Shown: positions 1 to 61,524 of the stretch, in pieces
Position numbering within the stretch: the first letter of the stretch is position 1
Layout: the number at the start of each line of letters is the position of its first letter
Assembly: GCA_001464585.1 (NCBI GenBank)
Contig: LNFF01000021.1
Span: 1-61,524 of the forward strand
From: Gammaproteobacteria bacterium Ga0077554
GTDB taxonomy: Bacteria; Pseudomonadota; Gammaproteobacteria; Ga0077554; Ga007554
Direction: 5' to 3'
Length of the DNA stretch: 61,524 nt
Made by a program: the position numbers and the translations under genes
Notes under the pieces: model-generated
Told to the model about the DNA's origin: nothing
Databases searched by the model: none
The model's input: the letters and a program-made list of their open reading frames with translations, nothing else

Positions 1-240
1 GTATCAAGCGCAATCTGCCGGGAGCTACGCGGGGAACACGCCAAGCTGGGTGATGCTATAGCCGATGCCGCTTTGAGATTACAGGAAGCCAACAAGCAAG
101 AGATGGCATTCCGCAACCAGCTCGAAGAGGCGGGGGTACGTGGTGGAATGCCACCCTTGGTCTTCCTGTATTTTGAAACCTTGGAGGGTAGCGACAGCCC
201 GATGGATAGGTATCTACTGGAACGCAAGAAGGCCGCGTAA
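1..240 (+). CDS. C-terminal part of an unrecognised protein (phage-region)
   Basis: The frame is open from the first base to a TAA at 238-240, giving 79 residues of a protein that begins outside the window. The visible part has a charged, probably helical segment rich in Ala, Glu and Gln, then a more hydrophobic stretch (PPLVFLYFETLEG) and a Lys/Arg-rich tail. I do not recognise a family. It lies directly before the hairpin repeats and a small terminase gene, so it probably belongs to the same prophage or satellite. The reading frame rests only on the absence of stops and plausible composition. Confidence 0.4.
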   Translation, partial: VSSAICRELRGEHAKLGDAIADAALRLQEANKQEMAFRNQLEEAGVRGGMPPLVFLYFETLEGSDSPMDRYLLERKKAA

Positions 241-253
241 CAGCTAGGTGAGA

Positions 254-424
254 GGGGTTAGTAATGGAGCTAACCCCAGGCGGGTATCAAAACTATACCG
301 CTTACGAACAAAAAGCGTGCGTTTATCGTGATTCGCACCCCCGCTAAATAAGAACAGGGGGTGGTAATTGGGCCACCCCAGGGCGGGTAGGTAAAGTATA
401 CAGCTTATATACGAAAAGCGTGCG
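254..424 (+). repeat. Two tandem hairpin-plus-tail repeat units before the small terminase gene
   Basis: Two units about 102 bases apart share one architecture. Unit A has an 8-bp stem GGGGTTAG/CTAACCCC (254-261, 270-277). Unit B has a 7-bp stem GGGGTGG/CCACCCC (358-364, 373-379). The stems differ in sequence but both pair, so the changes are compensatory. Each stem runs into a conserved tail beginning CCCCAGG(G)CGGGTA and ending AAAAGCGTGCG (274-321 and 376-424). Within each tail a short GCTT/AAGC hairpin is possible. Placement just before terS fits a packaging or regulatory site, but that role is inferred. Confidence 0.6.
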
Positions 425-475
425 GATAGTCAGATTTTTGCATTGCCAAGTTTTCCAAATTCAAGGGGTCAATAG

Positions 476-973
476 ATGAGCATAAAAGGTACAGGACGAC
501 GCGGCCCACCGGGAAAATCACCGCATTTGAAACTTATATCGGGCACGGACAGGGCAGACCGCGCCACGTCCGAGACGGTTAAGATATCGTCTACAGAGAT
601 GCCGACTCCACCCAGTCATCTTAATAGTGATGAACTGGCAGCATGGCATGAAGCCATTAATCTGCTTAAGCCGATGGGGCTGCTATCGAATGTTGATGTT
701 GCCATATTGATGGCCTATTGTGTTTCAAGATGTGTTGTTCAACATGCGTCAACTATAATTAATGGCAACGGCGAATTTAGCGGCCTCCTGATACAGGGGA
801 CGGCTGGCCCGAACATCCCAAATCCGTTGATAGCTATCCGCAGACACGCCATGGCCGACACGGTGAGTTACGCGATTCAGCTTGGCATGACGCCAGCGGC
901 ACGGCTCAGACTTAATGCCGAGGTTGGGGCAAAGAAGAAAACAAACCCCTTTGACGCATTGAAGGATGACTGA
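476..973 (+). CDS. Phage terminase small subunit, P27 family
   Basis: The 165-residue protein follows the P27-type small terminase pattern: a basic Gly/Pro-rich start with KSPHLKLISG (residues 15-24), a central P-P-x-HL-x-x-x-E-x-x-x-W segment near residues 44-58, then GLLSNVDVAILMAYC near 68-82, and a C-terminal LGMTPAARLRL signature near residue 138. Small terminases bind phage DNA at cos or pac sites and recruit the large subunit for packaging. AAGGGG about 10 bases upstream supports the ATG at 476. No large terminase follows; about 530 bases without a gene come next. The gene is therefore a prophage remnant or part of a satellite that carries terS alone. Confidence 0.8.
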   Translation: MSIKGTGRRGPPGKSPHLKLISGTDRADRATSETVKISSTEMPTPPSHLNSDELAAWHEAINLLKPMGLLSNVDVAILMAYCVSRCVVQHASTIINGNGEFSGLLIQGTAGPNIPNPLIAIRRHAMADTVSYAIQLGMTPAARLRLNAEVGAKKKTNPFDALKDD

Positions 974-1504
974 CATCATCCAATAGCAACCGGCTTTATT
1001 TTGGGGTAACTTTGGGGGTAACTCAATAAATAATTTTTAATTATAATTAAAACTATCAATGTCTTGAGAGAATTGTTTGGTAGACGCCGCCACCACACAG
1101 CAGTCCAGCAACATCCTTAATAACCCGCCTAAGTGCGGGTTTTTTTATGGGCGTTTGTTACAGGTGTGTGACAGGTAAAATTGGCTTCATTCATTGATGT
1201 CAGCGTTGACACGCCTTGATTTAACCCTTTACACTTAATTCCATAAAGAGTAAGAACTGCTCTTTTAATTATAGCGAAACATTGCTCTTATTCAGCCAAG
1301 AATCTGGAGATACTAGCAAACCCCCGCCCACTCTCTGACAGCCGTCTTTTCCTTGCTTAACCCCCTTCATTTTATAAAAATCGTTGTTAACAGGGAATTT
1401 GGCGGGGCTATTTTTTGAGCCGGGTTTTAATGCGCCCTATACATGCCCAGCGATACACAAAACAACCCTTGATAGGGCATACTATTGCTTGATCTTTTTG
1501 CGCG
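974..1504. other. Long intergenic stretch at the prophage/chromosome boundary
   Basis: I see no gene here. It holds a short direct repeat (TTGGGGTAACT at 1001-1011 and TTGGGGGTAACT at 1012-1023), an AT-rich tract around 1024-1060, a terminator near 1121, and a possible stem formed by GCCCTAT near 1434 with ATAGGGC near 1474. The G-rich direct repeat resembles sequences often found near phage integration ends, so the element's edge may lie in this interval. No att duplication can be proven from one side. Confidence 0.4.
1121..1147 (+). terminator. Rho-independent terminator
   Basis: The sequence AACCCGC-ctaagt-GCGGGTTTTTTT forms a GC-rich stem with a short loop and an uninterrupted T tract on the plus strand. 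It would stop transcription arriving from the prophage side before the signalling genes. Confidence 0.75.
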
Positions 1505-4500
1505 ATGAGGATTTACCCTTTGGATAATGCAGCCAGTCAGAAATTGCTAGGGAACGAACTTGATTCCACGCTCTTACTATCGGTTTTAACGGCAGTAAAA
1601 AAAGGCGATTTTTCGACGCGTCTGCCGCTCGATTGGAGTGGGGTCAATGGCAAAATTGCCGATGCGCTTAACGATATCATTGAGATTAATGACAAAATTG
1701 CGCGCGGGTTAGCTCGCGTGAGCGATGCGGTAGGCACAGAAGGAAAGCTCGAGGAACGCATGACGCTGGTTTCAACTGATGGCGCATGGTCGCGGCAGAT
1801 CGAATCAATCAATAGGCTCATTCTGGATCTGAGCCGCCCTACAACGGAAATGGCACGCGTGATCGGCGCGGTCGCAAAGGGTGATCTTACCCAAAGAATG
1901 ATTATAGATGCGGAAGATCGCCCCATTCAGGGCGAGTTCATGCGCACCGCAAAAATCGTTAATACCATGGTGGATCAATTGGGCTCTTTCGCTTCCGAAG
2001 TCACGCGCGTGGCGCGCGAGGTGGGCTCCGAAGGTAAACTCGGCGGCCAGGCGCAAGTGAAAGGCGTGGCGGGCACCTGGAAAGATCTCACCGACAATGT
2101 GAACTCCATGGCCAGCAATCTTACCAGCCAGGTGCGCAACATCGCGGACGTGACCACCGCCGTGGCGAACGGCGACCTGTCGAAAAAAATCACCGTGGAT
2201 GTGAAAGGCGAAATCCTCGAACTGAAAAATACCATCAATACCATGGTGGATCAGTTGGGATCCTTCGCTTCCGAAGTCACGCGCGTGGCGCGCGAAGTGG
2301 GTTCCGAAGGTAAACTCGGCGGCCAGACGCAAGTGAAAGGTGTCGCGGGCACCTGGAAAGATCTCACCGACAATGTGAACTCCATGGCCAGCAATCTTAC
2401 CAGCCAGGTGCGCAACATCGCGGATGTGACCACCGCCGTGGCGAACGGCGACCTGTCGAAAAAAATCACCGTGGACGTGAAAGGCGAAATCCTCGAACTG
2501 AAAAATACCATCAATACCATGGTGGATCAGCTCAATGCTTTCGCGGGCGAGGTAACCCGCGTGGCGCGTGAGGTAGGTACCGAAGGTAAACTTGGCGGCC
2601 AGGCGCAAGTAAAGGGCGTGGCAGGCACCTGGAAAGACCTGACAGATAATGTCAATTACATGGCGGGAAATCTCACCGACCAGGTGCGTGGTATTGCACG
2701 TGTAGTAACTGCCGTGGCAAATGGTGACCTAAAGACAAAATTGACCGTGAAAGCCGAAGGAGAAATTGCCTCGTTGGCGGAAACTATCAACAACATGATC
2801 GGCACCTTGGCAACCTTCGCTGATCAGGTGACGAGTGTGGCGCGCGAGGTAGGCGTAGAAGGTAAGCTGGGGGGGCAGGCGCGGGTACCCGGCGCCTCGG
2901 GCACCTGGAAAGATCTCACGGATAATGTTAACCAGCTCGCCGCCAATTTGACCACGCAGGTACGCGCCATCGCTGAAGTAGCGACTGCCGTGACCAAGGG
3001 TGATTTGACGCGCTCTATCGGCGTGGCGGCCGAAGGCGAAGTTGCAATCCTTAAAGACAACATCAATGAAATGATCCGCAACCTCAAGGACACCACTGAC
3101 AAGAATACCGAGCAGGATTGGCTGAAGACCAATCTGGCACGCTTCACGCGCCTTCTGCAGGGGCAACGCGAAATGTTTACAGTATGCAAACTCATTCTGT
3201 CCGAGTTGGCGCCCCTGGTAAAAGCCCAACACGGGGTATTTTATGGAATGGAAGGAGTAAAAGAGGATGCCCGGCTGGAATTGCGTGCAGGGTATGCTTA
3301 TAAAGAGCGCGAGGGTCTGCCGCAGCGCTTCCGTCTCGGTGAAGGGCTGGTAGGGGAATGCGCACGCGTCAAGCAACGCATTCTATTGACGAATGTGCCC
3401 CGTGATTATATACAAATCAATTCGGGGCTCGGCGAAGCAACGCCCCTGAATGTCATACTATTGCCGGTGATGTTTGAAGGCGCCACCAAAGCGGTGATCG
3501 AACTGGCGTCTTTTGAGCGGTTTAGCCCCACCCATCTTGCCTTCCTCGAACAGCTCACCGAAAGTATCGGTATCGTACTTAATACCATTGAGGCTAATTC
3601 GCGCACTGAGGTATTACTCGAACAATCGCAAAAAATGGCGCAGGAATTGCAAAATCAACAGGAAGAATTACAGCATACCAATGCGGAACTGCAAGAAAAA
3701 GCCCGCTTGCTGGCCGCCCAGAATACTGAAGTCGAACGCAAAAACCAGGAAGTGGAAATTGCCAAGTTGTCGCTTGAGGAAAAGGCTGCCCAGTTATCGC
3801 TAACCTCGAAATACAAATCAGAATTTCTTGCCAATATGTCACACGAACTGCGCACCCCGCTCAACAGCCTGCTATTGCTCTCGCAACAGTTACGCGATAA
3901 TCCGGAACAAAACCTTAGCGAAAAACAGGTTAAATATGCCAGCACTATTTTTGAGTCGGGCAATGATTTATTAAACCTCATCAACGATATTCTCGATCTA
4001 TCAAAAATCGAATCTGGCACTGTAACAGCGGATATTGGAGAAGTCCTCTTTGCAGACCTGCGCGGTTTTGTAGAACAAACTTTCCGCCATATGGCCGAGG
4101 ACAAAAAACTCAGGTTTGCGGTTAATCTTGAAAATAACATTCCCTATTCGCTCTTTACTGACGAACGCCGCCTGAAGCAAATCATCAAGAATTTATTATC
4201 CAATGCTTTCAAATTTACTCCACAAGGAGAAGTGGCTCTCACCATGGGGGTAGCGGCCTCAGGATGGAATGAGTCTCACCCAATTTTAAGCAAAGCAGCC
4301 ACAGTGGTTTCTTTTGCTGTAAGTGATTCTGGAATTGGCATTCCCGCCGAGAAACAACGGGTAATTTTTGAAGCGTTTCAGCAAGCCGATGGCACTACCA
4401 GCCGCAAATATGGGGGCACGGGGCTGGGGCTGGCTATCAGCCGTGAATTGGCGCGCTTGCTGGGTGGAGAAATCACATTAAAGAGCACGCCGGGGGAAGG

Positions 4501-5953
4501 CAGTCTCTTTACCTTATACCTTCCCCTGCATTTTGCGGCCACCGCCAAATCAAACGACGCCCTCCATGGATTCATCTCCAGACTGGGGCTGGGTCGACGC
4601 GGCGGCAAAAGCCCTGCAGAAAGCCACACGACACCTTCATTAAGCGCGGCCACACCCGCAAACGAGCTACGATCTGATGCACAGCAACATACGTCAACCC
4701 CACAAACAATGACAGAAATTACATCCACAGCCATAATAACCAGCCACATCCCCGATGATAGACACGACATTCAACCCGGTGATCGGGTGTTGCTCATCGT
4801 CGAAGACGACCCGCACTTTGTCCGTACCTTGCTGGACTTCGCCCATGAGCGTGGATTTAAAGTACTGGTGGCGATGCAAGGTGACATCGCACTCGCTTTA
4901 GCCAAACAATACCGCCCCGATGCCATCACGCTGGATATTGTACTGCCCGACACCAGCGGCTGGAGTGTCCTTGATCAACTTAAACATGAACCCACTACGC
5001 GTCACATTCCGGTGCATATTATTTCAGTGGAGAAAGAGGAAGAACGGGGTCGCAAATCAGGTTCCCTGGCCAGCACCCTGAAACCGGTTGACAAAGAAAC
5101 CCTGGATCATACTTTTCATCGTCTGGAAGACTTTCTCGCACGCAAAACCAAGCAGCTCCTGGTAGTGGAGGATAACGAGATAGAACGTGACCACATGATC
5201 GAATTGCTTGGCAGTGACGGCGTTCATATTACTACTACAACCACCGGTCACGAGGCTTTAAAGTTATTGAAGCAAAAAAGTTTTGATTGCCTGGTACTCG
5301 ATCTTGGGCTGCCCGACGCGTCGGGATTTGAAATAATAGACGCAATCAAAAAAGACCCAAGCCTGCACACCTTACCCATCATTGTGTATACCGCCCGGGA
5401 TCTCACCCCGGACGAAGAAAATCGGCTCAAGATGGCATCTACCTCCGTGATCATTAAAGATGCGCGTTCTCCAGAACAGTTATTGAGCGAAGCCACCTTA
5501 TTCCTGCATCGCGCGGAATCTGAATTATCATTCGCCAAGCAAAAAATTCTGCAGCAGGGCCGCAAACATGATCCTGTGCTGGCTGGCAGGACGGTGTTGA
5601 TTGTAGATGACGATGTCCGTAATATTTTCTCTCTTACCGCCGTGCTGGAGCGCCATCACATGCGTACCCTATTTGTTGAAAATGGCAAAGATGCCATTAG
5701 CCTGCTAAAAAAGACTCCCGATATTGATATTGTTTTAATGGATGTGATGATGCCGGATATGGATGGTTACGAAACCATGCGCGCCATCCGCAAACTACCG
5801 GAACTGAAATCTTTACCTATTATTTCAGTAACTGCAAAAGCAATGAAAGGTGACCGTGAAAAATGCCTTGAAGCTGGCGCCTCAGATTATATTCCGAAAC
5901 CTGTAAATACCGGGCAATTATTATCTTTGTTGCGCGTGTGGCTTTATCATTAA
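1505..5953 (+). CDS. Soluble poly-HAMP hybrid histidine kinase with GAF and three receiver domains
   Basis: The product is 1482 residues long with no signal peptide or membrane segment, so it is cytoplasmic. Residues about 25-523 are a chain of HAMP-like repeats. From residue 156 the period is exactly 92 residues (units at 156, 248, 340 and 432), each carrying [21 protein letters not shown] and AVANGDL-type motifs. A GAF domain (about 541-696), a coiled coil and a HisKA domain with phosphoacceptor His780 (SHELRTPLN) follow. The HATPase has intact N, G1, F and G2 boxes. Three receiver domains carry Asp1144, Asp1266 and Asp1413. The architecture matches the group III (Nik1-like) osmosensing kinases known from fungi and bacteria. 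The ATG at 1505 has no clear ribosome binding site. The gene ends 20 bases before a REC-GGDEF-EAL gene, a likely operon partner. Confidence 0.92.
1970..2521 (+). repeat. Tandem 276-bp near-identical repeats inside the HAMP array
   Basis: Bases 1970-2245 and 2246-2521 are two consecutive 276-bp units. By eye they differ at about ten positions, almost all synonymous, with one amino-acid change (QAQ to QTQ). The next unit, from 2522, is clearly related but much more diverged. This points to a recent duplication or gene conversion of one HAMP module. Confidence 0.9.
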
Positions 5954-5973
5954 ACAGCAGTAATGGAGTAAAT

Positions 5974-7842
5974 ATGGATAAGCTCAAGGAAGAAAAAGTT
6001 AAACCTACCGCCAGTATATTAGTGGTCGATGACAATTCGAACAAACGGCTGGCCGTCATTTCAGTATTAGAGGGCCTGCAACAAAATATTGTCACCGTTG
6101 ACTCAGGCCGGGAAGCCTTGCGGGCTTTGCTTGACCATGAATACGCAGTGATTCTATTGGACGTACAAATGCCGATCATGGATGGTTTCGAAACAGCCGA
6201 ACTAATCCGCAGCCGGGCCTTGTCTGAAAATACCCCGATCATTTTCATCACCGCTTATACCCATGCTGAAACCGACATGTTGCGTGGCTATTCACTGGGA
6301 GCCGTAGACTTCATCTTCACGCCCATTATTCCCGAAATCCTGCAAGCCAAGGTCTCCGTATTTATAGATTTATTCCACAAAACACAATCATTAAAACGGC
6401 ATGAACAACACCTGGAGGGCTTGGTGGAACAACGTACCGTCGCACTCACGGCAGAAATTGCCGAACGCATTCAGGCACAAGAGCGTCTCCAGCATATCGC
6501 GCATCACGATTCCCTCACTGGCATGCCAAACCGGATACTCTTTGTGGAACGCCTCAAACAGGTTCTGAGCCGCGCTCAATGGCACAAGCGTTCACTCGCG
6601 GTATTATTTCTCGATCTGGATCGCTTCAAAATTATTAATGACACACTAGGCCACGAGGCGGGCGATCAGCTACTGAAAATGGTCGCGGAGCGTTTATTGC
6701 TGTGCGTACGCGAAGGCGATACCATAGCGCGTTTCGGCGGCGACGAGTTTGCCGCATTCCTTGATGATATTGCATCACCTGATGATGTAGCTCCGATTAT
6801 CCGGGAATTCTTGCATGTTCTGGCCTCACCCTTTGTGGTGGATGGCCATGAATTTTTTATCAGCGGCAGTATCGGCATAAGTTTATATCCGAACGATGGC
6901 GCTGACACTAAAACATTGATGAAAAATGCGGACATCGCCATGTATCGCGCAAAACAATACGGTGGTAATTCCTATCAATTTTACCGCATGGATATGAATA
7001 TTCATGCCTTGCAACGATTGGAGCTGGAAACCGCGCTGCGCCGTGCGCTGGAACGCGAGGAGTTTGTGCTCCACTATCAACCCCAGTTTGATTTACGCAA
7101 GGGCCACATCGTGGGCTTTGAGGCGCTTCTACGCTGGCAGCGCCCGGGATCGGGATTGCTCCTGCCCATGGAATTTATTTCTGTGCTGGAAGAAACAGGC
7201 CTGATTATACCGGTGGGTGAATGGGTATTACATACTGCGTGTACACAGCACCAGGCATGGCGCACTACCTTGTTGCCTACATTACGTATGTCCGCTAATA
7301 TTTCTGGACGGCAATTTGATGAAAATAATCTTCCCGAAACTATCCGCCGCATCACGCAAGCCACAGACATTGATGGCATTTCACTGGAACTGGAAATTAC
7401 CGAAAGCATTCTGATGCAAAGTAGTCAGCCGATAATTGATGTATTACAGGAAATAAGCGCCATGGGAATACGCTTTGCCGTGGATGATTTCGGCACGGGT
7501 TATTCGTCACTAAGTTATTTAAAACGCTTCCCGATCGACATTCTAAAAATAGACCAGGCTTTCGTGCAGGATGTCACCAACAACCCCGATGATGCTGCGA
7601 TTGTACGCGCCATTATTACCATGGCACACAGTTTGGGTATAAAAACTATCGCGGAAGGTGTTGAAACACGTGAGCAGTTTGAATTCCTGCAATTACAAGG
7701 GTGCGACTTTGGCCAAGGCTATTATTTCAGCCCGGCTCAATCAGCCGAGGAAATGAAGCGTTTACTTGAAACAAATCCTATCTTTAATGATCGTTACATC
7801 ACTGCACGCGAGAATTCCATCCCACAAAAACTTCATCACTAA
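5974..7842 (+). CDS. Response regulator with GGDEF and EAL domains (c-di-GMP turnover)
   Basis: The 622-residue protein has an N-terminal receiver domain (about 12-130, phosphorylatable Asp63 in LLDVQMP), a coiled-coil linker, a diguanylate cyclase domain (about 190-350) and an EAL phosphodiesterase domain (about 368-615). The cyclase motif GGDEF (255-259) is intact. An RxxD product-inhibition site (REGD) lies five residues before it. The EAL motif is intact (E383-L385), with DDFGTGYSS and KID motifs downstream. Both enzymatic activities are therefore possible. I chose the ATG at 5974 because GGAG precedes it; it lies 20 bases after the hybrid kinase gene. That kinase may phosphorylate it directly or through its receivers. 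Confidence 0.93.
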   Translation: MDKLKEEKVKPTASILVVDDNSNKRLAVISVLEGLQQNIVTVDSGREALRALLDHEYAVILLDVQMPIMDGFETAELIRSRALSENTPIIFITAYTHAETDMLRGYSLGAVDFIFTPIIPEILQAKVSVFIDLFHKTQSLKRHEQHLEGLVEQRTVALTAEIAERIQAQERLQHIAHHDSLTGMPNRILFVERLKQVLSRAQWHKRSLAVLFLDLDRFKIINDTLGHEAGDQLLKMVAERLLLCVREGDTIARFGGDEFAAFLDDIASPDDVAPIIREFLHVLASPFVVDGHEFFISGSIGISLYPNDGADTKTLMKNADIAMYRAKQYGGNSYQFYRMDMNIHALQRLELETALRRALEREEFVLHYQPQFDLRKGHIVGFEALLRWQRPGSGLLLPMEFISVLEETGLIIPVGEWVLHTACTQHQAWRTTLLPTLRMSANISGRQFDENNLPETIRRITQATDIDGISLELEITESILMQSSQPIIDVLQEISAMGIRFAVDDFGTGYSSLSYLKRFPIDILKIDQAFVQDVTNNPDDAAIVRAIITMAHSLGIKTIAEGVETREQFEFLQLQGCDFGQGYYFSPAQSAEEMKRLLETNPIFNDRYITARENSIPQKLHH

Positions 7843-7863
7843 TCGCCTGGGTGGCCCAGGCGA
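7843..7863. terminator. Hairpin between convergent genes
   Basis: TCGCCTGGG-tgg-CCCAGGCGA is a perfect 9-bp stem with a 3-base loop, placed just after the EAL gene stop and facing the 3' end of cbbX. It is followed by AATTTTCT on the plus strand, so the T tract is weak. It could serve both strands. Confidence 0.6.
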
Positions 7864-7892
7864 AATTTTCTACCGGGTCGTAAAACAAACGC

Positions 7893-8840
7893 CTACTTTT
7901 GTGCGGCGATATTCACTTCCGATTCATTATCCAGCATACCGTCAGTAAAAACACGGCTGGCCAGAATGTCTTCCGCTTCCAGGGTGATGAGGTCAATTTT
8001 CTTCAGTGCTTTGTTTTTGCTGGCAAACAGCCGGTTCGCTTGCCGCAGGCGCGCGCGATCCAGGGCATTACGCACCGAACGTGCGTTAGCGAAATGCTCC
8101 AGCTTCATGCGCAACTGGATGTATTGGAAAAAGGCTTTTTCCGCATCGGGGCTGAAACGGTAGTTCTGTGCTGCCAGCATCAGCTTGGCGATATGCAACA
8201 ATTCTTCGGGGCTGTAATCGGGGAAATCGACATGATGCGCGATGCGCGAACGCATGCCGGGGTTGCTGTGGAAAAACTTGTCCATGCGATCTTTGTAACC
8301 CGCCAGAATCACCACCAGATCATCACGGTTGTTTTCCATCACTTGCAGTAAAATCTCGATGGATTCCGCGCCATAGTCGCGTTCGTTTTCGGGTTTATAC
8401 AGATAATAGGCTTCGTCGATAAACAGCACGCCGCCCATGGCTTTTTTGATGACTTCTTTGGTCTTGGGCGCAGTGTGGCCGATGTATTGGCCCACCAGAT
8501 CGTCACGCGTGACGGAAACCAGATGACCAGTGCGCACATAATCCAGGCGATGCAGGATTTCCGCCATGCGCAATGCAACGGTGGTTTTTCCGGTGCCGGG
8601 GTTGCCGGTGAAATTCATGTGTAGAGTGGGTGTTTCCGATGTCAGCGCAAATCGCTTGCGCAACCGGTCCACCAACAGCAGTGCCGCGATTTCGCGGATG
8701 CGGGTTTTAACGGGCTTCAGCCCAATGAGTTCGCGGTCAAGTTTGTCGAATATCTCTTGTACGTTCGAGGCATTAAGCTCTGCGTCGAGGTCTACCGACA
8801 TGTCGTCCGGCAATACCGTGATGTTATCAGTGTCACTCAT
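7893..8840 (-). CDS. cbbX: CbbX, red-type RuBisCO activase (AAA+ ATPase)
   Basis: CbbX uses ATP hydrolysis to pull on the C-terminus of the large subunit and release inhibitory sugar phosphates from red-type RuBisCO. The 315-residue product has Walker A GNPGTGKT (79-86), Walker B FIDEA (140-144), a YIGHTAPKT pore-loop region (119-127) and an Arg-rich sensor segment ([16 protein letters not shown]). The ATG at 8840 was chosen over an upstream in-frame start because GGAG sits 8 bases before it. It is the third gene after cbbL and cbbS on the same strand, which is its usual place. A terminator-like hairpin separates it from cbbS. Confidence 0.95.
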
Positions 8841-8861
8841 GAAAGGCTCCGATAGCAATTA

Positions 8862-8895
8862 TAAAAAAAATGGCGGGCGTTTTTTGCGCCCGCCA
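8862..8895 (-). terminator. Terminator or attenuator between cbbS and cbbX
   Basis: On the minus strand GGCGGGCG and CGCCCGCC form an 8-bp stem around a short A-rich loop, followed by ATTTTTTTT. This is a canonical intrinsic terminator. It lies between cbbS and the start of cbbX, so some transcripts probably end after cbbLS and cbbX is made by readthrough. The stop/start spacing leaves little room for a separate strong cbbX promoter. Confidence 0.8.
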
Positions 8896-8921
8896 CCGGT
8901 GACTAACTTACACTTTGTAAA

Positions 8922-9356
8922 TCAATACCGCTCGCCTTCCGGCTTGTCGGTTGCGTAAGAATGGATGGTGTAGCGTATGCAACGCCCCTCGGTCTCTTGA
9001 CGCACCAGGCTAAAGCCCGGCTCTTTCTTGGGACGGTTAACAATGTAGGACATGGTCACACTCTCTACGCCACGCACCGCACTGAAGGCGATGACGCGGA
9101 TGTAGTGATTGGGATAGGTCTTACGGCAGTTGTTCACTTCCAGCAAAATCCCGGCAGGATCTTTCAGGTCGAACATCGGGTTACCAAACATTTCCCAATA
9201 GGTATTACGTGGGTGTGGATCGTCGGTGTATTCAACGCTCAGCGCCCAATCCTTACCCAGGGCATATTTGATTTGCGCGGTGATCTGCGCATCGGTCAAG
9301 TCAGGCAGAAAAGAAAACTGCCCTTGTGTGACGCGATTTCCTTGGTTGGTCATCAT
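8922..9356 (-). CDS. cbbS: RuBisCO small subunit, form IC (red-type)
   Basis: The 144-residue protein starts with the red-type small-subunit pattern ([16 protein letters not shown], about residues 10-25) and has the conserved [16 protein letters not shown] segment near residues 52-67. It is longer than green-type small subunits. The extra C-terminal length fits the beta-hairpin typical of red-type enzymes. It joins eight CbbL subunits in the L8S8 holoenzyme. The start at 9356 follows an AGGAG at good spacing; a second ATG follows directly at 9353. It lies 22 bases after cbbL in one operon. Confidence 0.95.
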
Positions 9357-9378
9357 AATCGCTTCTCCTGGAGTTAAA

Positions 9379-11092
<1,714 letters not shown>

Positions 11093-11998
11093 ATGCGGCA
11101 CAGTACCCTACGCCAACTGGAAGTCTTTGAAGCCATTGCCCGTTTAGGCAGTTTTACGCGTGCCGCACAAGAGTTATTCCTGACCCAGCCCACCGTATCA
11201 ATGCAAATCAAAAAACTCACGGATGTCGTGGGTATGCCCCTGTATGAACAGGTAGGTAAAAAAATTTACCTTACAGATACGGGGCGCGAACTGCACCAGA
11301 CCTGCCGCGCTATATTCGGGCACATTTCCCATTTCGAAATGACCCTGGCGAATATGCAGGGACTGAAGACCGGTAAATTCCGTCTGGCGGTAGTGAGCAC
11401 CGCCAAATACTTTGCACCCCGCTTGCTTGGCATGTTTTGCCAGAAATATCCGGGCGTAGAAGTTTCCTTAAACGTGTCGAACCGCGAACACCTGCTGGAG
11501 CGCATGAGCAATAATCAGGATGATCTTTATATCCTCGGCCAACCACCCAACGACACTGACGTAACGGCGGAACCGTTTCTGGAAAACCCGCTGGTGGTTC
11601 TCGCACCGGCCCATCATGCCCTCGCCCACGAGAAAAATATCTCACTGAAACGCCTGGCGGAAGAACCATTCTTATTGCGGGAACCCGGCTCAGGCACGCG
11701 CATCGCCACCGAACGCGCCTTTGCGGAGCACGGTTTGCGCATCAATATGCGCATGGAGCTGGGGAGTAATGAAGCGATAAAACAGGCGGTGGTCGGGGGG
11801 CTTGGTGTATCCGTATTATCAAACCATACGCTCACACTCGACGCACCTACCGGACAATTTGTAGTGCTTGATGTGCAGGGCTTTCCGATACTGCGCCACT
11901 GGTATTTCGTCCACCCTGCCGGCAAACAACTTTCCATCGTAACGCGCGCTTTTATTGATTATCTGCGGCAGACCTCGCAAACCCTGGGAGCGCCGTAA
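11093..11998 (+). CDS. cbbR: CbbR, LysR-type regulator of the Calvin-cycle operon
   Basis: The 301-residue protein has an N-terminal winged helix-turn-helix (TLRQLEVFEAIARLGSFTRA, then FLTQPTVSMQIKKL) and a LysR substrate-binding domain. It ends with the HPAGKQLS and AFIDYL segments typical of CbbR/RbcR. CbbR activates cbb operons in response to metabolites such as RuBP or NADPH. I chose ATG 11093, which gives the standard start of the family; the upstream extension would run through the operator. It is transcribed away from cbbL, the common arrangement. Confidence 0.93.
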   Translation: MRHSTLRQLEVFEAIARLGSFTRAAQELFLTQPTVSMQIKKLTDVVGMPLYEQVGKKIYLTDTGRELHQTCRAIFGHISHFEMTLANMQGLKTGKFRLAVVSTAKYFAPRLLGMFCQKYPGVEVSLNVSNREHLLERMSNNQDDLYILGQPPNDTDVTAEPFLENPLVVLAPAHHALAHEKNISLKRLAEEPFLLREPGSGTRIATERAFAEHGLRINMRMELGSNEAIKQAVVGGLGVSVLSNHTLTLDAPTGQFVVLDVQGFPILRHWYFVHPAGKQLSIVTRAFIDYLRQTSQTLGAP

Positions 11999-12051
11999 CA
12001 CAGTAGTGGTTTTAACTTAAAGCAGCGCTTCACCGCAGCGTGCTGCGTCTC

Positions 12052-12155
12052 TTGTCATCCCGACCCAATTTGGTGTCATCCCGAACGTAGAGAGGGATCT
12101 TAGAAGGATTCCTCCCCCCGCTTTCGCGGGGGCTGAAGGCTGCTCGGAATGACAC
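12052..12155. repeat. Dispersed palindromic repeat (TGTCATCCCGAA family)
   Basis: A long imperfect palindrome runs from TGTCATCCCGAAC near 12075 to TCGGAATGACA ending at 12154, with an inner stem CCCCCGC-tttc-GCGGGGG. A partial extra copy (TTGTCATCCCGA) precedes it. A second member is at 49621-49680. The repeat lies between the 3' ends of cbbR and amt, where it could also act as a bidirectional terminator. Confidence 0.75.
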
Positions 12156-12171
12156 AAAAATACCCCACATT

Positions 12172-13368
12172 TCATTCGCCGTAACGCGGCTCAGAGCTGA
12201 TTTTATGTATGCTAAGATCAGCGCCCTGATATTCTTCCTCCTGGCTCAGACGCAAGCCTACCGTGCGCTTCAGCATGCCATACACCACCAGGCCACCAAC
12301 CACCGCAATGCCCACGCCCAGCAGGGTGCCCACTACTTGCGCGGCGAGACTGACGCCGCCCAACCCACCCAACGCTTGGCTACCAAAAATACCTGCGGCG
12401 ATTCCGCCCCAGGTGCCACACAGACCATGCAGCGGCCACACGCCCAGCACATCGTCAATTTTCCATTTGTTCTGGGTGAGCATGAACGCCCAGACAAACA
12501 AGGCTCCGGCTATCGCGCCCGTGGTGAGCGCGCCCAGCGGGTGCATCACATCTGAGCCCGCACACACCGCCACCAGACCCGCCAGCGCGCCGTTGTGTAC
12601 AAAGCCCGGATCATTGCGCCCCACCACCAAGGCGGCCAGTATGCCGCCCACCATCGCCATCAACGAGTTCACGGCCACCAGGCCACTTACCGCTTCCACA
12701 GTCTGCGCGGACATCACGTTAAAGCCGAACCAGCCCACCACCAGAATCCACGCACCCAACGCCAGAAACGGAATGCTGGAGGGCGGATGCGCCGCCATGG
12801 CGCCGTCGCGGCCATAACGCCCGTGCCGTGCGCCCAGCAGCATTACCGCACACAGTGCAATCCAGCCGCCCACCGCGTGCACTACTACGGATCCCGCAAA
12901 ATCGTGGAATTTGGCGCCAAATTGCGCTAAAAACCAGTCTTGAATGCCAAATCGGCCATTCCAGGCGATGCCTTCAAATATGGGATAAATCAGTGCAACC
13001 AGCAAAAATGTGGCCGCCAATTGCGGATAAAATTTGGCGCGCTCGGCAATCCCCCCCGACACAATCGCCGGGATCGCCGCCGCGAACGTCAGCAGAAAGA
13101 AAAATTTCACCAGTTCATAACCGTTCTTGTCGGTTAAGGTCTGCGCGCCTTGCATAAAGTCGATGCCGTAGGCAATGCCATAGCCAACGAAGAAATAAGC
13201 AATGGTAGACACCGCAAAATCAGCAATGATTTTCACCAGCGCATTCACCTGATTCTTCTTGCGCACCGTGCCCACTTCAAGAAAGGCAAACCCAGTGTGC
13301 ATCGCCAGCACCATGATCGCGCCCAGAAGAATAAACAATACGTCACTGCCTGCCTTTAGGGTATCCAT
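12172..13368 (-). CDS. amt: Ammonium transporter (Amt family)
   Basis: The 398-residue membrane protein conducts ammonium across the inner membrane. It shows the Amt pore twin histidines H164 (VVVHAVGG) and H314 (PLHGLCGTWGG). Other family blocks are FAFLEVGTVRKKN, GGIAERAKF and a C-terminal tail RLSQEEEYQGADLSIH that normally gates the trimer. The ATG at 13368 follows GAGG; an upstream TTG is less likely. No glnK lies beside it, so its PII partner must be elsewhere. Its presence does not by itself show ammonia oxidation. Confidence 0.95.
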   Translation of the reverse strand: MDTLKAGSDVLFILLGAIMVLAMHTGFAFLEVGTVRKKNQVNALVKIIADFAVSTIAYFFVGYGIAYGIDFMQGAQTLTDKNGYELVKFFFLLTFAAAIPAIVSGGIAERAKFYPQLAATFLLVALIYPIFEGIAWNGRFGIQDWFLAQFGAKFHDFAGSVVVHAVGGWIALCAVMLLGARHGRYGRDGAMAAHPPSSIPFLALGAWILVVGWFGFNVMSAQTVEAVSGLVAVNSLMAMVGGILAALVVGRNDPGFVHNGALAGLVAVCAGSDVMHPLGALTTGAIAGALFVWAFMLTQNKWKIDDVLGVWPLHGLCGTWGGIAAGIFGSQALGGLGGVSLAAQVVGTLLGVGIAVVGGLVVYGMLKRTVGLRLSQEEEYQGADLSIHKISSEPRYGE

Positions 13369-13548
13369 CGTCAGCCTCTGCAAAAAAACGCCAATGATAC
13401 CTGTTTTCGCACCAAAATAGCGCTTTTTTCCAACACCCGCACTCTACACGCTGGGGGTTGTGGGCATTATTCACGATAGTCATTGACAAATAACCACAAA
13501 TATAGTATGTGTTAAACGTCTCATTTGCAGGCGCAAGGAGGGATCGAC

Positions 13549-14070
13549 ATGCACACTGGTGTTACGATTGCCTACACGCACGACCTTGTCGAGTGGGATC
13601 GGCTGGCCGACATCTTCGCCCACGCACCATTCGCCACCCGCCTCCCCTCGGACATTCAAAAAGCCTTCACCAACAGCTATGCCTGTTGTTTCGCTTTCAC
13701 AGGTAATGGCACGCATGATGGGGTACTGTTGGGTGCCGCACGTGCGATTTCAGATGGCGTGTATTACGCTGTAATACTGGACGTGGTGGTGGCCATCGAA
13801 CATCAAGGGCACGGCGTGGGCGGCGCACTCATGGCGGGGCTGCTGGAAAAATTGCCAGTGGAAAAAATCTATCTCACCGCGCCACCCGACAAACAGGGTT
13901 TCTACAAAAAATTCGGGTTTTACAAGCATAATAATACTATGGCGCGCTATGCACATCCCGAAGCAGCGTTTGAAAATGGCGTATTGTCAAAACGCGAACC
14001 CTGGAGCCTGGCACGCCTGTCGCGCAACTTCACCGGATCCAAACCGGGTAATGACCAGATGTTTGAGTAA
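13549..14070 (+). CDS. GNAT-family N-acetyltransferase
   Basis: The 173-residue protein carries the acetyl-CoA binding motif A (VVAIEHQGHGVGGALM, about residues 81-96; Q-x-x-G-x-G) and the downstream KFGF(Y) motif B near residue 126. An AAGGAGG site directly before ATG 13549 is the strongest ribosome binding site seen in this region. The substrate cannot be told. The C-terminal 40 residues extend beyond the core domain. It stands alone between convergent amt and the scarred block, and its stop codon touches a palindromic element. Confidence 0.85.
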   Translation: MHTGVTIAYTHDLVEWDRLADIFAHAPFATRLPSDIQKAFTNSYACCFAFTGNGTHDGVLLGAARAISDGVYYAVILDVVVAIEHQGHGVGGALMAGLLEKLPVEKIYLTAPPDKQGFYKKFGFYKHNNTMARYAHPEAAFENGVLSKREPWSLARLSRNFTGSKPGNDQMFE

Positions 14071-14172
14071 GGACCACCTACGAAATAACTTTCCCATTCG
14101 TGGTGATCCTTCGACAGGCTCAGGCCGAACGGGGGGTGTGGCCACACGGGAAGTTATTTCGTAGGCGATCCT
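14070..14172. repeat. 103-bp palindromic element with long terminal inverted repeats
   Basis: The ends are inverted repeats: AGGACCACCTACGAAATAAC... at 14070 and its near-exact complement ending at 14172, with 15 bp (14077-14091 and 14151-14165) matching perfectly. Inside sits a copy of the dispersed CCTTCGACAGGCTCAGG motif (14108-14124), also found at 48.3 kb. The element abuts the GNAT stop codon. The layout resembles a small non-coding mobile repeat, though no target duplication is evident. Confidence 0.75.
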
Positions 14173-14178
14173 AAGCAA

Positions 14179-14355
14179 TTATTTTTCTGTCCTGCTTGCG
14201 GCGTTCCGCGCAGCTTTCTTCTTTTTTTGTATGCCGCGCCAAATCCAGAAATACACGACAAATACTGCCAGGAATCCACCCACCCACATAATTTCCACAC
14301 CAATCAGCACACCGTACATGTGCTCCAGCATCCACTCTTCCAGCGCCTGTCCCAT
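14179..14355 (-). CDS. Small single-span membrane protein (58 residues)
   Basis: The frame begins with ATG 14355, with GAGG about 10 bases upstream, and ends at TAA 14179-14181. It encodes an acidic N-terminus (EEWMLEH), one strong membrane helix (about residues 14-39, rich in Val, Ile, Phe and Trp) and a Lys/Arg-rich tail after WRGIQKKKK. This gives a clear N-out/C-in charge pattern. No family is recognised. It lies just downstream of the truncated RND pump gene in a different frame. It may be a genuine accessory protein that survived the deletion, or a chance frame; the hydrophobic/charged ordering favours a real gene. Confidence 0.5.
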   Translation of the reverse strand: MGQALEEWMLEHMYGVLIGVEIMWVGGFLAVFVVYFWIWRGIQKKKKAARNAASRTEK

Positions 14356-14449
14356 GGAGAATTACCTCACCGATGTACTGAAAGAACATCATACGATGAA
14401 TGGGCTGGAAAAACGAGATCCCTTGCCTTCGACAAACAACCACTACGAC

Positions 14450-15138
14450 AATCGAGGCGCTTTCATACAACGCCGCCAGACACAGGAACACTACAAGCAG
14501 CGACAGGATGAATAACACCAGCGCCTGAGAGCCGGAAGTTTTTTCTTCCAGGGACTGGCCGGTCCATTCAAAGCCGAATCCTGGCGGCAACTGCGCAGCC
14601 AGTTTCTCCATTTCATCCATCGCCTCGCCGGTACTGCGGCCTTCAGCGGCATTCCCGGCGATTTTCATCGCCGGATAGCCGTTATAACGTGTTAGTTGTA
14701 CCGGCCCGACGATCCAGCGCGAACGGGCAAAAGCCGAGAACGGCACCATTGTTCCCTGCGCGTTGCGCGCATACAGGTTAAGCAGGTGCTCGGGCTGCGT
14801 GCGATCCGGCGCATCGGCTTGCACAATGACGCGCTGCTGGCGGCTCTGGTTCGGAAAATCATTGATGTAAGAAGAGCCCAGCGCGGTCGACAGGGTGCTG
14901 TTGATATCGGCAAATGCCAGCCCAAGCGCGCTCGCCTTGTCACGGTCGATATCCAGTTGCAATTGCGGCGCGTCTTCCATGCCTTCCGGACGCACCCCTG
15001 AGAGCACTTTGTTTTTTGTGGCCATCCCAAGCAGTTGGTTGCGCGCCGCGACCAACGCATCATGACCCAAGTTGGCGCGGTCCTGCAACCGGAAGCTGAA
15101 GCCGGTGGCATTGCCCAGTTCGCGAATAGGCGGCGGGT
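14450..15138 (-). pseudogene. RND efflux pump fragment (AcrB/MexB-type), both ends missing
   Basis: About 230 codons match the middle of an RND multidrug pump: ELGNATGFSFRLQDR, LDIDRDKASALG, LTRYNGYPAMKIAG, and the start of a membrane helix ending in LAALYESASI. A normal pump has over 1000 residues. The N-terminal half is lost where the gene is joined to the adaptor fragment. Homology stops near 14450, just after YESASI, and the frame continues with unrelated sequence. The product cannot form a pump. The upstream fusion and the end point show deletions on both sides. Confidence 0.88.
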
Positions 15139-15539
15139 TCAATTTCCTGCTTGCTGATCGCATTGAATTCCACCAACGGCTTATAACGCTGGGCTTTCAA
15201 ATTAGCCTGAAGCTGGATCGACTCGGCTTTAGCCATTGCAGCTTGAGCGATTGCATAGGCCGCCTGAAAAGGGCTGGGGTCGATGCGGAATAACACATCA
15301 CCCGCTTTCACATCGCTCCCTTCGCGAAATGTCCGCTTCAGGACAATGCCGGCAACGCGCGCCCGCACCTCGGCGCTCCGCCTTGCCTCCAGCCGACCCG
15401 GCAATACAGTGGACAGCGCAATACGTTCCGCCGCCACCGTAACAACCGAGACTTCCTGTGGCGGTTTGTCGCCCTGTTTTTGAGTGTCGGATATGGTTTT
15501 TCCACATCCGGCAACGGAAAAAATGATCAGCGCCATCAC
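15138..15539 (-). pseudogene. Efflux membrane-fusion protein (AcrA/MexA-type), C-terminal part deleted
   Basis: The N-terminal 130 residues or so are a normal periplasmic adaptor: a lipoprotein signal with lipobox VAGC, a barrel start (VLPGRLEARRSAEVRARVAGIV), a lipoyl-like half motif (FREGSDVKAGDVLFRIDP) and the first helix of the hairpin ending at NAISKQEIE. At that point the sequence switches, one frame off, into the middle of an RND pump gene. About half of the adaptor and the first half of the pump are therefore missing in one deletion. ATG 15539 or 15536 is the start. Confidence 0.88.
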
Positions 15540-15614
15540 GGCACCACGTCAAATACGGCAAGTCGAGTTCATAATTTGTTTACCAAGTAAAAGAATTAGC
15601 AATGATCCACACCT

Positions 15615-16193
15615 TCATTCGGGTGGTTTGTGCGCGCGCAACTGATCCAATTTGCCCGCCAGCGAAGCAGCCGATAGCTCACCCCGGCGGCTATCGATCA
15701 GCCGTCCGTGGGCGTCGTAAAACAGCGTGATGGGTAACGCCATCGAGCCGGCCACGAAGCCCAGCCTGGTGTCTCGATCTAGCGCAACGTTAGCCAGATC
15801 AAGCTGACTGGTGGACAGGTAATGTTGGACTGTCGCCCCATTTTCACCCTGATTGGCAAAGACAAAGATCGCCCATGTTTCCTGTTTCTGTGCTGCGGCA
15901 AGTACCGGCATTTCGCGTAGGCACGGGGGGCACCAGCTCGCCCATAGATTGACGACCATCGGTTTGCCATCGGCCAGTGCAGCGAGGTTTGTCGATTCGC
16001 CGGACAGCAGGGTCACCGGTATTTCAGACGGCGTCGGCTTATCCATTAGGCGCAGACCGCCCAGTATCCCATTCCATGCCAGCACCCATAACGCCAACGC
16101 CAGGACGTTCCGCTTTCGTACCGACAAACCACGCCAGCCCCGCCGGATCGCTCCCGGCATCGCCGCAATAAACGTTAAGGGATTTTTGATCAT
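15615..16193 (-). CDS. TlpA-like periplasmic thioredoxin (copy 1)
   Basis: The 192-residue protein has one N-terminal membrane anchor (about residues 27-47) and a thioredoxin domain with active site WCPPC near residues 88-92, followed by REMPVLAAAQK. Such proteins reduce or exchange disulfides in the periplasm, for example in cytochrome c maturation or copper-protein assembly. It is a close paralogue of the next gene upstream, and the two are about 70 percent identical over the domain by eye. It starts 6 bases after copy 2 ends, so the two are co-transcribed. It may partner with the (now broken) DsbD next door. Confidence 0.88.
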   Translation of the reverse strand: MIKNPLTFIAAMPGAIRRGWRGLSVRKRNVLALALWVLAWNGILGGLRLMDKPTPSEIPVTLLSGESTNLAALADGKPMVVNLWASWCPPCLREMPVLAAAQKQETWAIFVFANQGENGATVQHYLSTSQLDLANVALDRDTRLGFVAGSMALPITLFYDAHGRLIDSRRGELSAASLAGKLDQLRAHKPPE

Positions 16194-16199
16194 TGCGGC

Positions 16200-17033
16200 T
16201 CAATCTTTGGCCGAGGCATTGGCGGACTTGCGCAACGGGTTCAATTTGCTCGCCAGCGAAGCAGCCGACAGCTCACCCAGGTGGGTATCGGCCAGCCGTC
16301 CGTTGGCGTCGTAGAACAAGGTGGTTGGCAATGCCCCGGAGCCGACTTCGCGACCAAGGCTGGTGGCGGGATCGAGCAGCACATTGGTGAGATCGAGTTG
16401 ACCGGCGCTGAGGTAGCGCTGGACCGTGGCTCCATTTTCACCCTGGTTGACAAACACAAAGCGCACCCCAGTTTCGCGTTTTTGCGCGGCGGCAAGTACT
16501 GGCATTTCGCGTAGGCACGGTGGGCACCAGCTCGCCCACAGATTAACGACCATGGGTTTACCGGCAGCCAGCGCAGCAAGATCTGTCGACTCACCCGCTA
16601 GTGTCATCAACGCCAGCTTGGGCAGTGCCGGCTGTTCCGTCATGCGCAATGCGCCGAACAGCGCGCCCCACACCAGCGCCCCTGCCGCCAGCCCCAGCAT
16701 CAGCGGTTTGCGCAGTGCCGGTCGGCGCCAGCCGCGCCAGACCGCTACCAGCAACGCCGCCGCTATCCCCGCCCAAGCCGTGAACCCACCATCGCGGATA
16801 TCGAGCATGGACCAGGGCGTGCTGCGGTAAGTCTCGAACCAGAGGGTGACAAAGGCGATACGCGCCACCAGCACTGCGGCGAGCAACATGTCGCTCAAAG
16901 TATTACCTATGCCCGTTTGCTGGCGACGCCCGACCAGGTGGCCTACGCCCGCCGCCACCAGCCCGGCTACCAGCAACAGCAGCAGGCTGCTCGGCAGCGC
17001 GAAGGGCCCAAGATTCACTGAAAGCATATTCAT
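16200..17033 (-). CDS. TlpA-like thioredoxin with multi-span N-terminal membrane domain (copy 2)
   Basis: The 277-residue protein has an N-terminal region of about 140 residues with roughly four hydrophobic segments (starting LPSSLLLLLVAGLVAAGVG) and then a thioredoxin domain with WCPPC. Copy 1 lacks most of the membrane part, so copy 1 probably arose by partial tandem duplication. The ATG at 17033 overlaps the stop of the dsbD fragment (ATGA), showing translational coupling. A role in periplasmic disulfide reduction is inferred from family and neighbour. Confidence 0.86.
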   Translation of the reverse strand: MNMLSVNLGPFALPSSLLLLLVAGLVAAGVGHLVGRRQQTGIGNTLSDMLLAAVLVARIAFVTLWFETYRSTPWSMLDIRDGGFTAWAGIAAALLVAVWRGWRRPALRKPLMLGLAAGALVWGALFGALRMTEQPALPKLALMTLAGESTDLAALAAGKPMVVNLWASWCPPCLREMPVLAAAQKRETGVRFVFVNQGENGATVQRYLSAGQLDLTNVLLDPATSLGREVGSGALPTTLFYDANGRLADTHLGELSAASLASKLNPLRKSANASAKD

Positions 17034-17413
17034 TCTTTCCTTTTCTGCGCCAGACGGGCGAGGATCAGCAGCAGCGTTGTCGACCCGAGAATCTGGTACA
17101 CGCGCATCAGGCCTTCGTCGTCCGCATCATTAAGCGCTTGGGCATCGGGAGCCTTGACCAGAACATCCAGGCTATCGTGATAGACTTCAGTTTCGCCGAA
17201 GAACTCATCGGTTTTAAGCGTGCCAACAGACGACTCTATCCGTTGCACACTGCTGGTCGGCTCGCCTTCGACCTTCAGCTGCTTGCGATAAAGGTAATAG
17301 CCCTCGCTGATCTTCCAGTTCAGGCGCACCAGATCGTCGCCATCCTTCGTGACGGTCAGGCGGAAAGCCTGTTCCGGCGGCAGAAAATCCTCCTGGGCAT
17401 GGATCTGCTGCAT
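17030..17413 (-). pseudogene. Truncated DsbD-like N-terminal domain
   Basis: The first 90 residues match the periplasmic alpha domain of DsbD (EDFLPPEQAFRL, ISEGYYLYRKQLK, DEFFGETEVY). DsbD normally passes electrons through eight membrane spans to a C-terminal thioredoxin domain and exceeds 550 residues. Here the reading frame ends at 127 residues with a short hydrophobic segment (STTLLLILARL) and KRKE. The signal peptide is also missing, cut at the junction with the kinase fragment near 17.41 kb. It overlaps tlpA copy 2 by four bases. It is either a relic or a minimal periplasmic-domain protein. Confidence 0.75.
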
Positions 17414-17700
17414 CGCTGCGTCACTCCCCAGCAGAAAACAGCGTCAGACTGGAACTGCGCTCCTCGAAAGACGCAATCTGTTTCCGCGTGTGCGACCGCG
17501 GGCCGCAACTCAGTGCCGAGGATCTGGCGCGGGTTACGCATCGCTTCTGGCGGCGTGGCTCAGGCCGAGGCAGCGGACTGGGGCTATTCATCGTTGCCGC
17601 CATCACCGAGCGTTTCGGTGGATCTCTCGAACTGATGCAACGCCCCGAGGGAGGGCTGGAGGCAAAATTGACATTGCCAAGAGCGAAACCGGCTTGCTAA
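17414..17700 (+). pseudogene. 3' fragment of a sensor histidine kinase
   Basis: Read on the plus strand, the frame gives the end of an HATPase domain: LRHSPAENSVRLELR (end of the N box), VCDRGPQLSAEDL (G1 box), then GSGLGLFIV (G2 box), and a short C-terminal tail stopping at TAA near 17700. The family is QseC/CusS-like. Everything before the N box is missing. The break falls where the dsbD fragment of the opposite strand also begins, so one rearrangement truncated both genes. Confidence 0.8.
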
Positions 17701-17797
17701 AACGTATGGTTTTTTCCTTATCTCTATGCCTCCTCCTTGCACTGGGCACATAGATTGATGTGTTGTGGGTAACCTGTCAATTCAGGTGGACTGACTA

Positions 17798-18442
17798 CTA
17801 ATCCAGACTATAGTCAATATTATACATTACCAACAATAAAACCACGGTGCCTGCCGCCAGCCAATACGGACCAAACAGCCATAACACCAACGGCACAGAA
17901 AGATAATAACCGCGCATGCCGAGTGAATAGTGGTTCATGCCACGGCCCAGGACGCGGGTCACAAATTCAGGCGTCATTAATGGGTCGCGCGCCGCCGGGA
18001 TGTTGATCATGAAACTCGTGCGGTTATACGAACGGATGGCGAGTGTAAAATTAAAAAATGCAGAGAAAAATGTGATGATCAAAAACAACAGTTTTATGAG
18101 TAATAAACCACTGTTTTCGTGACTGAGTTCAGAAATAACGCGCAAACCACCATTCATGCTGGAAACAAATGCGGCATTAAGTGTACCCAGGCAAATCAGT
18201 ATGGCAGTGGTCGCAAGAAAGCTGGCCGCCATGCTCGAGTTACGCAAGGTTTGCACCGCCAGAATATCAAGCCGATCGGCCATAATGGTTTCGACCCAGG
18301 CGCGGCGTGTTTGAATGTTCAAACCAATCGCGGTGGTGAGTGGCGCATGCTTCACCTGATATACCAGATAAATGTGATAGGCCACCAGCAATATAAACGA
18401 ACACCAGGTCAGGCCAAGCTCTATCCAGGAGTTACTCTCCAT
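17798..18442 (-). CDS. DUF599 family membrane protein
   Basis: The 214-residue protein has about four to five membrane spans (starting near residue 7, with further helices near 69-92 and 110-135 and two at the C-terminus). It carries the DUF599 features GLNIQTRRAWVETIM and NRTSFMINIP. The function of the family is unknown. ATG 18442 was chosen because GGGAG precedes it. It lies 30 bases downstream of pmbA on the same strand and may be co-transcribed with it. Confidence 0.8.
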   Translation of the reverse strand: MESNSWIELGLTWCSFILLVAYHIYLVYQVKHAPLTTAIGLNIQTRRAWVETIMADRLDILAVQTLRNSSMAASFLATTAILICLGTLNAAFVSSMNGGLRVISELSHENSGLLLIKLLFLIITFFSAFFNFTLAIRSYNRTSFMINIPAARDPLMTPEFVTRVLGRGMNHYSLGMRGYYLSVPLVLWLFGPYWLAAGTVVLLLVMYNIDYSLD

Positions 18443-18472
18443 TAAAAAACTCCCGCGTGCAACACCATGCAA

Positions 18473-19843
18473 TTACTCACCGGCAATTGTCATTTCTTTT
18501 ACCAGAATCGAACCGGTGCGTATACTGCCACGCTTTTCGATATCATTGCCGATTTCGGCGATGCCCATGAAAATAGTGCGCAGGTTGCCAGCAATGGTAA
18601 TTTCTTCAACCGGGTATTGAATCTCGCCGTTCTCGACCCAGAAACCTGCTGCGCCCCGCGAGTAATCGCCAGTGACGGTGTTGATGCCCATGCCCATCAG
18701 CTCGGTCACCAGTAAACCTTTGTTCATGTGTTTCAGCAGGTCATCTAAGCCAAGTTTGCCGGGATCAATTATCAGGTTGTGTACGCCGCCTGCATTACCG
18801 GTAGTCTGCATGCCAAGCTTGCGTGCCGCGTAACTGTCAAGCACATAACTTTGCAGCACGCCGTCCCGCACAATATCACGCGCACGGGTTGCTACACCTT
18901 CGCTGTCAAACGGGGCGCTGCCCAGCCCTTTTTTGATGTGCGGCGCTTCATGAATGTGAACAAAGGCAGGAAATACCGGCTTGCCCAGATGATCGAGTAA
19001 AAAAGTCGCTTTGCGATATAACGCACCACCGCGAATGGCGCTGATAAAGTGCGACAATAAACCGGTGGCAACCTCGGCAGAAAAAATCACGGGGGACTGG
19101 CAGGTAGATAAACGCCGGCCATTCAGGCGACGCAGGGTGCGCTCAGCGGCGCGACGGCCCACCTCCGTGGCAGAATCAAGTTCGGCACTGTTGCGCGCCA
19201 CGCTGAACCAGTAATCGCGCTGCATGGCTTCACCTTCGCCACCGATGACAGCGCAACTCAGGCTGTGCCGGGTGCTGGGATAAGCGCCGATGAAGCCGTG
19301 GCTGTTACCATACACGCGGTAGCCCTGATGGCTGGAAACGCTGGCGCCTTCGGAGTTGGTGATGCGTGAATCCAGGCTGCGCGCAACGCCTTCACATTCG
19401 CTCGCCAGCTCGATGGCTTGTTCGGCGTTGATGTCCCAGGAGTGGCACAAATCAAGATCAGGAATGTCTTGCGCCATCAATTGCGCGTCCGCAAGACCTG
19501 AATATTCGTCTGCGGCAGTGTATTTTGCGATGCCGCATGCCGCGCGCACTGTTTCGCGCACTGCTTCTGGTGTAAAATCAGATGTATTGGCTGAACCTTT
19601 GCGCTGGCCAAAATACACGGTGACACCCAAACCTTTGTCACGATTATATTCAAGGGTTTCAACCTCGCCCAAACGCACATTGACGGACAGGCCGGTTTCA
19701 ATGCTTACTCCGGCTTCTGCGGCACTGGCGCCTTGCATACGCGCTTCAGCAAGGATGTTGTGTACCAACTCCTGAAGCTGGGCATTGTTATGCGTGGCTG
19801 AGTTGTCTACCGTGTTGTTGCGTGGCTGTGTAATCTGTGACAT
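18473..19843 (-). CDS. pmbA: TldE/PmbA, metalloprotease partner subunit
   Basis: The 456-residue protein is the PmbA (TldE) half of the TldD/TldE heterodimer, which degrades unfolded peptides and matures ribosomal peptides such as microcin B17. It shows GVSIETGLSVNVRLGEVE near residues 45-62, GLGVTVYFGQRKG, and a C-terminal GIGNDIEKRGSIRTGSILVKEM-like end. It lacks the HExxxH zinc motif, as expected of this subunit. It is divergent from darP, with 48 bases between start codons, the order also seen in Escherichia coli. Confidence 0.95.
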   Translation of the reverse strand: MSQITQPRNNTVDNSATHNNAQLQELVHNILAEARMQGASAAEAGVSIETGLSVNVRLGEVETLEYNRDKGLGVTVYFGQRKGSANTSDFTPEAVRETVRAACGIAKYTAADEYSGLADAQLMAQDIPDLDLCHSWDINAEQAIELASECEGVARSLDSRITNSEGASVSSHQGYRVYGNSHGFIGAYPSTRHSLSCAVIGGEGEAMQRDYWFSVARNSAELDSATEVGRRAAERTLRRLNGRRLSTCQSPVIFSAEVATGLLSHFISAIRGGALYRKATFLLDHLGKPVFPAFVHIHEAPHIKKGLGSAPFDSEGVATRARDIVRDGVLQSYVLDSYAARKLGMQTTGNAGGVHNLIIDPGKLGLDDLLKHMNKGLLVTELMGMGINTVTGDYSRGAAGFWVENGEIQYPVEEITIAGNLRTIFMGIAEIGNDIEKRGSIRTGSILVKEMTIAGE

Positions 19844-19891
19844 TGTGGATGCTCTCTACTTAAATTAACACACGTGTTGATACTCTGCCCC

Positions 19892-20404
19892 ATGCCTATT
19901 AAAGACACCATTGAAGATACTGACTCCGAACCAAAAAGCAAGTCGCAGCGCAAACGCGACATGACGGCCTTGCAGGATCTGGGTGAAGCACTCGTAATGC
20001 TGCCCCCCAACCAGTTAAGCACCATTCCCATGCCGGAAAATCTGCTCAATGCCGTCATGGCGGCGCGCAGCATTACCGAGCGTGGCGCGCGCAAACGCCA
20101 GTTTCAATACATTGGCAAGGTGATGCGCAAAGTCGACGCCGCACCCATCCAGGAAGCGCTCGACGCGTTGAACAACCAGAGCCAGCATGCCGCGCGTGAG
20201 TTTCACCGCGTAGAACGCTGGCGCGACCGCCTGCTCAATGAAGGCGACAGTGCGGTGGGCGACTTTATCAGCGTATATCCTATAGCTGACAGCCAACACT
20301 TGCGCCAGTTAATCCGCAATGCTGAACGCGAGTTCAGCGCCGGTAAACCCCCCAGTAGCGCGCGCACTTTGTTCCGTTATGTACGGGATATTATGGGGGA
20401 GTAA
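19892..20404 (+). CDS. darP: DarP/YjgA ribosome maturation factor (DUF615)
   Basis: The 170-residue highly charged, helical protein matches YjgA/DarP: SKSQRKRDMTALQDLGEAL near residues 12-30, RQFQYIGKVMRK near 68, and the C-terminal RTLFRYVRDI. It binds late 50S ribosomal precursors and promotes maturation of the peptidyl transferase centre. I chose ATG 19892 (MPIKDT) over the upstream start in the same frame because that start would sit close to the pmbA promoter. Confidence 0.92.
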   Translation: MPIKDTIEDTDSEPKSKSQRKRDMTALQDLGEALVMLPPNQLSTIPMPENLLNAVMAARSITERGARKRQFQYIGKVMRKVDAAPIQEALDALNNQSQHAAREFHRVERWRDRLLNEGDSAVGDFISVYPIADSQHLRQLIRNAEREFSAGKPPSSARTLFRYVRDIMGE

Positions 20405-20411
20405 ACAGCGC

Positions 20412-21854
20412 CTAGGCGCTCGTCCCACCCACCGTCAACCCATCTATACGCAACGTCGGCTGACCGACACCCACGGGCACACTCTGCCCGTCTTTGCCGC
20501 AGGTGCCCACACCCGCATCCAGTTTCAAATCATTGCCCACCATGGCAACGCGCGTCAGCACGTCGGGGCCGTTGCCGATCAGCGTAGCGCCTTTAACCGG
20601 GTAAGTGATTTTGCCGTTTTCGATCATGTAAGCTTCGCTTGCCGAAAACACAAATTTGCCGGAGGTAATGTCCACTTGCCCGCCGCCAAAATTCACGGCA
20701 TACAGCCCGTTCTTGACTGAGGCGATGATTTCCTGCGGGTCATGTTTTCCGGCCAGCATGTAAGTGTTGGTCATGCGCGGCATGGGCAGGTGCGCGTAAG
20801 ATTCACGGCGACCGTTACCGGTGGGCGCAACACCCATCAGGGCAGCATTCATTTTGTCCTGCATATAACCTTTCAATATGCCATTTTCGATCAGCACCGT
20901 GCATTGTGTTGGCGTACCTTCGTCGTCGATATTCAAGGAACCCCGACGGCTGGCGATCGTGCCGTCATCCACTACGGTGCATTGCTCTGAAGCGACTTTT
21001 TCACCGACGCGCCCGGCAAACGCGGAGGTGCCTTTGCGGTTAAAATCGCCTTCCAGGCCATGGCCAATCGCTTCGTGCAGCAGGATGCCCGGCCAGCCCG
21101 GCCCGAGAACCACTTGCATGGTGCCTGCCGGCGCATCACGCGCATCGAGGTTCACCAGGGCTTGCCGCACCGCTTCACGCGCATAGCCCAATCCACGCCC
21201 GTCCTGCAAAAAGTAGTCGTAACCGACACGCCCGCCACCGCCGGACGAGCCTTGTTCGCGGCGACCGTTATGCTCAACAATAACGCTGACGCTGAGCCGC
21301 ACCAACGGCCGCATATCCGCCGCCAACGTACCATCACTGCCCACAATCATGACAACATCATAACTCGCCGCAAGACTCACCATCACCTGCTTGACGCGCG
21401 GATCCTGCTTGCGCGCTTCGACATCAAGTGATTCCAGCAAACTTACTTTGTCCTGCTCTGGCAAGGTGTACAGCGGATTCATCGGCGCATACAACGCGCG
21501 GCCCTGAATGCCGGCGCTGATATTCACCTGACCCTGACCACTGCTGCGTGCAATGGCTCGCGCGGCATGTGCAGCCTGAGTCAGCGCGGGCAAAGCGATG
21601 TCATCGGAATACGCAAACCCGGTCTTTTCACCGCTGATGGCGCGCACGCCTACACCGCGATCAATGCTGTAGCTGCCTTCCTTGACGATGCCATCTTCCA
21701 GCGACCAGGATTCAAAATGGGTATTCTGAAAATACAGATCGGCACTATCCACAGCATGGCTCAGCACTTGCTCAAGCACGCTGTGCAGGTCTTTTTCCGC
21801 TAATCCAGAAGGCGCCAGAATCAACTGGCGGGCAATATCAAGCGATGTGTTCAT
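20412..21854 (-). CDS. tldD: TldD, zinc metalloprotease subunit
   Basis: The 480-residue protein carries the zinc-binding HEAIGH motif (HExxxH) in [17 protein letters not shown]. Other blocks are [20 protein letters not shown], and a C-terminal [17 protein letters not shown] which supplies the third ligand region. It pairs with PmbA encoded close by. It lies last in the maf-rng-yhdP-hypothetical-nit-tldD run on the minus strand. Confidence 0.96.
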
Positions 21855-21928
21855 GGTATGGTTTCTATCTCGGTTATAAGTTTCTGAGCTTCACTTTAAA
21901 TTAAGTGAAATAAGCTTATGAGCTTCAC

Positions 21929-22747
21929 TCAGCGACAATGCAAACGGCGATGTTGCGTAGCCGGGAAATTACGGCGTATGCTTTCCAGGCGATTATGGTC
22001 AATCTCCGCGCTTATGAACCCTGAACCTCGCGGCAACCGATCTAATACTACACCCCATGGATCGACAATCATACTGTCACCATGAGTCTCACGGCCACCC
22101 ACATGATAGCCGCCTTGCGCTGCCGCGATAACGTAACATAGATTTTCGATGGCTCGGGCGCGCACCAGGATTTCCCAGTGCGCTTTCCCCGTAATAGCTG
22201 TAAACGCGGAGGGGATGGCGAATAGCTCCATACCTTTGTCCAGCAATTGCCGGAAAAGTTCAGGAAAGCGCAGATCGTAGCATACCGCCAGACCCAACTT
22301 GCCGAATGGGGTATCAATGACCACTGGCGTATCTCCCGCCTCAATGGTTTCTGATTCGGTATAGTTTTCGCCATTTTCTGTCACCTGCACATCAAACATG
22401 TGCATCTTGTCATAACGGGCGACCCGCGTGCCCGTGGGGTCAAATACGAGGCAGGCGGCACGCACTTTCTGGTCGTGATCAGCGACCAGCGGCAGTGTGC
22501 CGCCGACCAGCCAAACGCCATTTCTTGAAGCCTGATGCGCCAGAAAATCCTGCAATGGTCCGCCGTTGTCCGGCTCACGGATTTTCACCTTGTCAAACTC
22601 GCTCAGCCCCATCAAGGCAAAGTTTTCGGGCAGCACCACCAGCCCCGCACCAGCCGCAGCGGCACGGTTTATCAAGCCCGATACCTCCAGTAAATTGGCG
22701 CTGATATTCGGCCCCGATGCCATTTGAATAGCGGCAATTTGACTCAT
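21929..22747 (-). CDS. Carbon-nitrogen hydrolase of the Nit1/deaminated-glutathione amidase type
   Basis: The 272-residue enzyme has the nitrilase-superfamily triad: Glu in VVLPENFAL, Lys in YDKMHMFDV and Cys in LAVCYDLRFPELFR. These contexts match the Nit1 branch, which repairs deaminated glutathione. It overlaps the upstream hypothetical gene by four bases (ATGA), so the two are translationally coupled. Nit between yhdP and tldD is a conserved order in many gammaproteobacteria. The short gap before tldD carries an inverted repeat, TTCACTT/AAGTGAA (21890-21909). Confidence 0.92.
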   Translation of the reverse strand: MSQIAAIQMASGPNISANLLEVSGLINRAAAAGAGLVVLPENFALMGLSEFDKVKIREPDNGGPLQDFLAHQASRNGVWLVGGTLPLVADHDQKVRAACLVFDPTGTRVARYDKMHMFDVQVTENGENYTESETIEAGDTPVVIDTPFGKLGLAVCYDLRFPELFRQLLDKGMELFAIPSAFTAITGKAHWEILVRARAIENLCYVIAAAQGGYHVGGRETHGDSMIVDPWGVVLDRLPRGSGFISAEIDHNRLESIRRNFPATQHRRLHCR

Positions 22748-23304
22748 GGTATTTCCACTCCATTAACGGTGTCTGTAACTTCCTTGATTTGAAACGGCTC
22801 GGTAATAACCGATGGCGGCGCGGATGGAGTATTTTGCCCATTCATCGAACCCTGCATCACTACCACTTGACTAATATTAATCACATCGCCGTTACTGCCG
22901 GGTATCAGCTGAATGCGATTCGAAGGCAATCCCAGCGCCACCAACCAATCGCGCAACTCTTCCACCCATATCTCGCCGAGTTCATCTTCAGGATAATGCA
23001 GCGCTACACCGCTCCGGGGCTGCCGCACCACTTTCTGCATCACCGCCAATAATCCGGGCAATATCACGAGTGTTTCGCCACTGCGCGGCGATTTTTCCTG
23101 CGGTCGCGATACTTGTCCATCCATGGACGGCGCGTTCCATTGCTCGGCAGTCACGCTCAATGCCGCAGTGCCCTGAGTCGGTGGAGAAGATTCTGCGCTC
23201 TCCGGAAAAACTTCTACCGCCAAGCCAGATGACGGCATACTCAAGGCGCCCACCCACATCATGCACCCCACTACGCAGGAGTATTTCAAATTAAAAAATC
23301 GCAT
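22744..23304 (-). CDS. Hypothetical exported protein
   Basis: The 186-residue protein starts with a signal-peptide-like segment (about residues 8-29). It then has a Ser/Pro/Gln-rich low-complexity linker and a small ordered region (about 85-150) with VILPGLLAVMQKVV, EDELGEIWVEELRDWLVALG and VINISQVVVM. I recognise no family. Its position between yhdP and nit, with a four-base overlap with nit, suggests a cell-envelope role, but that is only context. Confidence 0.65.
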   Translation of the reverse strand: MRFFNLKYSCVVGCMMWVGALSMPSSGLAVEVFPESAESSPPTQGTAALSVTAEQWNAPSMDGQVSRPQEKSPRSGETLVILPGLLAVMQKVVRQPRSGVALHYPEDELGEIWVEELRDWLVALGLPSNRIQLIPGSNGDVINISQVVVMQGSMNGQNTPSAPPSVITEPFQIKEVTDTVNGVEIP

Positions 23305-23356
23305 CGACTGGCATCCATTCCATATAATTAATTTTAGGGTGCCTCTAAAAATTCGA

Positions 23357-26300
23357 TCACTGCTGTGGCGCTGCCACGCCGTCTGCTTTTAACGCTTCTT
23401 TTTCCTTGGATGACAAATCAAATTCCGGATTATCCCACGCACCTTTCACGGTATATTGGTAACGCGTAATTCGATCCAGCTCTGATTGAAACAACTTTTG
23501 AAACAGGAGCACCGCCGCGCCCAATCCTGGCCCTCCAGTCAACATACCTGCCAAAGGTAATGCTGTCGACGAGCGCGGCGTTACCGTAATGCGTTGGTCA
23601 TAATCTTTAGCGGCCAAACCGACCCGCCCCTGTACCGCAACATGCGCCGAGGGGCCACTCATGGTCAGGTTAGAGGTGTGGGCATTACCGTCCGTAATAA
23701 CAAAATCCCCTGCTATATCATCAAAACTGAAGCCTTTGCTAAATAGCCCTTTAAAGTTCAGGGCCATCAAACCAAATACCCGCCCCGCACCGGGATCAAC
23801 ATCCAGCAATCGGCCTTTTTTAAGGTTCATGCGCAAATTACCCTGCAACTGCGCCAGCGTAAAAGCAGCGGGAGACGCCGGCCAATGCGCTGTCAACTCA
23901 GCCTGCCCGGTGCCTTCGGCAAAGGTATCGGCAAAACCAAATTCACGAAAAGTTTTACCCAGGTTATTGCTGTTGATGCTCAGGTTCAACGTGGTCATGG
24001 GCTGCATCTGCTTATCCACTACCCAGTCTCCCAGCGCGGTAATTTTCGTTGCATCTGACGCCATCTGTAAATTATCCACATGCAGCCCCATGGGCTGTTG
24101 CGATGTCACCAGATTCAAGCTGCCAAAATCCATACCATGATATAAAAACCGTTTGCTGGTAATGCGCATGGGTGGGAGCTGGCGCGGATCCATCACGCTC
24201 TCTTTAACACCGCTGTTTTCATCATTGCTCCGATTTTTATCATTGCTTTGGGTCAACTCAAGATAATCAAAATCAGCAGAGACTGGCGCATGGGTGTCAT
24301 GCGGTACGCGCACCTTGCCTGTTACCCGGTTGCTGGCAATATTGCCGCTCCATTCCTGGGCGCTGTTTTTAGCTTGCAGCCGAACGTCTTTTAAAGATTG
24401 CCCAAAAACCTCAAGGGTTCCAATCCGCGCATCCACCTCATTTACTTGCGGCGCATTCGATGCAGTGCCGCTACGCGTATCACCCTCAATCCCAGCCCCA
24501 CTCAAGCCCAGCCATTCGGTAATGGAAAACGCGGGTAACTCACCGGTAATACGCCATCCCGGCACGGAGGGCAGCGTGATGTTCCCCCCAGCCCCGTCAC
24601 CCGTTCCACTCCCAAGGCGCACTTCGCCACGCTCCAGGACATTATTTTTATTCACGCTAAATACACTTTTAAAAAAATCACCATATTTTACATTAAAAGT
24701 AGTGTTTGCGGTACGTGGAAGTGCCGTTTCTACGACCAATCCACGCAGTTGCGCCGCCGACTTATTTAAGGGCGCGGGTAATGCGATGGCCATACCCTTC
24801 AACAGTGATTCAATACGCAATACGGCGCTCGGCACGCCTTTTTCCGAATCAGCAACACGCAATGTGGCCAACCAGCTTGACTGGCCTTTGAAATAAGTAA
24901 ATAAAGGCCCTTTAAAATGCTGCGCCAAGGTTTGGGCATCGACCTTACCGCGCGCTTCAAAACGGAGGGCGTTTTGCTGTCCGGCCTGGGTAGTTACATC
25001 AATCTCAACTGCCTCATCCAGCAACATGGCGCGAATATTACGCGCCCTGAGCGTTGACTCAGTAAAATTTAAAGCACCCTTAACCTGGGAAAACTTCACA
25101 CCCCCTTCCATGCCCATATCGATAAAGGCCAGGCTGCTGTTATCAAAACCCAACGTGCCCTTGATACGATCTGTGGCTGTGGCTGCCAACGGCATCTGAA
25201 TCTCCAGATCCAGTGTGCTACGGCCTTGCGCACGGGCACTCTCTAAATATTTTCCAATTTTTTTATCTAAAGGAGTTTCTCTTACATAGCGCAACACATC
25301 GGCTGTGGGGCCTTCTGCCTGGCCACGAATAATTAACACGGGTGGGTTGCCGCCGAGATCTTCAATAGTCACTTGCACCTGTTGAATCTGCGATTCCAGG
25401 CTTCTGGCTGCAACGGCATTGATCTCCATGCGGCGTTCGCTGAACACCACTTCAGTTTCTATATTTTCCAGACGCGGCCAACCGGGAGCGTAATCGAGAA
25501 TGCCTTCGCTAACGTTGAAGCGCACTTCGAATCGACCCGTCAACTGACCACCAGCCTGACTGGCTCCTGTATCAAACGGAAAATCTGCAACACGGCCGTG
25601 AAACAATGCCTGGCCTTGGGTAACCGTGCCGCCGACCAGCGCGCGATCCAACCAGGCCACGGTATCTTGCGGCATAATGCTTACGGGTAAGTAACGTGCC
25701 GCATGCTCAACATTCCCTTTGGTCGCTCCCGGCATCCTGCCTCCCGCGACACTAGCAGAACCCTTCGCTTGCGCTCTTCCCTGTGCGTTGGAAAAATCGG
25801 CGACAAGACTTATAAAAGGCGATGCATGGTTATCAGGAATATCAATTGTCGCCTGAACTGAGCCGTCGATATCGGCATTTGCGACAGTCAATGCAGGGGT
25901 TTGAATACGCCATCCGCCGTCCTGATGCCGCCATGCCACAGAACCACTCAGCGTATCGAGAGACAGCGGCGCCCTGAATAACCCATCAAAAGAAAGTTGT
26001 GCCTTGGCCGTATCCAGCACCAGTGAGCCAGACTGATCATTGACTTGCACACTGCCGTCCAACCCCGTAACGGTGGGCAGGTTTTTCCAGCCGGAAAAAG
26101 CAAGATCATTAAAATTCGCACGCGCCGCTAATGTATGTTTATCAGCGGCTTCATCATGCCAATAACGAACATACGCATTACCAAGCTGCGCACGGGGCTG
26201 CATGGCCGTTAACGCCTCTCGGGTAGCGTCATCCACCAGATTACTGAGCAACATCATCGCCACTGCGTCTTGCAGTAGCACATCGTGCGCCCCTACCTCC

Positions 26301-27511
26301 ACCATAGTGGCATTGCCTTGCCGGGTCAGCGCCACTTTAAAATTGATTTTTTTAGTAGCCACTTCTTCACGCGCGGGAATGTTATTGGCATCACCGGCAC
26401 GCGCCAATACCACACGATCCGCATCCAACCGCCAACCCTGCGCATTGCGGCGCCAATCAAAATGTCCGGCAAGCTTATGCAGGAATAACGAGGACATACC
26501 GGTCGCTCCTGCGCATCCTGCGACGTGCATGGATGCACTAGTGTCGCGGGAGGCAGGATGCCGGGAGCGACCGCCCGCGACACTTGCGCATCCCTGCGCG
26601 GCGGAATTTTTCAGATGCAGCCCCGTAAGTGCCGCTTCACCCTGAACACGCTGCAAGCGGGCATTTTGCCACGTACCCCATAGCTTGAAATCCAGGCCCC
26701 TCGCTACGCTCTCCCCGGCGCCCATCCCAACATCTGCCAGCGTTCGCCCCGCCAGCCATGAGGCAAGCTCCACGGCGACGCCCTCCACATAGCCCTTACC
26801 GGACCAGCCGTTCCCCTCAAAAATATTACCCTGTAATTCCAACGCTACTTTTATGCGGGTTGCAGGGTCAGGCATCATGGCTACGGTCCCGGACAAATAA
26901 TGACGCTCACCGTTGTTGTGCAATCCAAGATGGACGCGGATAAACTGGCGCTCCTGGCCACTACGCTCATCACGCCAGCGTAACTGGCTGTCCTTAATAA
27001 CGAGATGATCCTGCTTCATCAACCATTGCTGCACTACGACTTGCGTGCGTAGATCCGTCGGCATATCTTCCAAGCCAATGATTGAAAAACTGCCGTCGCT
27101 ACGATGCAATACAGGAAGATTCAAGCCCACCAGGGTTAAATCGCCTAACTCCGGCACCCCGCCTTGCAACGTAGCCAACAGATCAAGTGCCAGGTGCGCT
27201 TCCTTAACACATGCGACACTGGGTTCATCAATTTTTTTGTGCAGGCAGGCATCTCTGATAACAAGCTGCGGACGCAACTTGTGCCATCGGACATGAACGG
27301 AACCGAGGGTGACTGGCATGCCGATATAGCTGCTTGTCCACTCCTCAATGTCGGCGCGATAATGATCCGCATCGGGCAACCAGAATCGCACCAGCGTAAT
27401 GACAATGGCCACGATGACAAGCAAACCCGCAAATACCGGCCAGGCGGCTGCTTTGCAGGATTGCTTGATACATCGCCTGACAAATCGAAGGCCACTGAAA
27501 AAAGAATTCAC
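23357..27511 (-). CDS. yhdP: YhdP, AsmA-like inter-membrane phospholipid transport protein
   Basis: The 1384-residue protein has an N-terminal membrane anchor (about residues 19-42) and a long periplasmic beta-strand bridge ending in an AsmA-like C-terminal domain (LAGMLTGGPGLGAAVLLFQKLF). YhdP carries phospholipids between inner and outer membrane. It is about 120 residues longer than the Escherichia coli protein. Part of the excess is two low-complexity inserts encoded by palindromic repeats at 25.72 and 26.5 kb. The start is a GTG (27511) without a clear ribosome binding site, 28 bases after rng. It is co-directional with rng and maf. Confidence 0.93.
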   Translation of the reverse strand: MNSFFSGLRFVRRCIKQSCKAAAWPVFAGLLVIVAIVITLVRFWLPDADHYRADIEEWTSSYIGMPVTLGSVHVRWHKLRPQLVIRDACLHKKIDEPSVACVKEAHLALDLLATLQGGVPELGDLTLVGLNLPVLHRSDGSFSIIGLEDMPTDLRTQVVVQQWLMKQDHLVIKDSQLRWRDERSGQERQFIRVHLGLHNNGERHYLSGTVAMMPDPATRIKVALELQGNIFEGNGWSGKGYVEGVAVELASWLAGRTLADVGMGAGESVARGLDFKLWGTWQNARLQRVQGEAALTGLHLKNSAAQGCASVAGGRSRHPASRDTSASMHVAGCAGATGMSSLFLHKLAGHFDWRRNAQGWRLDADRVVLARAGDANNIPAREEVATKKINFKVALTRQGNATMVEVGAHDVLLQDAVAMMLLSNLVDDATREALTAMQPRAQLGNAYVRYWHDEAADKHTLAARANFNDLAFSGWKNLPTVTGLDGSVQVNDQSGSLVLDTAKAQLSFDGLFRAPLSLDTLSGSVAWRHQDGGWRIQTPALTVANADIDGSVQATIDIPDNHASPFISLVADFSNAQGRAQAKGSASVAGGRMPGATKGNVEHAARYLPVSIMPQDTVAWLDRALVGGTVTQGQALFHGRVADFPFDTGASQAGGQLTGRFEVRFNVSEGILDYAPGWPRLENIETEVVFSERRMEINAVAARSLESQIQQVQVTIEDLGGNPPVLIIRGQAEGPTADVLRYVRETPLDKKIGKYLESARAQGRSTLDLEIQMPLAATATDRIKGTLGFDNSSLAFIDMGMEGGVKFSQVKGALNFTESTLRARNIRAMLLDEAVEIDVTTQAGQQNALRFEARGKVDAQTLAQHFKGPLFTYFKGQSSWLATLRVADSEKGVPSAVLRIESLLKGMAIALPAPLNKSAAQLRGLVVETALPRTANTTFNVKYGDFFKSVFSVNKNNVLERGEVRLGSGTGDGAGGNITLPSVPGWRITGELPAFSITEWLGLSGAGIEGDTRSGTASNAPQVNEVDARIGTLEVFGQSLKDVRLQAKNSAQEWSGNIASNRVTGKVRVPHDTHAPVSADFDYLELTQSNDKNRSNDENSGVKESVMDPRQLPPMRITSKRFLYHGMDFGSLNLVTSQQPMGLHVDNLQMASDATKITALGDWVVDKQMQPMTTLNLSINSNNLGKTFREFGFADTFAEGTGQAELTAHWPASPAAFTLAQLQGNLRMNLKKGRLLDVDPGAGRVFGLMALNFKGLFSKGFSFDDIAGDFVITDGNAHTSNLTMSGPSAHVAVQGRVGLAAKDYDQRITVTPRSSTALPLAGMLTGGPGLGAAVLLFQKLFQSELDRITRYQYTVKGAWDNPEFDLSSKEKEALKADGVAAPQQ
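25720..25755. repeat. Palindromic repeat inserted in frame in yhdP (copy 2)
   Basis: The block starting GGTCGCTCCCGGCATCCTGC and ending CGCGACACTAG is an exact reverse complement of part of the copy at 26.54-26.57 kb. In the protein it reads ASVAGGRMPGATKG, a low-complexity stretch unlike its neighbours. The reading frame is kept. Confidence 0.8.
26500..26590. repeat. Palindromic repeat inserted in frame in yhdP (copy 1)
   Basis: The block folds on itself: GGTCGCTCC..CATCCTGC (26501-26521) pairs with GCAGGATGCCGGGAGCGACC (26553-26572), with an inner GTGCAT/ATGCAC palindrome (26526-26539). A second partial tail follows to about 26590. In YhdP it encodes about 35 residues rich in Ala, Gly, Ser, Arg and His between the LHLKNS and FLHKLAGHFDWRR conserved blocks. 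The frame stays open. Confidence 0.82.
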
Positions 27512-27539
27512 AAAAGCGTCTATTTATGTAATGGGTGCA

Positions 27540-29057
27540 TCACACGGGCACCACATCAAACTGCTCTTGGCTATACAATGTTTCCACCTGGAATTTTATC
27601 GGCTTTCCGACAAAGGCTTCCAGTTCGGCAACACTGGTCGACTCTTCTTCCAGTAACACATCCACCACTGATTGGGACGCTAATACCAGCAACTGTTTGG
27701 CATCAAACTGGCGTGCCGCACGCAGAATTTCCCGAAAAATCTCATAACAGACCGTTTCCGGCGTCTTGAGTATGCCACGCCCGATGCAGGTGGGGCACGG
27801 AGCGCACAGGACATGCGCCAGACTTTCGCGGGTACGCTTGCGCGTCATCTCCACCAAACCAAGCGCTGACACGCCACTGATGGAAGTCTTGGCATGGTCA
27901 CGATCCAGACTTTTTTCCAGCACGCGCAATACCTGACGCTTGTGCTCTTCCTCGGCCATATCAATAAAATCAAGAATGATAATGCCGCCAAGATTGCGCA
28001 GGCGCAATTGCCGCGCGATGGACTGCGCTGCCTCAAGATTGGTTTTGAAAATGGTTTCTTCGAGATTACGATGCCCGACAAACGCGCCCGTATTGACATC
28101 AATGGTGGTCATCGCTTCGGTTTGGTCGATGATCAAATACCCTCCCGATTTTAATTGCACTTTGCGTTCCAGGGATTTCTGTATTTCATCTTCCACAGAA
28201 TACAAATCAAAAATAGGACGTTCCCCAGGGTAATATTCAATACGCGGCACTAAATCAGGAATAAATTTCTCCACAAATTGAATGGCACGCTGATAGGTTT
28301 CACGCGAATCAATCCGCACCTTGTCCACCGCTCCCGCCACCAGGTCACGCAGCGTGCGCAATGCCAGCGGCAGATCTTCATGCACCACTGTGCCGGCTGT
28401 CATGGTGGGAATGCGCAAACGGATCGACTCCCACACCCGCCGCAAAAATTCCATATCGGCACGCAAGGCTTCCTCCGTCGCGCCCTCCGCTGCCGTGCGC
28501 ACAATAAAACCTTCCCCAGACTGCATTGCCACCGGTGATTCACTGAGGAATATCGCAACAATATTTTTCAGGCGTCGCCGTTCCTCTTCCTGCTCAATTT
28601 TCTGCGACACCCCTACCGTATGCACGTCCGGCATCAATACCAGATAACGCGAAGGGATAGTGATATGCGTGGTCAGGCGCGCGCCTTTAGTGCCCAAGGG
28701 GTCTTTAACCACTTGCACCAACACCTCTTGCCCTTCACGCAACAAATCATTAATGGCCGGTTCTTTTTTACCTTCCGAATTTTTTTGCTCAGCCATCGGC
28801 TCTTCACGAGCTTGATCTTCACCGGGCACAGTGACAGAAATATCAGACGCATGTAAAAAAGCCGTACGCTCCAGGCCAATATCAATAAATGCGGCCTGCA
28901 TGCCGGGCAATACGCGGCTTACCCATCCTTTATAGATGTTACCGACCAGGCCGCGGCGGCCAGCACGTTCAATATACACTTCTTGCAGCACGCCGTTTTC
29001 GACAATCGCCACGCGTGTTTCGCGGGGTGTCACGTTAATAAGAATTTCTTGATTCAC
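27540..29057 (-). CDS. rng: Ribonuclease G
   Basis: The 505-residue endoribonuclease matures the 5' end of 16S rRNA and degrades mRNA. It starts with the family MNQEILINVTPRETRVAIVE, has an S1 domain (GNIYKGWVSRVLPGMQAAFIDIG), catalytic acidic residues in TTIDVNTG and LGGIIILDFIDM, and the zinc-link CAPCPTC. The S1 domain carries a Lys/Glu-rich loop (about residues 80-98), which makes it slightly longer than the Escherichia coli protein. It follows maf on the minus strand, separated by a palindromic repeat. Confidence 0.96.
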   Translation of the reverse strand: MNQEILINVTPRETRVAIVENGVLQEVYIERAGRRGLVGNIYKGWVSRVLPGMQAAFIDIGLERTAFLHASDISVTVPGEDQAREEPMAEQKNSEGKKEPAINDLLREGQEVLVQVVKDPLGTKGARLTTHITIPSRYLVLMPDVHTVGVSQKIEQEEERRRLKNIVAIFLSESPVAMQSGEGFIVRTAAEGATEEALRADMEFLRRVWESIRLRIPTMTAGTVVHEDLPLALRTLRDLVAGAVDKVRIDSRETYQRAIQFVEKFIPDLVPRIEYYPGERPIFDLYSVEDEIQKSLERKVQLKSGGYLIIDQTEAMTTIDVNTGAFVGHRNLEETIFKTNLEAAQSIARQLRLRNLGGIIILDFIDMAEEEHKRQVLRVLEKSLDRDHAKTSISGVSALGLVEMTRKRTRESLAHVLCAPCPTCIGRGILKTPETVCYEIFREILRAARQFDAKQLLVLASQSVVDVLLEEESTSVAELEAFVGKPIKFQVETLYSQEQFDVVPV

Positions 29058-29088
29058 CGTATCCGTCCAATATTATCCTGAAACCTAA

Positions 29089-29231
29089 TTCTACTGTGTC
29101 ATAAAGCGCTGAAGGGCGCATTGCGGCGTTAAAATCGGGCTCAAAATGCTCATTTACTCCGTGTAAACTCCGCTTTTTCGCCCGATTTTGCCTTGCACTG
29201 CATCCCTTGATCGCTTTATGACGCAGTAGAA
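29089..29231. repeat. 143-bp ERIC-like imperfect palindrome between maf and rng
   Basis: The outer arms TTCTACTG.GTCATAAAGCG (from 29089) and CGCTTTATGACGCAGTAGAA (to 29231) are near-perfect inverted repeats. The centre has AAAATGCTCATTTACTCCGTG and GTAAACTCCGCTTTTTCGCCC, the kind of core seen in intergenic palindromes of other gammaproteobacteria. It abuts the maf stop and would fold in the maf-rng transcript, where it may act on RNA processing. Confidence 0.78.
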
Positions 29232-29885
29232 CTAATCCATCCCGGCCTGATCCAGCACAGCAATACCAAACTCATTCAGCACCTGTGCTGTTTCATACAG
29301 GGGCAATCCCATTACACCGGAAAAACTCCCTTCAAGATGCGCAACAAATACCGCTGCCCGCCCCTGAATCGCATACCCTCCCGCCTTGCCAAGAGGTTCG
29401 CCCGTCATCCAGTAAGCGTCACGTTCCGCCGCCGTAGTCGCACGAAATGTCACGGTGCTCACGCTCAGGCGCATCGCTTCGCGCACGCCATCCACCACGG
29501 CGATAGCTGTCAACACCTGATGGCTGCGCCCCGATAATCGCTCCAGCATTTCCAGCCCATGCGCGCGGTCACGGGGCTTCCCCAGCACTTCACCTTCAAG
29601 CACTACCGCAGTATCTGCCCCCAGCGCTGGACAGGCTAACTGCGGATCACGCGCCGGGCAGGATGCCCAAGTGCCGTGAGTGCAGGGATGCACAGGAACT
29701 GCTGCCTGCCAGCCCGCCCATGCCTTCGCGCGCGCCAACCGCATCACATATGCATCAGATAATTCGTTAGCACACAACATTTCATCCACTTCAACCTGAA
29801 GGGTACGGTAACGAATCCCCAATTGATCGAGCAAATCACGGCGGCGTGGCGAAGTAGAGGCTAAATAGATTTGTGGTGCGTGCAT
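29232..29885 (-). CDS. maf: Maf-family nucleotide pyrophosphatase
   Basis: The 217-residue protein hydrolyses non-canonical nucleoside triphosphates (dTTP/UTP-type family). It has the Maf signature LASTSPRRRDLLDQLGI at the N-terminus, LGADTAVVLEGEVLGKP in the middle and the C-terminal GSFSGVMGLPL. A stretch of about 20 residues before LGADTAVV (PVHPCTHGTWASCPARDPQ) is not part of the family pattern and coincides with a palindromic repeat. ATG 29885 was chosen because it gives the family N-terminus; an upstream ATG is in frame but adds an unlikely basic extension. Confidence 0.92.
   Translation of the reverse strand: MHAPQIYLASTSPRRRDLLDQLGIRYRTLQVEVDEMLCANELSDAYVMRLARAKAWAGWQAAVPVHPCTHGTWASCPARDPQLACPALGADTAVVLEGEVLGKPRDRAHGLEMLERLSGRSHQVLTAIAVVDGVREAMRLSVSTVTFRATTAAERDAYWMTGEPLGKAGGYAIQGRAAVFVAHLEGSFSGVMGLPLYETAQVLNEFGIAVLDQAGMD
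29651..29692. repeat. Probable palindromic insert in maf
   Basis: GGGCAGGATGCCC (29656-29668) and TGCAGGGATGCA (29681-29692) are short palindromes inside the extra segment of Maf. The core GGCAGGATGCC is shared with the two yhdP inserts. The match is shorter and less secure than those. Confidence 0.5.
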
Positions 29886-30336
29886 AAACCTAAAAACAAG
29901 CCTCGATAGCCGAATAATATGCCATTTTTTCGCCCATTTTTTCCCGTAGAAACGACGCATGAGGCATTTGCAGGAGATTCCAATCGCCAGTTTCAGGTTA
30001 AAGCAGGAAGTTTCAGCTTTTAGAAGCCAAGATGCAAGCAGGAGAAGCCCGCAAAGTCAGTCAAATAACGGAATTTGTGAAAAAATCTCTTTTTTTGAAC
30101 TTTTTTAAGCGGTGTCCTATACAAATTACTGGAAAAGGAGCGTTATTTATAGCAACATTAAGTACTGGGATGCTGGTGAACGGGAATACGGTCAGATGAT
30201 TGCGTCGAACACTTCTCGGCGCCACCCACAAAGGCCGCGCCCTATCTTACAAGCACTTGAGTTAAATAGGGAATCATGAAAATTGGACTTTTATTTTCAT
30301 ATTTTAAGCCGCACGCACGCAGGGAGCGTTGAATTC
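29886..30336. other. Long intergenic stretch before the L,D-transpeptidase gene
   Basis: About 450 bases lie between divergent maf and the L,D-transpeptidase gene. I see no convincing gene. A 49-codon frame from 29959 overlaps the upstream region of maf and looks random. The stretch around 30080-30160 is AT-rich and could carry promoters. No riboswitch or RNA gene is recognised. Confidence 0.4.
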
Positions 30337-31731
30337 ATGAAAAAAACATTATTACACTCATTACGCGCGGCTACATTGTCTGGCGCCTTATTATGCCTGG
30401 GCGCGCCTGCCATGGCAGCCACTTTTCCGCTGAGCCCCAATAGCGATGTCGTCGGTGAACTGCGTATCATCATTGCCAAACATGAAGACACGCTCTCTGA
30501 TCTCGCACGCCGCCACGACTTGGGCTATAACGAAATTGTAGACGCAAACCCTACGGTAGATCCCTGGCTACCGGGCGCGGGCACCCCTGTCGTATTACCT
30601 ACCCAGTTTGTGCTGCCTAATGCCATCCGCCAAGGCATCGTGCTGAATATAGCCACCATGCGTCTGTTTTATTATCCCCCAACCAAACCGGGCGAGCAGG
30701 CCGTGGTCATCACCCATCCCATCGGTATCGGCAAAGAAGGGTGGTCTACCCCCCTTGGCACCACCCAGGTAATCGCCAAGCAAAAAGATCCCGCCTGGAA
30801 CGTACCCGTCTCGATTCGGGAAGAACATGCCAAAAATGGCGATCCCTTACCTGCCATAGTCCCCCCCGGTCCCGATAACCCGTTGGGTCAGTTTGCCATG
30901 CGGCTGGGGCTGCCGAGTTATCTGATACACGGCACCAACAAGCCTTACGGTATCGGCATGCGTGTCAGTCATGGGTGTATACACCTTTATCCTGAGGATA
31001 TTGCCACGTTGTTTAAGATTGTTCCCGTCGGCGTTGCAGTAAACATTATCAACAAGCCTTACACCGCCGGATGGCACAATAATATGCTTTATATAGAGGC
31101 TCATACACCACTCGAAGAAGATGTAAAGATATTGGATGGCAGCCTGACACCGGCCGTCAAAGAAGTGTTGCGTGTCACTAAAGCAGAAGATCGCGCCAAC
31201 ATTAACTGGAGCAGATTGATTCGCGTCGCTCACCGCCACCCGGGATTTCCTGTGCCCATCTCGATGAATGCGCCCTCGTTGAGCGACCTGTTTGCGGCAT
31301 TGCCAGTCATTAATGAGGGGACAGACTCTGCTGTCATCGGCTCCCCCGTCACGCCGCTTGCCGCTTCTGCCGCGCAAACAGTGAGCGCCAGCATCGCCCC
31401 TATTGACGACGCGCTCCCACCGGCTACCGCGCCGCTGTCCGAACCGCTCACCGCCGCCGAGTCAGTACCGGCGCCTGCATCAACCAACTGGTATATTCAA
31501 GCAGGCACCTTTAAACGGAAAGATAATGCCCAGCGCCTCACTTTTCAGTTGCGTGAAATGGAACCCGCGATCACTGCACAATATGTCTCGAGCAGTTCAG
31601 GACACCGTGTTTTGGCCGGCCCCTTCAGCAGCCGCGATGAAGCACAGACCTCGCAAAATCGCATCCAGACCCAACTCGGCATCCAAACATTGATTAAGCC
31701 GGTGGCCGGGCGTCGCAGCGGCAGCAACTAA
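30337..31731 (+). CDS. L,D-transpeptidase with LysM-like and SPOR domains
   Basis: The 464-residue exported protein has a signal peptide (about 1-28, cut after AMA). A LysM-like segment (HEDTLSDLARRHDLGYNEIVDANP, about 49-73) follows. The YkuD catalytic domain carries SHGCIHLYPEDI with the catalytic Cys214. A Pro/Ala-rich linker leads to a C-terminal SPOR domain (about 385-455; WYIQAGTFKRKDNAQRL). YkuD enzymes form 3-3 peptidoglycan cross-links or attach lipoproteins; the SPOR domain directs binding to denuded glycan at septa. ATG 30337 is preceded by AGGGAG. The combination of YkuD and SPOR on one chain is less common than YkuD alone. Confidence 0.92.
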   Translation: MKKTLLHSLRAATLSGALLCLGAPAMAATFPLSPNSDVVGELRIIIAKHEDTLSDLARRHDLGYNEIVDANPTVDPWLPGAGTPVVLPTQFVLPNAIRQGIVLNIATMRLFYYPPTKPGEQAVVITHPIGIGKEGWSTPLGTTQVIAKQKDPAWNVPVSIREEHAKNGDPLPAIVPPGPDNPLGQFAMRLGLPSYLIHGTNKPYGIGMRVSHGCIHLYPEDIATLFKIVPVGVAVNIINKPYTAGWHNNMLYIEAHTPLEEDVKILDGSLTPAVKEVLRVTKAEDRANINWSRLIRVAHRHPGFPVPISMNAPSLSDLFAALPVINEGTDSAVIGSPVTPLAASAAQTVSASIAPIDDALPPATAPLSEPLTAAESVPAPASTNWYIQAGTFKRKDNAQRLTFQLREMEPAITAQYVSSSSGHRVLAGPFSSRDEAQTSQNRIQTQLGIQTLIKPVAGRRSGSN

Positions 31732-31764
31732 CTCAAGGTACTGATTTGATATAAAGCCACACAA

Positions 31765-31801
31765 CAAAAAACCCCGTCATGTAGCACATGCGGGGTTTTT
31801 A
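31765..31801 (+). terminator. Rho-independent terminator after the L,D-transpeptidase gene
   Basis: AAAAAACCCCG and CGGGGTTTTT flank a short inner stem CATG-tagca-CATG. The stem ends in a run of T on both strands, so it can stop transcription from either side. Confidence 0.88.
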
Positions 31802-31886
31802 TTGTCAGAAGCAAACAACTTTGGACGTATTCAGCATTTCCTGCAACACCTGCCAGGATAAAACCCATTGAACTATAAGCCTTCGC

Positions 31887-32267
31887 TTATTTTTGCATGG
31901 ATTTCTTGAACATACGATCCAGCTTCTCGCTTAACTGGTCGACTTTGCGATTGGCATCATCTGCAGCCTGCTTGGCTTCGTCTGCCTTGCTTGATGCGCC
32001 AGCACCATCAGCCGCCTTACCCAAGGCTTGATCTGCCGCAGCATGTGCCGAGGTGGCTTTGCTGAGTGCCTGATCGGCTGTAGATTGCGCCGTGCCCGCT
32101 TTGGTCAAGGCTTCCTCTGCTTTGCTTTGTGCTGTGGTTGCAACGCCGTGCGCCTCTTCAGCGGCCGCCGCAGCCTTTTCCACATCACCACTGGTTGCGC
32201 AGGCAGCCAATGTTAATGACAACATAATAGGTATTAATTTGAGGGCGATAGTTGGCTTATGATTCAT
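31887..32267 (-). CDS. Alanine-zipper lipoprotein (Lpp/OprI-like)
   Basis: The 126-residue lipoprotein has a signal peptide ending in lipobox LAAC (about residues 20-23). A long Ala-rich coiled coil follows, with repeated AxxALxKA..A units (about 30-95), and a second helix DDANRKVDQLSEKLDRMFKKSMQK. The C-terminal Lys resembles the residue by which Lpp is linked to peptidoglycan, which would fit the L,D-transpeptidases encoded on either side. That link is inferred. AAGGAG precedes the ATG at 32267. Confidence 0.8.
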   Translation of the reverse strand: MNHKPTIALKLIPIMLSLTLAACATSGDVEKAAAAAEEAHGVATTAQSKAEEALTKAGTAQSTADQALSKATSAHAAADQALGKAADGAGASSKADEAKQAADDANRKVDQLSEKLDRMFKKSMQK

Positions 32268-32415
32268 CTGTGTGTCTCCTTACAATTTTTTTTAGCATCA
32301 AAAACAGATTTAACTGGTTTCCTAAAAGACGGTGATGGACATCGTCTTTATAGGACTGCACGAATTTCCATGCGTAGCTAGCGTAATCTACATTTGAGAG
32401 TTTTTCCAGCGGTCA

Positions 32416-32450
32416 GGCGAAAAAAGCGCGTCGCCAAACGGCGACAAAAA
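32416..32450 (-). terminator. Terminator downstream of the second L,D-transpeptidase
   Basis: On the minus strand GTCGCC-gttt-GGCGAC is followed by GCGCTTTTTT. The hairpin lies about 90 bases after the L,D-transpeptidase stop, in the 265-base gap before the lipoprotein gene. I see nothing else in that gap. Confidence 0.7.
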
Positions 32451-32532
32451 ATGCAGGTGCGGGTGTCTATTTTTCGCTTTCCGTGCGCGAAGATTCCAGT
32501 CAAAACCAGCTTGACGGCTATGACGAAAGGAC

Positions 32533-33132
32533 TCACAGAATCACAATTTTGGTGCCAATATGAATCCAGCGCGCCAGTCTTTTTATTTCCTGGTTAGTTA
32601 CCGCAACACATCCATCCGTCCAATTGTCGGCGTAATGAAAGTGCTGATCCTTATCTCCCAACCCATGAATACCAATGCTCCCCCCCAAAGGTGTATTCTG
32701 GGGAGGAATGCGCTGCTCAAGAGCGGCATCCAGCAGGTGATGGTAAGTAGCGCGATCAATAATGCGCTTGCGATAAGAACGATCCGCATGTTCCACGGTA
32801 GGAAAATCCAGCCCAAAGAAGAGCGAGAACCGGCTGCCGGGGTTAATCCATGCCACGTGAAAGGTGCCTAATGGGGTCTTGCGATCACCGTGCACACGGT
32901 CTTTGGACACCCCGCCGCGCCCGACTGCCACATAAGGCAGGTGCTCGGCAATTTTTCCTTTGTCGGTAAACACGGTAAGCGTTCGCTGCCGCGTATCCAC
33001 CACTACCCACGGCTCAACTGCTTCAGCAAAGACTGCGTCCACCCCCATCACACATAAAAAGCCCAGCAACATCCCCCAGAAACAACTTAGTGGCATGCGG
33101 CCCTGCCCCGGTTTTTTTAGTGCATTATGCAT
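32533..33132 (-). CDS. L,D-transpeptidase (YkuD domain)
   Basis: The 199-residue exported protein has a hydrophobic signal segment (about 17-36) and a YkuD domain with GIHGLGD followed by TDGCVAVTNQEI; the Cys is the catalytic residue. It matches the short ErfK/YafK-like group. ATG 33132 and an internal ATG at 33096 are both possible; the latter is preceded by a G-rich site and puts the signal peptide nearer the N-terminus. It lies 24 bases after rlmH and is probably co-transcribed with it. Confidence 0.88.
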   Translation of the reverse strand: MHNALKKPGQGRMPLSCFWGMLLGFLCVMGVDAVFAEAVEPWVVVDTRQRTLTVFTDKGKIAEHLPYVAVGRGGVSKDRVHGDRKTPLGTFHVAWINPGSRFSLFFGLDFPTVEHADRSYRKRIIDRATYHHLLDAALEQRIPPQNTPLGGSIGIHGLGDKDQHFHYADNWTDGCVAVTNQEIKRLARWIHIGTKIVIL

Positions 33133-33156
33133 TTTTAGAGATACCCCAAATACAAA

Positions 33157-33627
33157 TCACCCACGATGGTAAGGATGTCCTTTTAAAATACTCCAGGCGC
33201 GATACAACTGTTCAGCAAGCACAATGCGCACCAATGGATGCGGCAAGGTGAGCGGGGATAACGACCACAACCCTTGGGCATGCGCCACGCAGGCGGGCAC
33301 CAGCCCATCCGGCCCTCCCACTAATAATGCCACATCACATCCACCCTGCATCCAGCTTTCCATCTGTTGCGCCAATTCCGGGGTGTTCCATTGCCGACCC
33401 TGCACATCCAGCGCAATCGCGCGGCAACCCTTGGGAATGGCCGCCAGCATACGCTCACCTTCCTCGTGCATGGCCCGCTCAACACTGGCATTTTTGCCGC
33501 GTTTTCCCAGCCCGATTTCAACTAAATGCAACGCGCATTCCGGCGGCAAGCGTTTGGCGTATTCCTGATATCCCTGCGCCACCCAGGGCGGCATACGCTC
33601 CCCGACGGCGATCAAATAAATTTTCAT
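33157..33627 (-). CDS. rlmH: RlmH, 23S rRNA pseudouridine-1915 N3-methyltransferase
   Basis: The 156-residue SPOUT methyltransferase has the family start [16 protein letters not shown], the knot region [13 protein letters not shown] and the C-terminal [24 protein letters not shown]. It modifies the helix-69 pseudouridine of 23S rRNA. ATG 33627 was preferred to the one two codons upstream. In relatives it follows rsfS directly; here an OmpA-like gene on the other strand separates them. Confidence 0.96.
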
Positions 33628-33821
33628 GCCCAACCTTATGAAAACGGAACGCCTGTAGATGCTTTATATCATATTATCGGCCAATTCCCATCCATACAAT
33701 AGAGTGCAATAGAGGAATCAGGTGGCGCAAAAAATCCTGTGATATAATCTTAAAAACGGTTAACCCGTGGGCCAACCAACACACGCAATCTGCGTCATTT
33801 TAAAGTGGAGACTTCACGTTA

Positions 33822-34502
33822 ATGAATAATTACTGGAAAAAAAGCTGTATCCTGCTCACCCTCAGCGCGCTGGCGCTAGGACAAGTCGGCTGCGCAACCC
33901 CCACAACGGATGCATCACGCACACAAAAAGGCGCCGTCATGGGTGGCGTGGGTGGCGCTATCGTAGGCGGGCTGCTCGGTGGCAAAAAAGGGAATGCCGG
34001 CAAAGGCGCGCTGATTGGTGGTCTGCTGGGGGCTGCCACTGGCGGGGCCGTCGGCAATTATATGGATAAACAGGCACAGGAACTGGCGCAGGTGGCGCAG
34101 GTTGAGCGCGTGGAAGATGGCATTGTCGCCACCATGAAAGACAAAATCCTGTTTGACACCAACGAATCGACACTCAAGCCGGAATCAAAAGCCAGCTTGG
34201 GGAAGATCGCTGAAGTTTTGAAAAAATATGATAAAACCGAAGTCACTGTCGCCGGATATACAGACAACGTGGGCACCATGAGCCACAATCAGCAGCTCTC
34301 TGAAAGACGCGCCAATGCCGTGCGTCTGTTTTTATCAAACCAGGGTGTTGCTCCCAGCCGCATGACCGTGATGGGTTTTGGGCCGGACAATCCTGTAGCG
34401 CCAAATACAACTGCCGAGGGCCGTTCGCAAAATCGCCGCGTAGAACTGCACATCGCGCCCAATGAACAATTGCTCAAGGATTCACAGCAAGGCCAGGGAT
34501 GA
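33822..34502 (+). CDS. OmpA-family lipoprotein with glycine zipper
   Basis: The 226-residue protein has a lipoprotein signal (lipobox VGC near residue 24) and a glycine-zipper segment (MGGVGGAIVGGLLGG and a second GALIGGLLGAATGGAVG). The C-terminal OmpA peptidoglycan-binding domain carries GYTDNVGTMSHNQQLSERRA and GRSQNRRVEL. It likely anchors the outer membrane to the wall. It is transcribed opposite to its neighbours and separates rsfS from rlmH. GGAG lies about 12 bases upstream of the ATG. Confidence 0.9.
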   Translation: MNNYWKKSCILLTLSALALGQVGCATPTTDASRTQKGAVMGGVGGAIVGGLLGGKKGNAGKGALIGGLLGAATGGAVGNYMDKQAQELAQVAQVERVEDGIVATMKDKILFDTNESTLKPESKASLGKIAEVLKKYDKTEVTVAGYTDNVGTMSHNQQLSERRANAVRLFLSNQGVAPSRMTVMGFGPDNPVAPNTTAEGRSQNRRVELHIAPNEQLLKDSQQGQG

Positions 34503-34516
34503 TAATTGGAGATACT

Positions 34517-34560
34517 CATTAACCAGCACATCGCATGTACAGAAGATGTGCTGGTTAATG
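34517..34560. terminator. Perfect 16-bp hairpin between convergent genes
   Basis: CATTAACCAGCACATC (34517-34532) and its exact complement (34545-34560) surround a 12-base loop, between the OmpA-like gene and the 3' end of rsfS. It has no T tract. Position suggests a bidirectional terminator or transcript-end protection. Confidence 0.6.
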
Positions 34561-34563
34561 GCT

Positions 34564-34938
34564 TCAAGCGCTATTACTTGCTTCGCGCCACTTGCCTGGT
34601 GACGCCTGCATGCCTTCCCCAACATCCCAGAGCTTTTCAAGCTGATAAAAATCGCGGGTACGCGGCAACATGACATGCACCACTACATCGCTCAAGTCCA
34701 CCAGCACCCACTCGCCTTCGCGCTCGCCTTCTACGCCTAACGGCCGCTCGCCGGCCTGCTTGGCTTTAGCGATTACATTTTCCGCTACGGATTTTACGTG
34801 ACGGTCTGCGGTGCCAGTGGCAATCACCATAAAATCGGCGATGCTGGTAATGCCACGCACATCAAATACTTTGATATCGACCGCCTTCATATCTTCCAGC
34901 GCGGTTACTGCGAGATTTTTCAATTGTTCAGAATGCAT
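34564..34938 (-). CDS. rsfS: RsfS, ribosomal silencing factor
   Basis: The 124-residue protein binds L14 of the 50S subunit and blocks subunit joining in starvation. It has the family pattern [25 protein letters not shown] and [33 protein letters not shown] 34938 gives the usual start; the longer frame adds an unsupported basic leader. It follows nadD in the usual proA-nadD-rsfS order. Confidence 0.95.
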
Positions 34939-35030
34939 TACTATAGTCTCAAATAAAGAGTTGTGCCGTTTATAACGAAACAGCACGACTCTGTGTGATT
35001 ACCCTGAAGTCCGGGGAAATTCAGAAGGTA

Positions 35031-35657
35031 CTACCGATATATCCCTTCTTTTTTAATAATATTCAACACCCCGTCCGGCACCCAGTAACGGGCACTTTTT
35101 TCTGCTTTCACAGCGTTGCGAATCCGCGATGCCGAGATATCCAACTGTGATACCGGCCGCAACAAAACACAACCTGCCGCCGCCTCACGCACCCGTGCGG
35201 GATCATACACTCCATGCTGCATTATCAATTCAGCCACTTCACCTTGTGTCGGCGGTAACCAGCCGGGCCGCGTCATCACTACAATATGTGCCAGGGCAAT
35301 AATGTCACGCCAACGATGCCAGGTGTGCAGCGCCTGAAAGGAATCCATGCCCATCATCAGGCACAACGGTACGTCACCCAACTCTGCGCGCAACGATAAC
35401 AGGGTGTCAACGGTATACGATGGCGCAGGGCGGTGCAACTCACGCTCATCAATACACAAGCCGGGTTCCCCATGAATCGCCGTCTGGAGCATGGCAAGGC
35501 GTTGCGCCCCGCTCGCCAGGGGCGCACTGCGGTGCGGTGAGACGTTGCAGGGCATCAGACGTACTTCGTCCAGCGCCAGATCCTCACGAATATCCAGCGC
35601 TGTACGCACATGGCCGATGTGAACAGGGTCAAACGTGCCACCAAAAATGCCGATCAT
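35031..35657 (-). CDS. nadD: NadD, nicotinate-mononucleotide adenylyltransferase
   Basis: The 208-residue enzyme adenylates nicotinate mononucleotide in NAD synthesis. It shows GGTFDPVHIGHVR (nucleotide-binding, HxGH-type), PSYTVDTLLSLRAELG and the C-terminal ISASRIRNAVKAEKSARYWVPDGV. It starts 33 bases after proA ends. Confidence 0.96.
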   Translation of the reverse strand: MIGIFGGTFDPVHIGHVRTALDIREDLALDEVRLMPCNVSPHRSAPLASGAQRLAMLQTAIHGEPGLCIDERELHRPAPSYTVDTLLSLRAELGDVPLCLMMGMDSFQALHTWHRWRDIIALAHIVVMTRPGWLPPTQGEVAELIMQHGVYDPARVREAAAGCVLLRPVSQLDISASRIRNAVKAEKSARYWVPDGVLNIIKKEGIYR

Positions 35658-35690
35658 GAGCCCAGGGATACCCCGCCAGCAACCTGAGCC

Positions 35691-36965
35691 CTACTTTCTG
35701 ACATGCCCATCACCCAGCACGACAAACTTCTGGCTGGTAAGCCCTTCCAGACCCACCGGGCCACGCACGTGCAGTTTGTCATTGCTGATGCCGATTTCAG
35801 CCCCCAGACCATATTCAAAACCATCTGCCAGCCGTGTGGACGCATTCACCATCACTGAGCCCGAATCAACCTCGCGCAGAAAACGTCGCGCGCGCGTGAA
35901 GTCTTCAGTCACAATCGAATCGGTGTGTGCCGAACTGTAGGTTTGAATATGATCTATCGCTTCATCCAAACCCGCCACTACACGTATCGACAAAATGGGC
36001 GCGAGATATTCGGTCTTCCAGTCTTCTTCTGTGGCTGCAACGCACCCCGGCAAAATATCGCGGGTGCGCGAACAGCCGCGCAACTCTACACCTGCCGCTT
36101 GATACAATTGCGCCAACTCGGGCAGCACGCGCGCTGCAATGCCGTCTGCCACCAGCAGTGTTTCCATGGTGTTGCAGGTGCCATAACGCTGCGTCTTGGC
36201 GTTGTAGGCAACCTTGATGGCCTTATTTAAATCCGCCTTGTCATCAATGTATACATGGCAAATGCCGTCCAGGTGTTTAATCACTGGCACCAGCGCTTCT
36301 CTGCTGACACGTTCAATCAAACTCTTGCCACCGCGCGGCACGATCACATCCACATATTCGCGCATACGGATCAACTCACCCACCGCCACGCGGTCGGTGG
36401 TTTCCACCACCTGCACTGCATCGGCGGGCAGTCCCGCATTGCTCAGACCCATCTGGATGCACGCAGCAATCGCTTTGTTGGAATGAATCGCTTCAGAACC
36501 GCCGCGCAAAATTGCCGCATTGCCTGACTTCAAACACAACCCCGCCGAGTCCGCAGTAACATTGGGACGCGACTCATAAATAATGCCAATCACTCCCAGC
36601 GGCACGCGCATATGCCCCACCTGAATGCCAGACGGCTGGTATTTCAAGCCGGTGATTTCACCCACTGGATCCGCCAATGCAGCAATCTGACGCAAACCTT
36701 CGGCCATCAGCGCGATACGTGGCTCGCTGAGCATCAAACGATCCAGCATTGCCGCGTCCAGACCATTATCCTTGCCCACCTGTAAATCTTTGGCGTTGGC
36801 GCTGACCAATGCTGGCGCCTGTTCCTCTAATGCCGCCGCTATAGCACGCAACGCAGCATTTTTGGCGCCTGTGTCAGTACGACTCAATTGACGCGCAGCC
36901 GCCTTGGCGCGCCGCCCCACGTCCAGCATATAATCTTGCAGCATGGAATCTTTGCTCGTTGTCAT
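35691..36965 (-). CDS. proA: ProA, gamma-glutamyl phosphate reductase
   Basis: The enzyme of about 424 residues makes glutamate semialdehyde in proline synthesis. It carries [35 protein letters not shown] and the catalytic Cys in [15 protein letters not shown] 36965 follows a GAGG; an internal ATG seven codons later (MLQDYML) is possible. No proB is adjacent. Confidence 0.96.
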
Positions 36966-37152
36966 AAATTCATTGGCCTCGCTTTTGATGTGACTAGCCC
37001 GCCCGCGCAGTAAAACACAAATCCACACTCTACCTTCTGCATCAAGACCTTGTAGAATAGCACATTATCACTCTTAAAACGGCAGTACAAGCGCTGAGCA
37101 CCCTATACAACACCATGTATATTAAATATATTTATAATTTTTATGGGGCGTC

Positions 37153-38976
37153 GTGACAACTCCCCCAAAGAGTAAGGCGCAGCCTGCCTGGAAAAACTTC
37201 TCCCAGTCGATAAGCCAGTTACTTTTCGGCCCCAATACCGCCTGGACAGCCCTTGTTTTGTCTCTATGCGCAACATTCTGGGCATGGCATGTAACGCGTG
37301 AAGCCGCAGAAGAAAAGGCGCGTATGCTTTTTGAGTTTCGCGCGCAGGAAACCCAAAACATTATTCTCAAACGATTGCAAGATTATGAATTTGTATTACG
37401 CGGCGCTGCCGGATTGTTTGCTGCATCGACTCAAGTCGACCGCAAAGAATGGCAGGCCTATATAACCAGCCTGAAAATTCACGTGCATTATCCCGGCATT
37501 CAAGGCATAGGATTTACGCCATGGATCGCTGCGCAAAACAAAGCCGCGCATTTGCTACGCGTTCGTGACGAGGGCTTCCCTGACTACGCTATTCAGCCTG
37601 CTGGCAACCGTGAATACTATACACCAATCATGTATCTTGAACCTTTTACCGACCGTAATTTGCGCACCTTTGGCTATGACATGTTTTCTGAACCGGTGCG
37701 TCGTGATGCCATGGAGCGCGCCCGCGATAACGACACCCCTGTTCTCTCCGGCAAAGTATTGCTGGTGCAGGAGACTGACACCGATGTACAGGCGGGCACA
37801 CTGCTGTTTTTGCCAGCATACAAGAACGGTATGCCTCACGGCACTATTGCGGAACGCCGCACCGCCCTGATGGGCTTTATTTACAGTCCATTTCGCATGA
37901 ATAACCTCATGAGTGGCATTCTCGGCCGCGCAAAAGCCGACATCAAAACAGATATAGATGTGGAAATTTTTGATGGGACACAAATCTCACCGCGTACCTT
38001 ACTCTACGACGATGACGCAACACTGCACACAACAGAGGCTAACCACACGCCGCTGTTTACGCATGTAACGAAAATCAACACCCAGGGAGGTGTCTGGACC
38101 CTCTACTTCTCCAGCCGCCCCCCGTTTGAGTCAATGGTCGGTACGCAAAAGCCACTGATGATCCTGATTGTCGGGTTACTCTTAAGCGGATTGCTATTTG
38201 GCCTCATCACCGTGCGCAGAAAAGCTGAAGAGGATTTGCGTCGCTTTAATGATGTGCTGGAACAACGCATTGAGGAACGTACGCATCAACTTGAAGCAGC
38301 CAACAAGGAACTCGAATCGTTTTCATATTCGGTCGCCCACGATTTGCGGGCACCGTTGCGCGCCTTGAGTGGTTTTAGCCAAATTCTTACCGAAGACTAC
38401 GCGGACACGCTTGACGCTAACGCCATTGACTATCTAAACCGAATTCACGTTGCCGGTGAGCGTATGAGCCAATTAATTGAGGATCTTCTGACGCTTTCAC
38501 GCACTGCACGCACTGCACTTAATATTGAGACTTTCAGCTTAAGCGACATGGTTAAAAAAATCCAGGTCAATCTGCAACAGTGTGAGTCCACGCGCGCCAT
38601 GGCCATCACCACGCGTGCCCACCTCATGGCTCAAGGTGATCGGAGGCTGCTGGAGATCGCCCTGGAAAATCTGCTGATAAATGCATGGAAATTTACACTC
38701 AAAAATCCTTACCCCACCATTGAGTTTTGAGCAATTGGGCAGGCCGGGGAAACGGTCTATTTTATACGTGATAACGGCGTGGGCTTTGACATGAAGCAGA
38801 TCAACAAATTATTTAAACCGTTTGAGCGTCTCCACCCCAGTAGCACGTTTGCAGGCACTGGCATTGGTCTCAGCATCGTCTCCCGGGTGGTCGAACGCCA
38901 CGGTGGACGAATATGGGCAGAAGGCGAAGCAGGCAAAGGCGCGACATTTTATTTTACGCTGCCGGAAAACCGTTAA
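37153..38976 (+). pseudogene. CHASE-domain sensor histidine kinase interrupted by an in-frame TGA
   Basis: The frame encodes a membrane kinase of about 607 residues: one N-terminal membrane helix, a CHASE sensory domain (about 75-270), a second helix (about 333-353), a coiled coil, HisKA with His396 (SVAHDLRAPLR) and an HATPase. Codon 526 (38728-38730) is TGA. The same frame then continues through the G1 ([13 protein letters not shown]), F (LFKPFERL), and G2 (GTGIGLSI) boxes to ENR, with no other damage. Relatives usually have Gly at this place (IEFG), so one GGA-to-TGA change explains the break. The start is GTG with GGGG upstream. Without readthrough the kinase would lack ATP-binding boxes. 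Confidence 0.85.
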
Positions 38977-38986
38977 TGTGTTCGGT

Positions 38987-40036
38987 CTACCGAACCAGCG
39001 CTTTTGATTCACCAGAAAAACGCGCTCCTGCCATCGAGAGTATCAGTCGCAGCATTTCATCCCAGGCATTCCCTGGCACCACACCCTTGATGATGCGATC
39101 TATCTGCCCGGCGTGACGCAGCATGGCTTGCCATTGTGTTAGCGTGTTACGCTTCAGGCCGCTTTTGACCAGTGGTTTGCGCGCATCCCACACGCGATGA
39201 GCGGCCATCACCTGATCCGCAGCAGTACCTGTCTGTATGTCATAAGCCATTTGCGCAAGGCTGCGAATTTCTCGCGCCAGCGCCCACAGCACCAGCACGG
39301 GCTCGACACCTTCGCTACGCAGACCATGCAGCATGCGCGCAGTCCGCTCGGCATCACCCGCCAGCGCACTGTCCACCAGACCAAAGACATCAAATCGTGC
39401 GCTATCCACGACGGCTTCAGCAATCACATGGGCGTTAATTTGCCCAGCGCCATGCAGCAAAAACAGCTTTTCAATCTCTTGCGCGGCAGCGAGCAAATTA
39501 CCTTCCACGCGCTCTGCCAGCAGCGCTGCGGCTTCGGCATCAGGCTGCATGCCCCTGGCACGCATCCGCTGAATAATCCAGGCAGGCAGTTGCCGTACTT
39601 CGATAGGCCACACCTGCACCACCACACCCACCTTGTCCAGCGCGCCCACCCACTTGCTGGACATCACCGCTTTATCGAGCTTGCCGGTGATCACCAGCAA
39701 CACCGCATCATCTGCCGGACGTTGCGCATATTCCACTAACGCTTTACTGCCTGCATCGCCCGCCTTGCCACTCGGTAGGCGCAACTCGATAATGCGGCGC
39801 TCGCTGAACAGTGACAAACTATTAGCCGCCGCATGTAACTCACCCCAGTCGAAGCCGGTTTCGACGTACATCACTTCACGCCCGCCGTATCCCAACTCGC
39901 GGGCGCGGGCGCGAATCGCGTCGCACGCCTCACCCACTTGCAACGGCTCGTCGCCACTCACCAGATAAATCGGCGCCATGCCCCCGTGGTGACTGTTGGC
40001 GAAGTGACTTTTGAGTTGATCCGGTTTAAGTTTCAT
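38987..40036 (-). CDS. holA: HolA, DNA polymerase III delta subunit
   Basis: The 349-residue clamp-loader subunit opens the beta clamp. It begins MKLKPDQLKSHF, has YLVSGDEPLQVGEACDAIRARAREL, a helical core with LAERVEGNLLAAAQEIEKL (about 171-189), and ends in a delta-type C-terminal domain. It lies 3 bases after lptE, in the common lptE-holA order. The gene end meets the CHASE-kinase end head to head. Confidence 0.95.
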   Translation of the reverse strand: MKLKPDQLKSHFANSHHGGMAPIYLVSGDEPLQVGEACDAIRARARELGYGGREVMYVETGFDWGELHAAANSLSLFSERRIIELRLPSGKAGDAGSKALVEYAQRPADDAVLLVITGKLDKAVMSSKWVGALDKVGVVVQVWPIEVRQLPAWIIQRMRARGMQPDAEAAALLAERVEGNLLAAAQEIEKLFLLHGAGQINAHVIAEAVVDSARFDVFGLVDSALAGDAERTARMLHGLRSEGVEPVLVLWALAREIRSLAQMAYDIQTGTAADQVMAAHRVWDARKPLVKSGLKRNTLTQWQAMLRHAGQIDRIIKGVVPGNAWDEMLRLILSMAGARFSGESKALVR

Positions 40037-40039
40037 GCG

Positions 40040-40543
40040 TCACTTGCCTATTGCGCCCAGACGCCGCACCACACCTTGCACCACATCGCGGCGCAGATCG
40101 CGGTACAGCAATTCTTCCTCTGACCCTTTGGCGAGCACTTGCGCCTGGTTAAATGACACGGCGCGCAGCCGCTCTACCGTCTGCGCGGGCAGAATTTCCT
40201 TGCCTTCGTGATCGGCCACCGTAAACGTCACCGCATAACGCAGTTCATATTCCTGTGCCGACCCCGTACCACCCACTGATAACACCCGGCGATCTTTTTC
40301 TTCGCCTGTCACAGTGAGTACCGCGCGGCTGTCTTCGCGCTTGTCCACCAGCACTACACCCGCATCACGCACACCCCGACGCAAATCGGCCAATAACGCC
40401 ACACTGGCGCCATCGCCTGCAACGTAAGTGGCCGGTAGCGACACCACCACCCCAGCACTGCCACGCAAGCGGAAGCCACAACTGTTGAGGGTCAGCAAAA
40501 CACATCCCAACACCAGCCACGTGAGCAAAAAATGCTTATTCAT
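40040..40543 (-). CDS. lptE: LptE, LPS-assembly lipoprotein
   Basis: The 167-residue lipoprotein plugs LptD in the outer membrane. It has a signal peptide with lipobox LNSC (about residues 19-22) followed by GFRLRG, the classical LptE/RlpB opening, and moderate overall similarity to the family. ATG 40543 follows GAGG. No leuS lies upstream, unlike in many relatives; the suf operon is divergent instead. Confidence 0.9.
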   Translation of the reverse strand: MNKHFLLTWLVLGCVLLTLNSCGFRLRGSAGVVVSLPATYVAGDGASVALLADLRRGVRDAGVVLVDKREDSRAVLTVTGEEKDRRVLSVGGTGSAQEYELRYAVTFTVADHEGKEILPAQTVERLRAVSFNQAQVLAKGSEEELLYRDLRRDVVQGVVRRLGAIGK

Positions 40544-40610
40544 CAGCCTCAAATACCCCTTTCCATGCTACAATCCAAGGGTTTTATCCCGCCTTGCCCC
40601 ACCCGCAACA

Positions 40611-40643
40611 ATACTTGACTAAATTAGTCGGATTCACTAAAAT
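40611..40643 (+). promoter_or_regulatory. suf promoter with overlapping IscR type 1-like operator
   Basis: TTGACT (40615-40620), a 17-base spacer and TAAAAT (40638-40643) form a near-consensus sigma-70 promoter. The site ATACTTGACTAAATTAGTCGG (starting at 40611) matches the first 21 positions of the IscR type 1 consensus (ATASYYGACTRWWWYAGTCRR). It covers the -35 element, which predicts repression by an iron-sulfur-loaded Rrf2 regulator. No iscR or sufR is in the window. Confidence 0.75.
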
Positions 40644-40802
40644 AATATCCGAGTATTTTACTATGGTATTGCAGCGTCCAAGCAAAAACCCTGATCTTAT
40701 TGTAATATAGATTGCTTTGCCTGATGTTTGCAAATGAACGCCCTGTAACTCCCGGCGCTAAAATATTAACTATTTGATTTTAAAATATTTCAGAGGCCGC
40801 CC

Positions 40803-40826
40803 ATGAAACATGGAGAACAGCGATGA
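40803..40826 (+). other. Seven-codon leader frame overlapping the sufB start
   Basis: ATG 40803 begins MKHGEQR and the TGA (40824-40826) overlaps the sufB ATG (40823) in the sequence ATGA. AGAGG precedes this ATG. The frame could couple translation into sufB, as the later suf genes are coupled. It may also be chance, as sufB has its own GGAGAA. Confidence 0.35.
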
Positions 40827-42259
40827 GTTCAACGCTAGACGCGTTAATCAACCGACCCTATGAATACGGCTTTGTCACGGACATTGAGTCCGACGCCCTC
40901 CCCAAGGGCTTGAACGAAGACGTTATACGGTTGATTTCAAAGAAGAAAAATGAACCGGACTGGCTGCTGGAGTTCCGCTTGGCCGCTTATCGCCACTGGC
41001 TCACCCTCACCCCGCCGGAATGGGCAAATATCACACATCCGCAAGTTGACTTTCAGGACATGGTCTACTACTCCGCCCCCAAGCCGAGAAAAAAGCTGGC
41101 GAGCATGGATGAAGTGGATCCTGAATTATTACGCACCTTCGAAAAACTTGGCGTACCGATGTCGGAGCGCAAGGCGCTGGCGAATGTGGCAGTAGATGTT
41201 ATTTTCGACAGCGTGTCAGTGGCGACCACCTACAAAGACAAGCTGGCGGAAGTCGGTGTGATTTTTTGCTCGTTTTCTGAGGCGGTGAAAGAACATCCCG
41301 AGTTGATCAAAAAATATTTGGGCAGCGTGGTACCCACGGCTGATAATTTTTACGCGGCGCTCAATTCAGCAGTATTCACCGACGGTTCGTTTTGCTATAT
41401 CCCCAAAGGCTGCCGTTGCCCGATGGACTTGAGCACCTATTTCCGCATCAACAATGGCGAGTCCGGGCAGTTTGAACGCACGCTTATTGTCGCCGAAGAA
41501 GGCAGCTATGTGAGCTATCTGGAAGGCTGCACTGCGCCACGCTTTGATACCAACCAGTTACACGCGGCGGTGGTAGAACTGGTGGCAATGGACAACGCCG
41601 AAATCAAATACTCCACAGTACAAAACTGGTATGCCGGCGATGAAAACGGCATAGGTGGTATTTACAATTTTGTCACCAAGCGCGGCTTGTGCAAAGGCGT
41701 CAATTCCAAAATTTCCTGGACGCAAGTAGAAACCGGCTCGGCGATTACCTGGAAATATCCAAGCTGCGTGCTGATTGGCGACAACTCCATTGGCGAATTT
41801 TATTCGGTGGCGCTCACCAATCACCATCAACAGGCCGATACCGGCACCAAGATGATCCACATCGGCAAAAACACCCGCAGCCGCATTGTCAGCAAAGGCA
41901 TTTCGGCGGGGCAATCCAACAACAGTTATCGTGGCCTGGTAAAAGTCAGCGCCAAAGCCGAAGGCGCACGCAATTATTCGCAGTGCGATTCGATGTTGAT
42001 TGGCGCGACGTGCGGCGCCAATACCTTTCCGTATATCGAAGTACACAATAACAGCGCCAAGGTAGAGCACGAAGCCTCCACCTCACGCATCGGCGAAGAC
42101 CAGATGTTTTATTTTGCCAGCCGGGGCATCGGCGCAGAAGAAGCGGTGTCGATGATCATCAACGGCTTTTGCAAAGAAGTGTTCAATCACTTGCCGATGG
42201 AGTTCGCTGTTGAGGCAACGCAATTGCTAGGGCTTAAATTAGAAGGAAGTGTCGGGTGA
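40823..42259 (+). CDS. sufB: SufB, iron-sulfur cluster scaffold subunit
   Basis: The 478-residue protein forms the SufBC2D scaffold where clusters are built. It shows [38 protein letters not shown], and a beta-helix with [15 protein letters not shown], and ends with the conserved [23 protein letters not shown]-like tail. It is the first gene of the suf operon, preceded by a long untranslated leader of about 170 bases from the predicted promoter. Its stop overlaps the sufC start. Confidence 0.97.
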
Positions 42260-43020
42260 TCAGCAGTAGCAGTAAAATAATTCTGGAAGTGCGTAACCTT
42301 TCGGCCTCCGTGGCAGGCGTAGGAATACTCAAGGGCATCAACCTGACGGTGCGCGCCGGTGAAGTGCATGCCATCATGGGGCCGAACGGTTCGGGCAAGA
42401 GTACCTTTTCCAAAGTGCTGGCGGGACATCCCAGTTATACCGTGACGGGCGGTGAAGTGATATTTCAGGGCAAAAACTTGCTGGAACTGCCACCGGAAGA
42501 ACGCGCCCATGCCGGGGTGTTTCTGGCGTTTCAATACCCTATTGAAATTCCCGGCGTGAGCAACAGCGCCTTTTTGCGCCTGGCATATAACACCCTGCAA
42601 GCACGGCGTGGTGGTGAAGATCTTGACCCGCTGGAATTCAACGATTACATCCGCGAGAAATCCAGGATCGTGGAAATGGATCCGAGTTTTCTCGACCGCA
42701 ACGTCAACGAAGGTTTTTCCGGCGGCGAGAAAAAGCGCAATGAGATTTTGCAGATGGCGGTGCTCGACCCCACACTGGCGATACTCGACGAAACCGATTC
42801 GGGCCTGGATATTGACGCACTGCGCATTGTTGCCAGCGGCGTGAACAAGCTCATGACGCCCAATAATGCCGTGATCATGGTTACGCATTATCAGCGCCTG
42901 CTCAATTACATCACCCCCGATTTTGTGCATGTGATGCGCGGTGGACAGATCATTAAAACCGGCGGCAAGGAACTGGCGCTGGAACTAGAAACGCGCGGCT
43001 ACGACTGGGTGCATGCATGA
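42256..43020 (+). CDS. sufC: SufC, ATPase of the SufBCD complex
   Basis: The 254-residue ABC-type ATPase has Walker A GPNGSGKS (42-49), the signature [13 protein letters not shown] near 150-162, Walker [13 protein letters not shown] and the H-loop VTHYQRLL. It powers rearrangement of SufB/SufD during cluster assembly. It starts at GTG 42256, which overlaps the sufB stop, and ends in an ATGA overlap with sufD. Confidence 0.97.
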
Positions 43021-44348
43021 GCGCGGCCATTGTTGCCAGCAAATCCATCGCTAACCATGACGCTTACCTGGCGGGATTGCTGCCGAACACGACCACACCC
43101 CATGAATGGATAAATACGCTACGCGCCGACGCGGCACGGCGGGTACGCGCACTGCCCTTCCCCACTACACGTGACGAGGAATGGCGTTTCAGTGATTTTT
43201 CATTAATGTGCAAAACAGCGTTTGCGCCTGCCGTTGCCGCACCTGCATTGACGCTCACCGATATTGCGCCGTTTCTGTTGCCTGAGGCGGTTAACAGCCG
43301 ATTAGTATTTGTAAACGGCATGTATGCGGCGCATTTATCATCGGCTGTGTTACCTGCGGGCGTGTTGGCAACCCACTTTACGTCAAAGCCAACCAACGAA
43401 ACGCTCCGCACACAGCTTGCCCGGCACGCCACCTTCCAGCATGAGGCTTTCGTCGCGCTTAATACCAGCCACCTGCACGAGGGAGCGCTGATCGTGCTCA
43501 GCAAAAACACTGCCTGCGCAACGCCCCTGCATCTGCTGTTTATCAGCACCGCGAATACAATACCAGTAGCATCGCATCCACGCTGTTTGGTCGTGGCTGA
43601 ATCCGGCAGTGCGTGTACCCTCATCGAAGATTACGTGTGCCTGCCCACAGTGAACACATCACCCACGTATTTCACCAATGCCGTCACAGAGATTGTTATC
43701 GCAGATGACGCCACTGTGCGGCATACACGCTTGCAGCGCGAATCTCTCGCGGCTTTTCATGTGGGCTATGCCGCAGTACACCTGGGGCGCAACAGTTGCT
43801 ACGACTCAAATAGCATTACTTTTGGCGCACGTTTGTCACGCTATAATTTATACATCACCCAAAGCGCCGAAGGTGCAAACTGCACATTAAACGGATTGGC
43901 GTTAATCTCAGGCCGGCAAGTAGCCGACACACACACCGTAATGGATCATACCCGGCCCAACGGCAACAGCGCACAACTGCACAAGTGCATTGTCGACAGT
44001 GGCGCGCACGCAATATTCAACGGAAAAATATTTGTGCGCAAAGACGCACAACACACCAACTCTACGCAAAGCAGCCGCAACCTGCTGCTGTCAAATAAGG
44101 GGCGCATCGACACCAAGCCGCAGCTTGAAATCTTTGCCGATGACGTGAAATGCGCGCATGGCGCGACCGTCAGCCAACTTGAAACTGAAGAAATGTTTTA
44201 TTTAAACAGCCGGGGCCTGAATGCCAACACCGCGCGTAACCTGCTGATCTACGCGTTTGCTGAAGAAATTATTGACAAGGTGCCAATAGCCTCGCTCAAA
44301 CAACACTTGAGCCAGGCAGTATCCAGCCAGATGGGAGAGATTGTATGA
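43017..44348 (+). CDS. sufD: SufD, scaffold partner of SufB
   Basis: The 443-residue protein has the SufD features: a helical N-terminal part with [13 protein letters not shown], a beta-helix with [20 protein letters not shown], and the C-terminal [21 protein letters not shown], where the conserved His lies. The N-terminal third is diverged, as is usual for SufD. Start and stop overlap both neighbours by four bases. Confidence 0.95.
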
Positions 44349-45637
44349 ATGTCCGCGCTAAAAACCAGCCGCAACTTTCAAGCACCCCTAACCATGCAAA
44401 CGCCACCAGCGCATTTTCTGCGTCGAATATCGAACGCATACGCGCAGATTTTCCGATCCTGCAGCGCAGCATTCATGGCAAGCCACTGGTGTATCTGGAC
44501 AATGCGGCGAGCAGCCAGATGCCACAACAGGTGATTGACCGTCTGGCACATTACCAGACGCACGAACATGCCAATATACATCGCGGTGTGCATACCTTGA
44601 GCCAGAACGCCACCACGGAATACGAGAATGCACGCCTCAAGGTGATGAATTTTATTGGCGCCAAGGAATCACGCGAAATTATCTTTACGCACGGCACCAC
44701 CGAAGGCATTAATCTGGTGATGCATGGCTATGGCCGACGCTTTATTGGTGAAGGTGATGAAATCATCATCTCTGCCATGGAACACCATTCCAACATTGTG
44801 CCCTGGCAAATGTTGTGCGAAGAAAAAAAAGCCCGGTTGCGTATTATTCCCATGAATGATGCTGGCGAACTGTTGCTTGATGAGTATGCCAAACTATTTA
44901 ATAAAAACACCAAATTTGTGGCATTAACCCATGTATCCAATGCACTGGGCACTATCAATCCCGTGCGCGAGATGATCGCCACCGCGCATCAGTATGGCGC
45001 GCCGGTATTACTCGATGGCGCGCAGGCGGCGCCCCACATGGCCGTCAACGTACAGGATCTGGATTGTGATTTTTATGTTTTTTCCAGCCACAAAATGTGC
45101 GGCCCCACCGGGGTAGGCATTTTGTACGGCAAAGCCGCGTTGCTGGAAAAAATGCAACCCTATCAGGGCGGCGGTGACATGATTCTGAACGTTACTTTTG
45201 AACGCACTACCTATAATGATATACCGCACAAATTCGAAGCCGGCACGCCAGCGATTGCTGCGGGCATTGGTCTAGGCGCAGCAATTGATTACATCACCGC
45301 GATTGGGCTGGAAAACATTGCGGCACATGAACAGGCGTTACTGGAATATGCGAGTGAAGCTGCACGCAGTATTCCGGGCTTGAAAATTATCGGTACGGCA
45401 CAACATAAGGCAGCAGTGCTGTCATTCATTCTGGACGACATACATCCGCATGATATTGGCACTCTCCTTGATCAGGAAGGGATCGCAGTGCGTGCCGGGC
45501 ACCATTGCGCACAACCAGTGATGCAGCGTTTTGGCATACCTGCTACGGCGCGGGCATCGTTCGCCTTCTATAATACCTTTGAAGAGGTGGATGCGCTGAT
45601 TGCGGGAATCCATACCGTGAAAAAGGTATTCGCATGA
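44345..45637 (+). CDS. sufS: SufS cysteine desulfurase
   Basis: The 430-residue PLP enzyme releases sulfur from cysteine as a persulfide. It has the PLP Lys250 in FSSHKMCGPTGVG and the catalytic Cys388 in RAGHHCAQPVM, which are group II features. The N-terminus carries a low-complexity leader of about 25 residues before IERIRADFP. It overlaps sufD and sufU, so sulfur donor and acceptor are coupled in expression. Confidence 0.96.
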   Translation: MNVRAKNQPQLSSTPNHANATSAFSASNIERIRADFPILQRSIHGKPLVYLDNAASSQMPQQVIDRLAHYQTHEHANIHRGVHTLSQNATTEYENARLKVMNFIGAKESREIIFTHGTTEGINLVMHGYGRRFIGEGDEIIISAMEHHSNIVPWQMLCEEKKARLRIIPMNDAGELLLDEYAKLFNKNTKFVALTHVSNALGTINPVREMIATAHQYGAPVLLDGAQAAPHMAVNVQDLDCDFYVFSSHKMCGPTGVGILYGKAALLEKMQPYQGGGDMILNVTFERTTYNDIPHKFEAGTPAIAAGIGLGAAIDYITAIGLENIAAHEQALLEYASEAARSIPGLKIIGTAQHKAAVLSFILDDIHPHDIGTLLDQEGIAVRAGHHCAQPVMQRFGIPATARASFAFYNTFEEVDALIAGIHTVKKVFA

Positions 45638-46095
45638 TGAACAACCCCCGTGCTCTCTATCAGGAGGTGATTCTTGACCACAACAAAAAGCCGCGCAATT
45701 TTGGCGTACTGGAAAATGCCAATCGCCATGCCGAAGGCCATAATCCCGTGTGCGGTGATCACATCACCCTGCATGTAAAGATTGATGGTGGGCACATTAG
45801 CGGCATAAGTTTTGAAGGACAAAGTTGCGCAATCTGCAAGGCATCGGCGTCGATGATGACGGGGCAAGTTAAAGGTAAAACCGTGGTCGAGGCAGAAACC
45901 CTGATACAGGAATTCCGCGAAATGGCCACCGGCAAGCTCGATGTAAATGCGCAACCACACCACCTGGGACGCCTGACCGTATTCGCTGGTGTGAGCGAAC
46001 TGCCATCCCGCGTAAAATGCGCCATTCTGCCGTGGCATACCTTGCACGCTGCATTTAAGGATATGGGCAGCACATCCACGGAAAAAGATTTTTAG
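45634..46095 (+). CDS. sufU: SufU-type sulfurtransferase/scaffold
   Basis: The 153-residue protein accepts persulfide from SufS. It carries Cys residues in NPVCGDH, CAICKASASMM and VKCAILPWHTL, with the Asp of CGD intact, and the SufU-type insertion between the second and third Cys (about residues 75-125). Use of SufU instead of SufE resembles Firmicutes and some proteobacterial suf operons. It overlaps sufS by the four-base ATGA. Confidence 0.93.
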   Translation: MMNNPRALYQEVILDHNKKPRNFGVLENANRHAEGHNPVCGDHITLHVKIDGGHISGISFEGQSCAICKASASMMTGQVKGKTVVEAETLIQEFREMATGKLDVNAQPHHLGRLTVFAGVSELPSRVKCAILPWHTLHAAFKDMGSTSTEKDF

Positions 46096-46127
46096 AGGAT
46101 GCATTTAAAAGTAACATTCAGGTCGCT

Positions 46128-46685
46128 ATGCCAAAAATTGCTGAAATTGAAAAAACACCCAACCCCAATGCCATGCGCTTTGTGCTCAAGGAAGCGCTGA
46201 CCTGGGGCATCGCACGTTCGTTTGACAACGCCGAACAGGCCGCAAACGATCCGCTCGCTGCTGCGCTATTTGCCATACCGCACGTCACAAACGTATTTTA
46301 TGTAGATCGCTGGCTGACCGTGACGCAGGATGGCCAGGGCTACTGGGATAAATTACTGATGGATCTCGCGCCACCGATCCGCGCCGCCGAACCCGCACCC
46401 CAGGTGGCAAAAGATGCCGAAGAAGCCCGTGCTTTTCAAACGCGCGTTGCGCCAGAAGATGTGCAACGCCTCGAAAACATCAACAACCTGCTGGATCAAC
46501 AAATCCGCCCCGCACTGTTTGCCGATGGCGGAGGGCTGGAAGTGCTGGAACTACTGGAGAACCGGCTCACCATACGTTATCAAGGCGCCTGCGGCACCTG
46601 CCCCAGCTCACTGGCGGGCACGCTCGGCGCGATTGAAAATGTGTTGCGCAGGATTGAACCGGATCTTGAAGTGATTGCGGTATAG
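46128..46685 (+). CDS. Nfu-type iron-sulfur carrier (Nfu_N plus NifU C-terminal domain)
   Basis: The 185-residue protein has an N-terminal Nfu domain (KTPNPNAMRFVLKEAL, about 9-24; PHVTNVFYVDRWLTVT), a linker, and a C-terminal NifU-like domain with CGTCPSS near 158-164. It carries clusters from the SUF scaffold to target proteins. It lies 32 bases after sufU in the same operon. The overall plan differs from NfuA of Escherichia coli, which has an A-type N-terminal domain. Confidence 0.9.
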   Translation: MPKIAEIEKTPNPNAMRFVLKEALTWGIARSFDNAEQAANDPLAAALFAIPHVTNVFYVDRWLTVTQDGQGYWDKLLMDLAPPIRAAEPAPQVAKDAEEARAFQTRVAPEDVQRLENINNLLDQQIRPALFADGGGLEVLELLENRLTIRYQGACGTCPSSLAGTLGAIENVLRRIEPDLEVIAV

Positions 46686-46693
46686 GTTGTTAC

Positions 46694-47014
46694 ATGGCTG
46701 ATTGGATTACTGTAGCCAGCGCCGATGAAATCACGCCCGGCATCCCCAAGGTCATCGATGTCGATGGCACGTTAATCGCTGTATTCAACATTGATGGCGA
46801 ATATTATGCGATTGAAGATGTATGCACTCACGACGGCGGGCTACTCACCGGCGGCAAGATCGAGTGTGATGTAATTATCTGCCCACGCCACGGCGCGCGC
46901 TTCTGCATTAAAACTGGCGCGGCGTTATCGGCGCCCGCTTACGAAGCCACCACCACTTTTCCGGTGCGCGTACAGGGCGCGCAGATACAGGTGCAAGATA
47001 CCCGATGGGATTGA
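46694..47014 (+). CDS. Rieske-type [2Fe-2S] ferredoxin
   Basis: The 106-residue soluble protein has the Rieske ligands C-x-H in EDVCTHDGG (near residues 41-46) and C-x-x-H in ICPRHGARF (near 63-71), with the dioxygenase-ferredoxin/NirD type spacing. It starts 8 bases after the nfu stop, so it belongs to the suf transcript. Its role is probably electron supply to cluster assembly or a target enzyme; the exact partner is unknown. Confidence 0.92.
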   Translation: MADWITVASADEITPGIPKVIDVDGTLIAVFNIDGEYYAIEDVCTHDGGLLTGGKIECDVIICPRHGARFCIKTGAALSAPAYEATTTFPVRVQGAQIQVQDTRWD

Positions 47015-47092
47015 TCCCAGCCATTCCCGGCGCCAAGCTGGAGCCTGTTTATAAATAAGCATTATGTGTCTTCGTGAGGCACGGAGGCAAAA

Positions 47093-47536
47093 ATGACTGC
47101 ATGGAAGAATATTAAAAATTCAGAAGTCGCTGCGATCTTCGACACCTACCCAACAGAGATAAAACCGAAGCTAATGTTTCTTCGTCAACTGATATTCGAT
47201 GTAGCGTCCCGAATAGACGGTGTGGGTGAATTAGAGGAAACTCTGAAATGGGGGCAACCAAGCTATCTCACGACGCAGACCAAAAGCGGGAGTCTAGTCA
47301 GAATCGATCAGATAAAAACTCAAGAAGGAAAGTACGCAATGTATTTTCACTGCCAAACGACACTGGTTGACACCTTCAAGGAAATGTATCGCAGTCAGTT
47401 CGATTTCGGTGGAAACAGAAGCATCATCTTCAGTATAAAAGACCAGGTGTCTGTAGATGAATTGAGCCATTGTATTTCAATGGCACTCACATACCATCTG
47501 AACAAAAGGCAAAACAGGCGCTCGCATGGAAATTGA
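47093..47536 (+). CDS. DUF1801 domain protein
   Basis: The 147-residue protein has the DUF1801 (YdhG-like) pattern: PTEIKPKLMFLRQLIFDVA near residues 19-37, then LEETLKWGQPSYLT and a C-terminal FDFGGNRSIIF. Function is unknown. GGAGG before ATG 47093 is strong. Base composition looks more AT-rich than the suf genes, which hints at acquisition, though I did not measure it. The next gene overlaps by 11 bases. Confidence 0.85.
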   Translation: MTAWKNIKNSEVAAIFDTYPTEIKPKLMFLRQLIFDVASRIDGVGELEETLKWGQPSYLTTQTKSGSLVRIDQIKTQEGKYAMYFHCQTTLVDTFKEMYRSQFDFGGNRSIIFSIKDQVSVDELSHCISMALTYHLNKRQNRRSHGN

Positions 47537-48218
47537 GCCGATAACCGTAGACTTTCCGCTCCGTGGAGAGTGGGTGGCTGGCACTACTCCTGCGGAACGG
47601 ATACCGAGTCACGGTACAGATGCGCTGGGTCAGCGATACGCTTATGACTTCCTACGCATAGAAAAAGAACGAAAAGGTTTCAAGTTTTTCCGCGCTTCGA
47701 TGCTGCGTTACTTTCTTTTTGGTGTGCAGCTGGACAACTGCTATGGATGGTCAGAGCCGATTCATGCGCCCTTTGCTGGAACGGTCATCGCTGCAAAAGA
47801 CGGATGGCGCGAGAGGAAAAGAGTGCATCCCCTGCGAGACCTTGCCATAGCGGTTAAGAATGGTGTTTTGTTTGATCCGAAAAAAATCAGTGATCTTAGG
47901 TCAGTGTCCGGAAACTACATCATCCTCAAAATGCCGGGCAAGGAAATATACGCATTTTTTGCCCACGCCCGCACTGACTCAATACAAGTGCATGAAGGTG
48001 ATGAAGTACGCCTTGGGCAGCATCTCGCGGATGTCGGGCACTCCGGTAACTCCACGGCGCCCCATCTTCATTTTCACCTCATGGACAGGGCGAACATTCT
48101 TGAGGCGCAAGGGATACCGTGTCGTTTCAGCGAATACGAAGCGCTTCATGATAACGTATGGAGTAAAGTCACTGACGGAATTCCTGGCATGGGAGAATTT
48201 ATCAGATATGCCACATAA
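47526..48218 (+). CDS. M23-family peptidase (LytM-like), cytoplasmic form
   Basis: The 230-residue protein has M23 zinc-site features: IPSHGTDALGQRYAYDF (the H-x(n)-D part, about residues 27-43), a beta-core with APFAGTVIAA, and the HLHFHLMD motif near residue 180 following GHSGNSTAP. I see no signal peptide, so it may not act on peptidoglycan in the usual way. It overlaps the DUF1801 gene by 11 bases, suggesting one transcript and possibly one transferred unit. Confidence 0.85.
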   Translation: MEIEPITVDFPLRGEWVAGTTPAERIPSHGTDALGQRYAYDFLRIEKERKGFKFFRASMLRYFLFGVQLDNCYGWSEPIHAPFAGTVIAAKDGWRERKRVHPLRDLAIAVKNGVLFDPKKISDLRSVSGNYIILKMPGKEIYAFFAHARTDSIQVHEGDEVRLGQHLADVGHSGNSTAPHLHFHLMDRANILEAQGIPCRFSEYEALHDNVWSKVTDGIPGMGEFIRYAT

Positions 48219-48250
48219 CACGTCGCTCCCCAATATTGTTCGGTTTAGCC

Positions 48251-48340
48251 GTTCGTGGTGAGCCCTTCGATAAACTCAGGAGAGCCCTGTCGAACCACCC
48301 GCCCCGCATGCTGAGCCCTTCGACAGGCTCAGGGCGAACG
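48251..48340. repeat. Dispersed GTTCG-CCCTTCGACAGGCTCAGG repeat pair
   Basis: Two related blocks, 48251-48300 and 48306-48340, contain CCCTTCGAYARRCTCAGG and end near a GTTCG or GCGAACG motif in inverted orientation. The same motif is inside the 14.1-kb element. These are non-coding; the reading frames through them, with the peptide VRPEPVEG, are artefacts seen in many genomes. Confidence 0.8.
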
Positions 48341-48475
48341 AGGGATGTATAAGCGGACGGTATTGCGTCGCTCCCACCGAGTGCGCAAAAATGACACACG
48401 ACTAACTCGCTGCCAAGGCTCTTAACACGCCTATCGCAAATAAATATAGTGCATGCAACATTGACTCACAGGGTC

Positions 48476-48856
48476 TTACGCTACTTGCGCAGGGATGTGA
48501 TTGCGGCTATGGGTAATGAGATTGTTTTCGTTAACATAGACAAGCACGGGCTTGAATGACGCCAGCTCGTGCTGATTGAGAATTGCATAAGTACAAATAA
48601 TCAGACGATCGCCCGGATGAGCTTTGTGGGCCGCCGCGCCGTTTACAGAAATAATGCCTGACCCGGCCTCAGCCTGGATGGCATAGGTGGTGAAACGCTC
48701 ACCATTGGTAATATTATAAATATGAATCTGTTCGTATTCATGAATACCCGCCGCCGTCAGCAAGATGCTGTCGATGGCGCATGACCCCTCGTACTCCAGC
48801 TCGGAATGGGTAACGCGTACGCGGTGTAATTTTGATTTGAGAAACGTGTACTGCAT
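48476..48856 (-). CDS. panD: PanD, aspartate 1-decarboxylase
   Basis: The 126-residue pro-enzyme makes beta-alanine for pantothenate. It has the self-cleavage site G24-S25 in YEGSCAID, a conserved start [16 protein letters not shown], and [24 protein letters not shown] lies about 8 bases before ATG 48856. No panB or panC is adjacent. Confidence 0.96.
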
Positions 48857-49132
48857 TTAAGGCTCCTGCTCGGTCAGGCTGGATATTACCCGTTGACCCG
48901 TGCTGCTTACGTGAAATAAGACCTCACCCGCGCCCTCAAGTTCAGATAATACCATACTGGCAACCTGCCATACCAACTTTAATACCGGCGCAATATACCA
49001 TAAAAATCATACATATACAACAAAAAAATCCCGCCACCCCGCCCCTATTGCCGCTGACAGGGATTGCCTAATAAATCTATGTTTGGTATAAGTATCCGTT
49101 TGGATAGCCAGTTAGTTACGCAGGAAATAACC

Positions 49133-49585
49133 ATGTCCGCACCTAAAAGCAAAGCACCATCACGCACCACTGACGAGTTTCGTGGTTTCACGCCCTATAA
49201 AGAGAAAAAGGGCGAGGAGTACATGAACGAAAAGCAGGTTCAGCATTTCCGCGATATCCTTGGCGCGTGGAAGCGCGAACTCATGGAAGAAGTGGATCGC
49301 ACCATGCATTATATGCAGGACGAAGCCGCCAACTTTCCCGACCCGAATGACCGCGCCACACAAGAGTCAGATTTTACGATGGAACTGCGCGCCCGCGACC
49401 GCGAGCGTCGGCTGATCAGAAAAATCGAGGAATCACTGCAAAAACTCGACAATGCCGAATACGGTTATTGCGATGCGTGCGGCGTGGAGATTGGCATCCG
49501 TCGCCTGGAGGCGCGCCCCACCGCAACCTTGTGCATAGATTGCAAGACGCTGGATGAAATCCGCGAAAGACAGATGGGCGGCTAA
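49133..49585 (+). CDS. dksA: DksA transcription factor
   Basis: The 150-residue protein enters the secondary channel of RNA polymerase and mediates ppGpp responses. It has a coiled coil with the tip D-P-N-D (70-73) in [10 protein letters not shown], and a C4 zinc finger with Cys113, Cys116, Cys134 and Cys137. I chose ATG 49133 over the longer frame because AGGAAA lies directly upstream and the standard length is about 150. A terminator follows. Confidence 0.96.
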
Positions 49586-49620
49586 GCTAAAGTCACTGTG
49601 CCATAAACCGATCAGAATCT

Positions 49621-49680
49621 TGTCATTCCGAACGAAGCGAGAAATCTTAAGCAGGATTCCTCACTTCGTCCGGAATGACA
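49621..49680. repeat. Dispersed palindromic repeat (second TGTCATTCCGAA copy)
   Basis: TGTCATTCCGAAC at 49621 pairs with TCCGGAATGACA ending at 49680, with a GAGAAATCTTA..GGATTCCTC centre. It is the same family as the element at 12.05 kb and lies just after dksA. Confidence 0.78.
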
Positions 49681-49685
49681 GCGCA

Positions 49686-49720
49686 AACAAAAAAGCCGAC
49701 TTGCGTCGGCTTTTTTGTTT
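49686..49720 (+). terminator. Rho-independent terminator after dksA
   Basis: ACAAAAAAGCCGAC-ttgc-GTCGGCTTTTTTGT is a textbook stem-loop with T/A tracts on both sides, so it can stop dksA and the convergent DUF3579 gene. Confidence 0.93.
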
Positions 49721-49738
49721 GGCCAGAGTCATAATTCG

Positions 49739-50026
49739 TTAACAACTGTCGTGGTGTTCTTCATGAACCCGCAGGCGATTGGCCTGCACAAATCCTAAAA
49801 TGTAAGCAAACGCTTCCGGATTGCTTGTCTCAAGCGATTTATCAACCACCAGGCATTTTTCGCCGTTAATGACCCGCGGCTGCACGCTTTCGTCATAATG
49901 CAGCCGATGGTCAGGGCCGAAATTGGCGAGCGTTGTTGAGATGCGTTCTATCCAGTCACTGGGGCGAAATTTGCGTCCGTCTTCGACGACGCTTTCAATT
50001 ACTAATCTACACACCTGCTTTGACAT
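49739..50026 (-). CDS. DUF3579 family protein
   Basis: The 95-residue protein has the family pattern VIESVVEDGRKFRPSDWIERISTTL near residues 6-30, then RLHYDESVQPRVINGEKCLVVD and a C-terminal ANRLRVHEEHHDSC. Function is unknown. ATG 50026 was chosen over a start seven codons upstream because it matches the short family form. The C-terminus ends in EHHDSC, which might bind metal, but this is speculation. Confidence 0.75.
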   Translation of the reverse strand: MSKQVCRLVIESVVEDGRKFRPSDWIERISTTLANFGPDHRLHYDESVQPRVINGEKCLVVDKSLETSNPEAFAYILGFVQANRLRVHEEHHDSC

Positions 50027-50440
50027 TTTATTTCCGTAATTAACCACTAGCTATACACGAATATGCAGCACAATCCTTGCCATCCCCCTTGCCAAGCTTA
50101 GAAGGCACTGAAATAATCAAGGGCATTATACAATGAACCATGATCTGTCGTCGCCTATACCTGCAGGGGTGCTTGTGAAGATAGCGGCTGCGCTTCCCAG
50201 ATATTTACCCGTACCTTGGTCATTTGCATAAATATATTAACGGTCAGGCTTTTTACTTGTGGGAGTTTAACCGCTATGAAATTTAAAAGTTGTGACGGAT
50301 TAGACCTTTTTCACATACTATCGTTGTAGTGTGAAACAAAAATCCAGAGCGTCCGGCTCGGCCATTACAGTACATCATTGCACCGTTATTGACCCAAAAT
50401 AGGGCGATTGAACCCATGCCAGAGAAACTATGGAGTAAAA
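50027..50440. other. Long intergenic control region upstream of acs
   Basis: No gene is seen. The gap lies between the divergent DUF3579 gene and acs. It contains an inverted repeat TTTCACA (50309-50315) and TGTGAAA (50330-50336), extended by TAC/GTA inside, suitable for a dimeric regulator. A CRP site proper (TGTGA-N6-TCACA) is not present. Confidence 0.45.
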
Positions 50441-52405
50441 ATGACCACGACTATTGATTCCATATTGCATGAGCACCGTTTGTTTGTACCGCCCCAGGCG
50501 TTTGCGGCTGCCGCACGCATCAAGTCGCGCGCTGAATTGGCGGCGCTGCAACATCAGGCCGACCAGGATCATGAAGCTTTCTGGGCAGGTCTGGCGCAGC
50601 AGGAAATCACCTGGCAGCGCCCCTTCCAGAGCATATTGGACAGCTCGCGTGCGCCGCACTACGCTTGGTTTAAGGATGGTCTGCTGAATGTTTCTTACAA
50701 TTGTCTGGATCGCCATTTGCCGGAGCGCGGCGAGAAAACCGCCATTGTCTTTGAAGGTGAACAGGGTGACGTCCAGCGCCTGACGTATGCTGAGCTACAC
50801 AGGGAAGTCTGCCGCTTCGCCAATACCCTGAAAAGATTGGGGATAACTTCCGGTGACCGGGTGGTGATCTATCTGCCGATGATCCCCGAAGCAGTGATCG
50901 CCATGCAGGCCTGCGCTCGCATTGGCGCGATTCATTCGGTGGTGTTTGGCGGCTTTTCGGCGGATTCGCTACGCGACCGCATTGAGGACGCGGGCGCAAG
51001 AATGCTGATTACCGCAGACGGCGGCCACCGGGGCGGCAAGATTGTGGAACTGAAAGCGGCTGCCGACAAGGCGCTGGCCAAGGGTTGCCCGAGTATTGAA
51101 AGCGTACTGGTCTATCGGCGTACCGGCCATGAAATCGCCATGCAGGACGGGCGCGATGTTTGGTGGCACGAGGCCATTGCCAAGGCGACAGCGCAATGCC
51201 CTCCCGAATGGGTGGGTAGCGAACACCCACTGTTTTTGCTGTATACCTCCGGCTCTACCGGCAAGCCCAAGGGCATTCAGCATTCCAGTGGCGGCTATTT
51301 GCTGGGCGCCATTACCACCATGAAGTGGGTGTTTGACATCCGCGATGACGACCTGTTCTGGTGTACCGCCGATGTCGGCTGGATCACCGGACATACCTAT
51401 GTCGCCTACGGCCCCCTGGCGGTGGGCGCAACGCTGCTGATGTACGAAGGTGCGCCCACCGTGCCCGACGCAGGGCGCTTCTGGGACATTTGCGCGCGGC
51501 ACAAGGTGAGCATTTTCTACACCGCGCCCACGGCGATCCGCGCCCTGATGAAGTTGGGCGATGCGTTTCCTACCGCTCATGACTTGTCGAGCCTGCGCCT
51601 GCTGGGTACGGTCGGCGAGCCGATCAATCCCGAGGCTTGGATGTGGTATCACCGCGTCATCGGTCATGAACGCTGCCCGATTGTTGATACCTGGTGGCAG
51701 ACCGAGACCGGCTGCCACATGCTCGCGCCCATCCCGGGTGCGGTGGCGACCAAGCCCGGCTCCTGCACCCTGCCGCTGCCGGGCATTGTGGCCGACGTGG
51801 TGGACGAGCAGGGCAATAGCATTACGATGCCCGACCAGGGCGGCCATCTGGTGATTAAAAAGCCCTGGCCGTCAATGTTGCGCACCATCTGGGGCGACGA
51901 TGCGCGTTACGTCAGCACTTATTGGGGCAAGTTTGATGGCAAATATTATCTGGCGGGCGACAGCGCGCGGCGCGATGCGGACGGCTATTTCTGGATTATG
52001 GGGCGCGCCGACGATGTGATTAAAGTATCCGGCCACCGTCTCGGCACCATGGAGATAGAATCGGCGCTGGTGGCTCACCCCCGGGTCGCTGAGGCCGCCG
52101 TGGTGGGTCGCCCCCATGACATCAAGGGCGAGGCGATCTTCGCCTACGTGGTGCTCAGAGGGTCGCGCCCGGTGGGCGGTGTTGACGAGGCATTAACCCG
52201 CGAGTTGCGCGACTGGGTGGGGGAACAGATCGGCGCCATTGCCAAACCCGACGACATCCGCTACGCGGATAACCTGCCCAAGACCCGCTCCGGTAAAATC
52301 ATGCGCCGTTTGCTGCGCACTCTCGCCAGCGGCCAAGCCATCACGCAGGATACGTCTACACTGGAAAATGAAGGGATTTTGCTGCAATTGCAGGGCAAGG
52401 CGTAG
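50441..52405 (+). CDS. acs: Acetyl-CoA synthetase
   Basis: The 654-residue enzyme activates acetate with ATP and CoA. It carries the AMP-binding core [11 protein letters not shown] near residue 270, DTWWQTETG near 421, [20 protein letters not shown] near 522, and the C-terminal acetylation-target Lys in [11 protein letters not shown]. The ATG at 50441 follows GGAG; an upstream TTG in the same frame is less likely. A hairpin after the stop overlaps the end of plsC. Confidence 0.97.
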
Positions 52406-52410
52406 ATTTA

Positions 52411-52463
52411 AAAAGTCACGCCGCGCCCCGCCGCAATTTTTCCGGCGTGGGGCGTGATTTTTT
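52411..52463. terminator. Hairpin at acs/plsC convergent ends
   Basis: TCACGC..CCCCGCCG and CGGCGTGGGGCGTGA form a GC-rich imperfect stem around a short loop, followed by TTTTTTC on the plus strand and AAAAA on the left. It would terminate acs and overlaps the last codons of plsC. Confidence 0.7.
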
Positions 52464-53198
52464 CAAGGCGAACATGATCTGACTGTGGGTGTCGGCGGCC
52501 AGGGTGCGGCGGCCGCTGGTGGCGGTGGGTAACGGGGTGCAGAAGGTGAGCTTCACTGGCATGGCCGGTTCACCGGCGACACGCCACAGATGTTGAAACA
52601 ACGTCACACCGCCTGCATAAGGCGCAGCCGGATTTACGCCCGCTGCATGAGGGTATGCGAGCGCCACGGCCTGCACCATCGAATGGGTTTGGATAGCGGC
52701 CTGATACAGGCGCGAATGAAAGGCGCGTACGGTCTCACCGCTGGTGGAGGTACCTTCGGGAAACAACACGATACTTTTGTTATCTGCCAACGTGCGCGCC
52801 ATGTGTTCGGCTACATCTGCCGCTGCGTGTTCACCGCGCCGGATAAACACCGTGCCAGCGTGCTTCGCCATGCTCCCCACTAACGGCCAGTGCTTTATTT
52901 CATACTTGGAGACACATACTGCGTCAAGTGTGGAGAGTAGACAGGGAATATCCAGCCACGAGATATGGTTGGCAACAAACAGTGTAGGTTGGGTGCTGCA
53001 CTCACCTTCGCTGCTGATTTGCAAATGGAGAATACGGCAGGTTTTGCGCGCCCACCATTGCACCAATATGCGTTGGTGGCGGCGGTAGCCCATCTTGTTG
53101 AGCGGGAGCATCACACCGTAGGTGACGGCCACTCCCATCAAGACATGCCACATCAAGCGCAGTATTCGAAAGAATCGCCGCAACGGGAATGTTCGCAT
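52416..53198 (-). CDS. 1-acyl-sn-glycerol-3-phosphate acyltransferase (PlsC family)
   Basis: The 260-residue membrane-associated enzyme has one N-terminal hydrophobic helix (about 15-35), the catalytic NHISWLD motif (H-x4-D, about 76-82), FIRRGEHAA and FPEGTSTSGETVRAFHS. It adds a second acyl chain in phospholipid synthesis, or acts on a related lipid (OlsA-like). The tail is basic. It is convergent with acs. Confidence 0.9.
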   Translation of the reverse strand: MRTFPLRRFFRILRLMWHVLMGVAVTYGVMLPLNKMGYRRHQRILVQWWARKTCRILHLQISSEGECSTQPTLFVANHISWLDIPCLLSTLDAVCVSKYEIKHWPLVGSMAKHAGTVFIRRGEHAAADVAEHMARTLADNKSIVLFPEGTSTSGETVRAFHSRLYQAAIQTHSMVQAVALAYPHAAGVNPAAPYAGGVTLFQHLWRVAGEPAMPVKLTFCTPLPTATSGRRTLAADTHSQIMFALKKSRPTPEKLRRGAA

Positions 53199-53240
53199 GC
53201 CTCTTCCTTCCTGCCTGCTCCCGAGTATGACAACCTACCC

Positions 53241-53717
53241 CTAAGGCCGAGGGGCACGCGGCTCGTTCAATACGCCGATAAGGCGATCTTCAAGTTCGAT
53301 GCGATCCGCCAGACGCTCGCCCAACATTGATAAATCGTCATCCAATTCTGCCAGGAGGGCACCGGCGTGCTCTGAAGAATCATACTTGCCGTTAAATGCC
53401 AGAATAGTTTCCGTGGTGTTCATGATGCGCGGATAGATTTGATCAGCGATGTGTTTCACCGCCTGGCGGCGCTCGGTGCGCTCGGCAATGTGGCGATACA
53501 ATTGAAAATGGCCATCCGCCGTATAATCAATCAAGGAGGCACAGAATTTTTGCAGGAGTTCAGGCACATCGTGTGACTGGTGAAAGGGTTTTTTACGTGC
53601 CAATTCGGAAAAAAGTACCAATGTTTCCGTGCGTAAACCCACTAACTGCTGGATCATCTTCAACGACTGCGCGCGACGATCCTGGGTAGGCGCGTTACTG
53701 GCTTGCGTGGTAGGCAT
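53241..53717 (-). CDS. rsd: Rsd/AlgQ anti-sigma-70 regulator
   Basis: The 158-residue helical protein matches Rsd/AlgQ: LVGLRTETLVLFSELARKKPF near residue 25, LQKFCASLIDYTADGHFQLYRHIAER near 53-78 and LSMLGERLADRIELEDRLIGVL near the C-terminus. It binds the housekeeping sigma factor and frees core polymerase for alternative sigma factors. ATG 53717 is preceded by AGGGGA. Its presence supports a gammaproteobacterial host. Confidence 0.85.
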   Translation of the reverse strand: MPTTQASNAPTQDRRAQSLKMIQQLVGLRTETLVLFSELARKKPFHQSHDVPELLQKFCASLIDYTADGHFQLYRHIAERTERRQAVKHIADQIYPRIMNTTETILAFNGKYDSSEHAGALLAELDDDLSMLGERLADRIELEDRLIGVLNEPRAPRP

Positions 53718-53852
53718 ATTGTCCCCTTCATTGGTTGTGCTTGGTGGGCAGTGCGACCACCATGGATGGCGGGAGTGTCGAAAATACAGGAGCATTTTTC
53801 GACCCCACCCTACATTTTATCAGTAAAGCAATAACCTACTCTACCATAACTC

Positions 53853-54317
53853 TTAGCCGCATTTGGAAAAATACTTGTCCTGTAAATACGGAAGCAGCCA
53901 TGGGCGGATGCGCTGCTGAACAACGGCGGGTAAATGGCGGAAGGATTCCACTTTGCCACGGCACACTGGCGCCCCGCAGCCACACGGGAAACCGGCAAAA
54001 TCAGATTCATCAATGGCGGTGCTGTAATCCCAGGTAATCTCTTCACCCGGCAAAATATCGCGCAATGCCACAAGATCAAGCCCACCCCTGAAGCCACTGT
54101 TGGGCGAACAGGAATGATTCACATAATCGTCGAGTCCGCGTGACGGCCCCAGATACAAATCTTCGCCGACTTGTAGATGATAATCACTAAAGTCAACCTG
54201 GGCGCGGGTAAACAAGGCACCGGAAAATGTCATGATACACTCACCCTGAGCGATGGGTGCGCGCGCGAACACACCTTTGCCGTGCGAATCACTGCTCTCA
54301 AGCACCACTTTTGCCAT
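53853..54317 (-). CDS. SET-domain protein (putative protein-lysine methyltransferase)
   Basis: The 154-residue protein is a compact SET domain: SDSHGKGVFARAPIAQGE near residue 9, GLDDYVNHSCSPNSGFR near 63, LRDILPGEEITWDYST near 88, and a post-SET C-x-C-x4-C cluster (CGCGAPVC) near 112. It could methylate a protein lysine. ATG 54317 (MAKVV) has GAAGAG before it; a longer form from ATG 54350 is possible but lacks a ribosome binding site. It follows phoH on the same strand after a hairpin. Confidence 0.87.
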   Translation of the reverse strand: MAKVVLESSDSHGKGVFARAPIAQGECIMTFSGALFTRAQVDFSDYHLQVGEDLYLGPSRGLDDYVNHSCSPNSGFRGGLDLVALRDILPGEEITWDYSTAIDESDFAGFPCGCGAPVCRGKVESFRHLPAVVQQRIRPWLLPYLQDKYFSKCG

Positions 54318-54427
54318 ACCGAACTCTTCAGACACGCTGTTGATTGACATTATACCATGGCGAGAATAAGGGGGGATATTTTTTGAGATTAAGCCTATGT
54401 ATTTTATATTATTTATTTTCAAGCTAA

Positions 54428-54459
54428 AGCGCCTTCTCCCACGCATGGGAGAGGGCGCT
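54428..54459 (-). terminator. Hairpin after phoH
   Basis: AGCGCC-t-TCTCCC and GGGAGA-g-GGCGCT make a strong stem around ACGCAT, shortly after the phoH stop on the minus strand. The T tract is weak, so readthrough to the SET gene is possible. Confidence 0.6.
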
Positions 54460-54487
54460 AACAGAACCACAGGCTACGCGAGACGCC

Positions 54488-55888
54488 CTACAAAATCTCT
54501 GACGCGTGATCCGCCAGGCGCGAGCGTTCGCCACTGCGCAAGGTGATGTGGCCGCTGTGTGGCCAATCCTTGAAGCGGTCTACCACGAAGGTTAAACCCG
54601 AGGTGGTTTCGGTAAGATACGGCGTATCAATCTGCGCGACGTTGCCCATGCACACGATTTTGGTGCCTGGGCCAGCGCGGGTGATCAGGCTTTTCATTTG
54701 TTTGGATGTCAGGTTCTGCGCTTCGTCGATGATCACGTATTTATTCAGGAAAGTGCGGCCACGCATGAAATTAAGCGAGTGGATTTTGATACGATGCCGC
54801 AGCAGATCGTTGGTCGCCGCACGGCCCCATTCCCCACCATCGGCGGTGGATAGCACTTCCAGATTATCCATTAACGCGCCCATCCACGGCACCATTTTTT
54901 CTTCTTCGGTGCCGGGCAGGAATCCAATATCATCACCCATCGGCACGGTGGCACGAGTCATGATAATTTCCTGGTAACGGCGATCGTCCAACACTTGCGC
55001 CAAGCCGGCCGCCAGTGTCAGCAAGGTTTTGCCGGTGCCGGCGTTGCCCAGCAAACTGACGAAGTCGATGGCGGGATCCATCAGCATATTGAGCGCAAAA
55101 TTCTGTTCACGGTTACGCGCATTAATGCCCCACACGGCATGATGTGCATTACGGTAATTGATGCACAACTCCACCACGGCGGTATCATTTTCGAGGCGGC
55201 GCACAATGCCTTCAAAACCATTTGCGGTGCCGTCATGCACTAACTGGTTGGGATACCAGGTAGCGATGTCTGGCCCGGAGATGCGGTAATAAGTTCGGCC
55301 CTCTTCTTTCCATGAGGCCAATTCCTTACTGTGCTGATCCCAGAATTCGGGCGATAACTCCAGTTGCCCGCTGTACAGCAGACTCAGGTCTTCAAGCACC
55401 TGATCATTTTGATAGTCTTCAGCCGGTATGCCTAACGCCGCGGCCTTGATACGCAGGTTAATGTCTTTCGACACCAGGATCACCGTCACATCCGGATGTT
55501 GATCCTGTAATGCCAGCACAGTTTCCAGAATATTATTGTCTGGTTTACTGCCCGGAAAACTTGATGGCAGATCATGCATCAACACTTGCGTTTGAAAAAA
55601 CAGCCGGCCACTTTTAAATGATGCGTTGTTCGGTGTAGGTAATTCGAATCCTGCTTCGATGCCTTGCTCGGTGCGGTTACTCAGTAGCTCTTCCATAAAG
55701 CGGCTGGACTGACGGGCATTGCGTGCGACTTCGGAGGGGCCACGTTTGTTATTGTCGAGCTCTTCCAGAACAATCATGGGCAGAAAAATATCATGCTCAT
55801 GAAAGCGGAATAAGGCTGAGGGGTCATGCATTAAAACATTGGTATCGAGTACAAAAAGACGTTTGCCAACAGCTCTGGTTTTGACCAT
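54488..55888 (-). CDS. PhoH-family protein with N-terminal PIN domain (PhoH2-like)
   Basis: The 466-residue protein has a PIN ribonuclease domain (KRLFVLDTNVLMHDPSAL at about 9-26, with acidic residues EELDNNKRG) and a C-terminal PhoH ATPase with Walker A GNAGTGKT (281-288) and IIDEAQNLTSKQMK. This PIN-PhoH arrangement is known for RNA-unwinding and cleaving activity. ATG 55888. It may be the first gene of a phoH-SET transcript. Confidence 0.93.
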   Translation of the reverse strand: MVKTRAVGKRLFVLDTNVLMHDPSALFRFHEHDIFLPMIVLEELDNNKRGPSEVARNARQSSRFMEELLSNRTEQGIEAGFELPTPNNASFKSGRLFFQTQVLMHDLPSSFPGSKPDNNILETVLALQDQHPDVTVILVSKDINLRIKAAALGIPAEDYQNDQVLEDLSLLYSGQLELSPEFWDQHSKELASWKEEGRTYYRISGPDIATWYPNQLVHDGTANGFEGIVRRLENDTAVVELCINYRNAHHAVWGINARNREQNFALNMLMDPAIDFVSLLGNAGTGKTLLTLAAGLAQVLDDRRYQEIIMTRATVPMGDDIGFLPGTEEEKMVPWMGALMDNLEVLSTADGGEWGRAATNDLLRHRIKIHSLNFMRGRTFLNKYVIIDEAQNLTSKQMKSLITRAGPGTKIVCMGNVAQIDTPYLTETTSGLTFVVDRFKDWPHSGHITLRSGERSRLADHASEIL

Positions 55889-56031
55889 TAGGTTACCCTA
55901 TATAAATTACACATCATGAATACGAATCAGGGTACGAATCTATTTATTGCTCAAGTGCTTTAATATTTACAGGTCTTACTTAGGTTATCGGCCAGTTCAA
56001 GACATTTAGCAGGTGGCGCTGATTTTTAAAT

Positions 56032-56835
56032 TCAAGCCACTCTGCGGCTACGCACATCTGCCCAATCGCGCAACTGGTCGCCCAGCAGATTCACCGCCAG
56101 CACCACCAGCATCAGCGCAATACCCGGCACCAGCACCATATGCGGCGCCACCAGCATGTAGCGCGTGCCATCGCGGATAATGCTGCCCCACGAGGCTTCA
56201 GGTGGCTGCACGCCCAAGCCCAAAAACGACAAGCCCGCCTCGGCAATCACCACACCCGCTACGGCGAAGCTGGCTTCTACAATCAACGGCGCCCATGTCA
56301 ACGGCAAGACATGACGCCGAATGATAGCCGTGTGGCTCACGCCCAGCGATACGGCAGCGGTGACATGCAGACGTTGCTTGATCGACAACACCTGCGCACG
56401 CGCCAGCCGCGCAAACCCCACCCATCCCACGGTGCTTAACGCGATAATCACGTTATCTATACCCGGCCCCATCAGACCCGCCATGGCGATCGCCAGCAAA
56501 ATACCGGGGAAGGCGAGAAAAATATCAATAATGCGCACGATGAGGTGATCCCAAACGCCACCGGCATAGGCGCTTATTGCGCCAATCACGGTGCCGATGA
56601 ACGCGGAGATCACGACCACCCACAGCGCCACAAACAACGAGGTGCCGGCACCGGCTACCAGCCGATCCAGCAGGGGACGCCCCAGGTCATCATAACCCAG
56701 CCATGCGCTGCTGCCGGGTGGGGCAAGTATTCTCGAAAGCTCGATATGATCCGGCTGTAAATTCAGCCACGGCGCCATCACTACCATGCCCAGCCACAGC
56801 AACAAAATGCCTACTGGCAGCCACCGTTGCATCAT
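56032..56835 (-). CDS. ABC dipeptide/oligopeptide permease, DppC-like
   Basis: The 267-residue inner-membrane protein has about six spans and the ABC-permease loop signature ALSTVGWVGFARLARAQVLSIKQ (about 133-155), with the C-terminal end QPPEASWGSIIRDG typical of DppC/OppC. The start overlaps the dppB stop. No substrate-binding protein or ATPase is in the window, so the transporter is incomplete here. Confidence 0.9.
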   Translation of the reverse strand: MMQRWLPVGILLLWLGMVVMAPWLNLQPDHIELSRILAPPGSSAWLGYDDLGRPLLDRLVAGAGTSLFVALWVVVISAFIGTVIGAISAYAGGVWDHLIVRIIDIFLAFPGILLAIAMAGLMGPGIDNVIIALSTVGWVGFARLARAQVLSIKQRLHVTAAVSLGVSHTAIIRRHVLPLTWAPLIVEASFAVAGVVIAEAGLSFLGLGVQPPEASWGSIIRDGTRYMLVAPHMVLVPGIALMLVVLAVNLLGDQLRDWADVRSRRVA

Positions 56836-57761
56836 TCTTTTTCCCGCAGACGCACGCGTGGATCAAGCCCAGCGTAGACCAAATCCGTGAGTGTGTTCAC
56901 CGCCACATACGTGACGCTCACCAATAGTATACATGCTTGTACCACCGGATAGTCACGGCGGTGTATCGCCTCGATGGTCAACTGGCCAATGCCTGGCCAT
57001 GAAAACACCATCTCAGTGATAATCGCTCCACCCAACAGCGCGCCCAATTGCAGCCCCAGCACGGTAATCACGGGCAATAACGCATTGCGCAATGCGTGAC
57101 GCAGAATCACAGCCGTTCCTGACAAGCCCTTGGCACGCGCGGTGCGAATATAATCTTCATTGAGTGTTTCCAGCAACGTGGCGCGCATCATGCGTGACAA
57201 AATCGCCGCCAGCACGGCGCCTAATGTGAGCGCGGGCAACACCAGTGATGTCAGGCCGTCACGTCCACTCACGGGCAGCCACCCCAGCCACAATGAAAAC
57301 ACCAGGATCAGCAATGGGCCCAGCCAGAAATGCGGAATTGAAATACCCATTAACGACACCACGCGCGCGCTGTGATCCCACGCGGTGTCTTTGCGTACCG
57401 CCGACAACACGCCCAGGGGCAACGCAATCACAACCGCCACCACTAACGCCGCCAGCGCCAGCTCCAACGTAGCAGGCAAACGCTCCAGCATCAACTCAAC
57501 GATCGGCCGTTGACTGTGCAGTGACGTGCCCAGATCAAAGTGCAACAAGCCATTAAAATAATGGTACAACTGCACGGGCAGTGGTTGATCCAGGCCCAAA
57601 GCATGACGCAACGCCGCGCGGTCTGCGGGTTGCGCAGACTCGCCCAGCATCACTTCCACCGGATCACCTGGCACCAAATGGATCAGCATGAATACCAGCG
57701 TCGATACGCCTATTACAACGAGCGCGGCGCTGAACAAGCGGGCAAAAATAAATCGCAACAA
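56832..57761 (-). CDS. ABC dipeptide/oligopeptide permease, DppB-like
   Basis: The 309-residue membrane protein has the DppB start (MLRFIFARLFSAALVVIGVSTLVFML), MLGESAQPADRAALRHALGLDQPL, and the inner loop EDYIRTARAKGLSGTAVILRHALRNALLPVIT. The start appears to be TTG (57761), 3 bases after recG ends. It couples to dppC through an ATGA-type overlap. The recG-dppB-dppC order is unusual and suggests a local operon of unrelated functions. Confidence 0.9.
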   Translation of the reverse strand: MLRFIFARLFSAALVVIGVSTLVFMLIHLVPGDPVEVMLGESAQPADRAALRHALGLDQPLPVQLYHYFNGLLHFDLGTSLHSQRPIVELMLERLPATLELALAALVVAVVIALPLGVLSAVRKDTAWDHSARVVSLMGISIPHFWLGPLLILVFSLWLGWLPVSGRDGLTSLVLPALTLGAVLAAILSRMMRATLLETLNEDYIRTARAKGLSGTAVILRHALRNALLPVITVLGLQLGALLGGAIITEMVFSWPGIGQLTIEAIHRRDYPVVQACILLVSVTYVAVNTLTDLVYAGLDPRVRLREKE

Positions 57762-57764
57762 AAC

Positions 57765-59966
57765 CTATACCTCACCATACCGCGCGGCATCACCCAACCA
57801 ACGCTTGATCAAGGCTGGCACACGCTCCGGGTAATGCTCCAATAATATTATCGCTGCCTGCTCGATTTTGGGAATCAATGCCTGGTCGCGCACCAGATCA
57901 GCGATGTGCAATTGCAACATGCCGCTCTGCCGCGTGCCCAGCACTTCACCCGGCCCACGCAACGCCAGATCACGTCTTGCAATTTCAAAGCCATCGTTGG
58001 TTTCACGCATTGCGGCCAGACGCGTGCGGCCATCAGCCGACAGCGGGGCATGATACATCAACACACAACTGCTGCTCTGCGTGCCGCGCCCTACCCTGCC
58101 ACGCAACTGGTGCAACTGCGCCATCCCCAGGCGTTCTGCGTTTTCAATAATCATCAAGCTGGCATTGGGCACGTCCACACCGACTTCAATCACCGTGGTG
58201 GCCACCAGCAAATCCAGCGCACCCGCTTTGAATGTTGCCATGATCTGCTGTTTCTCCTGCGACTTGAGCCGTCCGTGAATCAGCCCCACGCGCAGTTCCG
58301 GCAATGACTCAGCAAGACGCAGCGCCGTGTCAGTGGCGGCCTGGCATTGCAGCATCTCAGACTCTTCAATGAGCGTACACACCCAATACGCCTGACGCCC
58401 CGCACGACAGGCGTTGCGCACGCGCTCCACTACATCAGCTCGGCGCGTGTCGGCCACCACCACCGTTTCCACCGGCGTGCGCCCCGGCGGTAATTCATCA
58501 ATCACGGAACTGTCCAGATCGGCATACGCGGTCATCGCCAGCGTACGCGGAATCGGTGTGGCCGTCATGATCAATTGATGTGGATAGCGTCCATCTTGAT
58601 TACCTTTTTCGCGCAACGCCAAGCGCTGATGCACACCAAAGCGGTGCTGCTCATCCACTACGATCAAGCCCAGATTAGCAAACCTCACACCTTCCTGAAA
58701 CAAGGCATGCGTGCCCACCACCACCGCTGCCTGGCCGGACGCAAGCCGCTCCACCACGGCTTGCCACGCCTTGCCGGTGAGTTTTCCCGACAGCCACGCC
58801 ACCTCGATCCCCAGCGGCGCCAGCCACGCCGTGAAATTTTGCAGATGCTGCTCAGCCAATAGTTCAGTAGGCGCCATCACCACCGCCTGAAAGCCCGCCT
58901 CTAACGCGTGCAACACGGCACACGCCGCCACGACTGTTTTACCCGAACCGACATCGCCCTGCACCAGCCGCTGCATGGGATGATCACAACGCAGATCATG
59001 AATGATTTCACCGAGCACACGTTGCTGCGCGCCCGTGAGCGTAAACGACAGCGCATCGAGCAAACGTCGCATCAACACGCCCGGCACATGCAACTGCGGC
59101 GCGCGTTGCTGCTCAGTTTTATTACGCAACAAACGCAGGCTCAAATGATGCGCCAGCAATTCTTCAAACGCCAAACGCTGCTGCGCGGGATGCTGGCCCT
59201 CCAGCAGCATCCGTAGCGGCGCATCCGGCGGCGGGCGATGCACATAGGCCAGCGCTTCCGTTAATGATGGCAGGCGTAACTGTTCCAGAACTTGCGGCGG
59301 CAATGCTTCGCGCAATGCGCCATCACGCATCAAATCCAATGCCTGCTGCGTGAGGGCGCGTAACATATTTTGCTGCACGCCTTCGGTGGCCGGATACACC
59401 GGCGTTAAAAATTCATCTACTTCTGGGGCGTCTTGCACTATCCCATCTTTAATAGCCTCAGATTGTAGGTCGGGCTTTAGCCCGACATGTCGGGCTAAAG
59501 CCCGACCTACACCTAATGGATTGTTGGGAATAATGCGGTATTCAGGATGTACCATTTCCAGCATGCCCGGGCCAGAACGCACCTCGCCAAAACAACGCAC
59601 CCGCGCACCGCGCACAAAAGCCGCCTGCTGTTGCGCCGAAAAATGAAAAAAGCGCAGCAACATTCCACCGCTGCCATCCGCCACACGCACCAGCAACATG
59701 CGCCGGCGCCCAAACTTGATTTCGCTTAACTGCACCTCAACAACAATCGACACTTCATCGCCCACCCGCAACGCACCGATAGACGCTACACGAGTACGAT
59801 CCTGATAACGCAACGGCAAGTGAAATAACACATCCTGCACCGTGCGGATTCCAAGTTTGGTCAACAACTCAGCCACGCGCGGGCCAACCCGTTTCAACGT
59901 GGTGACAGGCAGAGAGTCCAGCGTGGTATTTTCAGCAGGAGGTGCGATAAAGTTTATACTCGCCAA
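57765..59966 (-). CDS. recG: RecG, ATP-dependent DNA helicase
   Basis: The 733-residue helicase remodels stalled forks. It has a wedge/OB domain (RVASIGALRVGDEVSIV), Walker A GDVGSGKT (about 341-348), DEQHRFGVHQR, and IHGRLKSQEKQQ and VATTVIEVGVDVPNA in the second helicase lobe. It is longer than the Escherichia coli protein by about 40 residues. Part of this is a segment encoded by a perfect palindrome at 59464-59511, between PEYRIIPN and EFLTPVYPATEGV. The start is a TTG codon (59966) with a weak GGA upstream. Confidence 0.95.
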   Translation of the reverse strand: MASINFIAPPAENTTLDSLPVTTLKRVGPRVAELLTKLGIRTVQDVLFHLPLRYQDRTRVASIGALRVGDEVSIVVEVQLSEIKFGRRRMLLVRVADGSGGMLLRFFHFSAQQQAAFVRGARVRCFGEVRSGPGMLEMVHPEYRIIPNNPLGVGRALARHVGLKPDLQSEAIKDGIVQDAPEVDEFLTPVYPATEGVQQNMLRALTQQALDLMRDGALREALPPQVLEQLRLPSLTEALAYVHRPPPDAPLRMLLEGQHPAQQRLAFEELLAHHLSLRLLRNKTEQQRAPQLHVPGVLMRRLLDALSFTLTGAQQRVLGEIIHDLRCDHPMQRLVQGDVGSGKTVVAACAVLHALEAGFQAVVMAPTELLAEQHLQNFTAWLAPLGIEVAWLSGKLTGKAWQAVVERLASGQAAVVVGTHALFQEGVRFANLGLIVVDEQHRFGVHQRLALREKGNQDGRYPHQLIMTATPIPRTLAMTAYADLDSSVIDELPPGRTPVETVVVADTRRADVVERVRNACRAGRQAYWVCTLIEESEMLQCQAATDTALRLAESLPELRVGLIHGRLKSQEKQQIMATFKAGALDLLVATTVIEVGVDVPNASLMIIENAERLGMAQLHQLRGRVGRGTQSSSCVLMYHAPLSADGRTRLAAMRETNDGFEIARRDLALRGPGEVLGTRQSGMLQLHIADLVRDQALIPKIEQAAIILLEHYPERVPALIKRWLGDAARYGEV
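59464..59511. repeat. Perfect 48-base palindrome inside recG
   Basis: The sequence starts TGTAGGTCGGGCTTTAGCCC and runs to its exact complement ending CCCGACCTACA, centred on ACATGT. Both arms are 24 bases without mismatch. The same type of palindrome is known as a dispersed intergenic repeat in several bacterial genomes. Here it is read in frame, giving a segment with VGRALARHVGLKPDLQ. Confidence 0.92.
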
Positions 59967-60006
59967 AATAAGGTCCAGGGTTCAATCGCCGTTTTCAGGA
60001 TGATCA

Positions 60007-61032
60007 TTACATCCTGTCCAAAGGACTCAAGACACCTTTTCCGCCCCGATTGAGCACATGTGTATAAATCATCGTGGTAGCAACATCCTTATGTCCCAAC
60101 AACTCCTGAATCGTGCGGATGTCATAGCCGGACTCCAGCAAGTGTGTCGCAAAAGAATGGCGTAATGTATGTGGCGTCGCCAGCTTGGTTAACCCGGCAT
60201 CCCTTACCGCCTGCTTCATGGCGCGTTGCAACCCTTTCTCATCCACATGATGCCGGCGCGTCACGCCCGAGCGCGGATCAACCGACAGACTGCGCGCCGG
60301 AAACATATATTGCCAACCCCATGCACGCCCTGCATTCGGATATTTACGCGCCAGCGCATGAGGCAAATATGCCTCACCATAATCCGCCGCCAGATCTTCG
60401 TTATGCATCATCTTTACACGCTCAAGATGTTTGATCAACGGTGCAGCCAGGGACTTGGGCAACATGGTAACCCGATCCTTGAAACCCTTTCCATCCCGAA
60501 CCGTAATCTGTTGCATTTCAAAATCGACATCCTTCACGCGCAACCGCACGCACTCCATCAACCGCATACCCGTGCCATACAACAGCCGCACCATCAACCC
60601 CGCCGTACCCGAAATGTGTCCAAGCACCAACTGGGTTTCACCCACGGTGAGCACCACCGGCAATCGCTCCGGTTGCTTGGCGCGCGTCAGGTCATCCAGC
60701 CAGGGCAATGGTCGTTCCAGCACCTCTTTGTACAAAAAAAGCACCGCCGCCAACGCCTGATTCTGCGTCGACGCCGCCACCTTTCCGTCCACCGCCAAAT
60801 GGCTCAGAAACCGCTCAACGTCCGGCGCACCCAGCGTCAGAGGATGCCGCTTGCCATGGAACAAAATAAAACGCTTGACCCACCCCAGATAAACCTGCTC
60901 GGTACGTATACTATAGTGCTTGACCCGTATCCTATCGCGCACCTGATCCAGCAATCGGGGCTTGGGAATTGAGAGATCCTCCTGATTAGCATCTGACAAA
61001 TGGTGTAAAACCTTTAATGAATTAGGCCGCAT
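60007..61032 (-). CDS. intI: Integron integrase (IntI)
   Basis: The 341-residue tyrosine recombinase has catalytic R157, H288, R291, H314 and Tyr323 ([31 protein letters not shown]). Between about residues 209 and 262 it carries the extra segment that separates IntI from XerC/D ([25 protein letters not shown] and [10 protein letters not shown]). IntI joins gene cassettes at attI using attC hairpins. It lies directly after recG in the same orientation and 105 bases from an attI-like site. On its upstream strand TATAAT (61082-61087) is a plausible -10 for intI. All catalytic residues are present, so it looks functional. Confidence 0.95.
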
Positions 61033-61119
61033 AAATAAATATACCTGAGGTAAGTCACTGGATCATATTGACAGAGTAATAATTATACACCAGACTGGCG
61101 TAAAGAAAGGCGCCGCTAT

Positions 61120-61143
61120 TAGGGTGCCTAATTTATGTTGGGC
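61120..61143 (+). other. Candidate attI recombination site
   Basis: CCTAA (61127-61131), five bases, then GTTGGGC (61137-61143) reproduce the simple-site layout of class 1 attI (CCTAA, six bases, GTTAGGC). GTTGGGC fits the GTTRRRY core consensus. The cassette boundary would lie between G61137 and T61138. The site is about 90-105 bases from the intI start, as expected. Confidence 0.8.
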
Positions 61144-61194
61144 GTCTTAGAAATCGCCTTCCATCAACTTCACTAAAGTAAGGAGCTTGTCACT

Positions 61195-61524
61195 ATGAAA
61201 AGAATAATGCTCGCATTCGCTACACTGTTGTTGATGGTGGGCTGCGCAAATCAGAACAGCATTTATCGAACATTCGATATCTCAAAAGGCGAAAGCCCCA
61301 TGGTTGACATTCGTCAACGTGCTGTACTTGTGGCGCCTAACAAGACGGTTACCGAGAAATTTGATAAAGACGGGAAGTTAACAGACAAAACCACTCTTGA
61401 AAAAGGCATGTTTGTATGCGCGGAACCTAGCCCAGATGCAATGGCGTCATTGGCGTACGAATTGGCAGCGAAAGGTGGTGTTCCGGAAAAGGCGAGCGGA
61501 GAGCTAGCATTTGCAATGCATGAC
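61195..61524 (+). CDS. Lipoprotein gene of the first cassette (partial)
   Basis: ATG 61195 opens a frame that continues to the window end (110 codons) without a stop. An AAGGAG site lies about 11 bases upstream. The start MKRIMLAFATLLLMVGC is a lipoprotein signal with lipobox MVGC. The mature part has VDIRQRAVLVAPNKTV, EKGMFVCAEPSPDAMA and an Ala/Gly-rich end. I recognise no family. It begins 57 bases beyond the attI boundary, so it is probably the first gene cassette. Its attC site must lie beyond the window. Confidence 0.85.
   Translation, partial: MKRIMLAFATLLLMVGCANQNSIYRTFDISKGESPMVDIRQRAVLVAPNKTVTEKFDKDGKLTDKTTLEKGMFVCAEPSPDAMASLAYELAAKGGVPEKASGELAFAMHD

Follow-up and report, generated by a model that had tools for sequence, protein, structure and literature searches.

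Palindromic 51-bp double-hairpin units that lie in frame in yhdP and other genes of Gammaproteobacteria

How can palindromic repeats lie inside a conserved envelope gene, yhdP, without breaking its reading frame, and where else do such repeats occur? We examined these questions starting from one stretch of Gammaproteobacteria bacterium Ga0077554, which we call the window (61,524 nt; positions 1 to 61,524 of contig LNFF01000021.1). The genome it comes from is a draft in 44 contigs.

Palindromic units in yhdP and nearby genes

yhdP occupies positions 23357 to 27511 on the minus strand. Its frame is open throughout, and the Pfam YhdP model (PF13116, 835.8 bits) spans residues 21-1363, which agrees with the claim of the preliminary description that the repeats are in frame. 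Two copies of one palindromic family had been described in this gene. Both stretches are real, but they hold three units, because the right-hand stretch consists of two units, one nested in the other. The first unit is a long form of 69 bp (25722 to 25790, plus strand) that adds exactly 23 residues and scores 53.2 bits with a covariance model trained on 56 copies from the genome. The second is an outer 51-bp unit (26502 to 26603, plus strand; 40.7 bits). It is interrupted by the third, an inner 51-bp unit in the opposite orientation (26521 to 26571, minus strand; 80.1 bits, E = 5.4e-16), for a total of 102 bp or 34 residues. If the inner unit is removed, the remaining 19 + 32 nt form a perfect outer unit of 51 nt. 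The inner unit and the 69-bp unit share an exact arm of 35 nt: as first noticed, the segments at 25721-25755 and 26538-26572 are 100% complementary over that length. The assignment to one family also stood, as a 20-nt core occurs twice in the window versus 0.02 times expected in shuffled sequences. In a structure prediction for the yhdP stretch, both inserts fall in segments predicted as mostly coil, with a mean pLDDT (48) that is too low for use.

Homologues of YhdP without the inserts had been anticipated, and these exist. The 69-bp insert is missing from all of the relatives in the family, in which FSN is joined directly to GN. In the relative G002, the DNA at this exact empty site reads CCCTTTG followed at once by GAAAAG. 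The 34-residue insert at the outer unit is missing from G001, G003, and others. We also looked for homologues that have the same protein segments encoded by unrelated DNA, which would have argued against palindromic repeats inserted in frame, and saw none.

The covariance model gave six matches in the window at E < 0.001: five features and the host of the nested one. Two of these features had been missed in the preliminary description. First, a 51-bp unit of a second subfamily, B, lies in frame (29652 to 29702, minus strand; 29.9 bits) in maf (29232 to 29960, minus strand; PF02545, 178.1 bits). Second, a 30-bp remnant (23103 to 23132, plus strand; 29.1 bits) lies in the open frame of a small ORF (22744-23304) that adjoins yhdP. 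The remnant has lost the interior of its first hairpin and retains the second hairpin whole. In G001, maf (L106) has a different insertion in the loop where the subfamily B unit sits here, so this loop seems to tolerate insertion.

The window also contains repeats of other kinds. A 276-nt repeat is present in four direct copies (95 to 65% identity) at 1951-3054, within an ORF of 1482 residues (1505-5953). At 59464-59511 lies an inverted repeat (TGTAGGTCGGGCTTTAGCCCGACA) whose 24-nt arms match perfectly and adjoin each other directly. Two 300-nt stretches at 15636-16529, which are 77% identical, spaced by 594, and in neighboring ORFs, look like a gene duplication. Finally, REP-like repeats with CCTTCGACAGGCTCAGG at 14108-14139 and 48256-48348 belong to a family distinct from the 51-bp units; elsewhere in the genome, a RAYT-like gene (L167) may adjoin a repeat with CCTTCGACAGGCTCAGG, as judged from the translated flank only.

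Anatomy and copy number of the unit

Across the source genome, the core GGTCGCTCCCGGCATCCTGC has 87 matches with up to 3 mismatches, versus 0 for a reversed control pattern. Genomic copies were taken as the stretches around these matches, and the covariance model puts the number of copies at about 117. The unit is 51 bp long and comprises hairpin 1, a linker ACT(T/A), hairpin 2, and the tail GGCG. Hairpin 1 has an outer 5-bp stem that encloses an inner GGCA/TGCC hairpin, so that the whole unit reads GTCGC....GGCA...TGCC....GCGAC, ACT(T/A), a second hairpin such as GTGCA....TGCAC, and GGCG. Many copies end in CGTC beside hairpin 2. The edges of the unit are sharp: alignment columns beyond them are low in information, and 48 copies stop exactly at 51. 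Automatic end-finding was unsuccessful for 29 of the 87 copies (mostly long, nested, or decayed), and these were read by eye. The other frequent forms found in this way are 69 bp, 66 bp (with hairpin 1 extended), and 102 bp (nested), all of them multiples of three; one copy in the source genome is 52 bp. Tandem copies have a period of 51 or 69 bp.

Pairing within the unit is well preserved. Across 56 copies, 95.2% of cells are paired, and pairing falls to about 20% if the partners are slid by one column. In the same copies, 78 cells have changed on both sides, as compared to 26.5 in shuffles. The core used for finding copies corresponds to unit positions 1-19, which limits the variation that can be seen in hairpin 1. 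Hairpin 2 falls beyond the search core, and in four of its pairs both sides have changed.

Subfamily B, whose core GCGGTTCTTGCGCATCCCTGCGCTCACCGCACTTGGGCATCCTGCCCGGCG has 32 matches in the genome, agrees with the main unit in length, linker, tail, and hairpin order, as read from its sequence. At L067, L070, and L071, we also found longer intergenic repeats, nearly identical to one another, that place a unit between GACCGCCATGGATGGC and GCAACGCAGGAGCAGTTGC. These are perhaps a larger composite element.

Insertion in genes and empty sites

To ask how often the frame of the host gene is kept, we scored coding potential in the flanks by codon usage (240 nt on each side), independently of the insert. 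In the source genome, strand and phase are kept in 32 of the 36 copies with coding sequence on both sides. Among copies with such flanks, strand and phase are also kept in 22 of 25 in G332, which belongs to another, distant family, and in 17 of 19 from ten further genomes. By a looser test, a genome-wide count places 46 of the 87 source-genome matches in open genes. None of the 10 copies of 50 or 52 nt (most of them from one genome) was found inside a gene. Most of the sampled units in G042 are 52 bp (L199, L207, L338-L340, and L342-L344), and none of these was found inside a gene.

In 32 of 56 copies, a stop closes none of the six frames, versus 11% of shuffled units. With frames numbered from the unit's first base, the 85 in-frame copies are distributed as 48 in frame -2, 20 in +0, 9 in -1, 6 in +2, and 1 each in +1 and -0. 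Thus, the four mostly open frames hold 83 of the 85, and the two that are nearly unused are those most often closed by stop codons (open in 39 of 56 copies versus 50-56 for the others). Since the unit has a length divisible by three and almost no stops in four of its six frames, many insertions leave the host protein readable. We infer from the open frames, with no expression data, that the inserts are translated as part of the host protein; for example, the inferred insert peptide within EtfB is VAPGILPLATLVHPCTA.

According to curated models, the hosts in the source genome include pheT, purH, smc, aroQ, etfB, glk, pgl, gpsA, recJ, and rlmL. In two genomes of one distant family, they include valS (which has two inserts), eno, independent phosphoglycerate mutase, oligopeptidase A, priA, recG, folC, mannose-1-phosphate guanylyltransferase, tgt, and glmM. 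We did not find a second, near-identical intact copy of the tested host genes in the source genome.

To identify empty sites, we searched insert-free proteins against genomes from the same genus and the same family. A relative suitable for comparison was available for 19 loci, and at 14 of these a relative has an exact empty site, with no net gap where the flanks meet. For example, at the pheT site, three relatives have TLLICDAR followed directly by QPQAMAGI, or something very close. In the clean cases at the DNA level, the filled site exceeds the empty one by just 51 or 69 nt, and these clean pairs show no target duplication beyond one possible G. The base 5' of the unit is G in 31 of 36, 33 of 40, and 10 of 12 copies; in G244 and G364, it is mostly A.

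Insertion sites vary even among members of the genus, and four are common to the source genome and G002 (smc, cysE, a methyltransferase, and C34). The shared copy in smc has undergone a compensated change in place (C35-G46 to T35-A46), which implies either that pairing was kept after insertion or that one arm serves as a template for the other. This copy and the strong excess of compensatory changes are what might be expected if the hairpins are kept for a cellular function (such as RNA signals or protein linkers) and are spread by ordinary recombination. But the host genes are functionally unrelated to one another, the orientation and frame of the units vary, the sites vary within the genus, and template switching from arm to arm could keep the arms paired without selection. 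We consider a cellular function to be quite improbable.

Instead, a short, non-autonomous mobile element is the likely source of the units, which would be its copies, and many of its insertions leave the host protein readable. The copies are dispersed and missing from the corresponding sites of relatives; they add exactly 51 or 69 bp, mostly after a G and with no target duplication seen, and they nest inside one another. We infer that selection would remove insertions that shift the frame or bring in stop codons, while those in tolerant places would survive as near-neutral peptides that may later shrink in frame.

Distribution, relation to known elements, and possible mechanism

Within the source family, seven of eight genomes have 15-123 copies, and the remaining one has a single match. 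Among named relatives, the closest to the source are the metagenome genomes JAHFRW010000003 (isolate nzgw583) and JAGVME010000108. We had considered that the units might be confined to one bacterial family, and a class-wide scan overturned this: 30 of 369 sampled genomes of Gammaproteobacteria match a strict 23-nt pattern, with a patchy distribution. The covariance model counts 111 copies in G332, 44 in G042, 26 in G119, and 18 in G364; G244 has 15 copies. In a sample of the phylum weighted to other taxa, 1 of 398 genomes matched, and this was the source genome itself. We found no units in viral contigs or in E. coli genomes, and phages gave one partial match of 28 nt. The sampled copies in G042, G244, and G364 are all outside genes, so insertion in genes is not universal, and whether it happens depends on the host or on the past of the copies concerned.

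A complete plasmid of Lonsdalea populi (NZ_CP072857) has a unit in a DNA primase gene, where it reads VAPAHPAPATLGHPCPA. The first 32 bases of this unit are those of the outer unit of yhdP, and plasmid primases from Enterobacter and others align across the site once the insert is left out. In principle, repeats like these could be artefacts of draft assembly: the source genome is in 44 pieces, and one contig of G002 starts inside the yhdP element. Given the complete plasmid, the presence of units in many independent genomes, and the cysE and smc sites shared with G002, we give almost no weight to this concern.

Searching Rfam over the region returned no family and one sub-threshold miRNA match, which we put down to chance. 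Literature searches with the unit sequence and peptide found no description of it, but coverage of subscription journals was poor, so a prior report is not excluded. The preliminary description had likened the repeats to Rickettsia palindromic elements (RPEs). RPEs, described from Rickettsia, have terminal inverted repeats and a length of about 105-150 bp (105-146 bp in PMC2229807). Like the protein-coding palindromes of Wolbachia, they lie in frame in unrelated and often conserved genes, with an unknown transposase and no established target duplication (PMC2229807, PMC10969869). The likeness holds for behavior, in that dispersed palindromic units lie in frame in many unrelated genes. It does not extend to length (51 or 69 bp), architecture (two tandem hairpins), or host range (Gammaproteobacteria), and on these features, with sequence left aside, the units do not appear to be members of the RPE family and are closest to it in behavior only. 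Bacterial MITEs such as ERIC, Correia/NEMIS, and YPAL are also non-autonomous and dispersed, and some are fused in frame to genes (PMC2229807). However, MITEs are about 100-200 bp and usually have terminal inverted repeats and target duplications. The units show neither; their ends are GTCGC and GGCG.

REP superfamilies are short, high-copy hairpins that are mostly intergenic, with some inside genes; CGTC REPs have an 8-9-bp stem beginning with AT, a 4-5-nt loop, a CCA tail, and no linked transposase (PMC3733652). The units are similarly short, high-copy, partly intragenic, and, like CGTC REPs, without a linked transposase. An alternative is that the units are palindromes of the REP type, mobilized by a REP-associated tyrosine transposase (RAYT) resident in the genome. 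IS200-type transposase domains are present in the source genome and most carriers, such enzymes fit the absence of target duplication, and the CGTC beside hairpin 2 in many copies recalls CGTC-tagged REPs. But a unit-like match lies within about 1.5 kb of just four among 60 IS200-type loci (three distinct contigs and one match to half a unit), and none of the 60 is flanked on both sides. G244 has units and no detectable Y1 or IS200-type transposase domain. Also, REPs are single hairpins of 20-40 bp, while the units have a fixed 51-bp, two-hairpin form with 5-bp stems, no AT start, and a GGCG tail. Only some copies have CGTC after hairpin 2, and genes hold roughly half or more of the source-genome copies. 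Unlike GTAG-tagged REPs, the units have no GTAG tag and do not flank a transposase on both sides at any of the 60 loci. A RAYT link, pursued through two family searches and flank scans, was negative, and we view movement by a RAYT as unlikely.

If the units are mobile, how do they move? The hairpins may persist because a trans-acting enzyme recognizes them, most plausibly as single-stranded DNA that is joined after a G in the manner of IS200/IS605 elements. This is inferred by analogy, is the weakest part of our account, and remains tentative; no enzyme has been identified. Hairpins at both ends, a G before most units, and the lack of duplication recall IS200/IS605 elements without settling the match, as the target is just one base and G244 and G364 prefer A. 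Spread through an RNA intermediate is another route. It has been proposed for the double-hairpin elements of Allomyces mitochondria by similar reasoning; those elements lack flanking duplications, and some insertions in coding regions stay in the transcripts (PMC2800124). The units resemble these elements, and related hairpin elements of sponges, in having two hairpins per unit and no flanking duplication. Unlike the units, the Allomyces and sponge elements are organellar, and no construction in multiples of three is known for them. A DNA route fits equally well. Spread through RNA seems improbable, but it is not excluded.

More broadly, the units could represent a superfamily of 51-bp double-hairpin elements that had gone unrecognized, has spread horizontally in Gammaproteobacteria by an unknown mover, and has repeatedly added peptides of 17 or 23 residues to essential enzymes. 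Its form would keep it harmless in genes, with common variants that are multiples of three, few stops in most frames, and no target duplication. We regard this broader view as plausible rather than established.

According to titles cited in PMC10969869 and PMC2229807, protein-coding palindromes were described as unique to Rickettsia and later also found in Wolbachia. The phenomenon is now seen in Gammaproteobacteria, which are unrelated to these bacteria, with genomes of about 3 Mb, more than 100 copies, and insertions in genes like pheT, purH, valS, eno, recG, and priA. Many pairs of filled and empty alleles from close relatives make two questions testable: how such hairpins spread when no transposase is known for them, and how a ready-made insertion of 17 residues affects an essential enzyme.
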